Shown here one piece after another: positions 1 to 37,620 of a DNA stretch of 37,620 nt. Made by a program: the position numbers and the translations under genes. Each line of letters begins with the position of its first letter. Position 1 is the stretch's first letter. The notes under the pieces are model-generated. The model did no database searches. It saw nothing but the letters and a program-made list of their open reading frames with translations, and was not told the origin of the DNA. This DNA comes from Nitrosovibrio sp. Nv4 (GTDB taxonomy: Bacteria; Pseudomonadota; Alphaproteobacteria; Acetobacterales; Acetobacteraceae), in the NCBI GenBank assembly GCA_943330455.2, contig CALQHT020000021.1, positions 1 to 37,620 of the forward strand, written 5' to 3'.

Positions 1-57
1 ACATAGCGCGATGAGAGCGACCGAGCCAGGCTCGTTCAATCGGAACAAGCCCACTAA

Positions 58-102
58 AGTGTCAACCATGTGCCCGGTCTGAAGTGTCAAGGATGTGCCC
101 GG
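58..102. repeat. Tandem 20-bp direct repeats resembling an insertion-sequence end
   Basis: Two 20-bp units at 58-77 and 83-102 share the pattern AGTGTCAAnnATGTGCCCGG and differ at only two bases. Short repeated units starting TGTCA are common at the ends of integrase-core insertion sequences such as the IS21 or IS481 groups, so this may be the end of an element lying to the left of the window. No transposase is visible in the few bases available, and the family is not assigned. Confidence 0.4.
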
Positions 103-109
103 CCCTACA

Positions 110-171
110 GGGTCAAGCCCGGCAATGACGGTGAGACGTGTACTCGATCGCACAACTTTGGTTCGCACTCG
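110..171 (+). repeat. Interspersed 62-bp repeat, copy 1
   Basis: This stretch matches the reverse complement of 27244-27305 with scattered single-base changes and no evident gaps. It starts GGGTCAAGCCCGGCAATGAC and runs to a GGTTCGCAC motif. It lies upstream of the CxxC protein gene and argues against translation starting at the earlier ATG at position 70. The element is non-coding as far as can be seen. Confidence 0.7.
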
Positions 172-219
172 TTGGTGTTTCCTTGTCGGCCTGAGCGCAG
201 GGTGGCAGGTTGCTCCGGC

Positions 220-798
220 ATGTCCACCTCCGACAACACCCATCTGATTACCGTTCCGGGTCAACGGGAAGCGCTGGTCCCGCCGTCTCCGGCACGGATA
301 CGCGCGTTGCGGCGCCATCTGATCGAGGCGATCCGAGATCTGGTCAAGGCGCGGAGGCCGGACCGCCTGGTGCAACGCCGCACGGTGGAACCGACCGGGT
401 TCAGGGCCGCGGTGGTAACGGAAAGCTGCGGCCATTGCCGCGGGTCCTGCTGCATGGCCGGCGGCACGCACGCGTTCCTGGATGAACGCACCATGGCCAG
501 GGTCCATGCGGAACAACCGGACCTGACCGCCCGCCAGGTCATTCGAGCCTATATCGGCTCGGTGGCCCCGTTGGCCTACCGCGACTCCTGCCTGTTTCAC
601 GGCCCGTCAGGGTGCACGCTCGCTCGGCCGCTGCGCGCGGAGCTGTGCAACAGCTATTACTGCAACGGGCTGTTGGATTTTCTGAACGCGCCTGCGGACG
701 GGACCAAGACGATCACCATCGAGACCCATGCCGGAGACAGGCGGGTCATGACCTCCGGCATGTCGCCGGTCGAGACCGCAGCCGGTTCCCCGACTTGA
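220..798 (+). CDS. YkgJ-like CxxCxxxCC cluster-binding protein
   Basis: The protein has 192 residues. A CGHCRGSCC motif sits near residue 71, and a second cysteine group (Cys-Leu-Phe-His...Gly-Cys, then LCNSYYCNG) lies in the C-terminal half. This layout is typical of the zinc/iron-chelating YkgJ-type (UPF0153) family, whose biochemical role is poorly known; metal or Fe-S binding is inferred from the cysteines. No signal peptide or membrane segment is visible, so it is probably cytoplasmic. I chose the ATG at 220 because a GGTGGCAGG stretch precedes it and the in-frame extension back to position 70 runs through an interspersed repeat. The gene stands alone and converges on the ABC transporter operon. 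Confidence 0.75.
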   Translation: MSTSDNTHLITVPGQREALVPPSPARIRALRRHLIEAIRDLVKARRPDRLVQRRTVEPTGFRAAVVTESCGHCRGSCCMAGGTHAFLDERTMARVHAEQPDLTARQVIRAYIGSVAPLAYRDSCLFHGPSGCTLARPLRAELCNSYYCNGLLDFLNAPADGTKTITIETHAGDRRVMTSGMSPVETAAGSPT

Positions 799-806
799 AG
801 GAAGCG

Positions 807-845
807 GCATTCACACATGTCGCCGCTGCCTCGATGTGCGAATGC
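807..845. terminator. Hairpin between convergent genes
   Basis: An inverted repeat pairs GCATTCACACAT (807-818) with ATGTGCGAATGC (834-845), with one G-T pair and a 15-nt loop. It fills the 82-bp gap between two genes that end facing each other, where a shared transcription stop is expected. There is no following T-run, so a classical rho-independent terminator is not shown. Confidence 0.45.
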
Positions 846-880
846 CGTAAGGCCTGAAGCGCCGCGGTATCGTCGCCGGA

Positions 881-1891
881 TCAGGCCGCCATCGGCACGA
901 CCTGCCCACCCGGCACATGGTCCAGATGGCAGGCCGATTGATGCCCATCCCCAACCGAGCGCAATTGCGGCTCCTCCGTCTTGCACCGATCGAACGCGAA
1001 CGGGCACCGCGTATGAAACCGGCACCCCGACGGCGGATTGATCGGGCTCGGCACGTCCCCGGTCAGGACGATGCGGTCGCGCTTGGCCAAAGGATCGGGA
1101 ACCGGCACCGCCGACAACAGCGCGCGCGTATAGGGATGGTGCGATGAGGAAAACAACGTCCGCCGATCGGCAAGTTCGACGATCTTGCCCAGATACATCA
1201 CCGCCACTCGATGGGTCAGATGCTCCACCGTTGCCAGATCGTGGCTGATGAACAGCAACGCCAGGCCGAGTTCGTCCTGCAAATCGACCAACAGGTTGAT
1301 AATCTGGGCCTTCACCGACACGTCCAGCGCCGAGACCGCCTCATCGCAGATAATCAGGTCCGACCCGGGCGCCAGGGCCCGAGCGATGCCGATGCGCTGG
1401 CGCTGGCCGCCGGAAAATTCGTGCGGATAGCGGCGGATGGAATCGCGTGGCAGACGGACCTTGTCCATCAAGGCCTCGACCTTCTCGTCGATATCTTTCT
1501 TGCCGCTGACGAGGCCAAAATTGATCAGCGGTTCGGCCAGGATGTCACGCACCTTCATGCGTGGGTTCAGACTGCTGAACGGGTCCTGGAACACCACCTG
1601 CACCCGCCGGCGCATCGGGCGCAGCTTGCTGGGGGACATGTTGTCGATGCGCTCTCCGTCCAGCCGCACCTCACCGTCCGTGATCGGATACAGGCGCAGG
1701 ATGGCCTTGCCGACCGTCGATTTGCCGCAACCGGATTCGCCCACCAGCGACAGGGTTTCCCCGCGCCTGATGTCGAACGAAATGCCATCGACGGCATAGA
1801 CATGCGCGGTCACCAGGCCGAGCAGGCCGCCATGGATGGGGAAATGCTTCTTGAGGTTCTTGACCTGAAGCAATGGCGTATCGGTCATCAT
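881..1891 (-). CDS. Peptide ABC transporter ATP-binding protein (DppF/OppF type)
   Basis: The 336-residue ATPase would energise import of dipeptides, oligopeptides or similar solutes at the inner membrane. Walker A (GESGCGKST, residues 51-59), the signature FSGGQRQR, Walker B ([12 protein letters not shown]) and the H-loop FISHD are all present. The C-terminus carries the oligopeptide-type extension with the cysteine pattern [14 protein letters not shown]...C. The start ATG overlaps the stop of the upstream ATPase gene as ATGA, indicating translational coupling. It is the last gene of the five-gene operon. Two different ATPases in one operon are normal for the Dpp/Opp family, where they form a heterodimer. 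The substrate cannot be read from the sequence. Confidence 0.93.
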
Positions 1892-2877
1892 GCGGCCATC
1901 CGGCGTTCGGCGTAATGGCAGGCCACCAGGTGATCCGGCGCCTTGGCCTCGATCGCCGGAGCGATCCTGGAGCACACCTCTGTCGCCATGTAACAGCGGC
2001 TGGCAAAGGCGCAGCCGACGATCGGGCGACGCATATTGGGCACCAAGCCGGCGATTTCCGCCAGCTTGCCGCGACCGCCTTCCACCAAAGACGAGCCCAG
2101 CTTCGGCACCGCGCCAATCAGGCCGCGCGTATAGGGATGCAGCGGGCGGGCGAAGATTTCGTTGACCGGGGCTTCCTCGACCTTGCGGCCGGCATACATC
2201 ACCACAACCCGTTCGGCCATTTCGGCCACCACACCCAGATCGTGGGTGATCAGCATGATGGCCGACCCCAGACGGGTTTTCAGGTCGCGCATCAGGTCCA
2301 GTATCTGAGCCTGGATGGTCACGTCCAGCGCCGTCGTGGGTTCGTCGGCGATCAGCAGCTTCGGATTGCAGGCCAGTGCCATCGCGATCATCACACGCTG
2401 GCGCATGCCGCCCGAGAGTTGGTGCGGGTATTCGCGCACGCGGCGAGCGGGCGCCGGGATGCCGACCAGGGTCAGCATCTCGACGGCCTTTTCCTCGGCC
2501 GCGCTTGCACCCATGCCCTGGTGCAGTTGCACCGTCTCCCCGATCTGGTGCCCGACGGTCAGCACCGGATTGAGGCTGGTCATCGGCTCCTGAAAGATCA
2601 TGGAGATGGAGTTGCCGCGGATGTCCCGCATCTCCGCCTCGGTCAGTTTCAGCAGGTCGCGCCCTTGGAAGCGGATGGACCCGGCGATCTTGCCCGGTGG
2701 CTCCTGGATCAGGCGCAGGATGGACATGGAGGTGACCGACTTGCCGCAACCGGACTCGCCGACGATGGCGATGGTCTGGCCGGAATCGACCTGGAAGGAC
2801 ACGCCCTCGACCGCGCGGACCACCCCATCGGGCGTGGCGAAATGCGTCTGGAGGTTTTCGACTTCGAGAAGAGCCAT
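1888..2877 (-). CDS. Peptide ABC transporter ATP-binding protein (DppD/OppD type)
   Basis: This 329-residue ATPase is the partner of the following DppF-type protein. Walker A is GESGCGKS (residues 40-47), the signature is LSGGMRQRV, Walker B is [12 protein letters not shown] and the H-loop is LITHD. A cysteine-containing C-terminal extension (GCAFASRC...C...CH) is typical of the oligopeptide branch. The ATG at 2877 starts the conserved MALLEVENL sequence; an upstream in-frame extension to 2931 would run into the permease gene and has no family counterpart. The gene follows the permease stop by 4 bp. Confidence 0.93.
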
Positions 2878-2881
2878 CGGT

Positions 2882-3793
2882 CTACAGTCGCTTTGCCAAA
2901 CGGGGGTCGAGCGCATCCCGCAGACCGTCACCCAGCAGGTTCACGGCCAGCACGGTGATCGACAGGAAGATCGCCGGGAAGAACACGATATAAGGCTTCA
3001 CCTGCCAGAGCGCGCGCCCTTCGGCCATGATATTTCCCCAGCTTGGGATGATCGGCGGGGTACCCGCGCCGATGAACGACAATGTGGCCTCGGCGATCAT
3101 GGCGGAGGCGCAGATGAACGTCGCCTGCACCATCAGCGGCGCCAGGGTGTTCGGCAGAATGTGCTTCCAGATGATGACATGGGTGCGCGTGCCGGACGCG
3201 ATGGCCGCTTCTACATAAGGCTGTTCGCGCAAGGACAACACGACGCCGCGGACCAGGCGGCAGACGCGCGGGAACTCGGCGATGCTGATGGCGATGATGA
3301 CGTTCTTCACCGACGCACGGGTCAGCGCCATCAGCGCGATGGCCAGCAGGATCGGCGGGATGGACATCAGTCCATCCATGAAGCGCATGACCACCGCGTC
3401 CACACCGCGCATGAAGCCGGCGACCAGCCCCAATGCCGTGCCAACGACGGCGGCGATCGCTGCCACCGAGAACCCGACCAAAAGCGACACCTGCGACCCA
3501 TACAGCACGCGCGAGTACACATCGCGTCCGAGCATGTCGGTGCCGAACCAGTATGTCGCGGAGGGCTCTCGGGTACGCCGCGACGGTGCCAGCGCGGTCG
3601 GGTCCTTGGTGCCGAGCAGCGGCGCAAGGAGTGCGATCAGCACCATGATGCCGACCAGGGCGCCGCCGATCACGATTGTGGGATGGCGATGGACGAAGCC
3701 CATGATCTTGCCGCGCTCCTTGGCGGGCGGCAGCACGTCGGGCAGCCGGGGTGCTTCGGTGAAGCTCCCGGGCTCTATGGAGGTGGCGCTCAA
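2882..3793 (-). CDS. Peptide ABC transporter permease (DppC/OppC type)
   Basis: This 303-residue inner-membrane permease has an N-terminal cytoplasmic stretch, a first membrane segment (about residues 40-60, [19 protein letters not shown]), a periplasmic loop containing the family motif [17 protein letters not shown], and a core of further membrane segments. The EAA-type coupling region ([21 protein letters not shown]) contacts the ATPases. The start appears to be TTG at 3793, overlapping the stop of the upstream permease as TTGA, with GAGG about 8 nt before it. An ATG 90 bp further in would delete the N-terminal region, so TTG is preferred, though the start is less certain than the rest. Confidence 0.9.
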
Positions 3794-4731
3794 TACCGGA
3801 TCCTCGGGTCAAAGAGAGTGTAGAGCAGGTCAACGATGAGATTGACCACCACGTAGACGCAACTGAACAGGAGTACGACGCCCTGAATAACCGGGTAATC
3901 GCGGCGCAGGATGGCATCGACGGTCAAGCGGCCCAGGCCCGGAATAGCGAAGACGCTTTCGGTCACCACCGCGCCGCCGATCAGGGCGGCGAAGCCGATG
4001 CCGACGATGGTGACGATCGGGACGGCGGCGTTTTTCAACGCATGCAGGAACAGGATGCCGCGCTGGCCGACGCCTTTGGCCTTGGCGGTGCGGACGTAAT
4101 CCTGCGACAGCACGTCCAGCATGGTCGCGCGGGTGATGCGGGCGATCAGCGCCATGTAGACCAGACCCAGCGCCACCGCGGGCAGGATCAGGTTGCGCAG
4201 GAACGGCAGCAGACCGTGGGAAATCGAGGTGAACCCCTGCACTGGCAGCCAATCCAGCTTCAGCGCGAACACGAAGGCCAGCAGGTAACCGATCACGAAC
4301 ACCGGCGTCGAAAACCCGAATACCGCGGTCATCATCACCAGCCGGTCGATCCAGGTGCCATGCTTCCACGCCGCGATCACACCCATCGGAATCGCAAACG
4401 ACAGCGACAGGGTCAGGGTCAACGCCATCAGCGACAATGTCGGCTCGATCCGCTGCTGGATCATGTGCGACACAGGCAGATTGGTGAAGATCGAGTTCCC
4501 AAGATCGCCCTGCAACACCGACCACAGCCAGTCGACGAAGCGGATCACGAAGGGCCGATCAAGACCGAGCGAGGCCCGGATCCGCTCGACGTCATCGGGC
4601 GTCGCCTGATCGCCGGCGATGATCGCCGCCGGATCGCCAGGAGCGATGTACAGAAGACTGAACACGAAAAGCGCCACGATCAGGATGACCGGTATCGTGG
4701 CGAGGACGCGACGTGTCGCGTAAGCTAGCAT
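3790..4731 (-). CDS. Peptide ABC transporter permease (DppB/OppB type)
   Basis: This 313-residue inner-membrane permease begins with a transmembrane helix in the MLAYATRRVLATIPVILIVA region. It carries the GDPAAIIAG motif seen after the first helix in DppB proteins, and the EAA-type loop VRTAKAKGVGQRGILFLHAL near residue 215. It ends with the typical DPRIRY tail. A GGAG lies about 10 nt before the ATG. It follows the substrate-binding protein gene by 47 bp and is coupled to the next permease by a 4-nt overlap. Confidence 0.93.
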   Translation of the reverse strand: MLAYATRRVLATIPVILIVALFVFSLLYIAPGDPAAIIAGDQATPDDVERIRASLGLDRPFVIRFVDWLWSVLQGDLGNSIFTNLPVSHMIQQRIEPTLSLMALTLTLSLSFAIPMGVIAAWKHGTWIDRLVMMTAVFGFSTPVFVIGYLLAFVFALKLDWLPVQGFTSISHGLLPFLRNLILPAVALGLVYMALIARITRATMLDVLSQDYVRTAKAKGVGQRGILFLHALKNAAVPIVTIVGIGFAALIGGAVVTESVFAIPGLGRLTVDAILRRDYPVIQGVVLLFSCVYVVVNLIVDLLYTLFDPRIRY

Positions 4732-4778
4732 GCGCGCGTTGCTCCGTTCAGGCCGGCATCGGGTGGAATAGGGTCATA

Positions 4779-6401
4779 TCAGGACTTGCTCACATCCCAA
4801 AAGATCGGGAACGGCGCCTTGACGACACCGGTCAGGGTCTTGCGCCACGCCTGGTATCCCTTGAAGAACCCGGTCGGGACGTAGACGACATGCTCCATCG
4901 CGGCCTGGTTCAGCGCGGCGATCGCCTGTTTCTCAGCGGCCAGATCCGGCGCGCCATACCAGGCCTGGATGCGTTCCTGCACCAGGTCGGATTTCGGCCA
5001 GCCGAACCAGGCGGTGTCGCCGCTGGCATCCAGCGCGATGTAGGGCGCGGGATTCACGCAATCGGCGCCGGCATGCCAGGTGTGGAAGATGTTCCAACCG
5101 CCCTGGGCCGGCGGCTCCTTCTTGGCACGCCGCTGTCCCACGGTGCCCCAATCCAGCGCGGCGTATTCCACATTCATGCCGATGCGCTTCAGGGCATCCG
5201 CGGTCACATCGCCCTGCGCCTTGATCACCGCCAGATCGGTCGCCACCAGCAGCACGATCGGCTCGCCCTTGTAGCCGGACTCGGCCAGCAGCTTCTTCGC
5301 CAACTCGTAGTTGCGCGGGCCTTTCAGCGGTTCGCCGCCGACTTCGGTATAAAGCGGGGTGTCCGGCGTGAAATACCCGGGAACTTCTTTCCACAGACCG
5401 GGATCGTCGCCCACCACCGCTTGCATGTAATCCGACTGGTTCACCGCAAGCTGCACGGCTCGCCGAGCGCGGACGTCGTTGAAGGGGGGGTGCAGGTGGT
5501 TGAGGCGAAGGGAGCCGATATTGCCCAACGGATCGGCGATATCGACGGCAATCCCGGACGTTTTGCGCAGCAGCGGCACCAGATCGGGGACAGGGGTTTC
5601 CCACCAGTCGACCTCCCCGGATTGCAGGGCGGCGGAGGCGGTGGCGGCATCCGGCAGAATGTGCCACTCGACCCGGTCCAGCATCATCCGTTTGCCGCCC
5701 GCCAGCCAGGAGGCTTTCTCGACCCGCGGCACATAGCCGGCAAAACGCTCAAACGCGGCGCGGGAGCCGGGCACCCATTCGTCCTTGCGGAACCGCATCG
5801 GGCCGGAGCCGACAATCTCCGTGATCTGCTTGAAAGGATCGGTCGCGGCGATCCGTTCCGGCATGATGAACAGGCAGGGGGTGCTGCTCTTGCCAAGGGC
5901 GAACAGCATCTTCGGATAGGGTTGGTTCAGGCGGAAGCGGAACGTGCGGTCGTCGACAACCTCCAACGCGTCCAGGCGGCGCTTGATAGGCAGCCCCATC
6001 GTGGCATCGCGCGCCATCCAGCGATTAATGCTGGCGACGGCGTCCTTGGCGAGCACGGGTTCGTTGTCGTGAAATTTCAGGCCGGGCCGCAGCCGAAAGG
6101 TCCAGGTCTTGAAGTCGGGGCTGACTTCGTGCGCTTCGACCATCTGCGGCTGGGGTTCCAGCTTGTCGTTCACGCCATACAGGATGTCCCAGATCATCAG
6201 GGAGCCGTTGCGGACGACGTATTGCGTGCCCCAGATCGGGTCGAGATTGGCCAAATTTGCCTGCGGCACAAACCGCAGCACCTTATTATCCGCCCCTTGC
6301 GCCAGGCTCGGCGTTGCCAATCCCACCGCACCGGCCCCAGCGATAGCGCCGGCACCGGCCAATCCGGCCGAACCCTTCAAGAATCCCCGACGATCGATCA
6401 C
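4779..6401 (-). CDS. Extracellular solute-binding protein, family 5, Tat-exported
   Basis: This 540-residue periplasmic binding protein would deliver peptides or a related solute to the permease encoded downstream. The N-terminus (MIDRRGFLKGSAGLAG) carries a twin-arginine motif followed by a glycine/alanine-rich hydrophobic stretch and a cleavage-like site near SLAQG, so export by Tat is inferred. The mature part has the SBP_bac_5 layout, including the KFHDNEPVLAKDAVASINRW motif. The start is GTG at 6401, preceded by GGGAG at a suitable distance; a nearby upstream ATG is out of frame. It heads the transporter operon. Confidence 0.92.
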   Translation of the reverse strand: MIDRRGFLKGSAGLAGAGAIAGAGAVGLATPSLAQGADNKVLRFVPQANLANLDPIWGTQYVVRNGSLMIWDILYGVNDKLEPQPQMVEAHEVSPDFKTWTFRLRPGLKFHDNEPVLAKDAVASINRWMARDATMGLPIKRRLDALEVVDDRTFRFRLNQPYPKMLFALGKSSTPCLFIMPERIAATDPFKQITEIVGSGPMRFRKDEWVPGSRAAFERFAGYVPRVEKASWLAGGKRMMLDRVEWHILPDAATASAALQSGEVDWWETPVPDLVPLLRKTSGIAVDIADPLGNIGSLRLNHLHPPFNDVRARRAVQLAVNQSDYMQAVVGDDPGLWKEVPGYFTPDTPLYTEVGGEPLKGPRNYELAKKLLAESGYKGEPIVLLVATDLAVIKAQGDVTADALKRIGMNVEYAALDWGTVGQRRAKKEPPAQGGWNIFHTWHAGADCVNPAPYIALDASGDTAWFGWPKSDLVQERIQAWYGAPDLAAEKQAIAALNQAAMEHVVYVPTGFFKGYQAWRKTLTGVVKAPFPIFWDVSKS

Positions 6402-6560
6402 GCGTTCATGGCTCCCTGTCGCCTTTTGGCTGCCGGTATCGCTCTCGGTTACGCGGCAACATCCAACCGTGCCTTATGCCGGCGCGGAATACCAGAGGGG
6501 GTAGTGCGCGATCTTCATCAAAAAACCGAGCGCCGGGGTGGGTTGTTCGGGGGTTGGGAT

Positions 6561-6598
6561 GAGGGGTTTCGCGCACGAATATTGCGTGAAACCCCCTC
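6561..6598. terminator. Hairpin between two solute-binding protein genes
   Basis: A stem pairs GAGGGGTTTCGCGCA (6561-6575) with TGCGTGAAACCCCCTC from 6583, with a short AT-rich loop. It lies in the 309-bp gap between the upstream binding-protein gene and the transporter operon. It could stop or attenuate transcription from the upstream gene. The right flank (CCCCTCCCGCAAG) resembles the repeat at 32347-32456, so it may instead be a degenerate interspersed repeat. The remainder of the gap shows no gene. Confidence 0.45.
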
Positions 6599-6710
6599 TC
6601 CTGGCCCCTCCCGCAAGAGAGAAGCGAAAATATTCTCCAGAAAGGGCCAAATTCAGAATTATGTGACTGTCCACCATCACAGGCTCCGACGAACGCGCCC
6701 CAGGGGCGTT

Positions 6711-8285
6711 CTACGCCTTCTGCGCGCCCCAGAAGACCGGGGCCGATCCCCGCAGCAGACCGGTCACATTCTTCCGCCAGGCCGCGTGAGGCATGTACTG
6801 GCCGCATGGGATAATCGGCACCGAATCGAAGGCGGCGAGCTGATAGTCGGCCTCCAGCTTCCGCCGTTCGGCATCGCTGTCGGCATCGATCCAGGCGGCG
6901 AGCGCATTCTCGATCCGCGGATCGTCCGGCCAGCCGAACCAGGCTTTCGGGCCGTTGCTGCGCATCGGGTTGGACAACAGCGGAGACGCGAACTCCGGCG
7001 CCGGCGCACCCGCTGGAAACAGCGACCAGCCCCCCTTCTCCAATGGCTCCCGGGACGGGCGGCGCTGCACGATGGTGCCCCAATCGGTCATCTGTTCGTC
7101 GATGTTCATCCCCACCTTGCGCAATGCGTCGACCGCGACGGTGATGAAGGCGTTGTAGACGACCTGGTCGGTGGGATGCATGACCACCAGGCGGTCGCCC
7201 TTGTAGCCGGCGTCATCCAGCATCTTCTTGACCTGATCGACGGTTTTCCGGTTTCGGACATTGTCCATGCCGGCCTCGGTGGCGGATGGCATGCCCGGGA
7301 CGAAGAAGCCGATGGGGGCGCGCCAGGTGGACGGGTCATCGCCCATCGCCGCGATCATGCACTCCTGCTGGTCGATCGCCGCCAGCATCGCCCGCCGGAC
7401 GCCGGGATTGGCGGTCGGGCCGGCGATATGGTTCGGCCGCAGCAGCGCAATCGTGCCGTAGATGTCCAACTGACCCGTCGTCACCCCAGCGTTGCGTTTC
7501 AGCATGGGAATCAGGTCCGGTTGCGGCAGTTCCAGCCAGTCGACTTCCCCCGCGGCCAGGGCGTTGGCGGCGGTGGCCGCGTCGGGCACCACCTTCCATT
7601 CGACCCGGTCGACATAAACCTTGTGCCCTCCCGAGTTGTAGGAGGCCGGTTCCTGGCGCGGGACATATTGGTCGAAGCGGGCGAAGGCGGCGTGGCTGCC
7701 GGACACGTAATCGGCGGGCAGGAATCGGAATGGGCCGCAGCCGACGACCTCGGTCACCTGCTTGAACGGATCGACGGTGGATGCAATGCGCTCGGGCATC
7801 ATCACGGGGGCGGGCTGCACCTTCGACAGGAACCGGGTCAGCAGGGGAAACGGCTTGCTGAGCCGCCAGACCAGGGTGCGGTCGTCCTTGGCCTCGATCG
7901 CATCGACGCGCGCGTGGATCACCGGTGCGCTGGCATCGCGCTTCAACCAGCGTTGCAGCGACGCCACGCAGTCGCGCGCCAGGACCGGGGTGCCGTCGTG
8001 CCAGACCAGACCTTCGCGCAAACGCATGGTCCAGCGCTTACCGTCGTCCTCGATGACATGGCCTTCGACCATCAGCGGCTGCGGTTCGAAGGCCTCGTCG
8101 CGGCCATACAGGGTCTCGTAGACCATCAGGGCGAAGTTGCGGGTGACGGTTGCGGTGGTCCAGACCGGGTCCAGGCTGGTGAGATTGGCCTGGGGGACGA
8201 AAATCAGCGGCTTGTTCCCGGCTGCGATGGCCGGTCGAGCAAGCGGAGCGATCGCGGCGCTTGCCAGAAAGCTACGTCGTTTCAA
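6711..8285 (-). CDS. Extracellular solute-binding protein, family 5 (second paralogue)
   Basis: This 524-residue protein is clearly paralogous to the neighbouring 540-residue binding protein. Both have the mature N-terminus with FVPQANL..LDP.W, the WHDGTPVLA/FHDNEPVLA motif, and a similar ending (VFWGAQKA / IFWDVSKS). The N-terminus MKRRSFLASAAIA is Tat-like and ends at an AIAAG cleavage-like site. The start is TTG at 8285, supported by a strong GGGAGG 8 nt upstream; no in-frame ATG fits as well. It has no permease genes of its own, so it probably uses the transporter encoded downstream and gives it a second substrate range. That is inference. Confidence 0.9.
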   Translation of the reverse strand: MKRRSFLASAAIAPLARPAIAAGNKPLIFVPQANLTSLDPVWTTATVTRNFALMVYETLYGRDEAFEPQPLMVEGHVIEDDGKRWTMRLREGLVWHDGTPVLARDCVASLQRWLKRDASAPVIHARVDAIEAKDDRTLVWRLSKPFPLLTRFLSKVQPAPVMMPERIASTVDPFKQVTEVVGCGPFRFLPADYVSGSHAAFARFDQYVPRQEPASYNSGGHKVYVDRVEWKVVPDAATAANALAAGEVDWLELPQPDLIPMLKRNAGVTTGQLDIYGTIALLRPNHIAGPTANPGVRRAMLAAIDQQECMIAAMGDDPSTWRAPIGFFVPGMPSATEAGMDNVRNRKTVDQVKKMLDDAGYKGDRLVVMHPTDQVVYNAFITVAVDALRKVGMNIDEQMTDWGTIVQRRPSREPLEKGGWSLFPAGAPAPEFASPLLSNPMRSNGPKAWFGWPDDPRIENALAAWIDADSDAERRKLEADYQLAAFDSVPIIPCGQYMPHAAWRKNVTGLLRGSAPVFWGAQKA

Positions 8286-8661
8286 GGTCTTCCTCCCGTC
8301 GAGCCGTTACCGCTCTTGATATCGGTCGGATTGTAGGAGGGCGTCGGCGTTCGCGAAAGCGTCATCGCGCCTCGATAGGGAGGGCAGCTAGGCTCGACCC
8401 GCAAGACTGGCTAACCCATTTGGCGCGAAGCGAGCCCACACCGCCATGGCGGCTGCGGACCTGCCATGGTGCGGCGGGACCCGTGCTCAATGCCGGACGC
8501 CCGGTTATGGTTGTCCGTCGCATTATGCCAACCTCGCAGTGACCTGGGGTCTGAACGGTCGGCGCGATCGGTTCGGCGAAAGAGCGGTCGGCCCCGTGAC
8601 CGCCGCACGCCAGAGGTGACGGCCGAGATCCGTCGCCGCCGGCTATGCCTCGTGAAAATGC
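8286..8661. other. Intergenic region without a convincing gene
   Basis: This stretch holds the upstream region of the second binding-protein gene and the downstream side of the 109-residue gene. Short open frames exist on both strands, but they are arginine-rich, lack ribosome-binding sites and look like GC-bias artefacts. I see no clear promoter, RNA or repeat here. Confidence 0.5.
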
Positions 8662-8991
8662 CTACCCAAGCGGCTTCCCGGCATCGCGAGTCTGAAACTC
8701 CACGATCACAGACAAGGGGCCGAATGGGACGGTCACGGCATAGCCGACCGTGCCGAGATCGGAGGCTTGGGGCAGTACGTCAGGGAGCAATCCCGCAAAA
8801 TCGGGCGTGATCGTGGTGAACTGGACAATCAGGCCCGGTTCTGCGGCCGTCGTCTGGTTGCCACCGGGCACATGGAAATTCCCCCCGTCACCCAGGCCGC
8901 CGGACTGGGCACCCAGGCTGGAGGGGGTGACGAAGCTCAACTCCGCATCGCCGGGAGCCCAGCTTGCCGTCGCGGATACCGTGTCGCTCAT
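8662..8991 (-). CDS. Hypothetical protein, 109 residues
   Basis: I do not recognise the family. The ATG at 8991 has a good AAAGGGGAC ribosome-binding site 5-8 nt upstream, giving MSDTVSATASWAPGDAELSF. A GTG-type extension to 9048 is possible but unsupported. The sequence is rich in Gly, Ser, Thr and Pro with alternating beta-prone segments (PGLIVQFTTITPDF, VGYAVTVPFGPLSVIVEFQ) and has no signal peptide, membrane segment or cysteine. It looks like a small all-beta protein and stands alone between a binding-protein gene and the glutathione reductase gene. A real gene is likely because of the ribosome-binding site and balanced composition. Function unknown. Confidence 0.6.
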   Translation of the reverse strand: MSDTVSATASWAPGDAELSFVTPSSLGAQSGGLGDGGNFHVPGGNQTTAAEPGLIVQFTTITPDFAGLLPDVLPQASDLGTVGYAVTVPFGPLSVIVEFQTRDAGKPLG

Positions 8992-9138
8992 CGAATGTCC
9001 CCTTTGAGACTCGCCGGGATAACTTCCGGCGCACGGTATATTTGACATATGACATTTATCGGGACAATGGCCACCAAGTTAAGAATGGTTCACAAGAACC
9101 CTTGCCCCCGGCCGCACCGTCGTGCCTCGCCTGCCGCC

Positions 9139-10506
9139 CTACTCCGCCGCCTTCGCCACGCCCGAGACCCGGGTCCGGGTGCGCAGGGTCACGAACTCCT
9201 CCGCCGCGGTCGGATGGATACCGATGGTGCGATCGAAATCGGCCTTGGTGGCGCCCATCACCACGGCGATCGCCAGGCCCTGCAGGATCTCCGGCGCGTC
9301 CTCGCCCACCATATGCACCCCGAGGATCTTCTGGCTGGCCTGATCCACCACCAGCTTCATCATGGTCTTGCGCGTGCGCCCCGACAGGGTGTGGCGCATC
9401 GGGGTGAATTTGGTGACGTAGACATCCACGGGGCCTTCCGCCGCGGCTTCCTCCTCGGTCAGCCCGACGGTGCCCACCGGTGGGGTCGAGAATACGGCCG
9501 AGGGAACATTGCGCAGCGAGACGCCGCGTGGGTTCTTGCCGAACAGCGTATCGGCCAGGGCATGGCCTTCCGCCGTCGCGACCGGGGTCAGGTTGACCCG
9601 GTCGGTGACGTCGCCCATGGCGAAGATATGCGGTTGTGCGGTCCGAAGGTTGTCGTCGACGATCACCGCTCCGGCCGCGTTCGTGGTGACGCCGGCCTGC
9701 TCCAACCCGATCCCGGCGGTAGAGGGTTTGCGTCCGGTCGCGAAGAACACCAGGTCGGCCTCGACTTTCTGGCCTTGCCCGAAGGTCAGTACGCGACCGT
9801 CGCCGGCGGCTTCCAGCTTTTCCGGCTGACAGCCCGGATGCAGGATGACGCCCTGGGTTGCCAACGCCTCCGCCAGGCTTTCCCGAACATCCTGGTCGAA
9901 GCCGCGCAGGGGCAGCTTCTGGCGGTAGATCAGATGCACTTCCGCGCCCAGGGCGCTGAAAATGCCGGCGAATTCCACCGCGATGAAGCCGGAGCCGACG
10001 ATCGCGATGCGCTTCGGCATCCGCTCCAGATAGAACGCGTCGTCGGAGATGATGCCCAACTCGGCCCCCGGGATCGACGGGCGGACCGGATGGCCGCCGG
10101 TGGCGACGACGATCTTCTCGGCCGTGATGCGCTTGCCGCCGACATCGAGCGTGTGGGGGTCGATGAACACCGCCCGGGCGTCGAAAATCGTGGCGCCGGC
10201 GCCGTTCAGCAGGCGGCGGTAGATGCCTTCCAGCCGGGTGATTTCGCGATCCTTGGCGGCGATCAGTTTGGACCAGTCATGCGGGCCCTTCTGGATCGTC
10301 CAACCGAAGCCGGCGGCATCGTCGGCCCAGCCGCCATACTCCCCGGCCTGCACCAGCAGTTTCTTGGGCACGCAGCCGATATTGACGCAGGTGCCGCCCC
10401 AGAACCGTTCCTCGGCCACGCCGACGCGCGCGCCGTGGCCGGCGGAAATGCGGGCACAGCGCACGCCAGCGGAACCGCCGCCGATCACGAACAGGTCGAA
10501 ATCCAT
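9139..10506 (-). CDS. gor: Glutathione-disulfide reductase
   Basis: This cytoplasmic FAD enzyme of 455 residues reduces oxidised glutathione with NADPH. The N-terminal FAD site is VIGGGSAG (residues 7-14), and the redox-active disulfide is Cys40/Cys45 in GGTCVNIGCVPKK. The second Rossmann fold is GSGFIAVEFAG, followed by YRQKLPLRGFD. The two arginines there match those that select NADPH in glutathione reductases, which separates this protein from dihydrolipoamide dehydrogenase. The catalytic His431-Glu436 pair lies in GIHPTAAEE. The ATG at 10506 has AGAAGG upstream; a longer in-frame reading to 10890 is spurious and overlaps the next gene. It is divergent from the small secreted protein gene. 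Confidence 0.93.
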   Translation of the reverse strand: MDFDLFVIGGGSAGVRCARISAGHGARVGVAEERFWGGTCVNIGCVPKKLLVQAGEYGGWADDAAGFGWTIQKGPHDWSKLIAAKDREITRLEGIYRRLLNGAGATIFDARAVFIDPHTLDVGGKRITAEKIVVATGGHPVRPSIPGAELGIISDDAFYLERMPKRIAIVGSGFIAVEFAGIFSALGAEVHLIYRQKLPLRGFDQDVRESLAEALATQGVILHPGCQPEKLEAAGDGRVLTFGQGQKVEADLVFFATGRKPSTAGIGLEQAGVTTNAAGAVIVDDNLRTAQPHIFAMGDVTDRVNLTPVATAEGHALADTLFGKNPRGVSLRNVPSAVFSTPPVGTVGLTEEEAAAEGPVDVYVTKFTPMRHTLSGRTRKTMMKLVVDQASQKILGVHMVGEDAPEILQGLAIAVVMGATKADFDRTIGIHPTAAEEFVTLRTRTRVSGVAKAAE

Positions 10507-10664
10507 GGGTCGCACCTTCTTACTGCATGGAGGGAATGTGTCTTGCCGCCGAGCGGGGGGCAAGGGCGGACCTGGGCACGGGTACATCATCACGCGGATA
10601 TGACGTACGTTGGCCGTCGGCGGGGCGTATAGATAGCACTTGGCCAGTTTTATGGGAGACTGAT

Positions 10665-10952
10665 TTGAACCGCCCCCTTGCCGCGATTGCCTTTGCCGCT
10701 GCCGTCTTCCTGACCATGACCACGGCGCCCGATGCCAATGCCGTCGTCTATTGCCAATATATCGGCATGCCGAAGGGCTGTGTCGCAAAACCTGGGGTTG
10801 TGCTGCGTCCTGTCCCCCGCGCGGCCGTCGTTGGCGCCCCGGGCGTCGGTGCCCCCGGTGTGGGTGCCCCGGGTGTTGGCGTGACCCCACAGGCAGGCGT
10901 CGGTGGCCCCGCCAATCGGGGCGGTCCGGTCAACCGCGCTGGCGTCCGTTAG
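10665..10952 (+). CDS. Small secreted protein with Gly-Val-Gly-Ala-Pro repeats
   Basis: This 95-residue protein starts at TTG 10665, with GGGAGA about 6 nt upstream. Residues 1-26 are a Sec signal peptide (MNRPLAAIAFAAAVFLTMTT...ANA). A short conserved-looking segment, VVYCQYIGMPKGCVAKPGVV, has two cysteines that could form a disulfide. The tail is low complexity, with VGAPG repeated three times and then Gly/Pro/Asn-rich sequence. Similar short signal-peptide proteins with a YC...GC.A.PG core occur in Acetobacteraceae and Rhizobiales to my knowledge, but without assigned function. A periplasmic or surface location is inferred. A degenerate copy of the 104-bp repeat begins at its stop codon. 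Confidence 0.6.
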   Translation: MNRPLAAIAFAAAVFLTMTTAPDANAVVYCQYIGMPKGCVAKPGVVLRPVPRAAVVGAPGVGAPGVGAPGVGVTPQAGVGGPANRGGPVNRAGVR

Positions 10953-11258
10953 AGCGGTTTCACCACGACTGAACTTGGCAGGTCGTTTGGACGGTCTGTC
11001 GTGTCCATCGGTTCTCACCGCCGAGCGTCCGGCGCGGGATAAGAGCGGTTCGGAGCCGGTTTGGGCCGCACCAGACCGTGATTCACGGCTCCCGGCCGGA
11101 GCATTGGACGCAGGCCCGCTCACGATTGGAACGCGTGTTCGTTCCAGGCACCGCCCGCGAACACACCGATGATCCGGGGTGGCCTGGGAAGCGGCGTGTT
11201 TACAATGTTGTGACAATTGCGTGTTACCCTACCGATCCGCACCAACAGGACCGGCGCC
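10953..11258. other. Intergenic region upstream of ppk2 with a repeat fragment
   Basis: The motif AGAGCGGTTTCACC at 10951-10964 is identical to one edge of the 104-bp repeat found at 25860 and 36834, but the rest of that repeat is absent or decayed. A second degenerate AGAGCGG occurs near 11042. A TTTACA about 60 bp before the ppk2 start could be part of its promoter, but no good -10 box follows. No gene is seen. Confidence 0.45.
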
Positions 11259-12275
11259 ATGGCCAAGCCAAACGGACCAACCGACGAGATCATGTCTGTC
11301 AGCGCGACGCGCCCCCCGCCATCGGTCGCTCCGCTCGATCCGGTCGCCTCGCAGCCGCCACCGCCCGAGCCACCCCCGGACGCCGGGCTGGCCCATCTGG
11401 CCGACCTGCGCCACAATCCGGCCGCGATCCGCCGGTTGTTCGAAACCGGCGAGTATCCCTATCAGACCGAAATGCGGACCGCGCCGTATGAGGCGCATCT
11501 GCTCGAACTTCAGCGCGAACTGCTGAAAGCCCAGCGCTGGGTCGAGGAAACTGGCGAACGCATCGTCATCCTGTTCGAAGGCCGCGATGCCGCCGGCAAG
11601 GGCGGCACCATCAAACGTTTCACCGAACACATGAACCCACGTACCGCCCGCGTCGTCGCCCTGCAGAAGCCGACCGAGCGGGAGCGGACGCAATGGTTCT
11701 TCCAACGCTATATCAGCAACCTGCCCTCGGCCGGGGAGATCGTGCTGTTCGACCGGTCCTGGTACAACCGCGCCGGCGTCGAGCGGGTGATGGGGTTCTG
11801 CACCCCGATGGAATACCTGGAATTCATGCGTCAGTGCCCGGAGCTGGAGCGGATGCTGGTGCGATCCGGGGTCAGGCTGTTCAAATACTGGTTCTCGGTC
11901 AGCCAGGATGTCCAGCGCCAACGCTTCGAGGAACGCGAGGCCGATCCGTTGAAGCAGTGGAAGCTGTCGCCGATCGATCGCGCGTCCCTGGGCAAATGGG
12001 ACGAATATACCGAGGCGAAGGAGGCGATGTTCTTCCACACCGACACCGCGGATGCGCCCTGGACCATCGTCAAGGCCGACGACAAGAAGCGCGCTCGCCT
12101 GAACTGCCTGCAGCATTTCCTGTCCATCCTGCCCTATCCGGGCAAGGACAAGCACATCATTCATGGGCCAGCCCCCCTGATCGTGGGCTCGTCCGCGCAT
12201 GTGATCGGCACCGACATGCAAATCATCACCAAGACCGTGCATCCCGCGCGCAAGCATGGCAGGGTGGCGCTCTGA
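11259..12275 (+). CDS. ppk2: Polyphosphate kinase 2 (PPK2 family)
   Basis: This cytoplasmic kinase of 338 residues transfers phosphate between polyphosphate and a nucleoside diphosphate. Walker A is GRDAAGKGG (residues 108-116), followed by the family motif NPRTARVVALQKPTERERTQ. The Walker B/lid region is FDRSWYNRAGVERVMGF (about residues 164-180), and SPIDRASLGKWDEYTEAKE follows. The single-domain architecture and length fit class I PPK2 enzymes. The first 45 residues are proline-rich and probably disordered. The ATG at 11259 has AGGA about 9 nt upstream; a TTG 42 bp earlier is possible but has no better site. The following flavoprotein gene starts 19 bp after the stop, suggesting co-transcription. 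Confidence 0.92.
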   Translation: MAKPNGPTDEIMSVSATRPPPSVAPLDPVASQPPPPEPPPDAGLAHLADLRHNPAAIRRLFETGEYPYQTEMRTAPYEAHLLELQRELLKAQRWVEETGERIVILFEGRDAAGKGGTIKRFTEHMNPRTARVVALQKPTERERTQWFFQRYISNLPSAGEIVLFDRSWYNRAGVERVMGFCTPMEYLEFMRQCPELERMLVRSGVRLFKYWFSVSQDVQRQRFEEREADPLKQWKLSPIDRASLGKWDEYTEAKEAMFFHTDTADAPWTIVKADDKKRARLNCLQHFLSILPYPGKDKHIIHGPAPLIVGSSAHVIGTDMQIITKTVHPARKHGRVAL

Positions 12276-12294
12276 GCAAGGGGAAACACACATC

Positions 12295-12936
12295 ATGGAC
12301 GGCCCCATGGACCAAGCAACCGCCGACCACCTGATCCGCGACGAGGCGACCCTGGAGGCGCTGTACGGCACGCCATCCGCCGGTGCCATCGCCAAGGAGA
12401 TCGATTACATCCACCCGCATTACCGGGCGATGATCGAGGCATCCCCATTCATGGTGCTGGCGACCAGCGGCCCGGACGGATTGGATGCCTCCCCGCGCGG
12501 CGATCCCGCCGGGTTCGTGCACGTGCTCGATGAGCGGACGGTGGCGATTCCCGACCGACGGGGGAACAACCGCGCCGACAGCCTGCGCAACATTATCCGC
12601 GATCCGCGCGTGGCCTTGCTGTTCCTGATCCCCGGCGTGGGCGAGACCTTGCGCATCAACGGCCAGGCCCGGATCAGCGTTGCGCCCGACCTGCTGGCTC
12701 GGTTTGAATTCCGCGGCACCCTGCCCCGGTCGGTGATCCTGGTGGAAGCGGATCGGGTGTATTTCCAATGCCCGAAAGCCCTGGTCCGGTCGGAATTGTG
12801 GAACCCGGAGAAGCATCTGAGCCGGAAGACGCTGCCGAGCACGGGGACGATTCTGGCGGATATCACGGATGGAAAGGTGGGTGGGGAGCAATACGACCGG
12901 GAGTATCCGGAGCGGTTGCGCACCACGATTTACTGA
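12295..12936 (+). CDS. Pyridoxamine 5'-phosphate oxidase-family FMN-binding protein
   Basis: This 213-residue split-barrel flavoprotein resembles the MSMEG_1061-type branch of the PPOX family. Motifs include FMVLATSGPDGLDASPRGDPAGF (about residues 49-71), VAIPDRRGNNRADSLRNI and LFLIPGVGETLRINGQA. The C-terminal part, VYFQCPKALVRSELW, is typical of this branch. Family members bind FMN or F420; the substrate is unknown. The ATG at 12295 follows an AAGGGG stretch; an in-frame ATG at 12307 is an alternative. It sits between ppk2 and a flavin-dependent monooxygenase gene, so a role around FMN chemistry is plausible but unproven. Confidence 0.85.
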   Translation: MDGPMDQATADHLIRDEATLEALYGTPSAGAIAKEIDYIHPHYRAMIEASPFMVLATSGPDGLDASPRGDPAGFVHVLDERTVAIPDRRGNNRADSLRNIIRDPRVALLFLIPGVGETLRINGQARISVAPDLLARFEFRGTLPRSVILVEADRVYFQCPKALVRSELWNPEKHLSRKTLPSTGTILADITDGKVGGEQYDREYPERLRTTIY

Positions 12937-12947
12937 GGGGCAGACGA

Positions 12948-12969
12948 GCGTCGGTCGTTGCGCCGACGC
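12948..12969. terminator. Small hairpin after the PPOX gene
   Basis: GCGTCGG (12948-12954) pairs with CCGACGC (12963-12969) around an 8-nt loop, just after the stop codon at 12936. No T-run follows. It may be a weak terminator or an mRNA 3'-end stabiliser; the gap to the next gene is 111 bp, so the monooxygenase gene may have its own promoter. Confidence 0.35.
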
Positions 12970-13047
12970 TTCCCCCCAACCCCGCCACCCTTCACGCCTC
13001 CCCCATCCCCCTGTAGTCTCCGGCGAACGGCCGAAGGCCGAGGGACG

Positions 13048-14421
13048 ATGGAGAGAACGATGCGGCAAATGACCCTGGTGGGCTTCCTGCAGGCCCAGAA
13101 TTGCACCAATTTCGTGGGATCCTGGCGCCACCCGGAAGCAGCCCAGGATTTCACCAGCGCGGAATATTACCGCCGCATCGGGCGAGCACTGGAAGCCGGC
13201 AAGTTCCACCTCGGCTTCTTCGACGATCGCCTGGCGATGCCCGACCTGTTCGGCGGCGACCACGGTCCCACCGTCGCCAATGGTATCCGCTGCGTGAAGA
13301 TGGACCCCGTCACCATCCTGACCGTAATGGGCATGGCGACCGAGAAACTGGGTCTCGGCTCCACCTTCTCCACCACCTATTTTGAGCCATTCCAGATCGC
13401 GCGCATCTTCGCCACGCTCGACCTGATGACCGAGGGCCGCGTGGCCTGGAACGTCGTCACCTCCATGAACGACGGCGAGGCCCGCAACATGGGCCAGGAG
13501 TCTCACAAGGACCACGACCGCCGCTACGACCGTGCCGACGAGTTGATGGAAGTCGTCATGGGCCACTGGGGCACGTGGGAGGACGGGTCCATCGTCGCCG
13601 ACAAGGAAACCGGCCTGTTCGCCCATCCCGACAAGGTCCACCGCCTGGATCATCGGGGCGAGTTCTTCTACTCCCGCGGGCCGTTCACCGTTCCCCGGTC
13701 CAAACAGGGCCATCCCGTCATCATCCAGGCCGGCCAAAGCGGACGCGGCAAGAAATTCGCCGCCCGCTGGTCCGAATGCGTGTTCGTGAACTATCACGGG
13801 CTGGAGCAGGCTCGCCGCGACTACGCCGAGTTCAAGACCATGGTCGCCGCTGTCGATCGCGACCCGGAGAAAGTCTTCGTCTGTGCTGGAGTCTACCCGA
13901 TCGTGGCGGAAACCCGCGCCGAAGCGGAGGACAAGGTCGCCCTGATCGACAGTCTGCCCAAGGAAATCGACAGCCTGGCGCTGCTGTCCGAAGTGCTGAA
14001 CTTCGATTTCGCCAAGCAGCCGATCGACAAACCCTTCACGCAAGAAGAAATCGACAGTTGGACCGGCGTGCAAGGCATGCGCGACCGCATCCGTCGGGAG
14101 CTCGGCAATCGCCCGCCCACCCCGCGCGATTTCATCAACATCACCCATCGCGGCACGTTCCACGACCACCCCCGCTTCGTCGGCAGCGTGAAAGACGTCG
14201 CCGATGGGATGGAGGAATGGTTCGCCACCCGCGCCTGCGACGGTTTCGTCGTCGCCGCCGGATATGTGCCCGGTGGATATGAGGAATTCAGCACCATGGT
14301 CGTGCCCGAACTGCAACGGCGCGGCCTGATGCACAAGGACTATGCCGGCACCACGCTACGCGAGAATCTGGGCCTGGAACGGCCCGATGCCGGGTCCTGG
14401 AAGAAATGGCACCACGGCTGA
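13048..14421 (+). CDS. FMN-dependent luciferase-like monooxygenase (NtaA/SnaA/DszA type)
   Basis: This 457-residue protein belongs to the bacterial luciferase-like TIM-barrel family in its long nitrilotriacetate/dibenzothiophene-sulfone monooxygenase branch. Recognisable parts are EAGKFHLGFFDDRLAMPDLF near residue 50, EKLGLGSTFSTTYFEPF, EGRVAWNVVTS and HPVIIQAGQSGRGKKFAAR (about residue 225). Such enzymes use FMNH2 supplied by a separate reductase to oxidise organic substrates. No flavin reductase gene is adjacent, so the partner is elsewhere or is the upstream PPOX-type protein (inference). The ATG at 13048 has GAGG 4 nt upstream; ATG 13060, preceded by GGAGAG, would be four residues shorter. 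The GST gene follows after 22 bp. Confidence 0.88.
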   Translation: MERTMRQMTLVGFLQAQNCTNFVGSWRHPEAAQDFTSAEYYRRIGRALEAGKFHLGFFDDRLAMPDLFGGDHGPTVANGIRCVKMDPVTILTVMGMATEKLGLGSTFSTTYFEPFQIARIFATLDLMTEGRVAWNVVTSMNDGEARNMGQESHKDHDRRYDRADELMEVVMGHWGTWEDGSIVADKETGLFAHPDKVHRLDHRGEFFYSRGPFTVPRSKQGHPVIIQAGQSGRGKKFAARWSECVFVNYHGLEQARRDYAEFKTMVAAVDRDPEKVFVCAGVYPIVAETRAEAEDKVALIDSLPKEIDSLALLSEVLNFDFAKQPIDKPFTQEEIDSWTGVQGMRDRIRRELGNRPPTPRDFINITHRGTFHDHPRFVGSVKDVADGMEEWFATRACDGFVVAAGYVPGGYEEFSTMVVPELQRRGLMHKDYAGTTLRENLGLERPDAGSWKKWHHG

Positions 14422-14443
14422 TCACCAAAACGGAGTATGATCC

Positions 14444-15058
14444 ATGAAGCTCTACTACGCCCCCGGCGCTTGCTCGATCGGCATCCATGTGGTGCTGGAA
14501 GAAATCGGCAAGCCGTATGATGCGGAAGTCGTGAACCTGCGGGAGGGCGCGCAGCACAAACCCGACTTCACCGCGGTAAACCCCAAGTCGAAAGTGCCGA
14601 CCCTGAAGCGCGACGATGGCTCGGTGCAGACGGAATATCCCGCCATCGCCTACTGGCTGGCCCGCACCAACCCGTATTCCAACCTGCTGCCGGACAATCT
14701 GGACCTGCAGGCGCGCGCCCTGGAACTGATCGACTACTGCGTCGCCACGATCCACATGCAGGGTTTCTCGCGGCTGTTCCGCGCCTCCAATTTTACGCCC
14801 AACGTGGCGGACGAGGATGCCGTGAAGGCCCGCGGCAAGGAGCTTGTGGAAAAAGGCTTTGCCAATCTGGACAAGGCACTGGAAGGCAAGGATTACGCGG
14901 TAGGGGCCTACTCGATCGCCGATTCCGCGCTGTTCTACGTCGAATTCTGGGCCGGTCGCGTCGGCATCACCCTGCCGCCGAACTGCGCCGCGCATCTGGA
15001 GCGGATGAAAGCCCGCCCGGCCGTGCAGCGCGTGCTGCAACAGGAAGGCCTCGCCTGA
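14444..15058 (+). CDS. Glutathione S-transferase, beta-class-like
   Basis: This 204-residue cytoplasmic enzyme has an N-terminal thioredoxin-like domain starting MKLYYAPGACSIGIHVVLEE. Cys10 sits where bacterial beta-class transferases have their catalytic cysteine. VNPKSKVPTL with the cis-proline (about residues 46-55) and the glutathione-binding QTEYPAIAYWLA follow, then an all-helical C-terminal domain with YSIADSALFYVEFW. It would conjugate or remove electrophiles using glutathione. Its position 22 bp after the monooxygenase gene suggests the pair handles an organic or xenobiotic compound; that is inference. The glutathione reductase gene 4 kb away belongs to the same cofactor economy but is not in this operon. 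Confidence 0.92.
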   Translation: MKLYYAPGACSIGIHVVLEEIGKPYDAEVVNLREGAQHKPDFTAVNPKSKVPTLKRDDGSVQTEYPAIAYWLARTNPYSNLLPDNLDLQARALELIDYCVATIHMQGFSRLFRASNFTPNVADEDAVKARGKELVEKGFANLDKALEGKDYAVGAYSIADSALFYVEFWAGRVGITLPPNCAAHLERMKARPAVQRVLQQEGLA

Positions 15059-15062
15059 TCGC

Positions 15063-15671
15063 ATGGCAGATCCGCTAACAGGCGCCGGCGCCACCCTGCG
15101 GCCGGCTTCGTTCTGGTATCTGCGCCATGGCGAGACCGACTGGAACGCGCGCGGCATCTCGCAAGGGAATGTCGATATCCCGCTGAACGCGACCGGGCTT
15201 GAACAGGCCCGGATCGCGGGCGGGCGGCTGCGCGATCGAGGCATCACCACGATCCTGGCATCGCCCCTGTCGCGCGCACGGGTGACGGCGGAAATCGTGG
15301 GCGAGCAACTCGGGTTGCCGGTCGCCATCGACGAAGGCCTGCGCGAAGTCGGGTTCGGCGTGCAGGAAGGCCAGCCGATGTCGGACTGGTTCGCCGATTG
15401 GATCGCCGGCCACCGGACGCCGGAGGGTGCGGAATCCTTCGCCACCCTCCGTCACCGGACCGTCGCCGCCATCAACCGCGCCACAACCCGCCCGCCGATC
15501 GTGCTGGTGGTGGCACACGGCGCGGTGTTCCGCGCCCTGCGTACCGCGATGGGCATCGAGGCGAATATCCGAACCCGCAATGCGGTGCCCATCTGGTGTG
15601 CGCCGTCGGCGGATACGGGGGCCGGATGGGCGCTGGAGTATCATGACGTGCCGGCCGTGGATCAGACCTAG
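15063..15671 (+). CDS. Histidine phosphatase family protein
   Basis: This 202-residue protein of the phosphoglycerate-mutase-like superfamily has the catalytic motif YLRHGETDWNARG, with His22 as the likely phospho-acceptor. ASPLSRARVTAEI follows in the middle, GLREVGFGVQEGQ carries the acid residue, and VVAHGAVFRAL supplies the second catalytic histidine. The substrate cannot be predicted; members act on sugar phosphates, nucleotides or cofactor intermediates. It follows the GST stop codon by only 4 bp and is therefore probably co-transcribed and the last gene of the run. Confidence 0.9.
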   Translation: MADPLTGAGATLRPASFWYLRHGETDWNARGISQGNVDIPLNATGLEQARIAGGRLRDRGITTILASPLSRARVTAEIVGEQLGLPVAIDEGLREVGFGVQEGQPMSDWFADWIAGHRTPEGAESFATLRHRTVAAINRATTRPPIVLVVAHGAVFRALRTAMGIEANIRTRNAVPIWCAPSADTGAGWALEYHDVPAVDQT

Positions 15672-16654
15672 CCGGTACGTGTCTCCCATAAGACCACCAG
15701 CGTCCGGGTTCGTCCGATCGACCTGCCGCCGAGACAGAGTGCGTATCGATAATTGCCAAACCGTCGGGCGGCTCGGCACCCCAACACCGGTGCACACGCT
15801 GCGTCGCGGGCTCGATTCAGACGCATGCGGTTGGTTTTTGCGCGGGTGAGAGGTCATGACCGAGCCTATATATTCACGTTATGTTCTAGAATGACGGGAT
15901 GTCCGGTGGCAAGGAAATTCGCATTCGGGCGGAATCGCTGCATGAAGACCGTGCCGTAACGCCTTGATCGGACGTTGTTTGTAGAAATACTGTGCAGTCG
16001 GTTAACACACGAGTCTTTGTTTTGAGACCACGTGGGCGGATGCCTGTCGCGGCCCTCGCGAATCTTCATATACGACATCAGGATCGTCCGCCTACTGACT
16101 GACAGGACACGGCGATTCAGGTCGTTTTGAGAGTTTACTTTAAGATCGGCGGCCGACCCTGTTCATTACGAAATGCCGCGGGAAACCCGGGTTTCCGTTG
16201 CGAACCCATGCGGGATTCGGGGGTATTTGTTCCGCTTCCCGGCGGTTAACCTGCCGCTCGGGACCGCTCAAAAAATCATCAACAACAGCCTATTTCATAG
16301 GCCACCGTTTCCGACCTACCCGTTTTCGGGCACAACGCGAGATTGAGCGTCCGTACACCTGTTGCAGCGGTCATTCTTAAGAGTCTCGGCCCTGGTCCGA
16401 TCGTGGCATCCCCGCATTGCACTCCGAGCCCGCGCCCATGATCCCTGCACTGCTCGGTTCGCTCCCGATCAATCCGGTTGGGTGGGCGGCCTAGGTCTGG
16501 ACGGGGCGACCGGGCTTGGCGTGCCCCATTGCCTCGACCGGGAACGCCATAAGCCCGGGGGTCGCAAGGCTGGATCTGGTCTGATCGACGGTGGGCATCG
16601 GGCTTAGGCGGGCCGGCCGCCGTGGCCGGTTGGTAGACGGCCCGCCGGGCGACG
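15672..16654. other. Long intergenic region (about 1 kb) without a convincing gene
   Basis: This is the largest gap in the window, lying between two convergent genes. Its middle (about 15860-16350) is visibly richer in A and T than its surroundings. Short open frames on both strands lack ribosome-binding sites and have unusual composition. It holds a perfect 16-bp palindrome at 16181-16196. I found no tRNA-like cloverleaf, no CRISPR-like repeats and no recognisable transposase remnant. Decayed foreign DNA or an unrecognised small RNA are both possible. Confidence 0.5.
16181..16196. repeat. Perfect 16-bp palindrome GGAAACCCGGGTTTCC
   Basis: The 16 bases read the same on both strands, and the symmetry does not extend outward. 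Such a site could bind a dimeric regulator or be a chance palindrome. No gene start lies close to it on either strand. Confidence 0.5.
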
Positions 16655-17686
16655 CTACGCCGCCACCCTGTCGGAGTCCTTGCGATCCGTTACCGAACGC
16701 CGAGCGGCTGCCCGCGCCGCTGCTACCGCCGTGCCGGTTACAACCAACGGTGCTCGACCTTGCGCATCGCGGATCGCGTTTGCATCCAATCCCGATCCAA
16801 ACGACGCGAACAGCCTCACCGCGCTCGGGCCGTTGGAGAAACTATTCCGATCACCGGCATCCAGATAGGATTCGGTCGGCAGTCCTTCGGCCAGGACGAT
16901 GTCATGGCTGGTCAGTTCGACGTGGTAATAGGTGACTTCGTCGACCTGAACACGGGCAATCGTGTCGCCGTTGATCAGATGTTTCACCGGGATCAACACA
17001 TCATCGAAATACACCGCATGATCCGGTGACAGAAACAGCGCTCGGCTTGGCAGTCCAGGGCCGAACGTGTCGGATTCGATACGGACTGGCCAGACCGACA
17101 GCGGGGTCGGGTGACGCAGGCAATCGACATGGCGATAGCCGATCCAAACGACCTCCTTCGTCGCGGCACCGAACGCCACACGCACCTTGTCGCCAACCCG
17201 CAGGTCTTCCACCGCGCGATCGCCGGTGTCGGTGGCGATCCTTGTGCCCAATGCGAAACAAGGGGCGGTAAGATCGGTGGAAATGGTGGTGCTGGCAGAG
17301 CCGGTATTGACGATGAAATCGTCGAGGGTGAGTTCGCCAAGAACCGTGATGTTGAAGGTCTGCCCACCGGACAACTGCATTGTCAGATGGTGGTCCGTGT
17401 AGGCAATTGCCGTGGCGGGCATATCGAGCACGATCCGGCCGGCCTGGGTCAGACCCGTAATCGTGCCGCCAAACAGGAAGCCCGACTCAAGCTCCAGCAC
17501 GCCGGCGCCATCGAATGCGATTGTCTGGCCGGCACCGGAGCCCGCGTGAAAGTCGACGGTGCCGCTGTTGCGCAGGACGACGTCACCGCTTCCCTGAACC
17601 AACGAAGCGACGTCGATGGAGCCGCCATTGGCGATCATCGTCCCGTCATTGGTGAAGGCCGTGCCCCCCTGTGATCGTAAGGCCAC
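16655..17686 (-). pseudogene. Hint_2 domain protein, C-terminal part of a frameshifted gene
   Basis: This is the second half of a gene whose first half is 17646-18728. It continues the beta-repeat region (GTVDFHAGSGAGQTIAFDGAG, LESGFLFGGTITGL) and then enters a Hint domain. Cys143 in APCFALGTRIATDTG is the block-A nucleophile, SPDHAV gives the block-B histidine, and HVELTSHDIVLAEG is the terminal block. Hint domains rearrange or cleave the peptide bond at this cysteine. Hint_2 proteins of this layout are frequent in Acetobacteraceae and are probably exported. The frame opens at a GTG with no ribosome-binding site, and the run of six G (minus strand) at 17664-17669 would restore the upstream frame if it had five. 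Confidence 0.8.
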
Positions 17687-18728
17687 CAGTCCCGATCGCG
17701 GTTATTATTCCGGCATCCGTGTTGGTGAAATTATTCGACGTGACCGTCAGTCGCGATGCACCGATATCAAGTGCGTTGATCGATATCTTGCCGCTGTTAA
17801 GAAAGCTGGCGACGGAAATCGTGGTATCAATGGGGGCGTGGGATTTTCCACCGAAGGTCTGCCTCAGGTCGATCGATCCCTGATTGATTATGGTGCTGCC
17901 GCTGCCGGTTCCCCGCAGATCGAGACGTGTCACGACGGTCACGTCGTTTATCCCCACGACGATGAGGGCCGGCCCGAAGGTCAATGTCCCATCTGCTTCG
18001 ATCACAGCCCCGACACCGGTGTTTTCTACATCGACCCGAGCATTGTCGAATGTCTGATCGCCACGGAACAACAGCCCCGACGACGAGCCCATGGCCAGCG
18101 TGCCGGGGTTCAATCCGTCCGCCGTTTTGATGGCAAACCCATTGATGACCGTGTAGTGTGTAAACAGACGCAACGGGCCGAGCCAGGTTACGCCGTCCCA
18201 GGCGGCCTGGTTGCTTTCCTGGCGGGGAAACGCTCCGGTTACGAAGCCGCCAACCACGGTCCCCTCGGCCGAGATATCAAGTCCGAAACCATTCCCGAGC
18301 GTCAGCGTGGCTCCGGCGTTGTCAAGCGTGCCCTTCAATCGGAGAACGCTTTGAGCCGACGACGAAATTCGCAGTATGCTGGCGGTATCGTAAGTGCCGG
18401 TAGCGACCACCGTGCCGTCCGACGCCATGACGATCTTGCCCTGATTGATCAGGTTGTTCAACGTCGCCGTCGCGCCGGTCGAGACCGAGAGTGTCCCGGA
18501 GGAGATCACCGTGTTCCCGGTGACGGACAACGGTCCGGTCTCGGTCAGGATCAGGTTCGGCTGGTTCATCGTCAACCCGGCGACCGTGGCGGTCCCGACA
18601 ACCGAGAAGGCGTTGCCGCTGCCATCGAACAGCACGGTGTCGGCCGAACCCGGTGTTTGCGCGGGCGACCAGTTGCCTGCCGTGCTCCAGGACCCTGGGT
18701 TGACGGCGATCCAGGTCAACGTTGCCAT
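17646..18728 (-). pseudogene. Beta-repeat surface protein, N-terminal part of the frameshifted Hint gene
   Basis: The 360-residue reading begins at an ATG with GGAG about 10 nt upstream and a well-formed promoter. It encodes Gly/Thr/Asn/Ser-rich repeats (TWIAVNPGSWSTAGNWSPA, LILTETGPLSVTGNTVISSG, ATLNNLINQGKIVM), as in beta-helical adhesin or autotransporter-type passengers. There is no Sec signal peptide. Type I secretion is a possible route, but no exporter gene is nearby. It stops at HGLHQ just after LTITGG, 41 bp inside the frame of the Hint part. Removing one G from the six-G run at 17664-17669 joins them as TITGGTAFTNDG in about 690 residues. Sequencing error, slippage-based switching and true decay are all open. 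Confidence 0.75.
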
Positions 18729-19091
18729 CGCATGCGCTCCAATCCAGTGGTTCGTCCGTGGTTTTCAGTCATTGTCATTGGCATTGTCATCGTTGTCGCG
18801 AAGCCGGACCAAATTTTGGCAAAACGACCCGGCATCTTGTTTTATTTTATAGAATTTCTCTTTGTGACATGCAAACAGAATCGCCCGACGCAGCCATCAC
18901 TCTTGCGCGACATACCTTTCACCTGGCGAGGATCGGTTTGCCTTCACCAGCGCCGACAACGCAAACGGTTGCAGTAGCAGGCCCATCCGGCATTTGTCCG
19001 GACCGTGGCCGCCGTCGAGCGTTAGCCAGCCATGCCGAAAAGTGGGATCAAGCCGAGGGATAGGGTTGTCCGCAATGCCTCGGATTGCCCC
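18729..19091. other. AT-rich leader upstream of the Hint gene
   Basis: This 363-bp gap lies between the Hint gene start and the end of birA. Its AT-rich core at about 18800-18880 contains the promoter described separately, and its birA side shows no gene. The transcript from that promoter would have a leader of roughly 110 nt before the Hint gene ATG. Confidence 0.5.
18846..18874 (-). promoter_or_regulatory. Predicted sigma-70-type promoter of the Hint gene
   Basis: Read on the minus strand, TTGCAT (18869-18874) is separated by exactly 17 bp from TATAAA (18846-18851). This is the clearest housekeeping-type promoter in the window and points at the Hint surface protein gene starting at 18728. 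Its presence suggests that the split gene is still transcribed. Confidence 0.6.
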
Positions 19092-19805
19092 CTATCCCGC
19101 CGCGGCGACATCCCCCGCGACAATGCGCCGCTGCCCCTCCGGCGTGTCCAGCAGCAGCGCACCATCCATGCCCATGCCGGCAAACGCCCCCTCGACCGTG
19201 CGCCCTTGCACGCCCACCCGCAATTTCGCGCCAATCGGATAGCTGCGCGCCAGCCAGATATCGCGTATCGGCGCAAATCCGTCTTCCAGCCAGGTCGTCA
19301 GATGCTGCTCCAACGCCACCAGCAGCAGATCCCGCGCGCCATCGACAGAGGCAATCCCTCCGCTGGCAGCGATCGTTGCCGTCTTATAACCGGCGGTCGA
19401 TGGCGCGAGCAGCACATTCAGGCCGATCCCGACCACGATGACGTCGTCGACTTGTTCCAACAAGATCCCCGAAATCTTGCCGCCACCGACCAGCACGTCA
19501 TTCGGCCATTTCACGACGATCTCGGCCTGCTTCGGCAGCAACTGCATCACCGCGTCGGCCACCGCGACCGCGGCGACGAAACTCAGTTCCGCGCAACGCG
19601 CCGGAGGCACGTCCAATCGCAACAAAACCGACATGTAAAGATTGCCGGGCGGACTGAACCAGGTGCGAGCCAGGCGCCCGCGGCCGGATTTCTGCTCATC
19701 GGCATGCACCACCGTGCCATGCGCCGCGCCCTCGGCCGCCAGACGGCGTATCTCGTCATTGGTGGAACCGATCGTGTCGTAGTGCAGGACATGAAACATC
19801 GTCAT
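19092..19805 (-). CDS. birA: Biotin--[acetyl-CoA-carboxylase] ligase
   Basis: This 237-residue cytoplasmic enzyme activates biotin with ATP and attaches it to the lysine of biotin carrier domains. The biotin/ATP loop reads GRGRLARTWFSPPGNLY, and the central KWPNDVLVGGGKISGILLE and VVGIGLNV motifs are intact. A short C-terminal SH3-like domain follows (GAKLRVGVQGRTVEGAF). The N-terminal DNA-binding domain of the E. coli bifunctional protein is absent, so it cannot act as the classical biotin-operon repressor. Its ATG directly follows the TGA of the carboxylase gene with no gap, which points to coupled production of enzyme and substrate. Confidence 0.94.
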   Translation of the reverse strand: MTMFHVLHYDTIGSTNDEIRRLAAEGAAHGTVVHADEQKSGRGRLARTWFSPPGNLYMSVLLRLDVPPARCAELSFVAAVAVADAVMQLLPKQAEIVVKWPNDVLVGGGKISGILLEQVDDVIVVGIGLNVLLAPSTAGYKTATIAASGGIASVDGARDLLLVALEQHLTTWLEDGFAPIRDIWLARSYPIGAKLRVGVQGRTVEGAFAGMGMDGALLLDTPEGQRRIVAGDVAAAG

Positions 19806-22800
19806 TCACCATGTATCCACGAAGGGGCGGCGCTTGCCGTCGGAGGCAGGTCGGGCCGCCACCATTTTCAGGCCGCGGGTGAGCCAGCGCCGCGTGTCGG
19901 CGGGATCGATGACATCATCGATCTCCAGCACCGATGCTACCGCGATTGCCTTGCCTTTGGCATAGAGTTCATCGACGCGGCGGCGGAATTCGGCATCGCG
20001 GGCGTCGAAATCCTCGATTGCCGCGAGTTCGTTACGATAGGCCAGCCGCACCGCGCCTTCCAGGCCCATGCCGCCGAATTCGCCGGACGGCCAGGACACG
20101 GTGAACATCGGCGCGGCATAAGACCCGCCAGCCATCGCCTGCGCGCCCAGGCCGTAGCCCTTGCGAGGCACGATGACGAACAGCGGCACCGACAGATTGG
20201 CGCCGTTGACGAACATGCGACAGACGCGGCGGACCAGGGATGGTTTCTCGGCCTCCGGGCCCACCATGAAGCCTGGTGTGTCGCACAGCGAGATCATCGG
20301 CAGGCCATGCGCGTCACATAACTGCATGAAGCGCGCGGCCTTGTCGGCGGCCTCGGCGTCGATCGCACCACCCAGATGTTTGGGGTTGTTGGCGATCAGG
20401 CCGAAGGGAATGCCCTCGATCCGGACCAAGGCCGTGATCATGCCGGCACCAAATCCGGCGCGCAGTTCCAGCACCGAATCCGTATCGGCGAGTGAATGGA
20501 TCAATGTCCTGATATCGTAGACACGCAGCCGGTTCTCCGGCACCACGCGGCGCAGCAGGCGCTGGTCGGGGCAGGTCCATTCGGTCAACGGCCCCTGGAA
20601 GTAACCCAGGTATTTCTTGGCGGTGGCGACCGCTTCGGCTTCATCGCGCACCAGGATGTCGATCACGCCGTTGGGCACCTGGACACCGATGGGGCCGACT
20701 TCCTCAGGTTTGAAGACACCGAGCCCTCCGCCCTCGATCATTGCTGGGCCGCCCATGCCGATGGTGGCACTTTTATCGGCGATGATAACGTCGCAACAGC
20801 CGAGCAGGGCGGCGTTACCGGCGAAGCAACGACCGTGGACGATACCGACCAGGGGGATCAGGCCGGACAAGCGGGCAAAGGTGTGAAACGTGGTGATGTT
20901 CAGGCCCGAGGCATGCAGCAGCGCCTTGTCGGTATCGCCCGGCCGCCCGCCGCCGCCTTCCGCGAACAGCACCAACGGCCGGCGCAATTCCTGCGCCAGC
21001 ATATACATGCGGTCCTGTTTGCGGTGGTTCATCGTTCCTTGCGTGCCGGCCAGCACCGCATAGTCATAGGCCACGACGATGGTGGAGGCTTTCTCCTCCC
21101 CGAACGTCGCGGCGTTCACCGTCCCCAGGCCGGCGACCAGACCGTCGGCCGGCGTGGTCTTCATCAGTTCGTCCATCGACCGGCGGCTGCGTTGCGCGGC
21201 GAGGGTCAGGGCACCGTATTCGATGAAACTGCCGGGATCGACCAGGTCGTCCACATTCTCCCGCACCGTGCGCCCGTTCTGGCGACGCCGGCGGGCGGTG
21301 GCCTCCGGGCGCGCGGGATCGAGCGTGATCGCGTGGCGGGCGTTGGATTCGGCCAGATCGGGGCGGATCGCATCCAGGTCCACGGCGGTTTCTTCCACCT
21401 CGGACGCCGCCTCGACATCGCGCGGCTCGACGAACAGGATCGGATCGCCGGGGAACAGCACATCGGCCGGCTTGGCCGACAGCAGGCGCACGATCCCGCC
21501 GAAGGGTGCTGCGATCACGTGGTGCATTTTCATCGCTTCCAGCACGGCGATCTGCTGGCCGCGCCGGATCAGGGCCCCCTCCGCGACGTCCAACGACACC
21601 ACCGAGGCCTGCATAGGCGATGGCACGGCTTCGGTGCCATCGGGTCCGGCGACGGAATTGGCCGCGGCACGCGCATCCGCCGGTGAATCCGATGAAGCAA
21701 AGTAACGAGCCGGGTCCGGCACCGAAGCGATCAACTCCGCCGCATGCGTATCCAGGAACCCCGTCGTCACCCGGTTCGCCACCACGTCGGGATGGCGCAA
21801 CAGCGCGGCCAGAAACGGCAGATTGGTGGTCACGCCCTCCACCCGGAACTCCGCCACCGCAAGCCGAGCGCGGGCGATGGCATCGGCATAGTCCGGGGAC
21901 GGCGAGTGCACGATCAACTTTGCCAGCAACGAATCGAACCCGGCGCTGGTGCGATAGCCGGCATAGCCGAACCCATCGACCCGGATTCCCGGCCCCGATG
22001 GCACCTCATAGGTTTTCAGCACGCCCCCGGTCGGCATCGACCCGCCGTCCGCGGTCATGGTCTCCATGTTGACCCGCATTTGGATGGCATGGCCCCTGGG
22101 CGGGGGTATTTCAGCCTGCGTCAGGCCGAGTTCGGCCAGGGTCGCACCGCTGGCGATCCACAATTGCGCTTTGACCAAGTCCAGACCGGTAACCGCTTCG
22201 GTGACGGTGTGCTCGACCTGCAAGCGCGGATTGGCCTCGATGAAGACGAACCCATCCGCGCCCAGCAGGAATTCGAACGTGCACAGGCCCCGATAGGCGA
22301 CCAGTTCGGCCATTCGGACGGCGGCGGCGGTGATCGCGGCGCGGATATCGGGGGTCAGGGACGGGGATGGGGCGATCTCGAAGATTTTCTGATGGCGGCG
22401 CTGGATGCTGCACTCGCGCTCTCCGGCGTGGCTGATTGCGCCGGTGCCGTCGCCGATGATCTGCACTTCGATATGGCGCGCGTCGCGGACCAGGGCCTCC
22501 ACATAGACGGCGTCGGCGCCGAAGGAGGCCAGCGCCTCCGTCCGGCAGCGTTCATAGGCGGCTTCCAATTCCGCCGGCGTGCTGGCCACCCGCATGCCGC
22601 GCCCGCCGCCGCCGGAGACCGCTTTGACCATGACCGGGCCGTGGTCCCGCAGCACCGCCAAGGCCTGGTCCAGAGTCACCGGACCGTCGCTGCCCGCGGC
22701 CACGGGGACGTTGCAGCGCATCGCCAGATCGCGAGCGGCGGTCTTGTCGCCGAACAGCTCCAACGTGTCGGGGGACGGACCGACAAAGCCCAAACCAGCC

Positions 22801-23102
22801 TCGGCACAGGCACGGGCGAACGCCGCGTTCTCACTGAGGAAGCCGTAGCCCGGATGCACCGCGTCGCACCCGGTTTCCCGGGCCGCGGCGACAATGCCAG
22901 CGATATCCAGATAGGCGGGCGCGCCCTTGCCGCTCAGGACATGCATATGATCCATGCGCCGGACATGCAGCGACGTGGCGTCGTCCTCCGAGCAAACGCC
23001 AACGGTGCGGATGCCGAGTTCGGTCGCCGCTCGCGCGATCCTGATCGCGATTTCCCCGCGATTGGCGATCAGCAGCGTGCCAATGCTCATCGGATCGTGC
23101 AC
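19806..23102 (-). CDS. Single-chain biotin-dependent acyl-CoA carboxylase
   Basis: This 1098-residue multidomain enzyme carries all parts of an acyl-CoA carboxylase in one chain. Biotin carboxylase comes first (ANRGEIAIRIARA at the start, ATP-grasp loop GGGGRGMR near residue 165, FIEANPRLQVEHTVTE). A biotin carrier domain holds VLEAMKMHHV with Lys525 as the biotinylation site. The carboxyltransferase spans about residues 600-1098, with the glycine-rich EGGGGRPGD, NPKHLGGAID and CDTPGFMVGPEAE motifs. The order matches single-chain long-chain acyl-CoA carboxylases (LCC) known in mycobacteria and some alphaproteobacteria. The acyl-CoA substrate is not provable from sequence. ATG 23102 and ATG 23090 are both possible starts. 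birA follows directly. Confidence 0.9.
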   Translation of the reverse strand: MHDPMSIGTLLIANRGEIAIRIARAATELGIRTVGVCSEDDATSLHVRRMDHMHVLSGKGAPAYLDIAGIVAAARETGCDAVHPGYGFLSENAAFARACAEAGLGFVGPSPDTLELFGDKTAARDLAMRCNVPVAAGSDGPVTLDQALAVLRDHGPVMVKAVSGGGGRGMRVASTPAELEAAYERCRTEALASFGADAVYVEALVRDARHIEVQIIGDGTGAISHAGERECSIQRRHQKIFEIAPSPSLTPDIRAAITAAAVRMAELVAYRGLCTFEFLLGADGFVFIEANPRLQVEHTVTEAVTGLDLVKAQLWIASGATLAELGLTQAEIPPPRGHAIQMRVNMETMTADGGSMPTGGVLKTYEVPSGPGIRVDGFGYAGYRTSAGFDSLLAKLIVHSPSPDYADAIARARLAVAEFRVEGVTTNLPFLAALLRHPDVVANRVTTGFLDTHAAELIASVPDPARYFASSDSPADARAAANSVAGPDGTEAVPSPMQASVVSLDVAEGALIRRGQQIAVLEAMKMHHVIAAPFGGIVRLLSAKPADVLFPGDPILFVEPRDVEAASEVEETAVDLDAIRPDLAESNARHAITLDPARPEATARRRRQNGRTVRENVDDLVDPGSFIEYGALTLAAQRSRRSMDELMKTTPADGLVAGLGTVNAATFGEEKASTIVVAYDYAVLAGTQGTMNHRKQDRMYMLAQELRRPLVLFAEGGGGRPGDTDKALLHASGLNITTFHTFARLSGLIPLVGIVHGRCFAGNAALLGCCDVIIADKSATIGMGGPAMIEGGGLGVFKPEEVGPIGVQVPNGVIDILVRDEAEAVATAKKYLGYFQGPLTEWTCPDQRLLRRVVPENRLRVYDIRTLIHSLADTDSVLELRAGFGAGMITALVRIEGIPFGLIANNPKHLGGAIDAEAADKAARFMQLCDAHGLPMISLCDTPGFMVGPEAEKPSLVRRVCRMFVNGANLSVPLFVIVPRKGYGLGAQAMAGGSYAAPMFTVSWPSGEFGGMGLEGAVRLAYRNELAAIEDFDARDAEFRRRVDELYAKGKAIAVASVLEIDDVIDPADTRRWLTRGLKMVAARPASDGKRRPFVDTW

Positions 23103-23300
23103 CCTGGCGCGGGCCAGCCAGCCACATGCGCTCTCATACGCGGCCTGCCTTCTGGCCGGCCGTCCGGTTCATTGTCTCAGGCATTGCTTCCCCCACTTCG
23201 GTCCACCGTAGCCGAATGACCTTTGTCACGCCACATTCCGGGCCTGATGCGGACGCGGTTGCATGATCAGATGCCGACATTAGAACCAGGGAGATGTTTC

Positions 23301-23819
23301 GTGCGCAGGCTGTTCCTGCTTGCGGGCCTGGCCTGGGCCGCACCGGTCCGGGCTCAGCCCCAGATACCGCCCGCGCTGACCGAGTATGGCGCCGGGCTGC
23401 TCGCCAATCTGATCGAGACCGCGCGAGGGCGAGCCATCGCGGATGGCGTGCGGCCGCTCCCGACCACGGTCTATCGGCAGCTTCTGGGCTTTTTCCCGGC
23501 GGCTCTGTTGCAGCAGGCGCGGTTCGCGACCGGCCCTTCCGCGAACCGCATCAGCCTGCCGTCGCTGGCCTTCACCTATGGCGACGCCGCAGCCATGACC
23601 TTGCGCGAGGTCGTGCTGTTCCGCGACGAAAAATCCGCGCAAACGGACCTGAAACTGTGGGCACATGAACTGACCCATGTGCTGCAATACCAGCGTTGGG
23701 GCCTCGACGGGTTCGCGTCCCGCTACGTCACCGATCGGGCCGGCGTGGAAAAGGAGGCGGTGGACAATGCCGAACGCTTCAGCAAATGGCTGGGTTCGCG
23801 CCAACCGACCGGGCGCTGA
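23301..23819 (+). CDS. Secreted DUF4157-type protein with HExxH motif
   Basis: This 172-residue protein starts at GTG 23301, with AGGGAG 7 nt upstream. Residues 1-18 form a signal peptide (MRRLFLLAGLAWAAPVRA|Q). The core contains LWAHELTHVLQYQRWG, where His122-Glu123...His126 is the zinc-binding HExxH of metallopeptidase-like DUF4157 domains. It is followed by GLDGFASRYVTDRAGVEKEAVDNAERF, whose glutamates could supply a third ligand. A periplasmic or extracellular location is inferred; whether it is an active protease is unknown, as DUF4157 domains are often linked to toxin or effector contexts. An ATG-led extension to 23223 lacks a signal-peptide-like start. A large palindromic element begins 5 bp after its stop. 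Confidence 0.8.
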   Translation: MRRLFLLAGLAWAAPVRAQPQIPPALTEYGAGLLANLIETARGRAIADGVRPLPTTVYRQLLGFFPAALLQQARFATGPSANRISLPSLAFTYGDAAAMTLREVVLFRDEKSAQTDLKLWAHELTHVLQYQRWGLDGFASRYVTDRAGVEKEAVDNAERFSKWLGSRQPTGR

Positions 23820-23824
23820 CATGG

Positions 23825-24169
23825 GCGGCACGCAACGATGACTGCCTCATTTGGAGGGGCAATTGGGGGAGGAAGGAAAGCTTTGGGGCTCCGCCCCAAA
23901 CCCCGCGAGGGGCGTTGCCCCCTCGACCCCCACCAAGGCTGTGCCTTGGATGCCATTTATTGGGTCAGGAGCGAAAGGGGGCCGACCATGGCGTTTCAAC
24001 GTCCGTGTTGGCCCCCTTTCGCTCCTGACCCAACTGATCGCGGTCCAGGGGCCGTAGCCCCTGGTGGGATCGAAGGGCAAAGCCCTCGCGGGGTTTGGGG
24101 CAGAGCCCCAAGGCTTTCTCCCCGCCCCCGACGACCCCGCCAAATGCGGCAGTTATTGTTGCGAGCCGC
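23825..24169. repeat. 345-bp nested palindromic element (MITE-like or REP cluster)
   Basis: The whole stretch folds back on itself. The ends GCGGCACGCAAC (from 23825) and GTTGCGAGCCGC (to 24169) pair, and outer arms around 23863-23912 and 24080-24128 match closely. A perfect 24-bp inverted repeat, 23960-23983 against 24010-24033, flanks a 26-nt centre. Each arm also contains its own small hairpins, for example TTGGGGCTCCGCCCCAA, CCAAGGCTGTGCCTTGG and CCAGGGGCCGTAGCCCCTGG. Open frames through it on both strands are a by-product of the symmetry. No transposase and no clear target-site duplication are visible. Confidence 0.8.
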
Positions 24170-24243
24170 TATAGCGCTGGGCGCGCGGCGCGAAATTTGA
24201 CACAATGGCGTCGCTGCAATCACTCAACCCCATGGGGCCCGCC

Positions 24244-24480
24244 ATGCCAGCTCCGATCGACGCGCTGATCCTGCAATTTCTGCAATGGGTTGACAGTCAA
24301 ACCCCAACCCAGGCCGAGGTTCTGGACGCCTGGCAAAGCTCCTGCCCTCGCCTGTCGGTCTGGGAGGATGCGATGATCGACGGCCTCGTTGCCTTCGACG
24401 GCACCCGCGCCCGCCATGTCGTGCTGACCGACAAGGGGCGGGCGCGTCTGCGGCCAGTGCTCAGTCGAACAGGGAGCTGA
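24244..24480 (+). CDS. Conserved small hypothetical protein
   Basis: This 78-residue soluble protein has the core [11 protein letters not shown], then [20 protein letters not shown], then DGLVAF...[13 protein letters not shown] recall similar short proteins with a [10 protein letters not shown] motif in Rhizobiales and Rhodospirillales, annotated only as hypothetical; the end resembles a winged-helix (TDKGR). The start is uncertain: ATG 24205 and ATG 24232 are in frame, but none has a clear ribosome-binding site, and 24244 gives the form I consider most typical. Its last 20 bp overlap the 3' end of the convergent prs gene. Confidence 0.6.
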
Positions 24481-25393
24481 CGGAGCTTTCATCGGAAATC
24501 CGCTGCATGGCTTCGGCCATCAGCGGCGCGATGGTCAACTGACGGATATTCGGCGCCCGCTTCACTTCCTCGGTCGCCATGATCGAGTCGGTGATGGTCA
24601 TCGTCTCAATGGGCGACGATGCGATCCGCGCGACAGCCGCTCCGGACAGCACGCCATGCGTGACATAGGCGCTGGCCGACCGCGCACCGCGCTTGATCAG
24701 CGCATCAGCCGCATTGCAGTGGGTGCCGCCCGAGTCCACCAGGTCGTCGATCAGGATGCAGTCGCGGCCTTCCACGTCGCCGATGACGTTCATCACCTCG
24801 GAATGGCCGGCCCGCTGGCGGCGTTTGTCGATGATCGCCAGGTCGCAGTTCAATCGGGTCGCGATCTGGCGCGCACGGACCACGCCGCCGACATCGGGAG
24901 ACACGATCATCAGATCGCGCCCAGCGTAATGTTCCTGGATGTCGCGGCTGAACAACGGCGCGGCATAGAGGTTGTCCACCGGAATATCGAAGAAGCCTTG
25001 GATCTGGGCGGCGTGCAAATCCATCGTCAGGACCCGGTGTGCGCCCGCCTCGGTGATCAGGTTGGCGACCAGTTTGGCGCTGATGGGCGTGCGCGGCGCC
25101 GATTTACGATCCTGACGCGCATAACCGAAATAGGGAATCACGGCGGTGATCCGGCGCGCCGAGGAACGACGCAGCGCGTCCAGGGTGATCAGCAGTTCCA
25201 TCAGGTTGTCGTTGGCCGGAAACGACGTGGACTGGATCACGAACACGTCTTCGCCGCGAACGTTTTCCAGGATTTCGACGAACACCTCCATATCCGCGAA
25301 GCGCCGGATGGACGCCTTGGTCAGAGGAATTTTCAGCGTCGCGGCGACATCCTCAGCGAGCTGGCGGTTGCTGTTGCAGGCGACAATCTTCAT
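24461..25393 (-). CDS. prs: Ribose-phosphate pyrophosphokinase
   Basis: This 310-residue cytoplasmic enzyme makes 5-phosphoribosyl diphosphate from ribose 5-phosphate and ATP, feeding purine, pyrimidine, NAD, histidine and tryptophan synthesis. Recognisable motifs are the N-terminal [12 protein letters not shown], the flexible-loop [11 protein letters not shown] (about residue 96), the ribose-5-phosphate region [17 protein letters not shown] and the PRPP loop [13 protein letters not shown]. The length is normal for class I enzymes. The ATG at 25393 begins the standard [10 protein letters not shown]-terminus, with only a weak ribosome-binding site. It overlaps the convergent small gene by 20 bp and is followed upstream, after 136 bp, by a lipoprotein gene in the same direction. 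Confidence 0.96.
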
Positions 25394-25529
25394 TCAGCAA
25401 AACCGCATTGTTGGTCGTCGAACCGGTCGCTCGCGCCGGAAAACCCCGGCTCTGTAGCAATGCAGGCCCCCCCTGTCCATGGTCCGGACAGAAGGCGGCC
25501 GCATGGCGGGGAACCGGCTCTGTTGGCGA

Positions 25530-25745
25530 TCAATGCGCTGTCAGCGCGCCGCCGAGCCCGCCGACCGCGCCGCCGATCAGCGCACCCTTCGCCGGTTTCC
25601 CGCCCGTGATCGCCGATACGCCCGCCCCGGCACCGGCGCCGATCGCCGCCCCGGTCACACCGCGGGTCAGCGGATCCGATCCGCAGGCGGAAACCGCAAA
25701 CGCCAGCATCATCGCTGCCATGCCCATCACGATGGAACGTGTCAT
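25530..25745 (-). CDS. Glycine-zipper lipoprotein (OsmB-like)
   Basis: This 71-residue lipoprotein starts at ATG 25745, with GGGAG 9 nt upstream. It has a lipoprotein signal ending in LAFAVSAC, with Cys21 as the predicted lipidation site. The rest is a small glycine-zipper (GVTGAAIGAGAGAGVSAITG and GALIGGAVGGLGGAL), as in the OsmB/17-kDa-antigen type of outer-membrane lipoproteins. A role in envelope integrity is an inference from the family; no partner gene is adjacent. An in-frame extension to 25760 adds five residues without support. Confidence 0.8.
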   Translation of the reverse strand: MTRSIVMGMAAMMLAFAVSACGSDPLTRGVTGAAIGAGAGAGVSAITGGKPAKGALIGGAVGGLGGALTAH

Positions 25746-25760
25746 CTTCGAGACTCCCAA

Positions 25761-27212
<1,452 letters not shown>

Positions 27213-27243
27213 CGGCACCAAGCTGCGTGTTTGCATCCGTCAT

Positions 27244-27305
27244 CGGGTGCGAACCAAAGCTGTGCAATCGAGTGCACGCCTCATCGTCATTGCCGAGTTT
27301 GACCC
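27244..27305 (-). repeat. Interspersed 62-bp repeat, copy 2
   Basis: Read on the minus strand, this stretch matches 110-171 with scattered substitutions only. It lies in the mreB-mreC gap and abuts a REP-like hairpin whose outer arm is part of this repeat. Confidence 0.7.
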
Positions 27306-27362
27306 GGCAAGCCGCGTTTTATCGGCAGGGGGTGGGTTGCCGGATCAAGTCCGGCAATGACG
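27285..27362. repeat. REP-like inverted repeat in the mreB-mreC gap
   Basis: CGTCATTGCCG (27285-27295) pairs with CGGCAATGACG (27352-27362), and within it TTGCCGGA (27337-27344) pairs with TCCGGCAA (27350-27357) around TCAAG. Together with the 62-bp repeat it fills most of the 271-bp gap. It could stabilise the mreB 3' end or limit read-through into mreC; neither is shown. Confidence 0.65.
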
Positions 27363-27483
27363 GTAAGGCGAGTCTTTCGGCCCATGGTTAGAGTCGTCGG
27401 ATGTTTGTCCGCACAGTGTTGAATCGCACCCTCCGTCATCGGAAAGCGTGCCTTCGCGGCCGCTTCCTGCTAGTTGATCGCTG

Positions 27484-28347
27484 ATGCTTCGCCTTTCCGT
27501 CCAGGCTCGCCAGGCACTGGCAAAACTGACTTTGCCGGTGCTGATCGTCGCATCGTTCGGCCTGATGCTCATTGGCAAGGCCGATGCGTTGCTGGTCGAT
27601 CGTGCTCGCGTCGCGCTGGCCGACGCGCTGGCGCCGATCTTCGCCATTCTGGACGAACCGCTGGGCCAGATCCGGGAGGCGATTCACGAGGCCGGCGGGC
27701 TGTGGACGATCCGCGAGGAAAACACGCGCCTGCGTGACGAAAATGAGCGATTGCGCCGTTGGCAATCGATCGCGCTGGCGTTGGATACGGAAAATCAGCG
27801 GCTGAAGGCAACCTTACGCTGGGTCCCGGATGAAGCCCCGGCGTTTGTCACGGCGCGCGTGGTGGCCGATGCCGGCGGCCTTTATGCCCGCGCCGTGCTG
27901 CTGTCGGCTGGGCCGGGACACACCATCCGCAAGGGCGCCATCGCGCTGGATGAACGCGGCCTGGTCGGGCGGGTCACCGAACTCGGCGCCCGCACCGCGC
28001 GGGTCTTGCTGATCACCGATCTGAACAGCCGCATCCCGGTGATCATGGAGACCTCCCGCGCCCGCGCCATCCTGGTGGGCACCAACGGGCCTCGCCCCCG
28101 CTTGCTGTATTGGGCCGAGGGTACCGTGCCGCAGCAGGGGGAACGGATCGTCACCAGCGCCGAGGCCAATGCGTTGCCGGCGAACCTGCCGATCGGGACC
28201 GTCCGCTACAGCAGCAGCGGCGTGCCGGAGGTCGAGCCGGAGGCCATGTTGCAGCGGTTGGAAATCGTCCGTGTGTTCGATTACGGCCTCGGCGGACTGC
28301 CCGCACCGGAACCACCGCAGCAGCGCGCAACCCCGGGCCGGCATTGA
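27484..28347 (+). CDS. mreC: Rod shape-determining protein MreC
   Basis: This 287-residue elongasome scaffold has a single N-terminal membrane anchor (about residues 15-33, LTLPVLIVASFGLMLIGKA), then a coiled coil (IREENTRLRDENERLRRWQSI, about residues 75-105). A periplasmic beta-barrel domain follows with the family motif GPGHTIRKGAIALDERGLVGRV. The C-terminal tail is proline-rich. It links MreB and MreD to PBP2 and activates wall synthesis. The stop overlaps the mreD start by one base (TGATG), indicating coupling. Confidence 0.95.
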   Translation: MLRLSVQARQALAKLTLPVLIVASFGLMLIGKADALLVDRARVALADALAPIFAILDEPLGQIREAIHEAGGLWTIREENTRLRDENERLRRWQSIALALDTENQRLKATLRWVPDEAPAFVTARVVADAGGLYARAVLLSAGPGHTIRKGAIALDERGLVGRVTELGARTARVLLITDLNSRIPVIMETSRARAILVGTNGPRPRLLYWAEGTVPQQGERIVTSAEANALPANLPIGTVRYSSSGVPEVEPEAMLQRLEIVRVFDYGLGGLPAPEPPQQRATPGRH

Positions 28348-28901
28348 TGGCACGGATCGACCAGACCCCTGGGATCCGGCCGGCATTGACCATCGGACGG
28401 CGACTCGACATCGCCGCCCGCCACGCCTTCCCGGTCGGCACGACAGTCCTGCTGATGTTGCTCACCGAATTGCCGCTGAAAATGCCCGGCCAGGCCGCTT
28501 TGTTGCCGGCGGTGGCGTTGATCGGGGTATGGTTCTGGTCCCTGGTCCGCCCGTCCTCGATGCCGCCTCTGGCCGTATTCGTGACCGGTTTCCTGCTTGA
28601 TATGGGCGCCTACCTGCCGTTGGGCACCGGGGTGCTGACCCTGCTGATCGCGCATGGCATGGCGACCCGTTTCAGCCGCACATTGATCCAGCAGGGCTTT
28701 GCGATGATCTGGTTAGTCTTCGGCTTCGTCGCGACCGGCGCCGCCGCGCTGCTGTGGCTGCTAACCGCCCTGCTGACATTCCGTTTGTTGTCCCCTGCCC
28801 CTGCATTCTTCCAGGCAGCGATCACCGTTGCCCTGTATTCTGTTCTGGCCATTCCTCTGGCCAGCGCCCACCGCACCTTGGCCGATCCGGAACAGGCATG
28901 A
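28347..28901 (+). CDS. mreD: Rod shape-determining protein MreD
   Basis: This 184-residue inner-membrane protein has about five hydrophobic segments, including TVLLMLLTELPLKM, LLPAVALIGVWFWSLV and LLDMGAYLPLGTGVLTLLIA. The last block resembles the family's DxxxGxPLG region. MreD stabilises MreC in the elongasome. The ATG at 28347 shares its first base with the mreC stop; a longer in-frame reading back to 28110 is inside mreC and is not real. The end overlaps mrdA as ATGA. Confidence 0.9.
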   Translation: MARIDQTPGIRPALTIGRRLDIAARHAFPVGTTVLLMLLTELPLKMPGQAALLPAVALIGVWFWSLVRPSSMPPLAVFVTGFLLDMGAYLPLGTGVLTLLIAHGMATRFSRTLIQQGFAMIWLVFGFVATGAAALLWLLTALLTFRLLSPAPAFFQAAITVALYSVLAIPLASAHRTLADPEQA

Positions 28902-30763
28902 AGCGCGACACCACCCGCACCAGCGTCTTCACCCGCCGCGCGCTCCTGATGATGGGCGGCCAGGTCGCCTTGCTCGGTGGCCTGGCCGCGAGGCTCTACC
29001 AGGAGCAAGTGGTGGACGGCGCCCGCTACGCGACGCTCGCCGAGGACAACAGGATCAGTGCCCGCATGATCGCCCCACCACGCGGACGCGTGTTGGATCG
29101 CCAGGGCGTCGTGATCGCCGGCAGCCGGATCAACTGGCGCGCTTTGCTCGTCTCCGAACAGACCAACAATGTCCAGGCGACCTTGGAAGCGTTCTCCCGC
29201 ATCGTGCCGCTCAGCGAATACGAACGTCTGCGGATCGAGCGCGAATCCACCCGCCGCCGCCGCTTCATCCCGGTGATGGTGCGCGAATTCCTGTCATGGG
29301 AGGACATGGCGAAGATCGGCGTCAACGCCCCCGAACTGCCGGGGATCCTGGTGGATGTCGGCACCACGCGGATTTATCCGTTCGGCGACCAGATGTCGCA
29401 TATCGTCGGCTATGTCGCCCCACCGAACGAGGCCGATGTCGCCAAGGACCCTCTGCTCGCCCTGCCCGGCTTACGCATCGGCCGCGCAGGGGTCGAAAAA
29501 TACCACGATCTTGCGTTGCGAGGACGCGCCGGCGCGGTGCAGTTGGAGGTCAATGCCCTCGGCCGCGTCATCCGGGAACTCGACCGGCAGGAGGGCATGC
29601 AGGGCGACGATGTCGGCCTGACCATCGATGCCGGCCTGCAACGCCATGTGCTCAATCGGCTCGGTGACGAAAGCGCCAGTTCCGTCGTCATGGACTGCCG
29701 CAACGGCGAAATCCTGGCGATGGCCACCAATCCGTCCTTTGATCCCACGGTGTTCAACTCCGGCGTGTCGCAGGCGCAATGGCGGGAGTGGACCAAGGAT
29801 CGCCGCACGCCGTTGATCAACAAGGCCACGTCGGGGCTTTACGCGCCTGGATCGACCTTCAAGATGGCGGTTGCCCTGGCCGGGCTGGATGCGCGCAGCA
29901 TCACCGCGGGGGATCGAGTCGAATGCCCCGGGCATTACGACCTGGGCGACACCCGCTTCCATTGCTGGCGGAAAGGCGGGCACGGGATGGTCGATCTGCG
30001 CGCCGCCATCAAGAATAGCTGCGACGTCTATTTTTATGAGATCGCTCGTCGCACCGGCATGGACCGGATCGCCGCCATGTCGCACCGGCTGGGGATGGGC
30101 GTCGAACTGCCGCTCGATCTGCCGAACCAGAAGGCCGGTCTGGTGCCGACCCGGGCGTGGCGTCAGAAGAAGGGCAAATACTGGAATATCGGCGACACGA
30201 TCGTCAGCGGGATCGGTCAGGGCTATATTCAGGTCACACCGCTGCAACTGGTGACGTTTGTCGCGCGCCTGGCCAGCGGCCGGGTGGTGCAACCGCATTT
30301 GACGCGCAAGATCGGCGCCGCAATGCAGTCCGGCTCCCGCCCGGAGGAATGGCCGAACCTGGGGGTACCGGAGCGGGCGTTGCAGATCATCCGGGAAGGG
30401 ATGTGGGCGGTCGTCAACGAACAGGGCGGCACCGCGCCGTTGGCCAAACTGCCCGATCCGCGCTGGCAGATGTCCGGCAAGACCGGCTCGTCGCAGGTGC
30501 GGCGGGTGTCCCGCGAAATGCGCGAAAGCGGCAAATACGACAGCGAGAAATTGCCCTGGGAGTTCCGCCCGCATGCCTTGTTCGTCGCCTACGCGCCGCA
30601 TGACGCACCTCGCTACGCCGTGTCGGTCGTCGTGGAGCACGGCAATGCCGGTTCCGCCGCCGCCGCCCCGATCGCGCGCGACATCATGATCGAGGTGATG
30701 CAGCGCGACCCGGCCAACCGCGTCGACCCGCCCGCGCCACGCATCGCGCAAGTGAAGTCATGA
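28898..30763 (+). CDS. mrdA: Penicillin-binding protein 2 (peptidoglycan DD-transpeptidase)
   Basis: This 621-residue periplasmic transpeptidase of the elongasome is membrane-anchored by an N-terminal helix (about residues 14-32). The dimerisation/PBP-dimer domain follows (PPRGRVLDRQGVVIAGSR), then the transpeptidase domain. Its three active-site motifs are present: Ser319-Thr-Phe-Lys322, Ser374-Cys-Asp376 (the SxD variant usual for PBP2) and Lys528-Thr-Gly530. The length is typical. It cross-links new wall made by RodA, encoded next. The ATG overlaps the mreD stop as ATGA. Confidence 0.96.
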   Translation: MKRDTTRTSVFTRRALLMMGGQVALLGGLAARLYQEQVVDGARYATLAEDNRISARMIAPPRGRVLDRQGVVIAGSRINWRALLVSEQTNNVQATLEAFSRIVPLSEYERLRIERESTRRRRFIPVMVREFLSWEDMAKIGVNAPELPGILVDVGTTRIYPFGDQMSHIVGYVAPPNEADVAKDPLLALPGLRIGRAGVEKYHDLALRGRAGAVQLEVNALGRVIRELDRQEGMQGDDVGLTIDAGLQRHVLNRLGDESASSVVMDCRNGEILAMATNPSFDPTVFNSGVSQAQWREWTKDRRTPLINKATSGLYAPGSTFKMAVALAGLDARSITAGDRVECPGHYDLGDTRFHCWRKGGHGMVDLRAAIKNSCDVYFYEIARRTGMDRIAAMSHRLGMGVELPLDLPNQKAGLVPTRAWRQKKGKYWNIGDTIVSGIGQGYIQVTPLQLVTFVARLASGRVVQPHLTRKIGAAMQSGSRPEEWPNLGVPERALQIIREGMWAVVNEQGGTAPLAKLPDPRWQMSGKTGSSQVRRVSREMRESGKYDSEKLPWEFRPHALFVAYAPHDAPRYAVSVVVEHGNAGSAAAAPIARDIMIEVMQRDPANRVDPPAPRIAQVKS

Positions 30764-30773
30764 GGACGCTGCG

Positions 30774-31919
30774 ATGATGGAGCGTCGCCTTTGGCGGGAG
30801 GCATCCTTCGACCTGACCGGCAAGATCCGCCGGATCAACTGGCTGTACGTCCTGCTGCTCTGTGCCCTGGCCGGGGTCGGCTATACCGCGCTGTATAGCG
30901 CCGCCGGTGGCGCGCAGGAGCCTTATGCCGGCCGCCATGCTCTGCGCTTCGGGTTCGGCGCCCTGCTGATGCTGGGAATCGCCCTGATCGATATCCGCTT
31001 CATCGCCCGCCTGGCGTGGCCCGCCTATCTGGGCTGCGTCGGTCTGCTGGTGATGGTCATGCAGATGGGCCATGTCGGCAAAGGCGCGCAACGCTGGATC
31101 GACCTGGGCGGATTCCAGTTACAACCGTCCGAGCTGATGAAAATCGCCCTGGTCCTCGCTTTGGCATCCTGGTTTCACCGAGCGTCATGGGAGAGGATTG
31201 GCAATCCGCTGTTCCTGATCCCGCCCATGGTCGCGGTCGCCATCCCGGTCCTGCTGGTGCTGCGCCAGCCCAATCTCGGCACCGCGATGATCACCTGCCT
31301 GCTGAGCGGAGCCATGTTTTTCGCCGCCGGAGTCCGCTGGTGGAAATTCGTTCTTGTGGCCCTGCCGATCCCGTTCGCCGCCCAGATTGCCTACACCCAT
31401 CTGCACGATTACCAGCGCGCCCGCATCGACACCTTCCTCCACCCCGAATCCGATCCGCTCGGCGCCGGCTACAACATCATCCAGTCGAAGATCGCGCTGG
31501 GCTCGGGCGGCATGTGGGGCAAGGGGTTCCTGCAAGGCACCCAGGGCCACCTGGACTTCCTGCCGGAGAAGCAGACCGATTTCATCTTCACCATGATCGG
31601 CGAGGAATTCGGCCTGGTCGGCGCGCTGGCGGTGATGGCGCTGCTGGCCATGATAATCCTGGGCGGCATGCTGATTTCGGTGCGCTGTCAGCACCAGTTC
31701 GGGCGGCTGGTGGCGTTGGGGATCTCGGTGAATTTCTTCCTGTATGTGTTCGTCAACATCGCCATGGTGATGGGCGCGATCCCGGTCGGAGGCGTCCCGC
31801 TGCCGCTGGTGTCGCATGGCGGGTCGGCGGTGATCACGGTGATGGTGGGCTTCGGCATCCTGATGTCGGTGCATGTCCATCGCGATGTGGAGTTCGCGAA
31901 TATGCGCGACGAGCGGTGA
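30774..31919 (+). CDS. rodA: Rod shape-determining glycosyltransferase RodA
   Basis: This 381-residue SEDS-family polytopic membrane protein polymerises lipid II into glycan strands together with PBP2. SEDS motifs are KGAQRWIDLGGFQLQPSELMK, RQPNLGTA, IALGSGGMWGKGFLQGTQ, FLPEKQTDFIFTMIGEEFG and the C-terminal PLPLVSHGGSAV. The first membrane helix begins near residue 23. GAGGACG precedes the ATG; ATG 30777 immediately follows and is equivalent. Ten bases separate it from mrdA. Its stop is overlapped by the DUF3293 start. Confidence 0.95.
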   Translation: MMERRLWREASFDLTGKIRRINWLYVLLLCALAGVGYTALYSAAGGAQEPYAGRHALRFGFGALLMLGIALIDIRFIARLAWPAYLGCVGLLVMVMQMGHVGKGAQRWIDLGGFQLQPSELMKIALVLALASWFHRASWERIGNPLFLIPPMVAVAIPVLLVLRQPNLGTAMITCLLSGAMFFAAGVRWWKFVLVALPIPFAAQIAYTHLHDYQRARIDTFLHPESDPLGAGYNIIQSKIALGSGGMWGKGFLQGTQGHLDFLPEKQTDFIFTMIGEEFGLVGALAVMALLAMIILGGMLISVRCQHQFGRLVALGISVNFFLYVFVNIAMVMGAIPVGGVPLPLVSHGGSAVITVMVGFGILMSVHVHRDVEFANMRDER

Positions 31920-32305
31920 GCCTGTCGCCGCGTTTGCTTGGAGCGTACTGGCGGACGGTTTACTCGGTCGATGGTGTGGAGTTGCGGATCGGGCAGCGTT
32001 CGCCGGCCATGGATGCGTTGCTACGCCGGTATGGCGTCCGGGAGGCCGTGTTGATCACGGCCTGGAACCCGATGTCGCGGCGGTTGCCGATGGGGTGGAA
32101 TCGGCGAGCACAACGCCGGTTGCGGGAACGCTTGCGACGGTTCGTGACGTTGGAGGCCGACGGTGGGTGGCGACGCTGGCGGGAGGACCATGTGCTGGTT
32201 TTCGCGCCGACGCGGCGGGTCGTTCGGCTAGCCTGGATGTTTCGTCAGGCGGCGATCGTTACGGTGGGGAGAGATCGAACACCGGGGCTACTCGTCCTCT
32301 CATAG
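31916..32305 (+). CDS. DUF3293 domain-containing protein
   Basis: This 129-residue soluble protein starts at GTG 31916, which overlaps the rodA stop as GTGA, so translation is probably coupled to rodA. It has the DUF3293 pattern: LLGAYWRTVYSV at the start, REAVLITAWNPMSRRLPMGW (about residues 42-61), RRAQRRLRERLRRFV and a C-terminal segment with RRVVRLAWMFRQAAIVTV. No membrane segment or catalytic motif is obvious; it is very arginine-rich. The function of the family is unknown. Its placement as the last gene of the elongasome run is the only functional hint. Confidence 0.8.
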   Translation: MSLSPRLLGAYWRTVYSVDGVELRIGQRSPAMDALLRRYGVREAVLITAWNPMSRRLPMGWNRRAQRRLRERLRRFVTLEADGGWRRWREDHVLVFAPTRRVVRLAWMFRQAAIVTVGRDRTPGLLVLS

Positions 32306-32346
32306 GGAAGCATACCGAGTCGAGGCGGCGAGGCCGATCAGAGAAT

Positions 32347-32456
32347 AATCCTCCCCCTCCCCTTGCGGGAGGGGGTTGGGGGGAGGGGTAATTCCCCACA
32401 AATGTTGCCTGGGACCCCTCCCCCCGACCCCCTCCCTCAAGGGGAGGGGGAGGATT
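32347..32456. repeat. 110-bp inverted repeat with 43-bp arms
   Basis: The arms 32347-32389 and 32414-32456 are reverse complements with two mismatches, separated by 24 bp. Each arm is polypurine/polypyrimidine-rich (CCTCCCCCTCCCCTTG) and carries an internal GGGAGGGGGT. It separates the convergent DUF3293 and thiE genes, so the transcript hairpin could act as a bidirectional terminator. A degenerate relative is seen near 6595-6615. This looks like an interspersed repeat family of this genome. Confidence 0.8.
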
Positions 32457-32498
32457 TTCTCCGCTTCCAAGATATCCGAATATGACGCCCCAGGCGCC

Positions 32499-33140
32499 CT
32501 ACGCCCCCGCGATCGCCGCGTTCAGCGCCTTCACCCCTGCCCCAGGCCCGTCCGGATGGTTCCAGACGCACCCGACCACGGCCAGGAAATCCGTCCCCGC
32601 CCGCACCAGCGGCCCGCAATTCTCCGGCGTGATGCCCCCGATCGCGCAGCTTGGCAGCTCCATCAGATCCGCCCACCAGCGCAATATCTCGGGGTCCAGC
32701 AGGTTCTTCACCTCTTTCGTCGTCGACGGATAGAACGCGCCGAACGCGACGTAATCCGCCCCGTCTTCCCCGGCCGTCATCGCCAGGTCGCGGCTGCCCT
32801 TGCAGGTCACCCCCAGGGTCAGGTCCGGCCCCATCAGGCGTCGAGCCTCCTTGGCCGGCATATCCTCCTGCCCGACATGCGCGCCGTCACACCCCGTGGC
32901 GATCACCAGATCGGCACGGTCGTTCAGCAGGAACGCGACGCCCCGCGCCTGCGACACCGGCCGCAACGCGTCGATCGAGCGCTTCCAATCGTCGTCCGAC
33001 ACGTCTTTCAGCCGCAACTGCACCGCGGCCACATCGCCCGCGTCCAACGCCGCCGCCAACAGATCGGCGAACGGCATTGGATCGAGCTTCGGCGGCGTGA
33101 TCAGATAGACGCGGCAGCCCTCCGGGCCGCCACGATCCAT
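32499..33140 (-). CDS. thiE: Thiamine phosphate synthase
   Basis: This 213-residue TIM-barrel enzyme couples HMP-pyrophosphate to the thiazole phosphate to make thiamine phosphate. Recognisable elements are VYLITPP at the start, [20 protein letters not shown] (about residues 70-79), [18 protein letters not shown] and [17 protein letters not shown], where family members usually read FxPTx[16 protein letters not shown] closes the phosphate site. Several residues differ from the canonical motifs, so it belongs to a divergent alphaproteobacterial branch. ATG 33140 is preferred; GTG 33149 is an alternative. It lies 14 bp after the aldolase gene and probably shares its transcript. Confidence 0.88.
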
Positions 33141-33154
33141 CGGAGGCACGTCCG

Positions 33155-34069
33155 TCAGGCCTTGTTTTGATAGATGTCGATGATCTTGCTCAACATCTCC
33201 AACGCCAGTTCCTTCGGCCGCTGGAAGGTGTTGCGCCCGATGATGCTGCCATTGGCGCCACCGTCGCGCAGACCACGGACTTCCTCATACACGCCGTCCA
33301 GGTCCTTCGCCTCACCGCCGGAGAACACGACGATTCGCTTGCCGTTGAACGAGGCCTGCATGATATGCGCGACCCGCTTGGCGAGGGTCGAGCCGTCGAA
33401 CTTCTCGTAGCTCTTTTTCGCCGCGTCCAGGCTGACCACCGCGGTCGGCGGCTTCACCTTGATGATGTTGGCGCCCATGAGCGCCGCCATCTGCGCGGCA
33501 TAGGCGCAGATATCGACCGCGGTTTCGCCGGCCTTGTCCAGGTTCGGACCGCGCGGATAGCTCCAGACCACGACCGCGAGGCCGGCGTCCTTGGCTTCCA
33601 GGGTCAGTTCCCGCAGCTCTTCCATCTGCGCGAACGCGTATTCGCTGCCCGGATAGATCGTGAAGCCGATCGCCGCGCAGCCCAACCGCAGCGCGTCCTT
33701 CACGCCGGCGGTGACGGCCTGGTCCTTGTTGGTCGCCAGGCTGTTGGAGCTGTTGACCTTCAGAATGGTCGGGATCTGGCCCGCATAGGTGTCGGCACCC
33801 TGCGCGATCATGCCCAGCGGCGCGGCATAGGCGTTCAGCCCGGCCTCGATCGCCAATTGGTAATGATAATGCGGATCGTAGGCCGCCGGATTCGGGGCGA
33901 AGCTGCGGGCCGGCCCGTGCTCGAAGCCCTGATCGACCGGCAGGATGACAACCTTGCCGGTGCCGGCCAGCTTGCCGGTGCAAAGGATGCGGGCCAGGTT
34001 GGCCTTCACGCCTGGGCTGTCGCCCTCGTACCAGTCGAGCATCCTCTTGACTTTTTGGCTGACGCGCAT
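33155..34069 (-). CDS. Class I fructose-bisphosphate aldolase (DhnA/FbaB type)
   Basis: This 304-residue glycolytic/gluconeogenic enzyme cleaves fructose 1,6-bisphosphate through a lysine Schiff base. It is of the DhnA-type class I form found in archaea and many bacteria, not the zinc class II form. Characteristic parts are [18 protein letters not shown] near residue 40, [10 protein letters not shown], the strand [10 protein letters not shown] carrying the candidate Schiff-base lysine, and [10 protein letters not shown] and [16 protein letters not shown] for phosphate binding. The ATG at 34069 is preceded by AAAGGGA; a longer reading to 34285 runs into the neighbouring gene. It lies upstream of thiE in the same direction. 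Confidence 0.92.
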
Positions 34070-34115
34070 GGGGCCTGTCCCTTTCCTTGGATATGCCTGT
34101 CCTGATGCGCCTCTC

Positions 34116-34544
34116 CTAACGCAGCCCGCCGTCGCTGTCACGTATGGCGCTTCGCACCTGCAACCAAACCGGCAATTGCCGCATGGCCCCGTGTGCCGCC
34201 AGATCCAGCGCGGCAGGGGCTTCAGGCAGGACAAAGCCCGCCTGCCGGAGCGCGATCTGCTCCACCGAGCTCCATCCTGGCGCATTCCGCCACAGCACCA
34301 GCCGACCCACGCCGACTCGCAACGCCGCCATGGCCTGCCCCGAACCGTCGGCGCAATCCAGAATGTCGATCATTGGTACCGCCGGGTATTCGGCATGAGC
34401 CTGGGCCACCACTTCCCGCCACCACAGACACCCGGCGTACACCCCGGCTCCCGTTGCCGACAGCAAGGCGACCGGCAGACCCGGCGCCAACGCTGCCCGC
34501 GCATCCGCCAGCCCGTGCACGATCACGGCGGGATAAAGTACCAT
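34116..34544 (-). CDS. Hypothetical protein, 142 residues
   Basis: I do not recognise a named family. It begins MVLYPAVIVHGLADARAAL and contains PVALLSATGAGVYAGCLWW, then VPMIDILDCADGSGQAMAALRVG and LAAHGAMRQLPVW. The alternating strand-helix pattern and glycine turns suggest a small alpha/beta protein without signal peptide or membrane segment. It lies just upstream of the aldolase gene (46-bp gap) in the same direction, so it may be co-transcribed with it and thiE. The ATG shares two bases with an ATG on the opposite strand. Its composition is balanced and the gene is likely real. Confidence 0.65.
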   Translation of the reverse strand: MVLYPAVIVHGLADARAALAPGLPVALLSATGAGVYAGCLWWREVVAQAHAEYPAVPMIDILDCADGSGQAMAALRVGVGRLVLWRNAPGWSSVEQIALRQAGFVLPEAPAALDLAAHGAMRQLPVWLQVRSAIRDSDGGLR

Positions 34545-34551
34545 GCTTGAC

Positions 34552-34584
34552 GTTCAAGCGGTTGACCGGGTTCAGTTCAAGCGG
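34552..34584. promoter_or_regulatory. Direct repeat pair in the divergent upstream region
   Basis: GTTCAAGCGG occurs at 34552-34561 and again at 34575-34584, with starts 23 bp apart, about two helical turns. The first copy also forms a short inverted repeat GCTTGA-N3-TCAAGC with the sequence at the start of the 142-residue gene. The 70-bp region separates that gene from the zapA group, so a regulator acting on both directions is conceivable. Confidence 0.35.
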
Positions 34585-34614
34585 CATCAGGTTGCGAACC
34601 GAGCAGGGGCGGCC

Positions 34615-34839
34615 ATGGCGAACGAAACCGACGACCCGGATGAAGCGGCCGATCGGCTGGAGGCCGCGCTGGAACGGATTGCCCGTCTGGCTGCCCAACC
34701 GCGACCGGCACAAGGCGCCGAACCTCCGGCAGCGGACATGCCGACGGATGAGGCACTGGATGAGGCCCCGGCGACAGCGGAAATCGCCGAACGGCTGGAC
34801 GATTTGATCGAGCGGCTGCGCACCGTGCTTGGGAAATAG
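34615..34839 (+). CDS. Small coiled-coil protein (DUF4164-like), upstream of zapA
   Basis: This 74-residue acidic, alanine-rich protein starts MANETDDPDEAADRLEAALE. It has two helical heptad segments (ADRLEAALERIARLAAQ and IAERLDDLIERLRTVLG) joined by a Pro/Ala linker. Small coiled-coil genes of the DUF4164 kind commonly precede zapA in alphaproteobacteria, as far as I recall. Work in the FtsZ-ring context, perhaps as a ZapA partner, is inferred from position only. ATG 34615 has AGGGG 5 nt upstream; an earlier in-frame ATG at 34543 lacks one. zapA follows after 42 bp. Confidence 0.7.
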   Translation: MANETDDPDEAADRLEAALERIARLAAQPRPAQGAEPPAADMPTDEALDEAPATAEIAERLDDLIERLRTVLGK

Positions 34840-34881
34840 CCCCAACACGACCGAACCGCGAGAGTTAGGAAGGGATGCGCA

Positions 34882-35208
34882 ATGGCGCAAGTGACGCTTC
34901 GCATCAACGGGTATGCCTACACCGTCGGATGCAAGGACGGTGAAGAACAGCACCTCATGTCCATGGGCAATGAGGTCGAGCGGCGAATCGACAGCATCAA
35001 GGCCGCCGCCGGCCAAAGCGGCGAAGCGCGGATGCTCGTCATGGCCGCGCTGCTGATGGCCGACGATCTGTTCGAAATGCAGCGACGTCTGGACGAGAAG
35101 CCCTCGGTCAACGGCGATCCGCCGAAACCCGACGCGCGACTCGGGCGAAAACTGAATAAGATCGCCAAACGCGCGGAAGACATTGCCGCGGACCTCGAAC
35201 CCACCTAA
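34882..35208 (+). CDS. zapA: Cell division protein ZapA
   Basis: This 108-residue cytoplasmic protein bundles FtsZ filaments. The N-terminal domain (MAQVTLRINGYAYTVGCKDGEEQHL) is the ZapA globular fold, followed by the helix NEVERRIDSIKAAAG and a coiled-coil region with ARMLVMAALLMADDLFEMQRRL. AGGAAGGGATG lies just before the ATG. It is followed by 6S RNA and the 5-formyl-THF cyclo-ligase gene, the same order as in many proteobacteria. Confidence 0.92.
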   Translation: MAQVTLRINGYAYTVGCKDGEEQHLMSMGNEVERRIDSIKAAAGQSGEARMLVMAALLMADDLFEMQRRLDEKPSVNGDPPKPDARLGRKLNKIAKRAEDIAADLEPT

Positions 35209-35211
35209 GTA

Positions 35212-35350
35212 AGTGTTGCGGGGCTTCCCGGTGCGACAGGCAATTCATCCCCAGGGCCAGTAAGCATCTCCCTAGGGAGCTGGCGCTGTCGGGATCTTGG
35301 TCTCGGTATCTGGCACCCACCTGCACACGCAGGCTCTGGGAGGATGTTAC
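35212..35350 (+). ncRNA. ssrS: 6S RNA
   Basis: The gap between zapA and the 5-formyl-THF cyclo-ligase gene is the classic site of 6S RNA. The sequence shows the alpha-type features: a closing stem pairing GGCTTCCCGG near 35223 with CTCTGGGAGGAT near 35340, CCCCAGGGCC and CCCTAGGGAGCTG around the central region, TCTTGGTCTCGG, and the conserved 3' segment ACCCACCTGCACACGCAGG. 6S RNA mimics an open promoter and sequesters housekeeping RNA polymerase during slow growth. The exact ends are estimated from the stem. Confidence 0.82.
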
Positions 35351-35360
35351 GCCAACGGCC

Positions 35361-35951
35361 ATGGAGGCTCCGCACTCTCCACACGATCTCGACCTTGCGA
35401 AACGAGCCATGCGCGAAGCTGCACTGGCGGCGCGAGCGGTGTCCGTCCAGGCTGGGCCTGGACCGGCGGAATGTGGCGCGGCCCTGGCAACCCATGTCCT
35501 GCGAGACTGTCCACCGCCGTCCGGCGCCGTCGTGTCAGGCTTCCTGCCCATCGGCGATGAAATCGACGTCCGCCCGCTGCTGATCGCCCTGCACGAACGC
35601 GGCCACGCCCTGGCGCTACCGGTCACCCCCAAACGCGGCAACCCGTTGACGTTCCGCCGCTGGCGACCCGGTGATGCCCTGGCGGCCGAAAAATTCGGCA
35701 CGATGCGGCCCGTCGGGGACGAAATCGTGCCGACTTTCTTGCTGGTGCCGCTGCTGGCCTTCGATCGCCGGGGTTTCCGACTGGGCTACGGCGCCGGCTA
35801 CTACGACCGAACCCTGGCAGGCCTGAACGGGCATTTCGCCCTGGGCTGCTCCTATGCGGCGCAATGTGTGGACACTGTGCCGATTGGTCCCTACGACGTG
35901 CGACTCGACGCCGTGGCAACCGAGCTCGGTATTTTGAGGCCGAACGGTTAG
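35361..35951 (+). CDS. 5-formyltetrahydrofolate cyclo-ligase
   Basis: This 196-residue enzyme converts 5-formyl-THF to 5,10-methenyl-THF with ATP. The N-terminal helix contains KRAMREAALAARAV with the conserved Lys-Arg pair. VSGFLPIGDEIDVRPLL, LALPVTPKRGNPLTFRRW and FLLVPLLAFDRRGFRLGYGAGYYDRTL (ATP and folate site) follow. The length is normal. It sits directly behind 6S RNA, and in many bacteria (E. coli ygfA) it is processed from the same transcript. The ATG at 35361 lies about 11 nt after the 6S RNA end. Confidence 0.94.
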   Translation: MEAPHSPHDLDLAKRAMREAALAARAVSVQAGPGPAECGAALATHVLRDCPPPSGAVVSGFLPIGDEIDVRPLLIALHERGHALALPVTPKRGNPLTFRRWRPGDALAAEKFGTMRPVGDEIVPTFLLVPLLAFDRRGFRLGYGAGYYDRTLAGLNGHFALGCSYAAQCVDTVPIGPYDVRLDAVATELGILRPNG

Positions 35952-36006
35952 GGCGAGCGTTGCGGGCTGCTCCGGTTTGCCCCCCCTGGCCAAGGAAAAA
36001 CAACGC

Positions 36007-36822
36007 ATGCGAATTCTGTTCCTTGGCGATCTTGTCGGGCGTTCCGGGCGAGACACGGTTGGGGCCGCCCTGCCCGGCTTGCGCCAGCGTCTGCGCACCG
36101 ATCTCGTGGTGGTGAACGCGGAAAACGCGTCCCACGGCTTCGGTCTGGCCCCCGATATGGCAAAGGCACTGTTCGCGGCCGGCGCCGATGTGATCACCCT
36201 GGGCAACCATGCCTGGGACCGGAAAGAGATCATCCCCTTCATCGCCGAAAATCCACGTCTGATCCGCCCGTTGAACTACCCGCCCGGCACACCCGGGGCC
36301 GGCTCCGTCGTGGTGGAACTGGCAAGCGGCCACCGCGCACTGATCGCCCAGGCGATGGGACGGTTGTTCATGGACCCGCTCGACTGCCCCTTCCGCGGCA
36401 CCGCCGACCTGCTCACCCGCCACCGGCTCGGATCGTCTATCAACGCCATCCTGGTGGATTTCCACGCCGAAGCGACCAGCGAAAAAATGGCGTTCGCTCA
36501 TATGTTCGACGGACAGGTGTCGATGGTCGTGGGCACACATACGCACTGCCCCTCGGCCGACGCGCAGATCTTGCCCGGTGGGACCGCGTTCCAGTCGGAC
36601 GCCGGTATGTGCGGCGACTACGACAGCGTGATCGGCATGACGAAGGACGGAGCCGCCCTGCGCTTCTGGCGGAAAATGCCCGGAGAGCGTCTGGCCCCGG
36701 CCGAAGGCGAGGCCACAATCTGCGGCGTGTTCCTCGAAACCGACGACCAGACCGGCCTCGCGCGCCGGGTCGAGCCGGTTCGGGTGGGTGGCCGACTGGC
36801 GCCCGCCATGCCGGTGGTCTGA
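36007..36822 (+). CDS. YmdB-type metallophosphoesterase (TIGR00282 family)
   Basis: This 271-residue cytoplasmic phosphodiesterase resembles B. subtilis YmdB, which acts on 2',3'-cyclic nucleotides and influences RNA stability. All metal-ligand motifs appear: GDLVGRSGRD with Asp8, NAENASHG with Glu39 and Asn40, LGNHAWDRKE with Asn67 and His68, DFHAEATSEKMA, and GTHTHCPSADAQI with the final histidines. Positions 8, 39, 40 and 67 coincide with those I recall for the Bacillus enzyme. AAGGA is found 10 nt before the ATG. It follows the cyclo-ligase gene by 55 bp in the same direction and ends before a repeat and a strong terminator. Confidence 0.93.
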   Translation: MRILFLGDLVGRSGRDTVGAALPGLRQRLRTDLVVVNAENASHGFGLAPDMAKALFAAGADVITLGNHAWDRKEIIPFIAENPRLIRPLNYPPGTPGAGSVVVELASGHRALIAQAMGRLFMDPLDCPFRGTADLLTRHRLGSSINAILVDFHAEATSEKMAFAHMFDGQVSMVVGTHTHCPSADAQILPGGTAFQSDAGMCGDYDSVIGMTKDGAALRFWRKMPGERLAPAEGEATICGVFLETDDQTGLARRVEPVRVGGRLAPAMPVV

Positions 36823-36833
36823 CCCACACCGCG

Positions 36834-36937
36834 CGCTAGAGCGGTTTCACCCTGATGGGAAACGGAAAACCGCTCTAGCACTTTGTTTGATCGCATGATT
36901 AACACGCTGTGACGTTCCGCTCAGCGTGACCATGCTC
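36834..36937 (-). repeat. 104-bp two-hairpin repeat, copy 2
   Basis: This is the inverted partner of 25860-25963, with about 8 differences in 104 bases; both hairpins and the linker are conserved. It begins 11 bp after the YmdB-type gene stop and lies before the bidirectional terminator. Hairpin B comes first here when read on the plus strand. Confidence 0.85.
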
Positions 36938-37001
36938 AGAACACAACGTCGCGGAGATCGAAGCCGCGCCCCCTCATCAAGCTACCAGGCGCCGGCAATG
37001 C

Positions 37002-37028
37002 AAAAGGGGCCATCCCTGGCCCCTTTTT
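37002..37028. terminator. Bidirectional rho-independent terminator
   Basis: GGGGCCA (37006-37012) pairs with TGGCCCC (37017-37023) around the loop TCCC, flanked by AAAA on the left and TTTTT on the right. It can stop transcription of the plus-strand YmdB-type gene and of the minus-strand small secreted protein gene that ends at 37057. It is the clearest terminator in the window. Confidence 0.9.
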
Positions 37029-37056
37029 CCACCGCCGATGCTAACCCGACGACGGA

Positions 37057-37374
37057 TCAGCGCGAATAGCTGCGCAACATATAGGCCGAAACGCCACCAA
37101 CGACGACACCAGCCAACACCGGCGTGCTGGCGGTCGCGATCGCGGTGCTGACACCCGTGAACACCGCCGGGACAACACCCACGACAGCGCTGACCGTGCT
37201 CGATACGGCGGTACCGACGGTGCCGGCAGTCGCCGCAAATCCTGAATTATAGACCGAGCCAGCCAAGCCGCCGATGACGCCGCCGGCGACCACCGTATCC
37301 ATGGTCGAAGCCGCCTGCGCCGGCGCGAATGCCAACAACGAGGTAGCGATGACGCTTGCAAACAACACGCGCAT
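37057..37374 (-). CDS. Small exported hypothetical protein
   Basis: This 105-residue protein has a signal peptide (MRVLFASVIATSLLAFAPAQA, residues 1-21) and an ATG preceded by GGGAGAC 7 nt upstream. The mature part is Val/Ala/Gly/Thr-rich with glycine-zipper-like spacing (VVAGGVIGGLAGSVYNSGFA and VLAGVVVGGVSAYMLRSYSR) and may associate with or insert into a membrane. It has no cysteine or known domain. It stands alone and converges on the YmdB-type gene through a shared terminator. Function unknown. Confidence 0.7.
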   Translation of the reverse strand: MRVLFASVIATSLLAFAPAQAASTMDTVVAGGVIGGLAGSVYNSGFAATAGTVGTAVSSTVSAVVGVVPAVFTGVSTAIATASTPVLAGVVVGGVSAYMLRSYSR

Positions 37375-37620
37375 GGCAATGTCTCCCTAACAATGTGCGG
37401 TCAGACATAGAACGTGACAACGCCAGGAGCAAGACTTCTCCGTTTCATCCGGTTACCGGGAAACAAAAAACTTGGTAACTGCCCAGGTTCCCCTGGCTCG
37501 GTGAGTTCGCCGGGCCACGCCGCGAGCAGGCGATTTTGATGTAGCGGCGGCGCAATCTCCGATTGACAGAGGGGTAGGTTCCAGATTCGAAGGGGTCGGT
37601 GGAACACGCCGCCATTAGCC
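37375..37620. other. Terminal intergenic region
   Basis: The last 246 bp lie upstream of the small exported protein gene and reach the window edge. GGTTACC near 37450 and GGTAAC near 37474 form a loose inverted pair. TTGACA occurs at 37563-37568, but no convincing -10 box follows it. No gene is seen. Confidence 0.4.

Follow-up and report, generated by a model that had tools for sequence, protein, structure and literature searches.

ERIC / RU-1 and YPAL / RU-2 of enterobacteria are gene-less intergenic palindromic repeats that occur in many copies and form a long stem, with TA at the ends of ERIC (PMC2229807); ERIC is 127 bp long and folds into a single long stem-loop (PMC2267715). Correia/NEMIS and RUP are small elements with terminal inverted repeats and a TA-type target, and RUP, linked to IS630-Spn1, relies for its movement on an IS630 transposase acting in trans (PMC2229807). 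Where template switching takes place between inverted repeats, it homogenises their arms and inverts their spacers (PMC8604942); it also creates and maintains hairpins and can yield compensatory changes (PMC8794818).

The window analysed here is a stretch of 37,620 nucleotides from an Acetobacteraceae genome assembly (G000; 6.48 Mb, 470 contigs), and at 23825-24169 it carries an imperfect palindrome that a sequence-only reading had taken for either a MITE-like element or a compound REP structure. Our analysis suggests that it is probably a non-autonomous, MITE-like mobile element remodelled in place by template switching. Like ERIC / RU-1 and YPAL / RU-2, it is intergenic, palindromic, gene-less and present in many copies with a long stem, but unlike ERIC it is ~340 bp long, has seven hairpins and is frequently flipped in place. 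It shares terminal inverted repeats and a TA-type target with Correia/NEMIS and RUP, from which it differs in its GC-rich, nested interior, and, unlike RUP, it has no IS630 copy with matching ends. As with REP / BIME, it is palindromic, extragenic and often found at gene 3' ends; however, the genome lacks RAYT (PF01797, Y1 transposase; the control genomes of this search gave matches in 5/14), and a nested palindrome made of a 224-bp core plus tails lies far beyond the 20-40 bp of REPs, and the compound REP reading is not supported. Arm homogenisation and spacer inversion are also the marks of quasipalindrome template switching and of small hairpin-loop inversions in yeast, E. coli and chloroplasts (PMC8604942), but those are single-site cases, whereas here a multicopy element is flipped at about half of its orthologous sites. 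We recognise no sequence shared with ERIC, NEMIS or RUP, judging by descriptions rather than direct comparison; by analogy, the element appears to work like these three while standing outside the tested IS630- and RAYT-linked families.

The palindrome is far beyond chance. Its outer arms (23825-23911 and 24083-24169, 87 nt) are 83% complementary in inverted orientation and its inner arms (23960-23995 and 23998-24033) 86%, and, as had been claimed, a perfect 24-bp pairing of 23960-23983 with 24010-24033 encloses a 26-nt centre (23984-24009). The predicted RNA fold reaches -274.6 kcal/mol against -151.9 +/- 5.1 for shuffles (z -23.9), and the DNA fold gives z -21 against shuffles. The start 5 bp past a TGA stop codon (23817-23819) was confirmed; alignment to further copies places the ends at 23824 and about 24170 (Table 1). 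Open reading frames crossing the element are mechanical and indicate no gene, in agreement with its earlier description as gene-less.

Table 1. Parts of the palindromic element, in window coordinates.
Feature	Position	Strand	Basis
Whole element, ~347 bp	23824-24170	.	Ends aligned to other copies; shared terminal inverted repeat
Left tail with 33-bp-type terminal inverted repeat GGCGGCACGCAACGATGACTGCCTCATTTGGAGGGG	23824-23870	+	Also in 189-, 130- and 106-bp elements that differ in interior
Right tail, imperfect inverted copy of left tail	24124-24170	-	Arm and end comparison
Arm A local hairpin 1 (TTTGGGGC/GCCCCAAA)	23882-23900	+	In 53/53 arms; 21 distinct stems; local covariation
Arm A local hairpin 2 (CGAGGGGC/GCCCCCTCG)	23906-23925	+	In 53/53 arms; 19 distinct stems, compensatory changes
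Arm A local hairpin 3 (CCAAGGC/GCCTTGG), A-type marker	23933-23949	+	In 53/53 arms; 15 distinct stems; used for arm orientation
Central stem, perfect 24-bp inverted repeat and invertible 26-nt centre	23960-24033	.	Covariation; centre orientation among copies
Arm B local hairpin 3 (CCAGGGGC/GCCCCTGG), B-type marker	24045-24064	-	Arm and hairpin comparison
Arm B local hairpin 2	24071-24088	-	Hairpin comparison
Arm B local hairpin 1	24095-24111	-	Hairpin comparison and covariation

Each copy consists of a core of ~224 bp and two tails, in the order tail, arm A with three hairpins, central hairpin, arm B with three hairpins, tail. Arms A (CCAAGGC...GCCTTGG) and B (CCAGGGGC...GCCCCTGG) are related yet distinct and stand in inverted order around the 24-bp stem and its 26-nt centre. 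The nested hairpins noticed earlier on both arms recur across copies: all three are found in 53/53 arms from several species, in 21, 19 and 15 distinct stems with frequent compensatory changes. The central stem differs in sequence from copy to copy; among 46 copies in G000, 12 of its 24 pairs show changes in both partners. In 17 of 49 copies of that assembly, the centre is turned round with respect to the arms. In the G000 copies the whole branched structure outscores all 500 shuffles and the slid controls; the mid-arm long-range pairing shows almost no covariation, and the first hairpins covary locally. Columns 220/231 and 223/228 of helix 8 never pair, which is due to bracket placement and not to the element. 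The large branched RNA foreseen by the sequence-only reading stands in part, as a predicted branched anatomy with conserved hairpins. Rfam 15 gave no match above the gathering score for the element; elsewhere in the window, 6S / SsrS RNA lies at 35218-35374 on the + strand (63 bits, gathering score 46).

A search of the window's own assembly returned 40 places with E below 1e-86, and a 27-base arm pattern found 84 + 92 = 176 half-sites there, the reversed decoy finding none; a single unique palindrome is thereby ruled out. Since two half-sites make one element, there are ~90 copies, a count that is based on pattern hits and whose true value is uncertain because many contigs end inside a copy. 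Copy number varies widely in the genus, being high in three further genomes (G017, G007 and G014), while others hold few diverged copies or none; the assemblies compared, MAGs where identified, are fragmented, and their breaks often fall at the element. When 84,980 species genomes were scanned with a sequence pattern, the element was confined to Acetobacteraceae MAGs, several of which carry sample codes that suggest lakes, and reading origin from these codes would suggest a repeat of freshwater Acetobacteraceae. Plasmid records held no match to the element, and a literature search for the hairpin sequence string returned nothing. Twelve element-bearing MAGs (L194, L200, L202-L206, L208, L209 and L211-L213) are titled Asaia bogorensis, others only Acetobacteraceae. 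The species label looks doubtful, because one MAG so labelled falls in the genus of the window genome and other carriers bear only the family name.

Mobility is indicated by presence/absence polymorphism among these dispersed copies without coding capacity. Six sites filled in G000 (the window locus, L014, L028, L155, L165 and L171) are empty in G017, the closest relative, where a single contig carries both flanks, although such alleles could in principle be losses instead of never-filled sites. The cleanest is L014, where the empty allele is GACGCTTAAGGGAACC and the filled one GACGCTTA|GGCGGC..., the stop codon TAA changing to TAG. The single copy with no relatives and no empty-site allele that would have spoken against mobility is thus not what the genomes hold. 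Full-length copies are bounded by a ~33-bp inverted repeat, TTA|GGCGACGCGCAACAATAACTGCTYCATTTGG, with the end motif TTAGGCGACGCGCAACAATAACTGC, and the flank consensus is T(T/A)A on both sides, TTA/TAA at the full form. Terminal inverted repeats are seen on full-length copies only, a minority of the copies examined; most copies lack the full terminal repeat, which weighs against a mobile element. The flanks of copies contain no exact duplicate above chance that would mark a target duplication. The same terminal repeat is found at the ends of shorter palindromic elements of 189, 130 and 106 bp, whose interiors differ from that of the window element. A second family in G017 and G000 is exactly 189 bp long, with 12 copies seen (L108:14065-14253, L150:1789-1977, L328:1501-1689 and others), the elements of 106-130 bp likewise share the terminal repeat but not the interior, and repeats of ~120-140 bp matching both strands at L131, L108, L070, L082 and L112 of G017 represent further palindromic families in the genus.

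The search for a transposase with matching termini came back empty: the genome's two DDE_3/IS630-like loci do not carry the terminal repeat, and an IS630 parent was therefore rejected. No autonomous parent with the same ends was found in the sequences examined or in a pattern scan of the genus, an absence made weak by incomplete, repeat-broken assemblies, and for this reason we write MITE-like rather than MITE. When ends 0.8-4 kb apart were considered, there was one pair, at 3.9 kb, the left end of which fits a closer partner better, as a 189-bp element; a single terminal end in G009 had no partner. Solo outer tails were likewise discarded, the tail variant of the window element occurring almost only alongside the core.

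All 49 complete copies are intergenic, 21 between convergent, 19 between tandem and 8 between divergent genes with 1 unplaced, as judged with a simple gene caller of our own, and most lie <60 bp from a stop codon. Convergent placement (21/48) exceeds the 8.7 expected from intergenic length (p about 4e-5), and 13 of 19 copies in tandem pairs are nearer the upstream stop. Orientation relative to genes, at 12:7, is not different from random.

Comparison of sites filled in both G000 and G017 reveals remodelling in place. The arm beside the same flank changed type at 7 of 11 such sites and was kept at 4, the centre was flipped relative to the flank at 5 of 10, and all four combinations of arm swap and centre flip occur, the two being independent. 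Where both flanks lie on one contig in both species (five sites), the arms are swapped at 2 and the centre is flipped at 3. In these assemblies, as distinct from reads, an artefact seems unlikely, because no more than ~110 bp separates unique flank from the arm marker and the centre, a distance that a 150-bp read would span. The outer tails differ from locus to locus, but the two of one copy are complementary to each other and sometimes extend into host sequence. A tail scores higher against its own partner than against the tails of other copies (mean 10.8 vs 4.9), the signal running with distance from the core at z 4.3, 7.7 and 6.2 and then vanishing, in a test that includes full-length copies sharing the terminal repeat and with strong signal in a minority of copies. 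Similarity between the two tails of L017 is 92% in G000 and 74% in G017, with left tails 68% alike between species. The left tail of L006 duplicates in inverted orientation the 3' end of the alcohol dehydrogenase (ADH) gene to the right of the element; the inverted copy is absent in 29 relatives, and the gene end itself (LLDAAW) is ancestral in nearly all of them. At L299 and L307 of G017, elements join the flanks of two different G000 elements (L156/L163 and L274/L285), exchanges that could reflect recombination between copies or assembly joins.

The tails might be read the other way round, the core having inserted into pre-existing hairpins such as terminators or other palindromes, so that complementary tails would be the target and not a later product. 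Tails that are complementary and locus-specific in many copies, in other species too, suit such a target, as does the position of copies beside stop codons and between genes that converge, which is where terminators lie; but the empty alleles of L001, L014 and L165 show no such hairpin, the inverted ADH end of L006 is missing in relatives (although gene order differs there), and at L017 one of the two species, but not the other, acquired similar tails. We consider this order of events unlikely. Selection on a functional structured RNA, acting as bidirectional terminator or stabiliser of mRNA 3' ends, seems quite improbable: it would account for the strong covariation, for three hairpins kept with compensatory changes in every arm across many species, and for the bias towards convergent pairs and upstream stops, yet the element has no Rfam match, its hairpins have no T-run terminator behind them, many relatives lack it or carry few diverged copies, its orientation to genes is random-like, and compensatory changes are also produced by template switching (PMC8794818).

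Centres and arms that flip independently and near 50:50 are what a dedicated recombinase working the centre or arms as a switch might leave, but a central stem that varies between copies offers no fixed recombination site, no recombinase is indicated beside the window copy, and several different crossover points would be required, all of which makes site-specific inversion extremely unlikely. ERIC orientation has been reported to matter in Yersinia. By analogy, ~90 invertible hairpins at gene 3' ends could serve as genome-wide random orientation switches altering the termination or mRNA stability of their neighbours, a role that we regard as highly improbable. Since orientation relative to genes is random-like, an orientation-dependent function finds no support; orientation looks random and no cellular function is indicated.

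The preferred reading is a MITE-like element, probably remodelled by template switching. It would have been moved in trans, presumably by a transposase inserting at TA, TTA or TAA, often at stop codons; we infer movement in trans because the terminal repeat also bounds other small elements. After insertion, replication template switching (or recombination within the element) between the arms of the inverted repeat would flip the centre, exchange arms A and B with respect to the flanks, restore complementarity of the central stem and copy a tail, sometimes with host flank, to the other side as an inverted duplicate. Template switching is the single process that best covers the flips, swaps, covariation and tails.

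The element occurs in ~90 copies, its two arms can be told apart and its centre is asymmetric, which makes it a built-in reporter of inverted-repeat mutation: inversions can be counted from the way arms and centre face at orthologous sites, and host flank that was copied in inverted form is recorded in the tails. It thereby becomes possible to measure, in a bacterial genome, how often template switching acts on natural inverted repeats and how far it extends. The element is also a warning against reading 'compensatory' changes in elements of this kind as necessarily a sign of selection for RNA structure.
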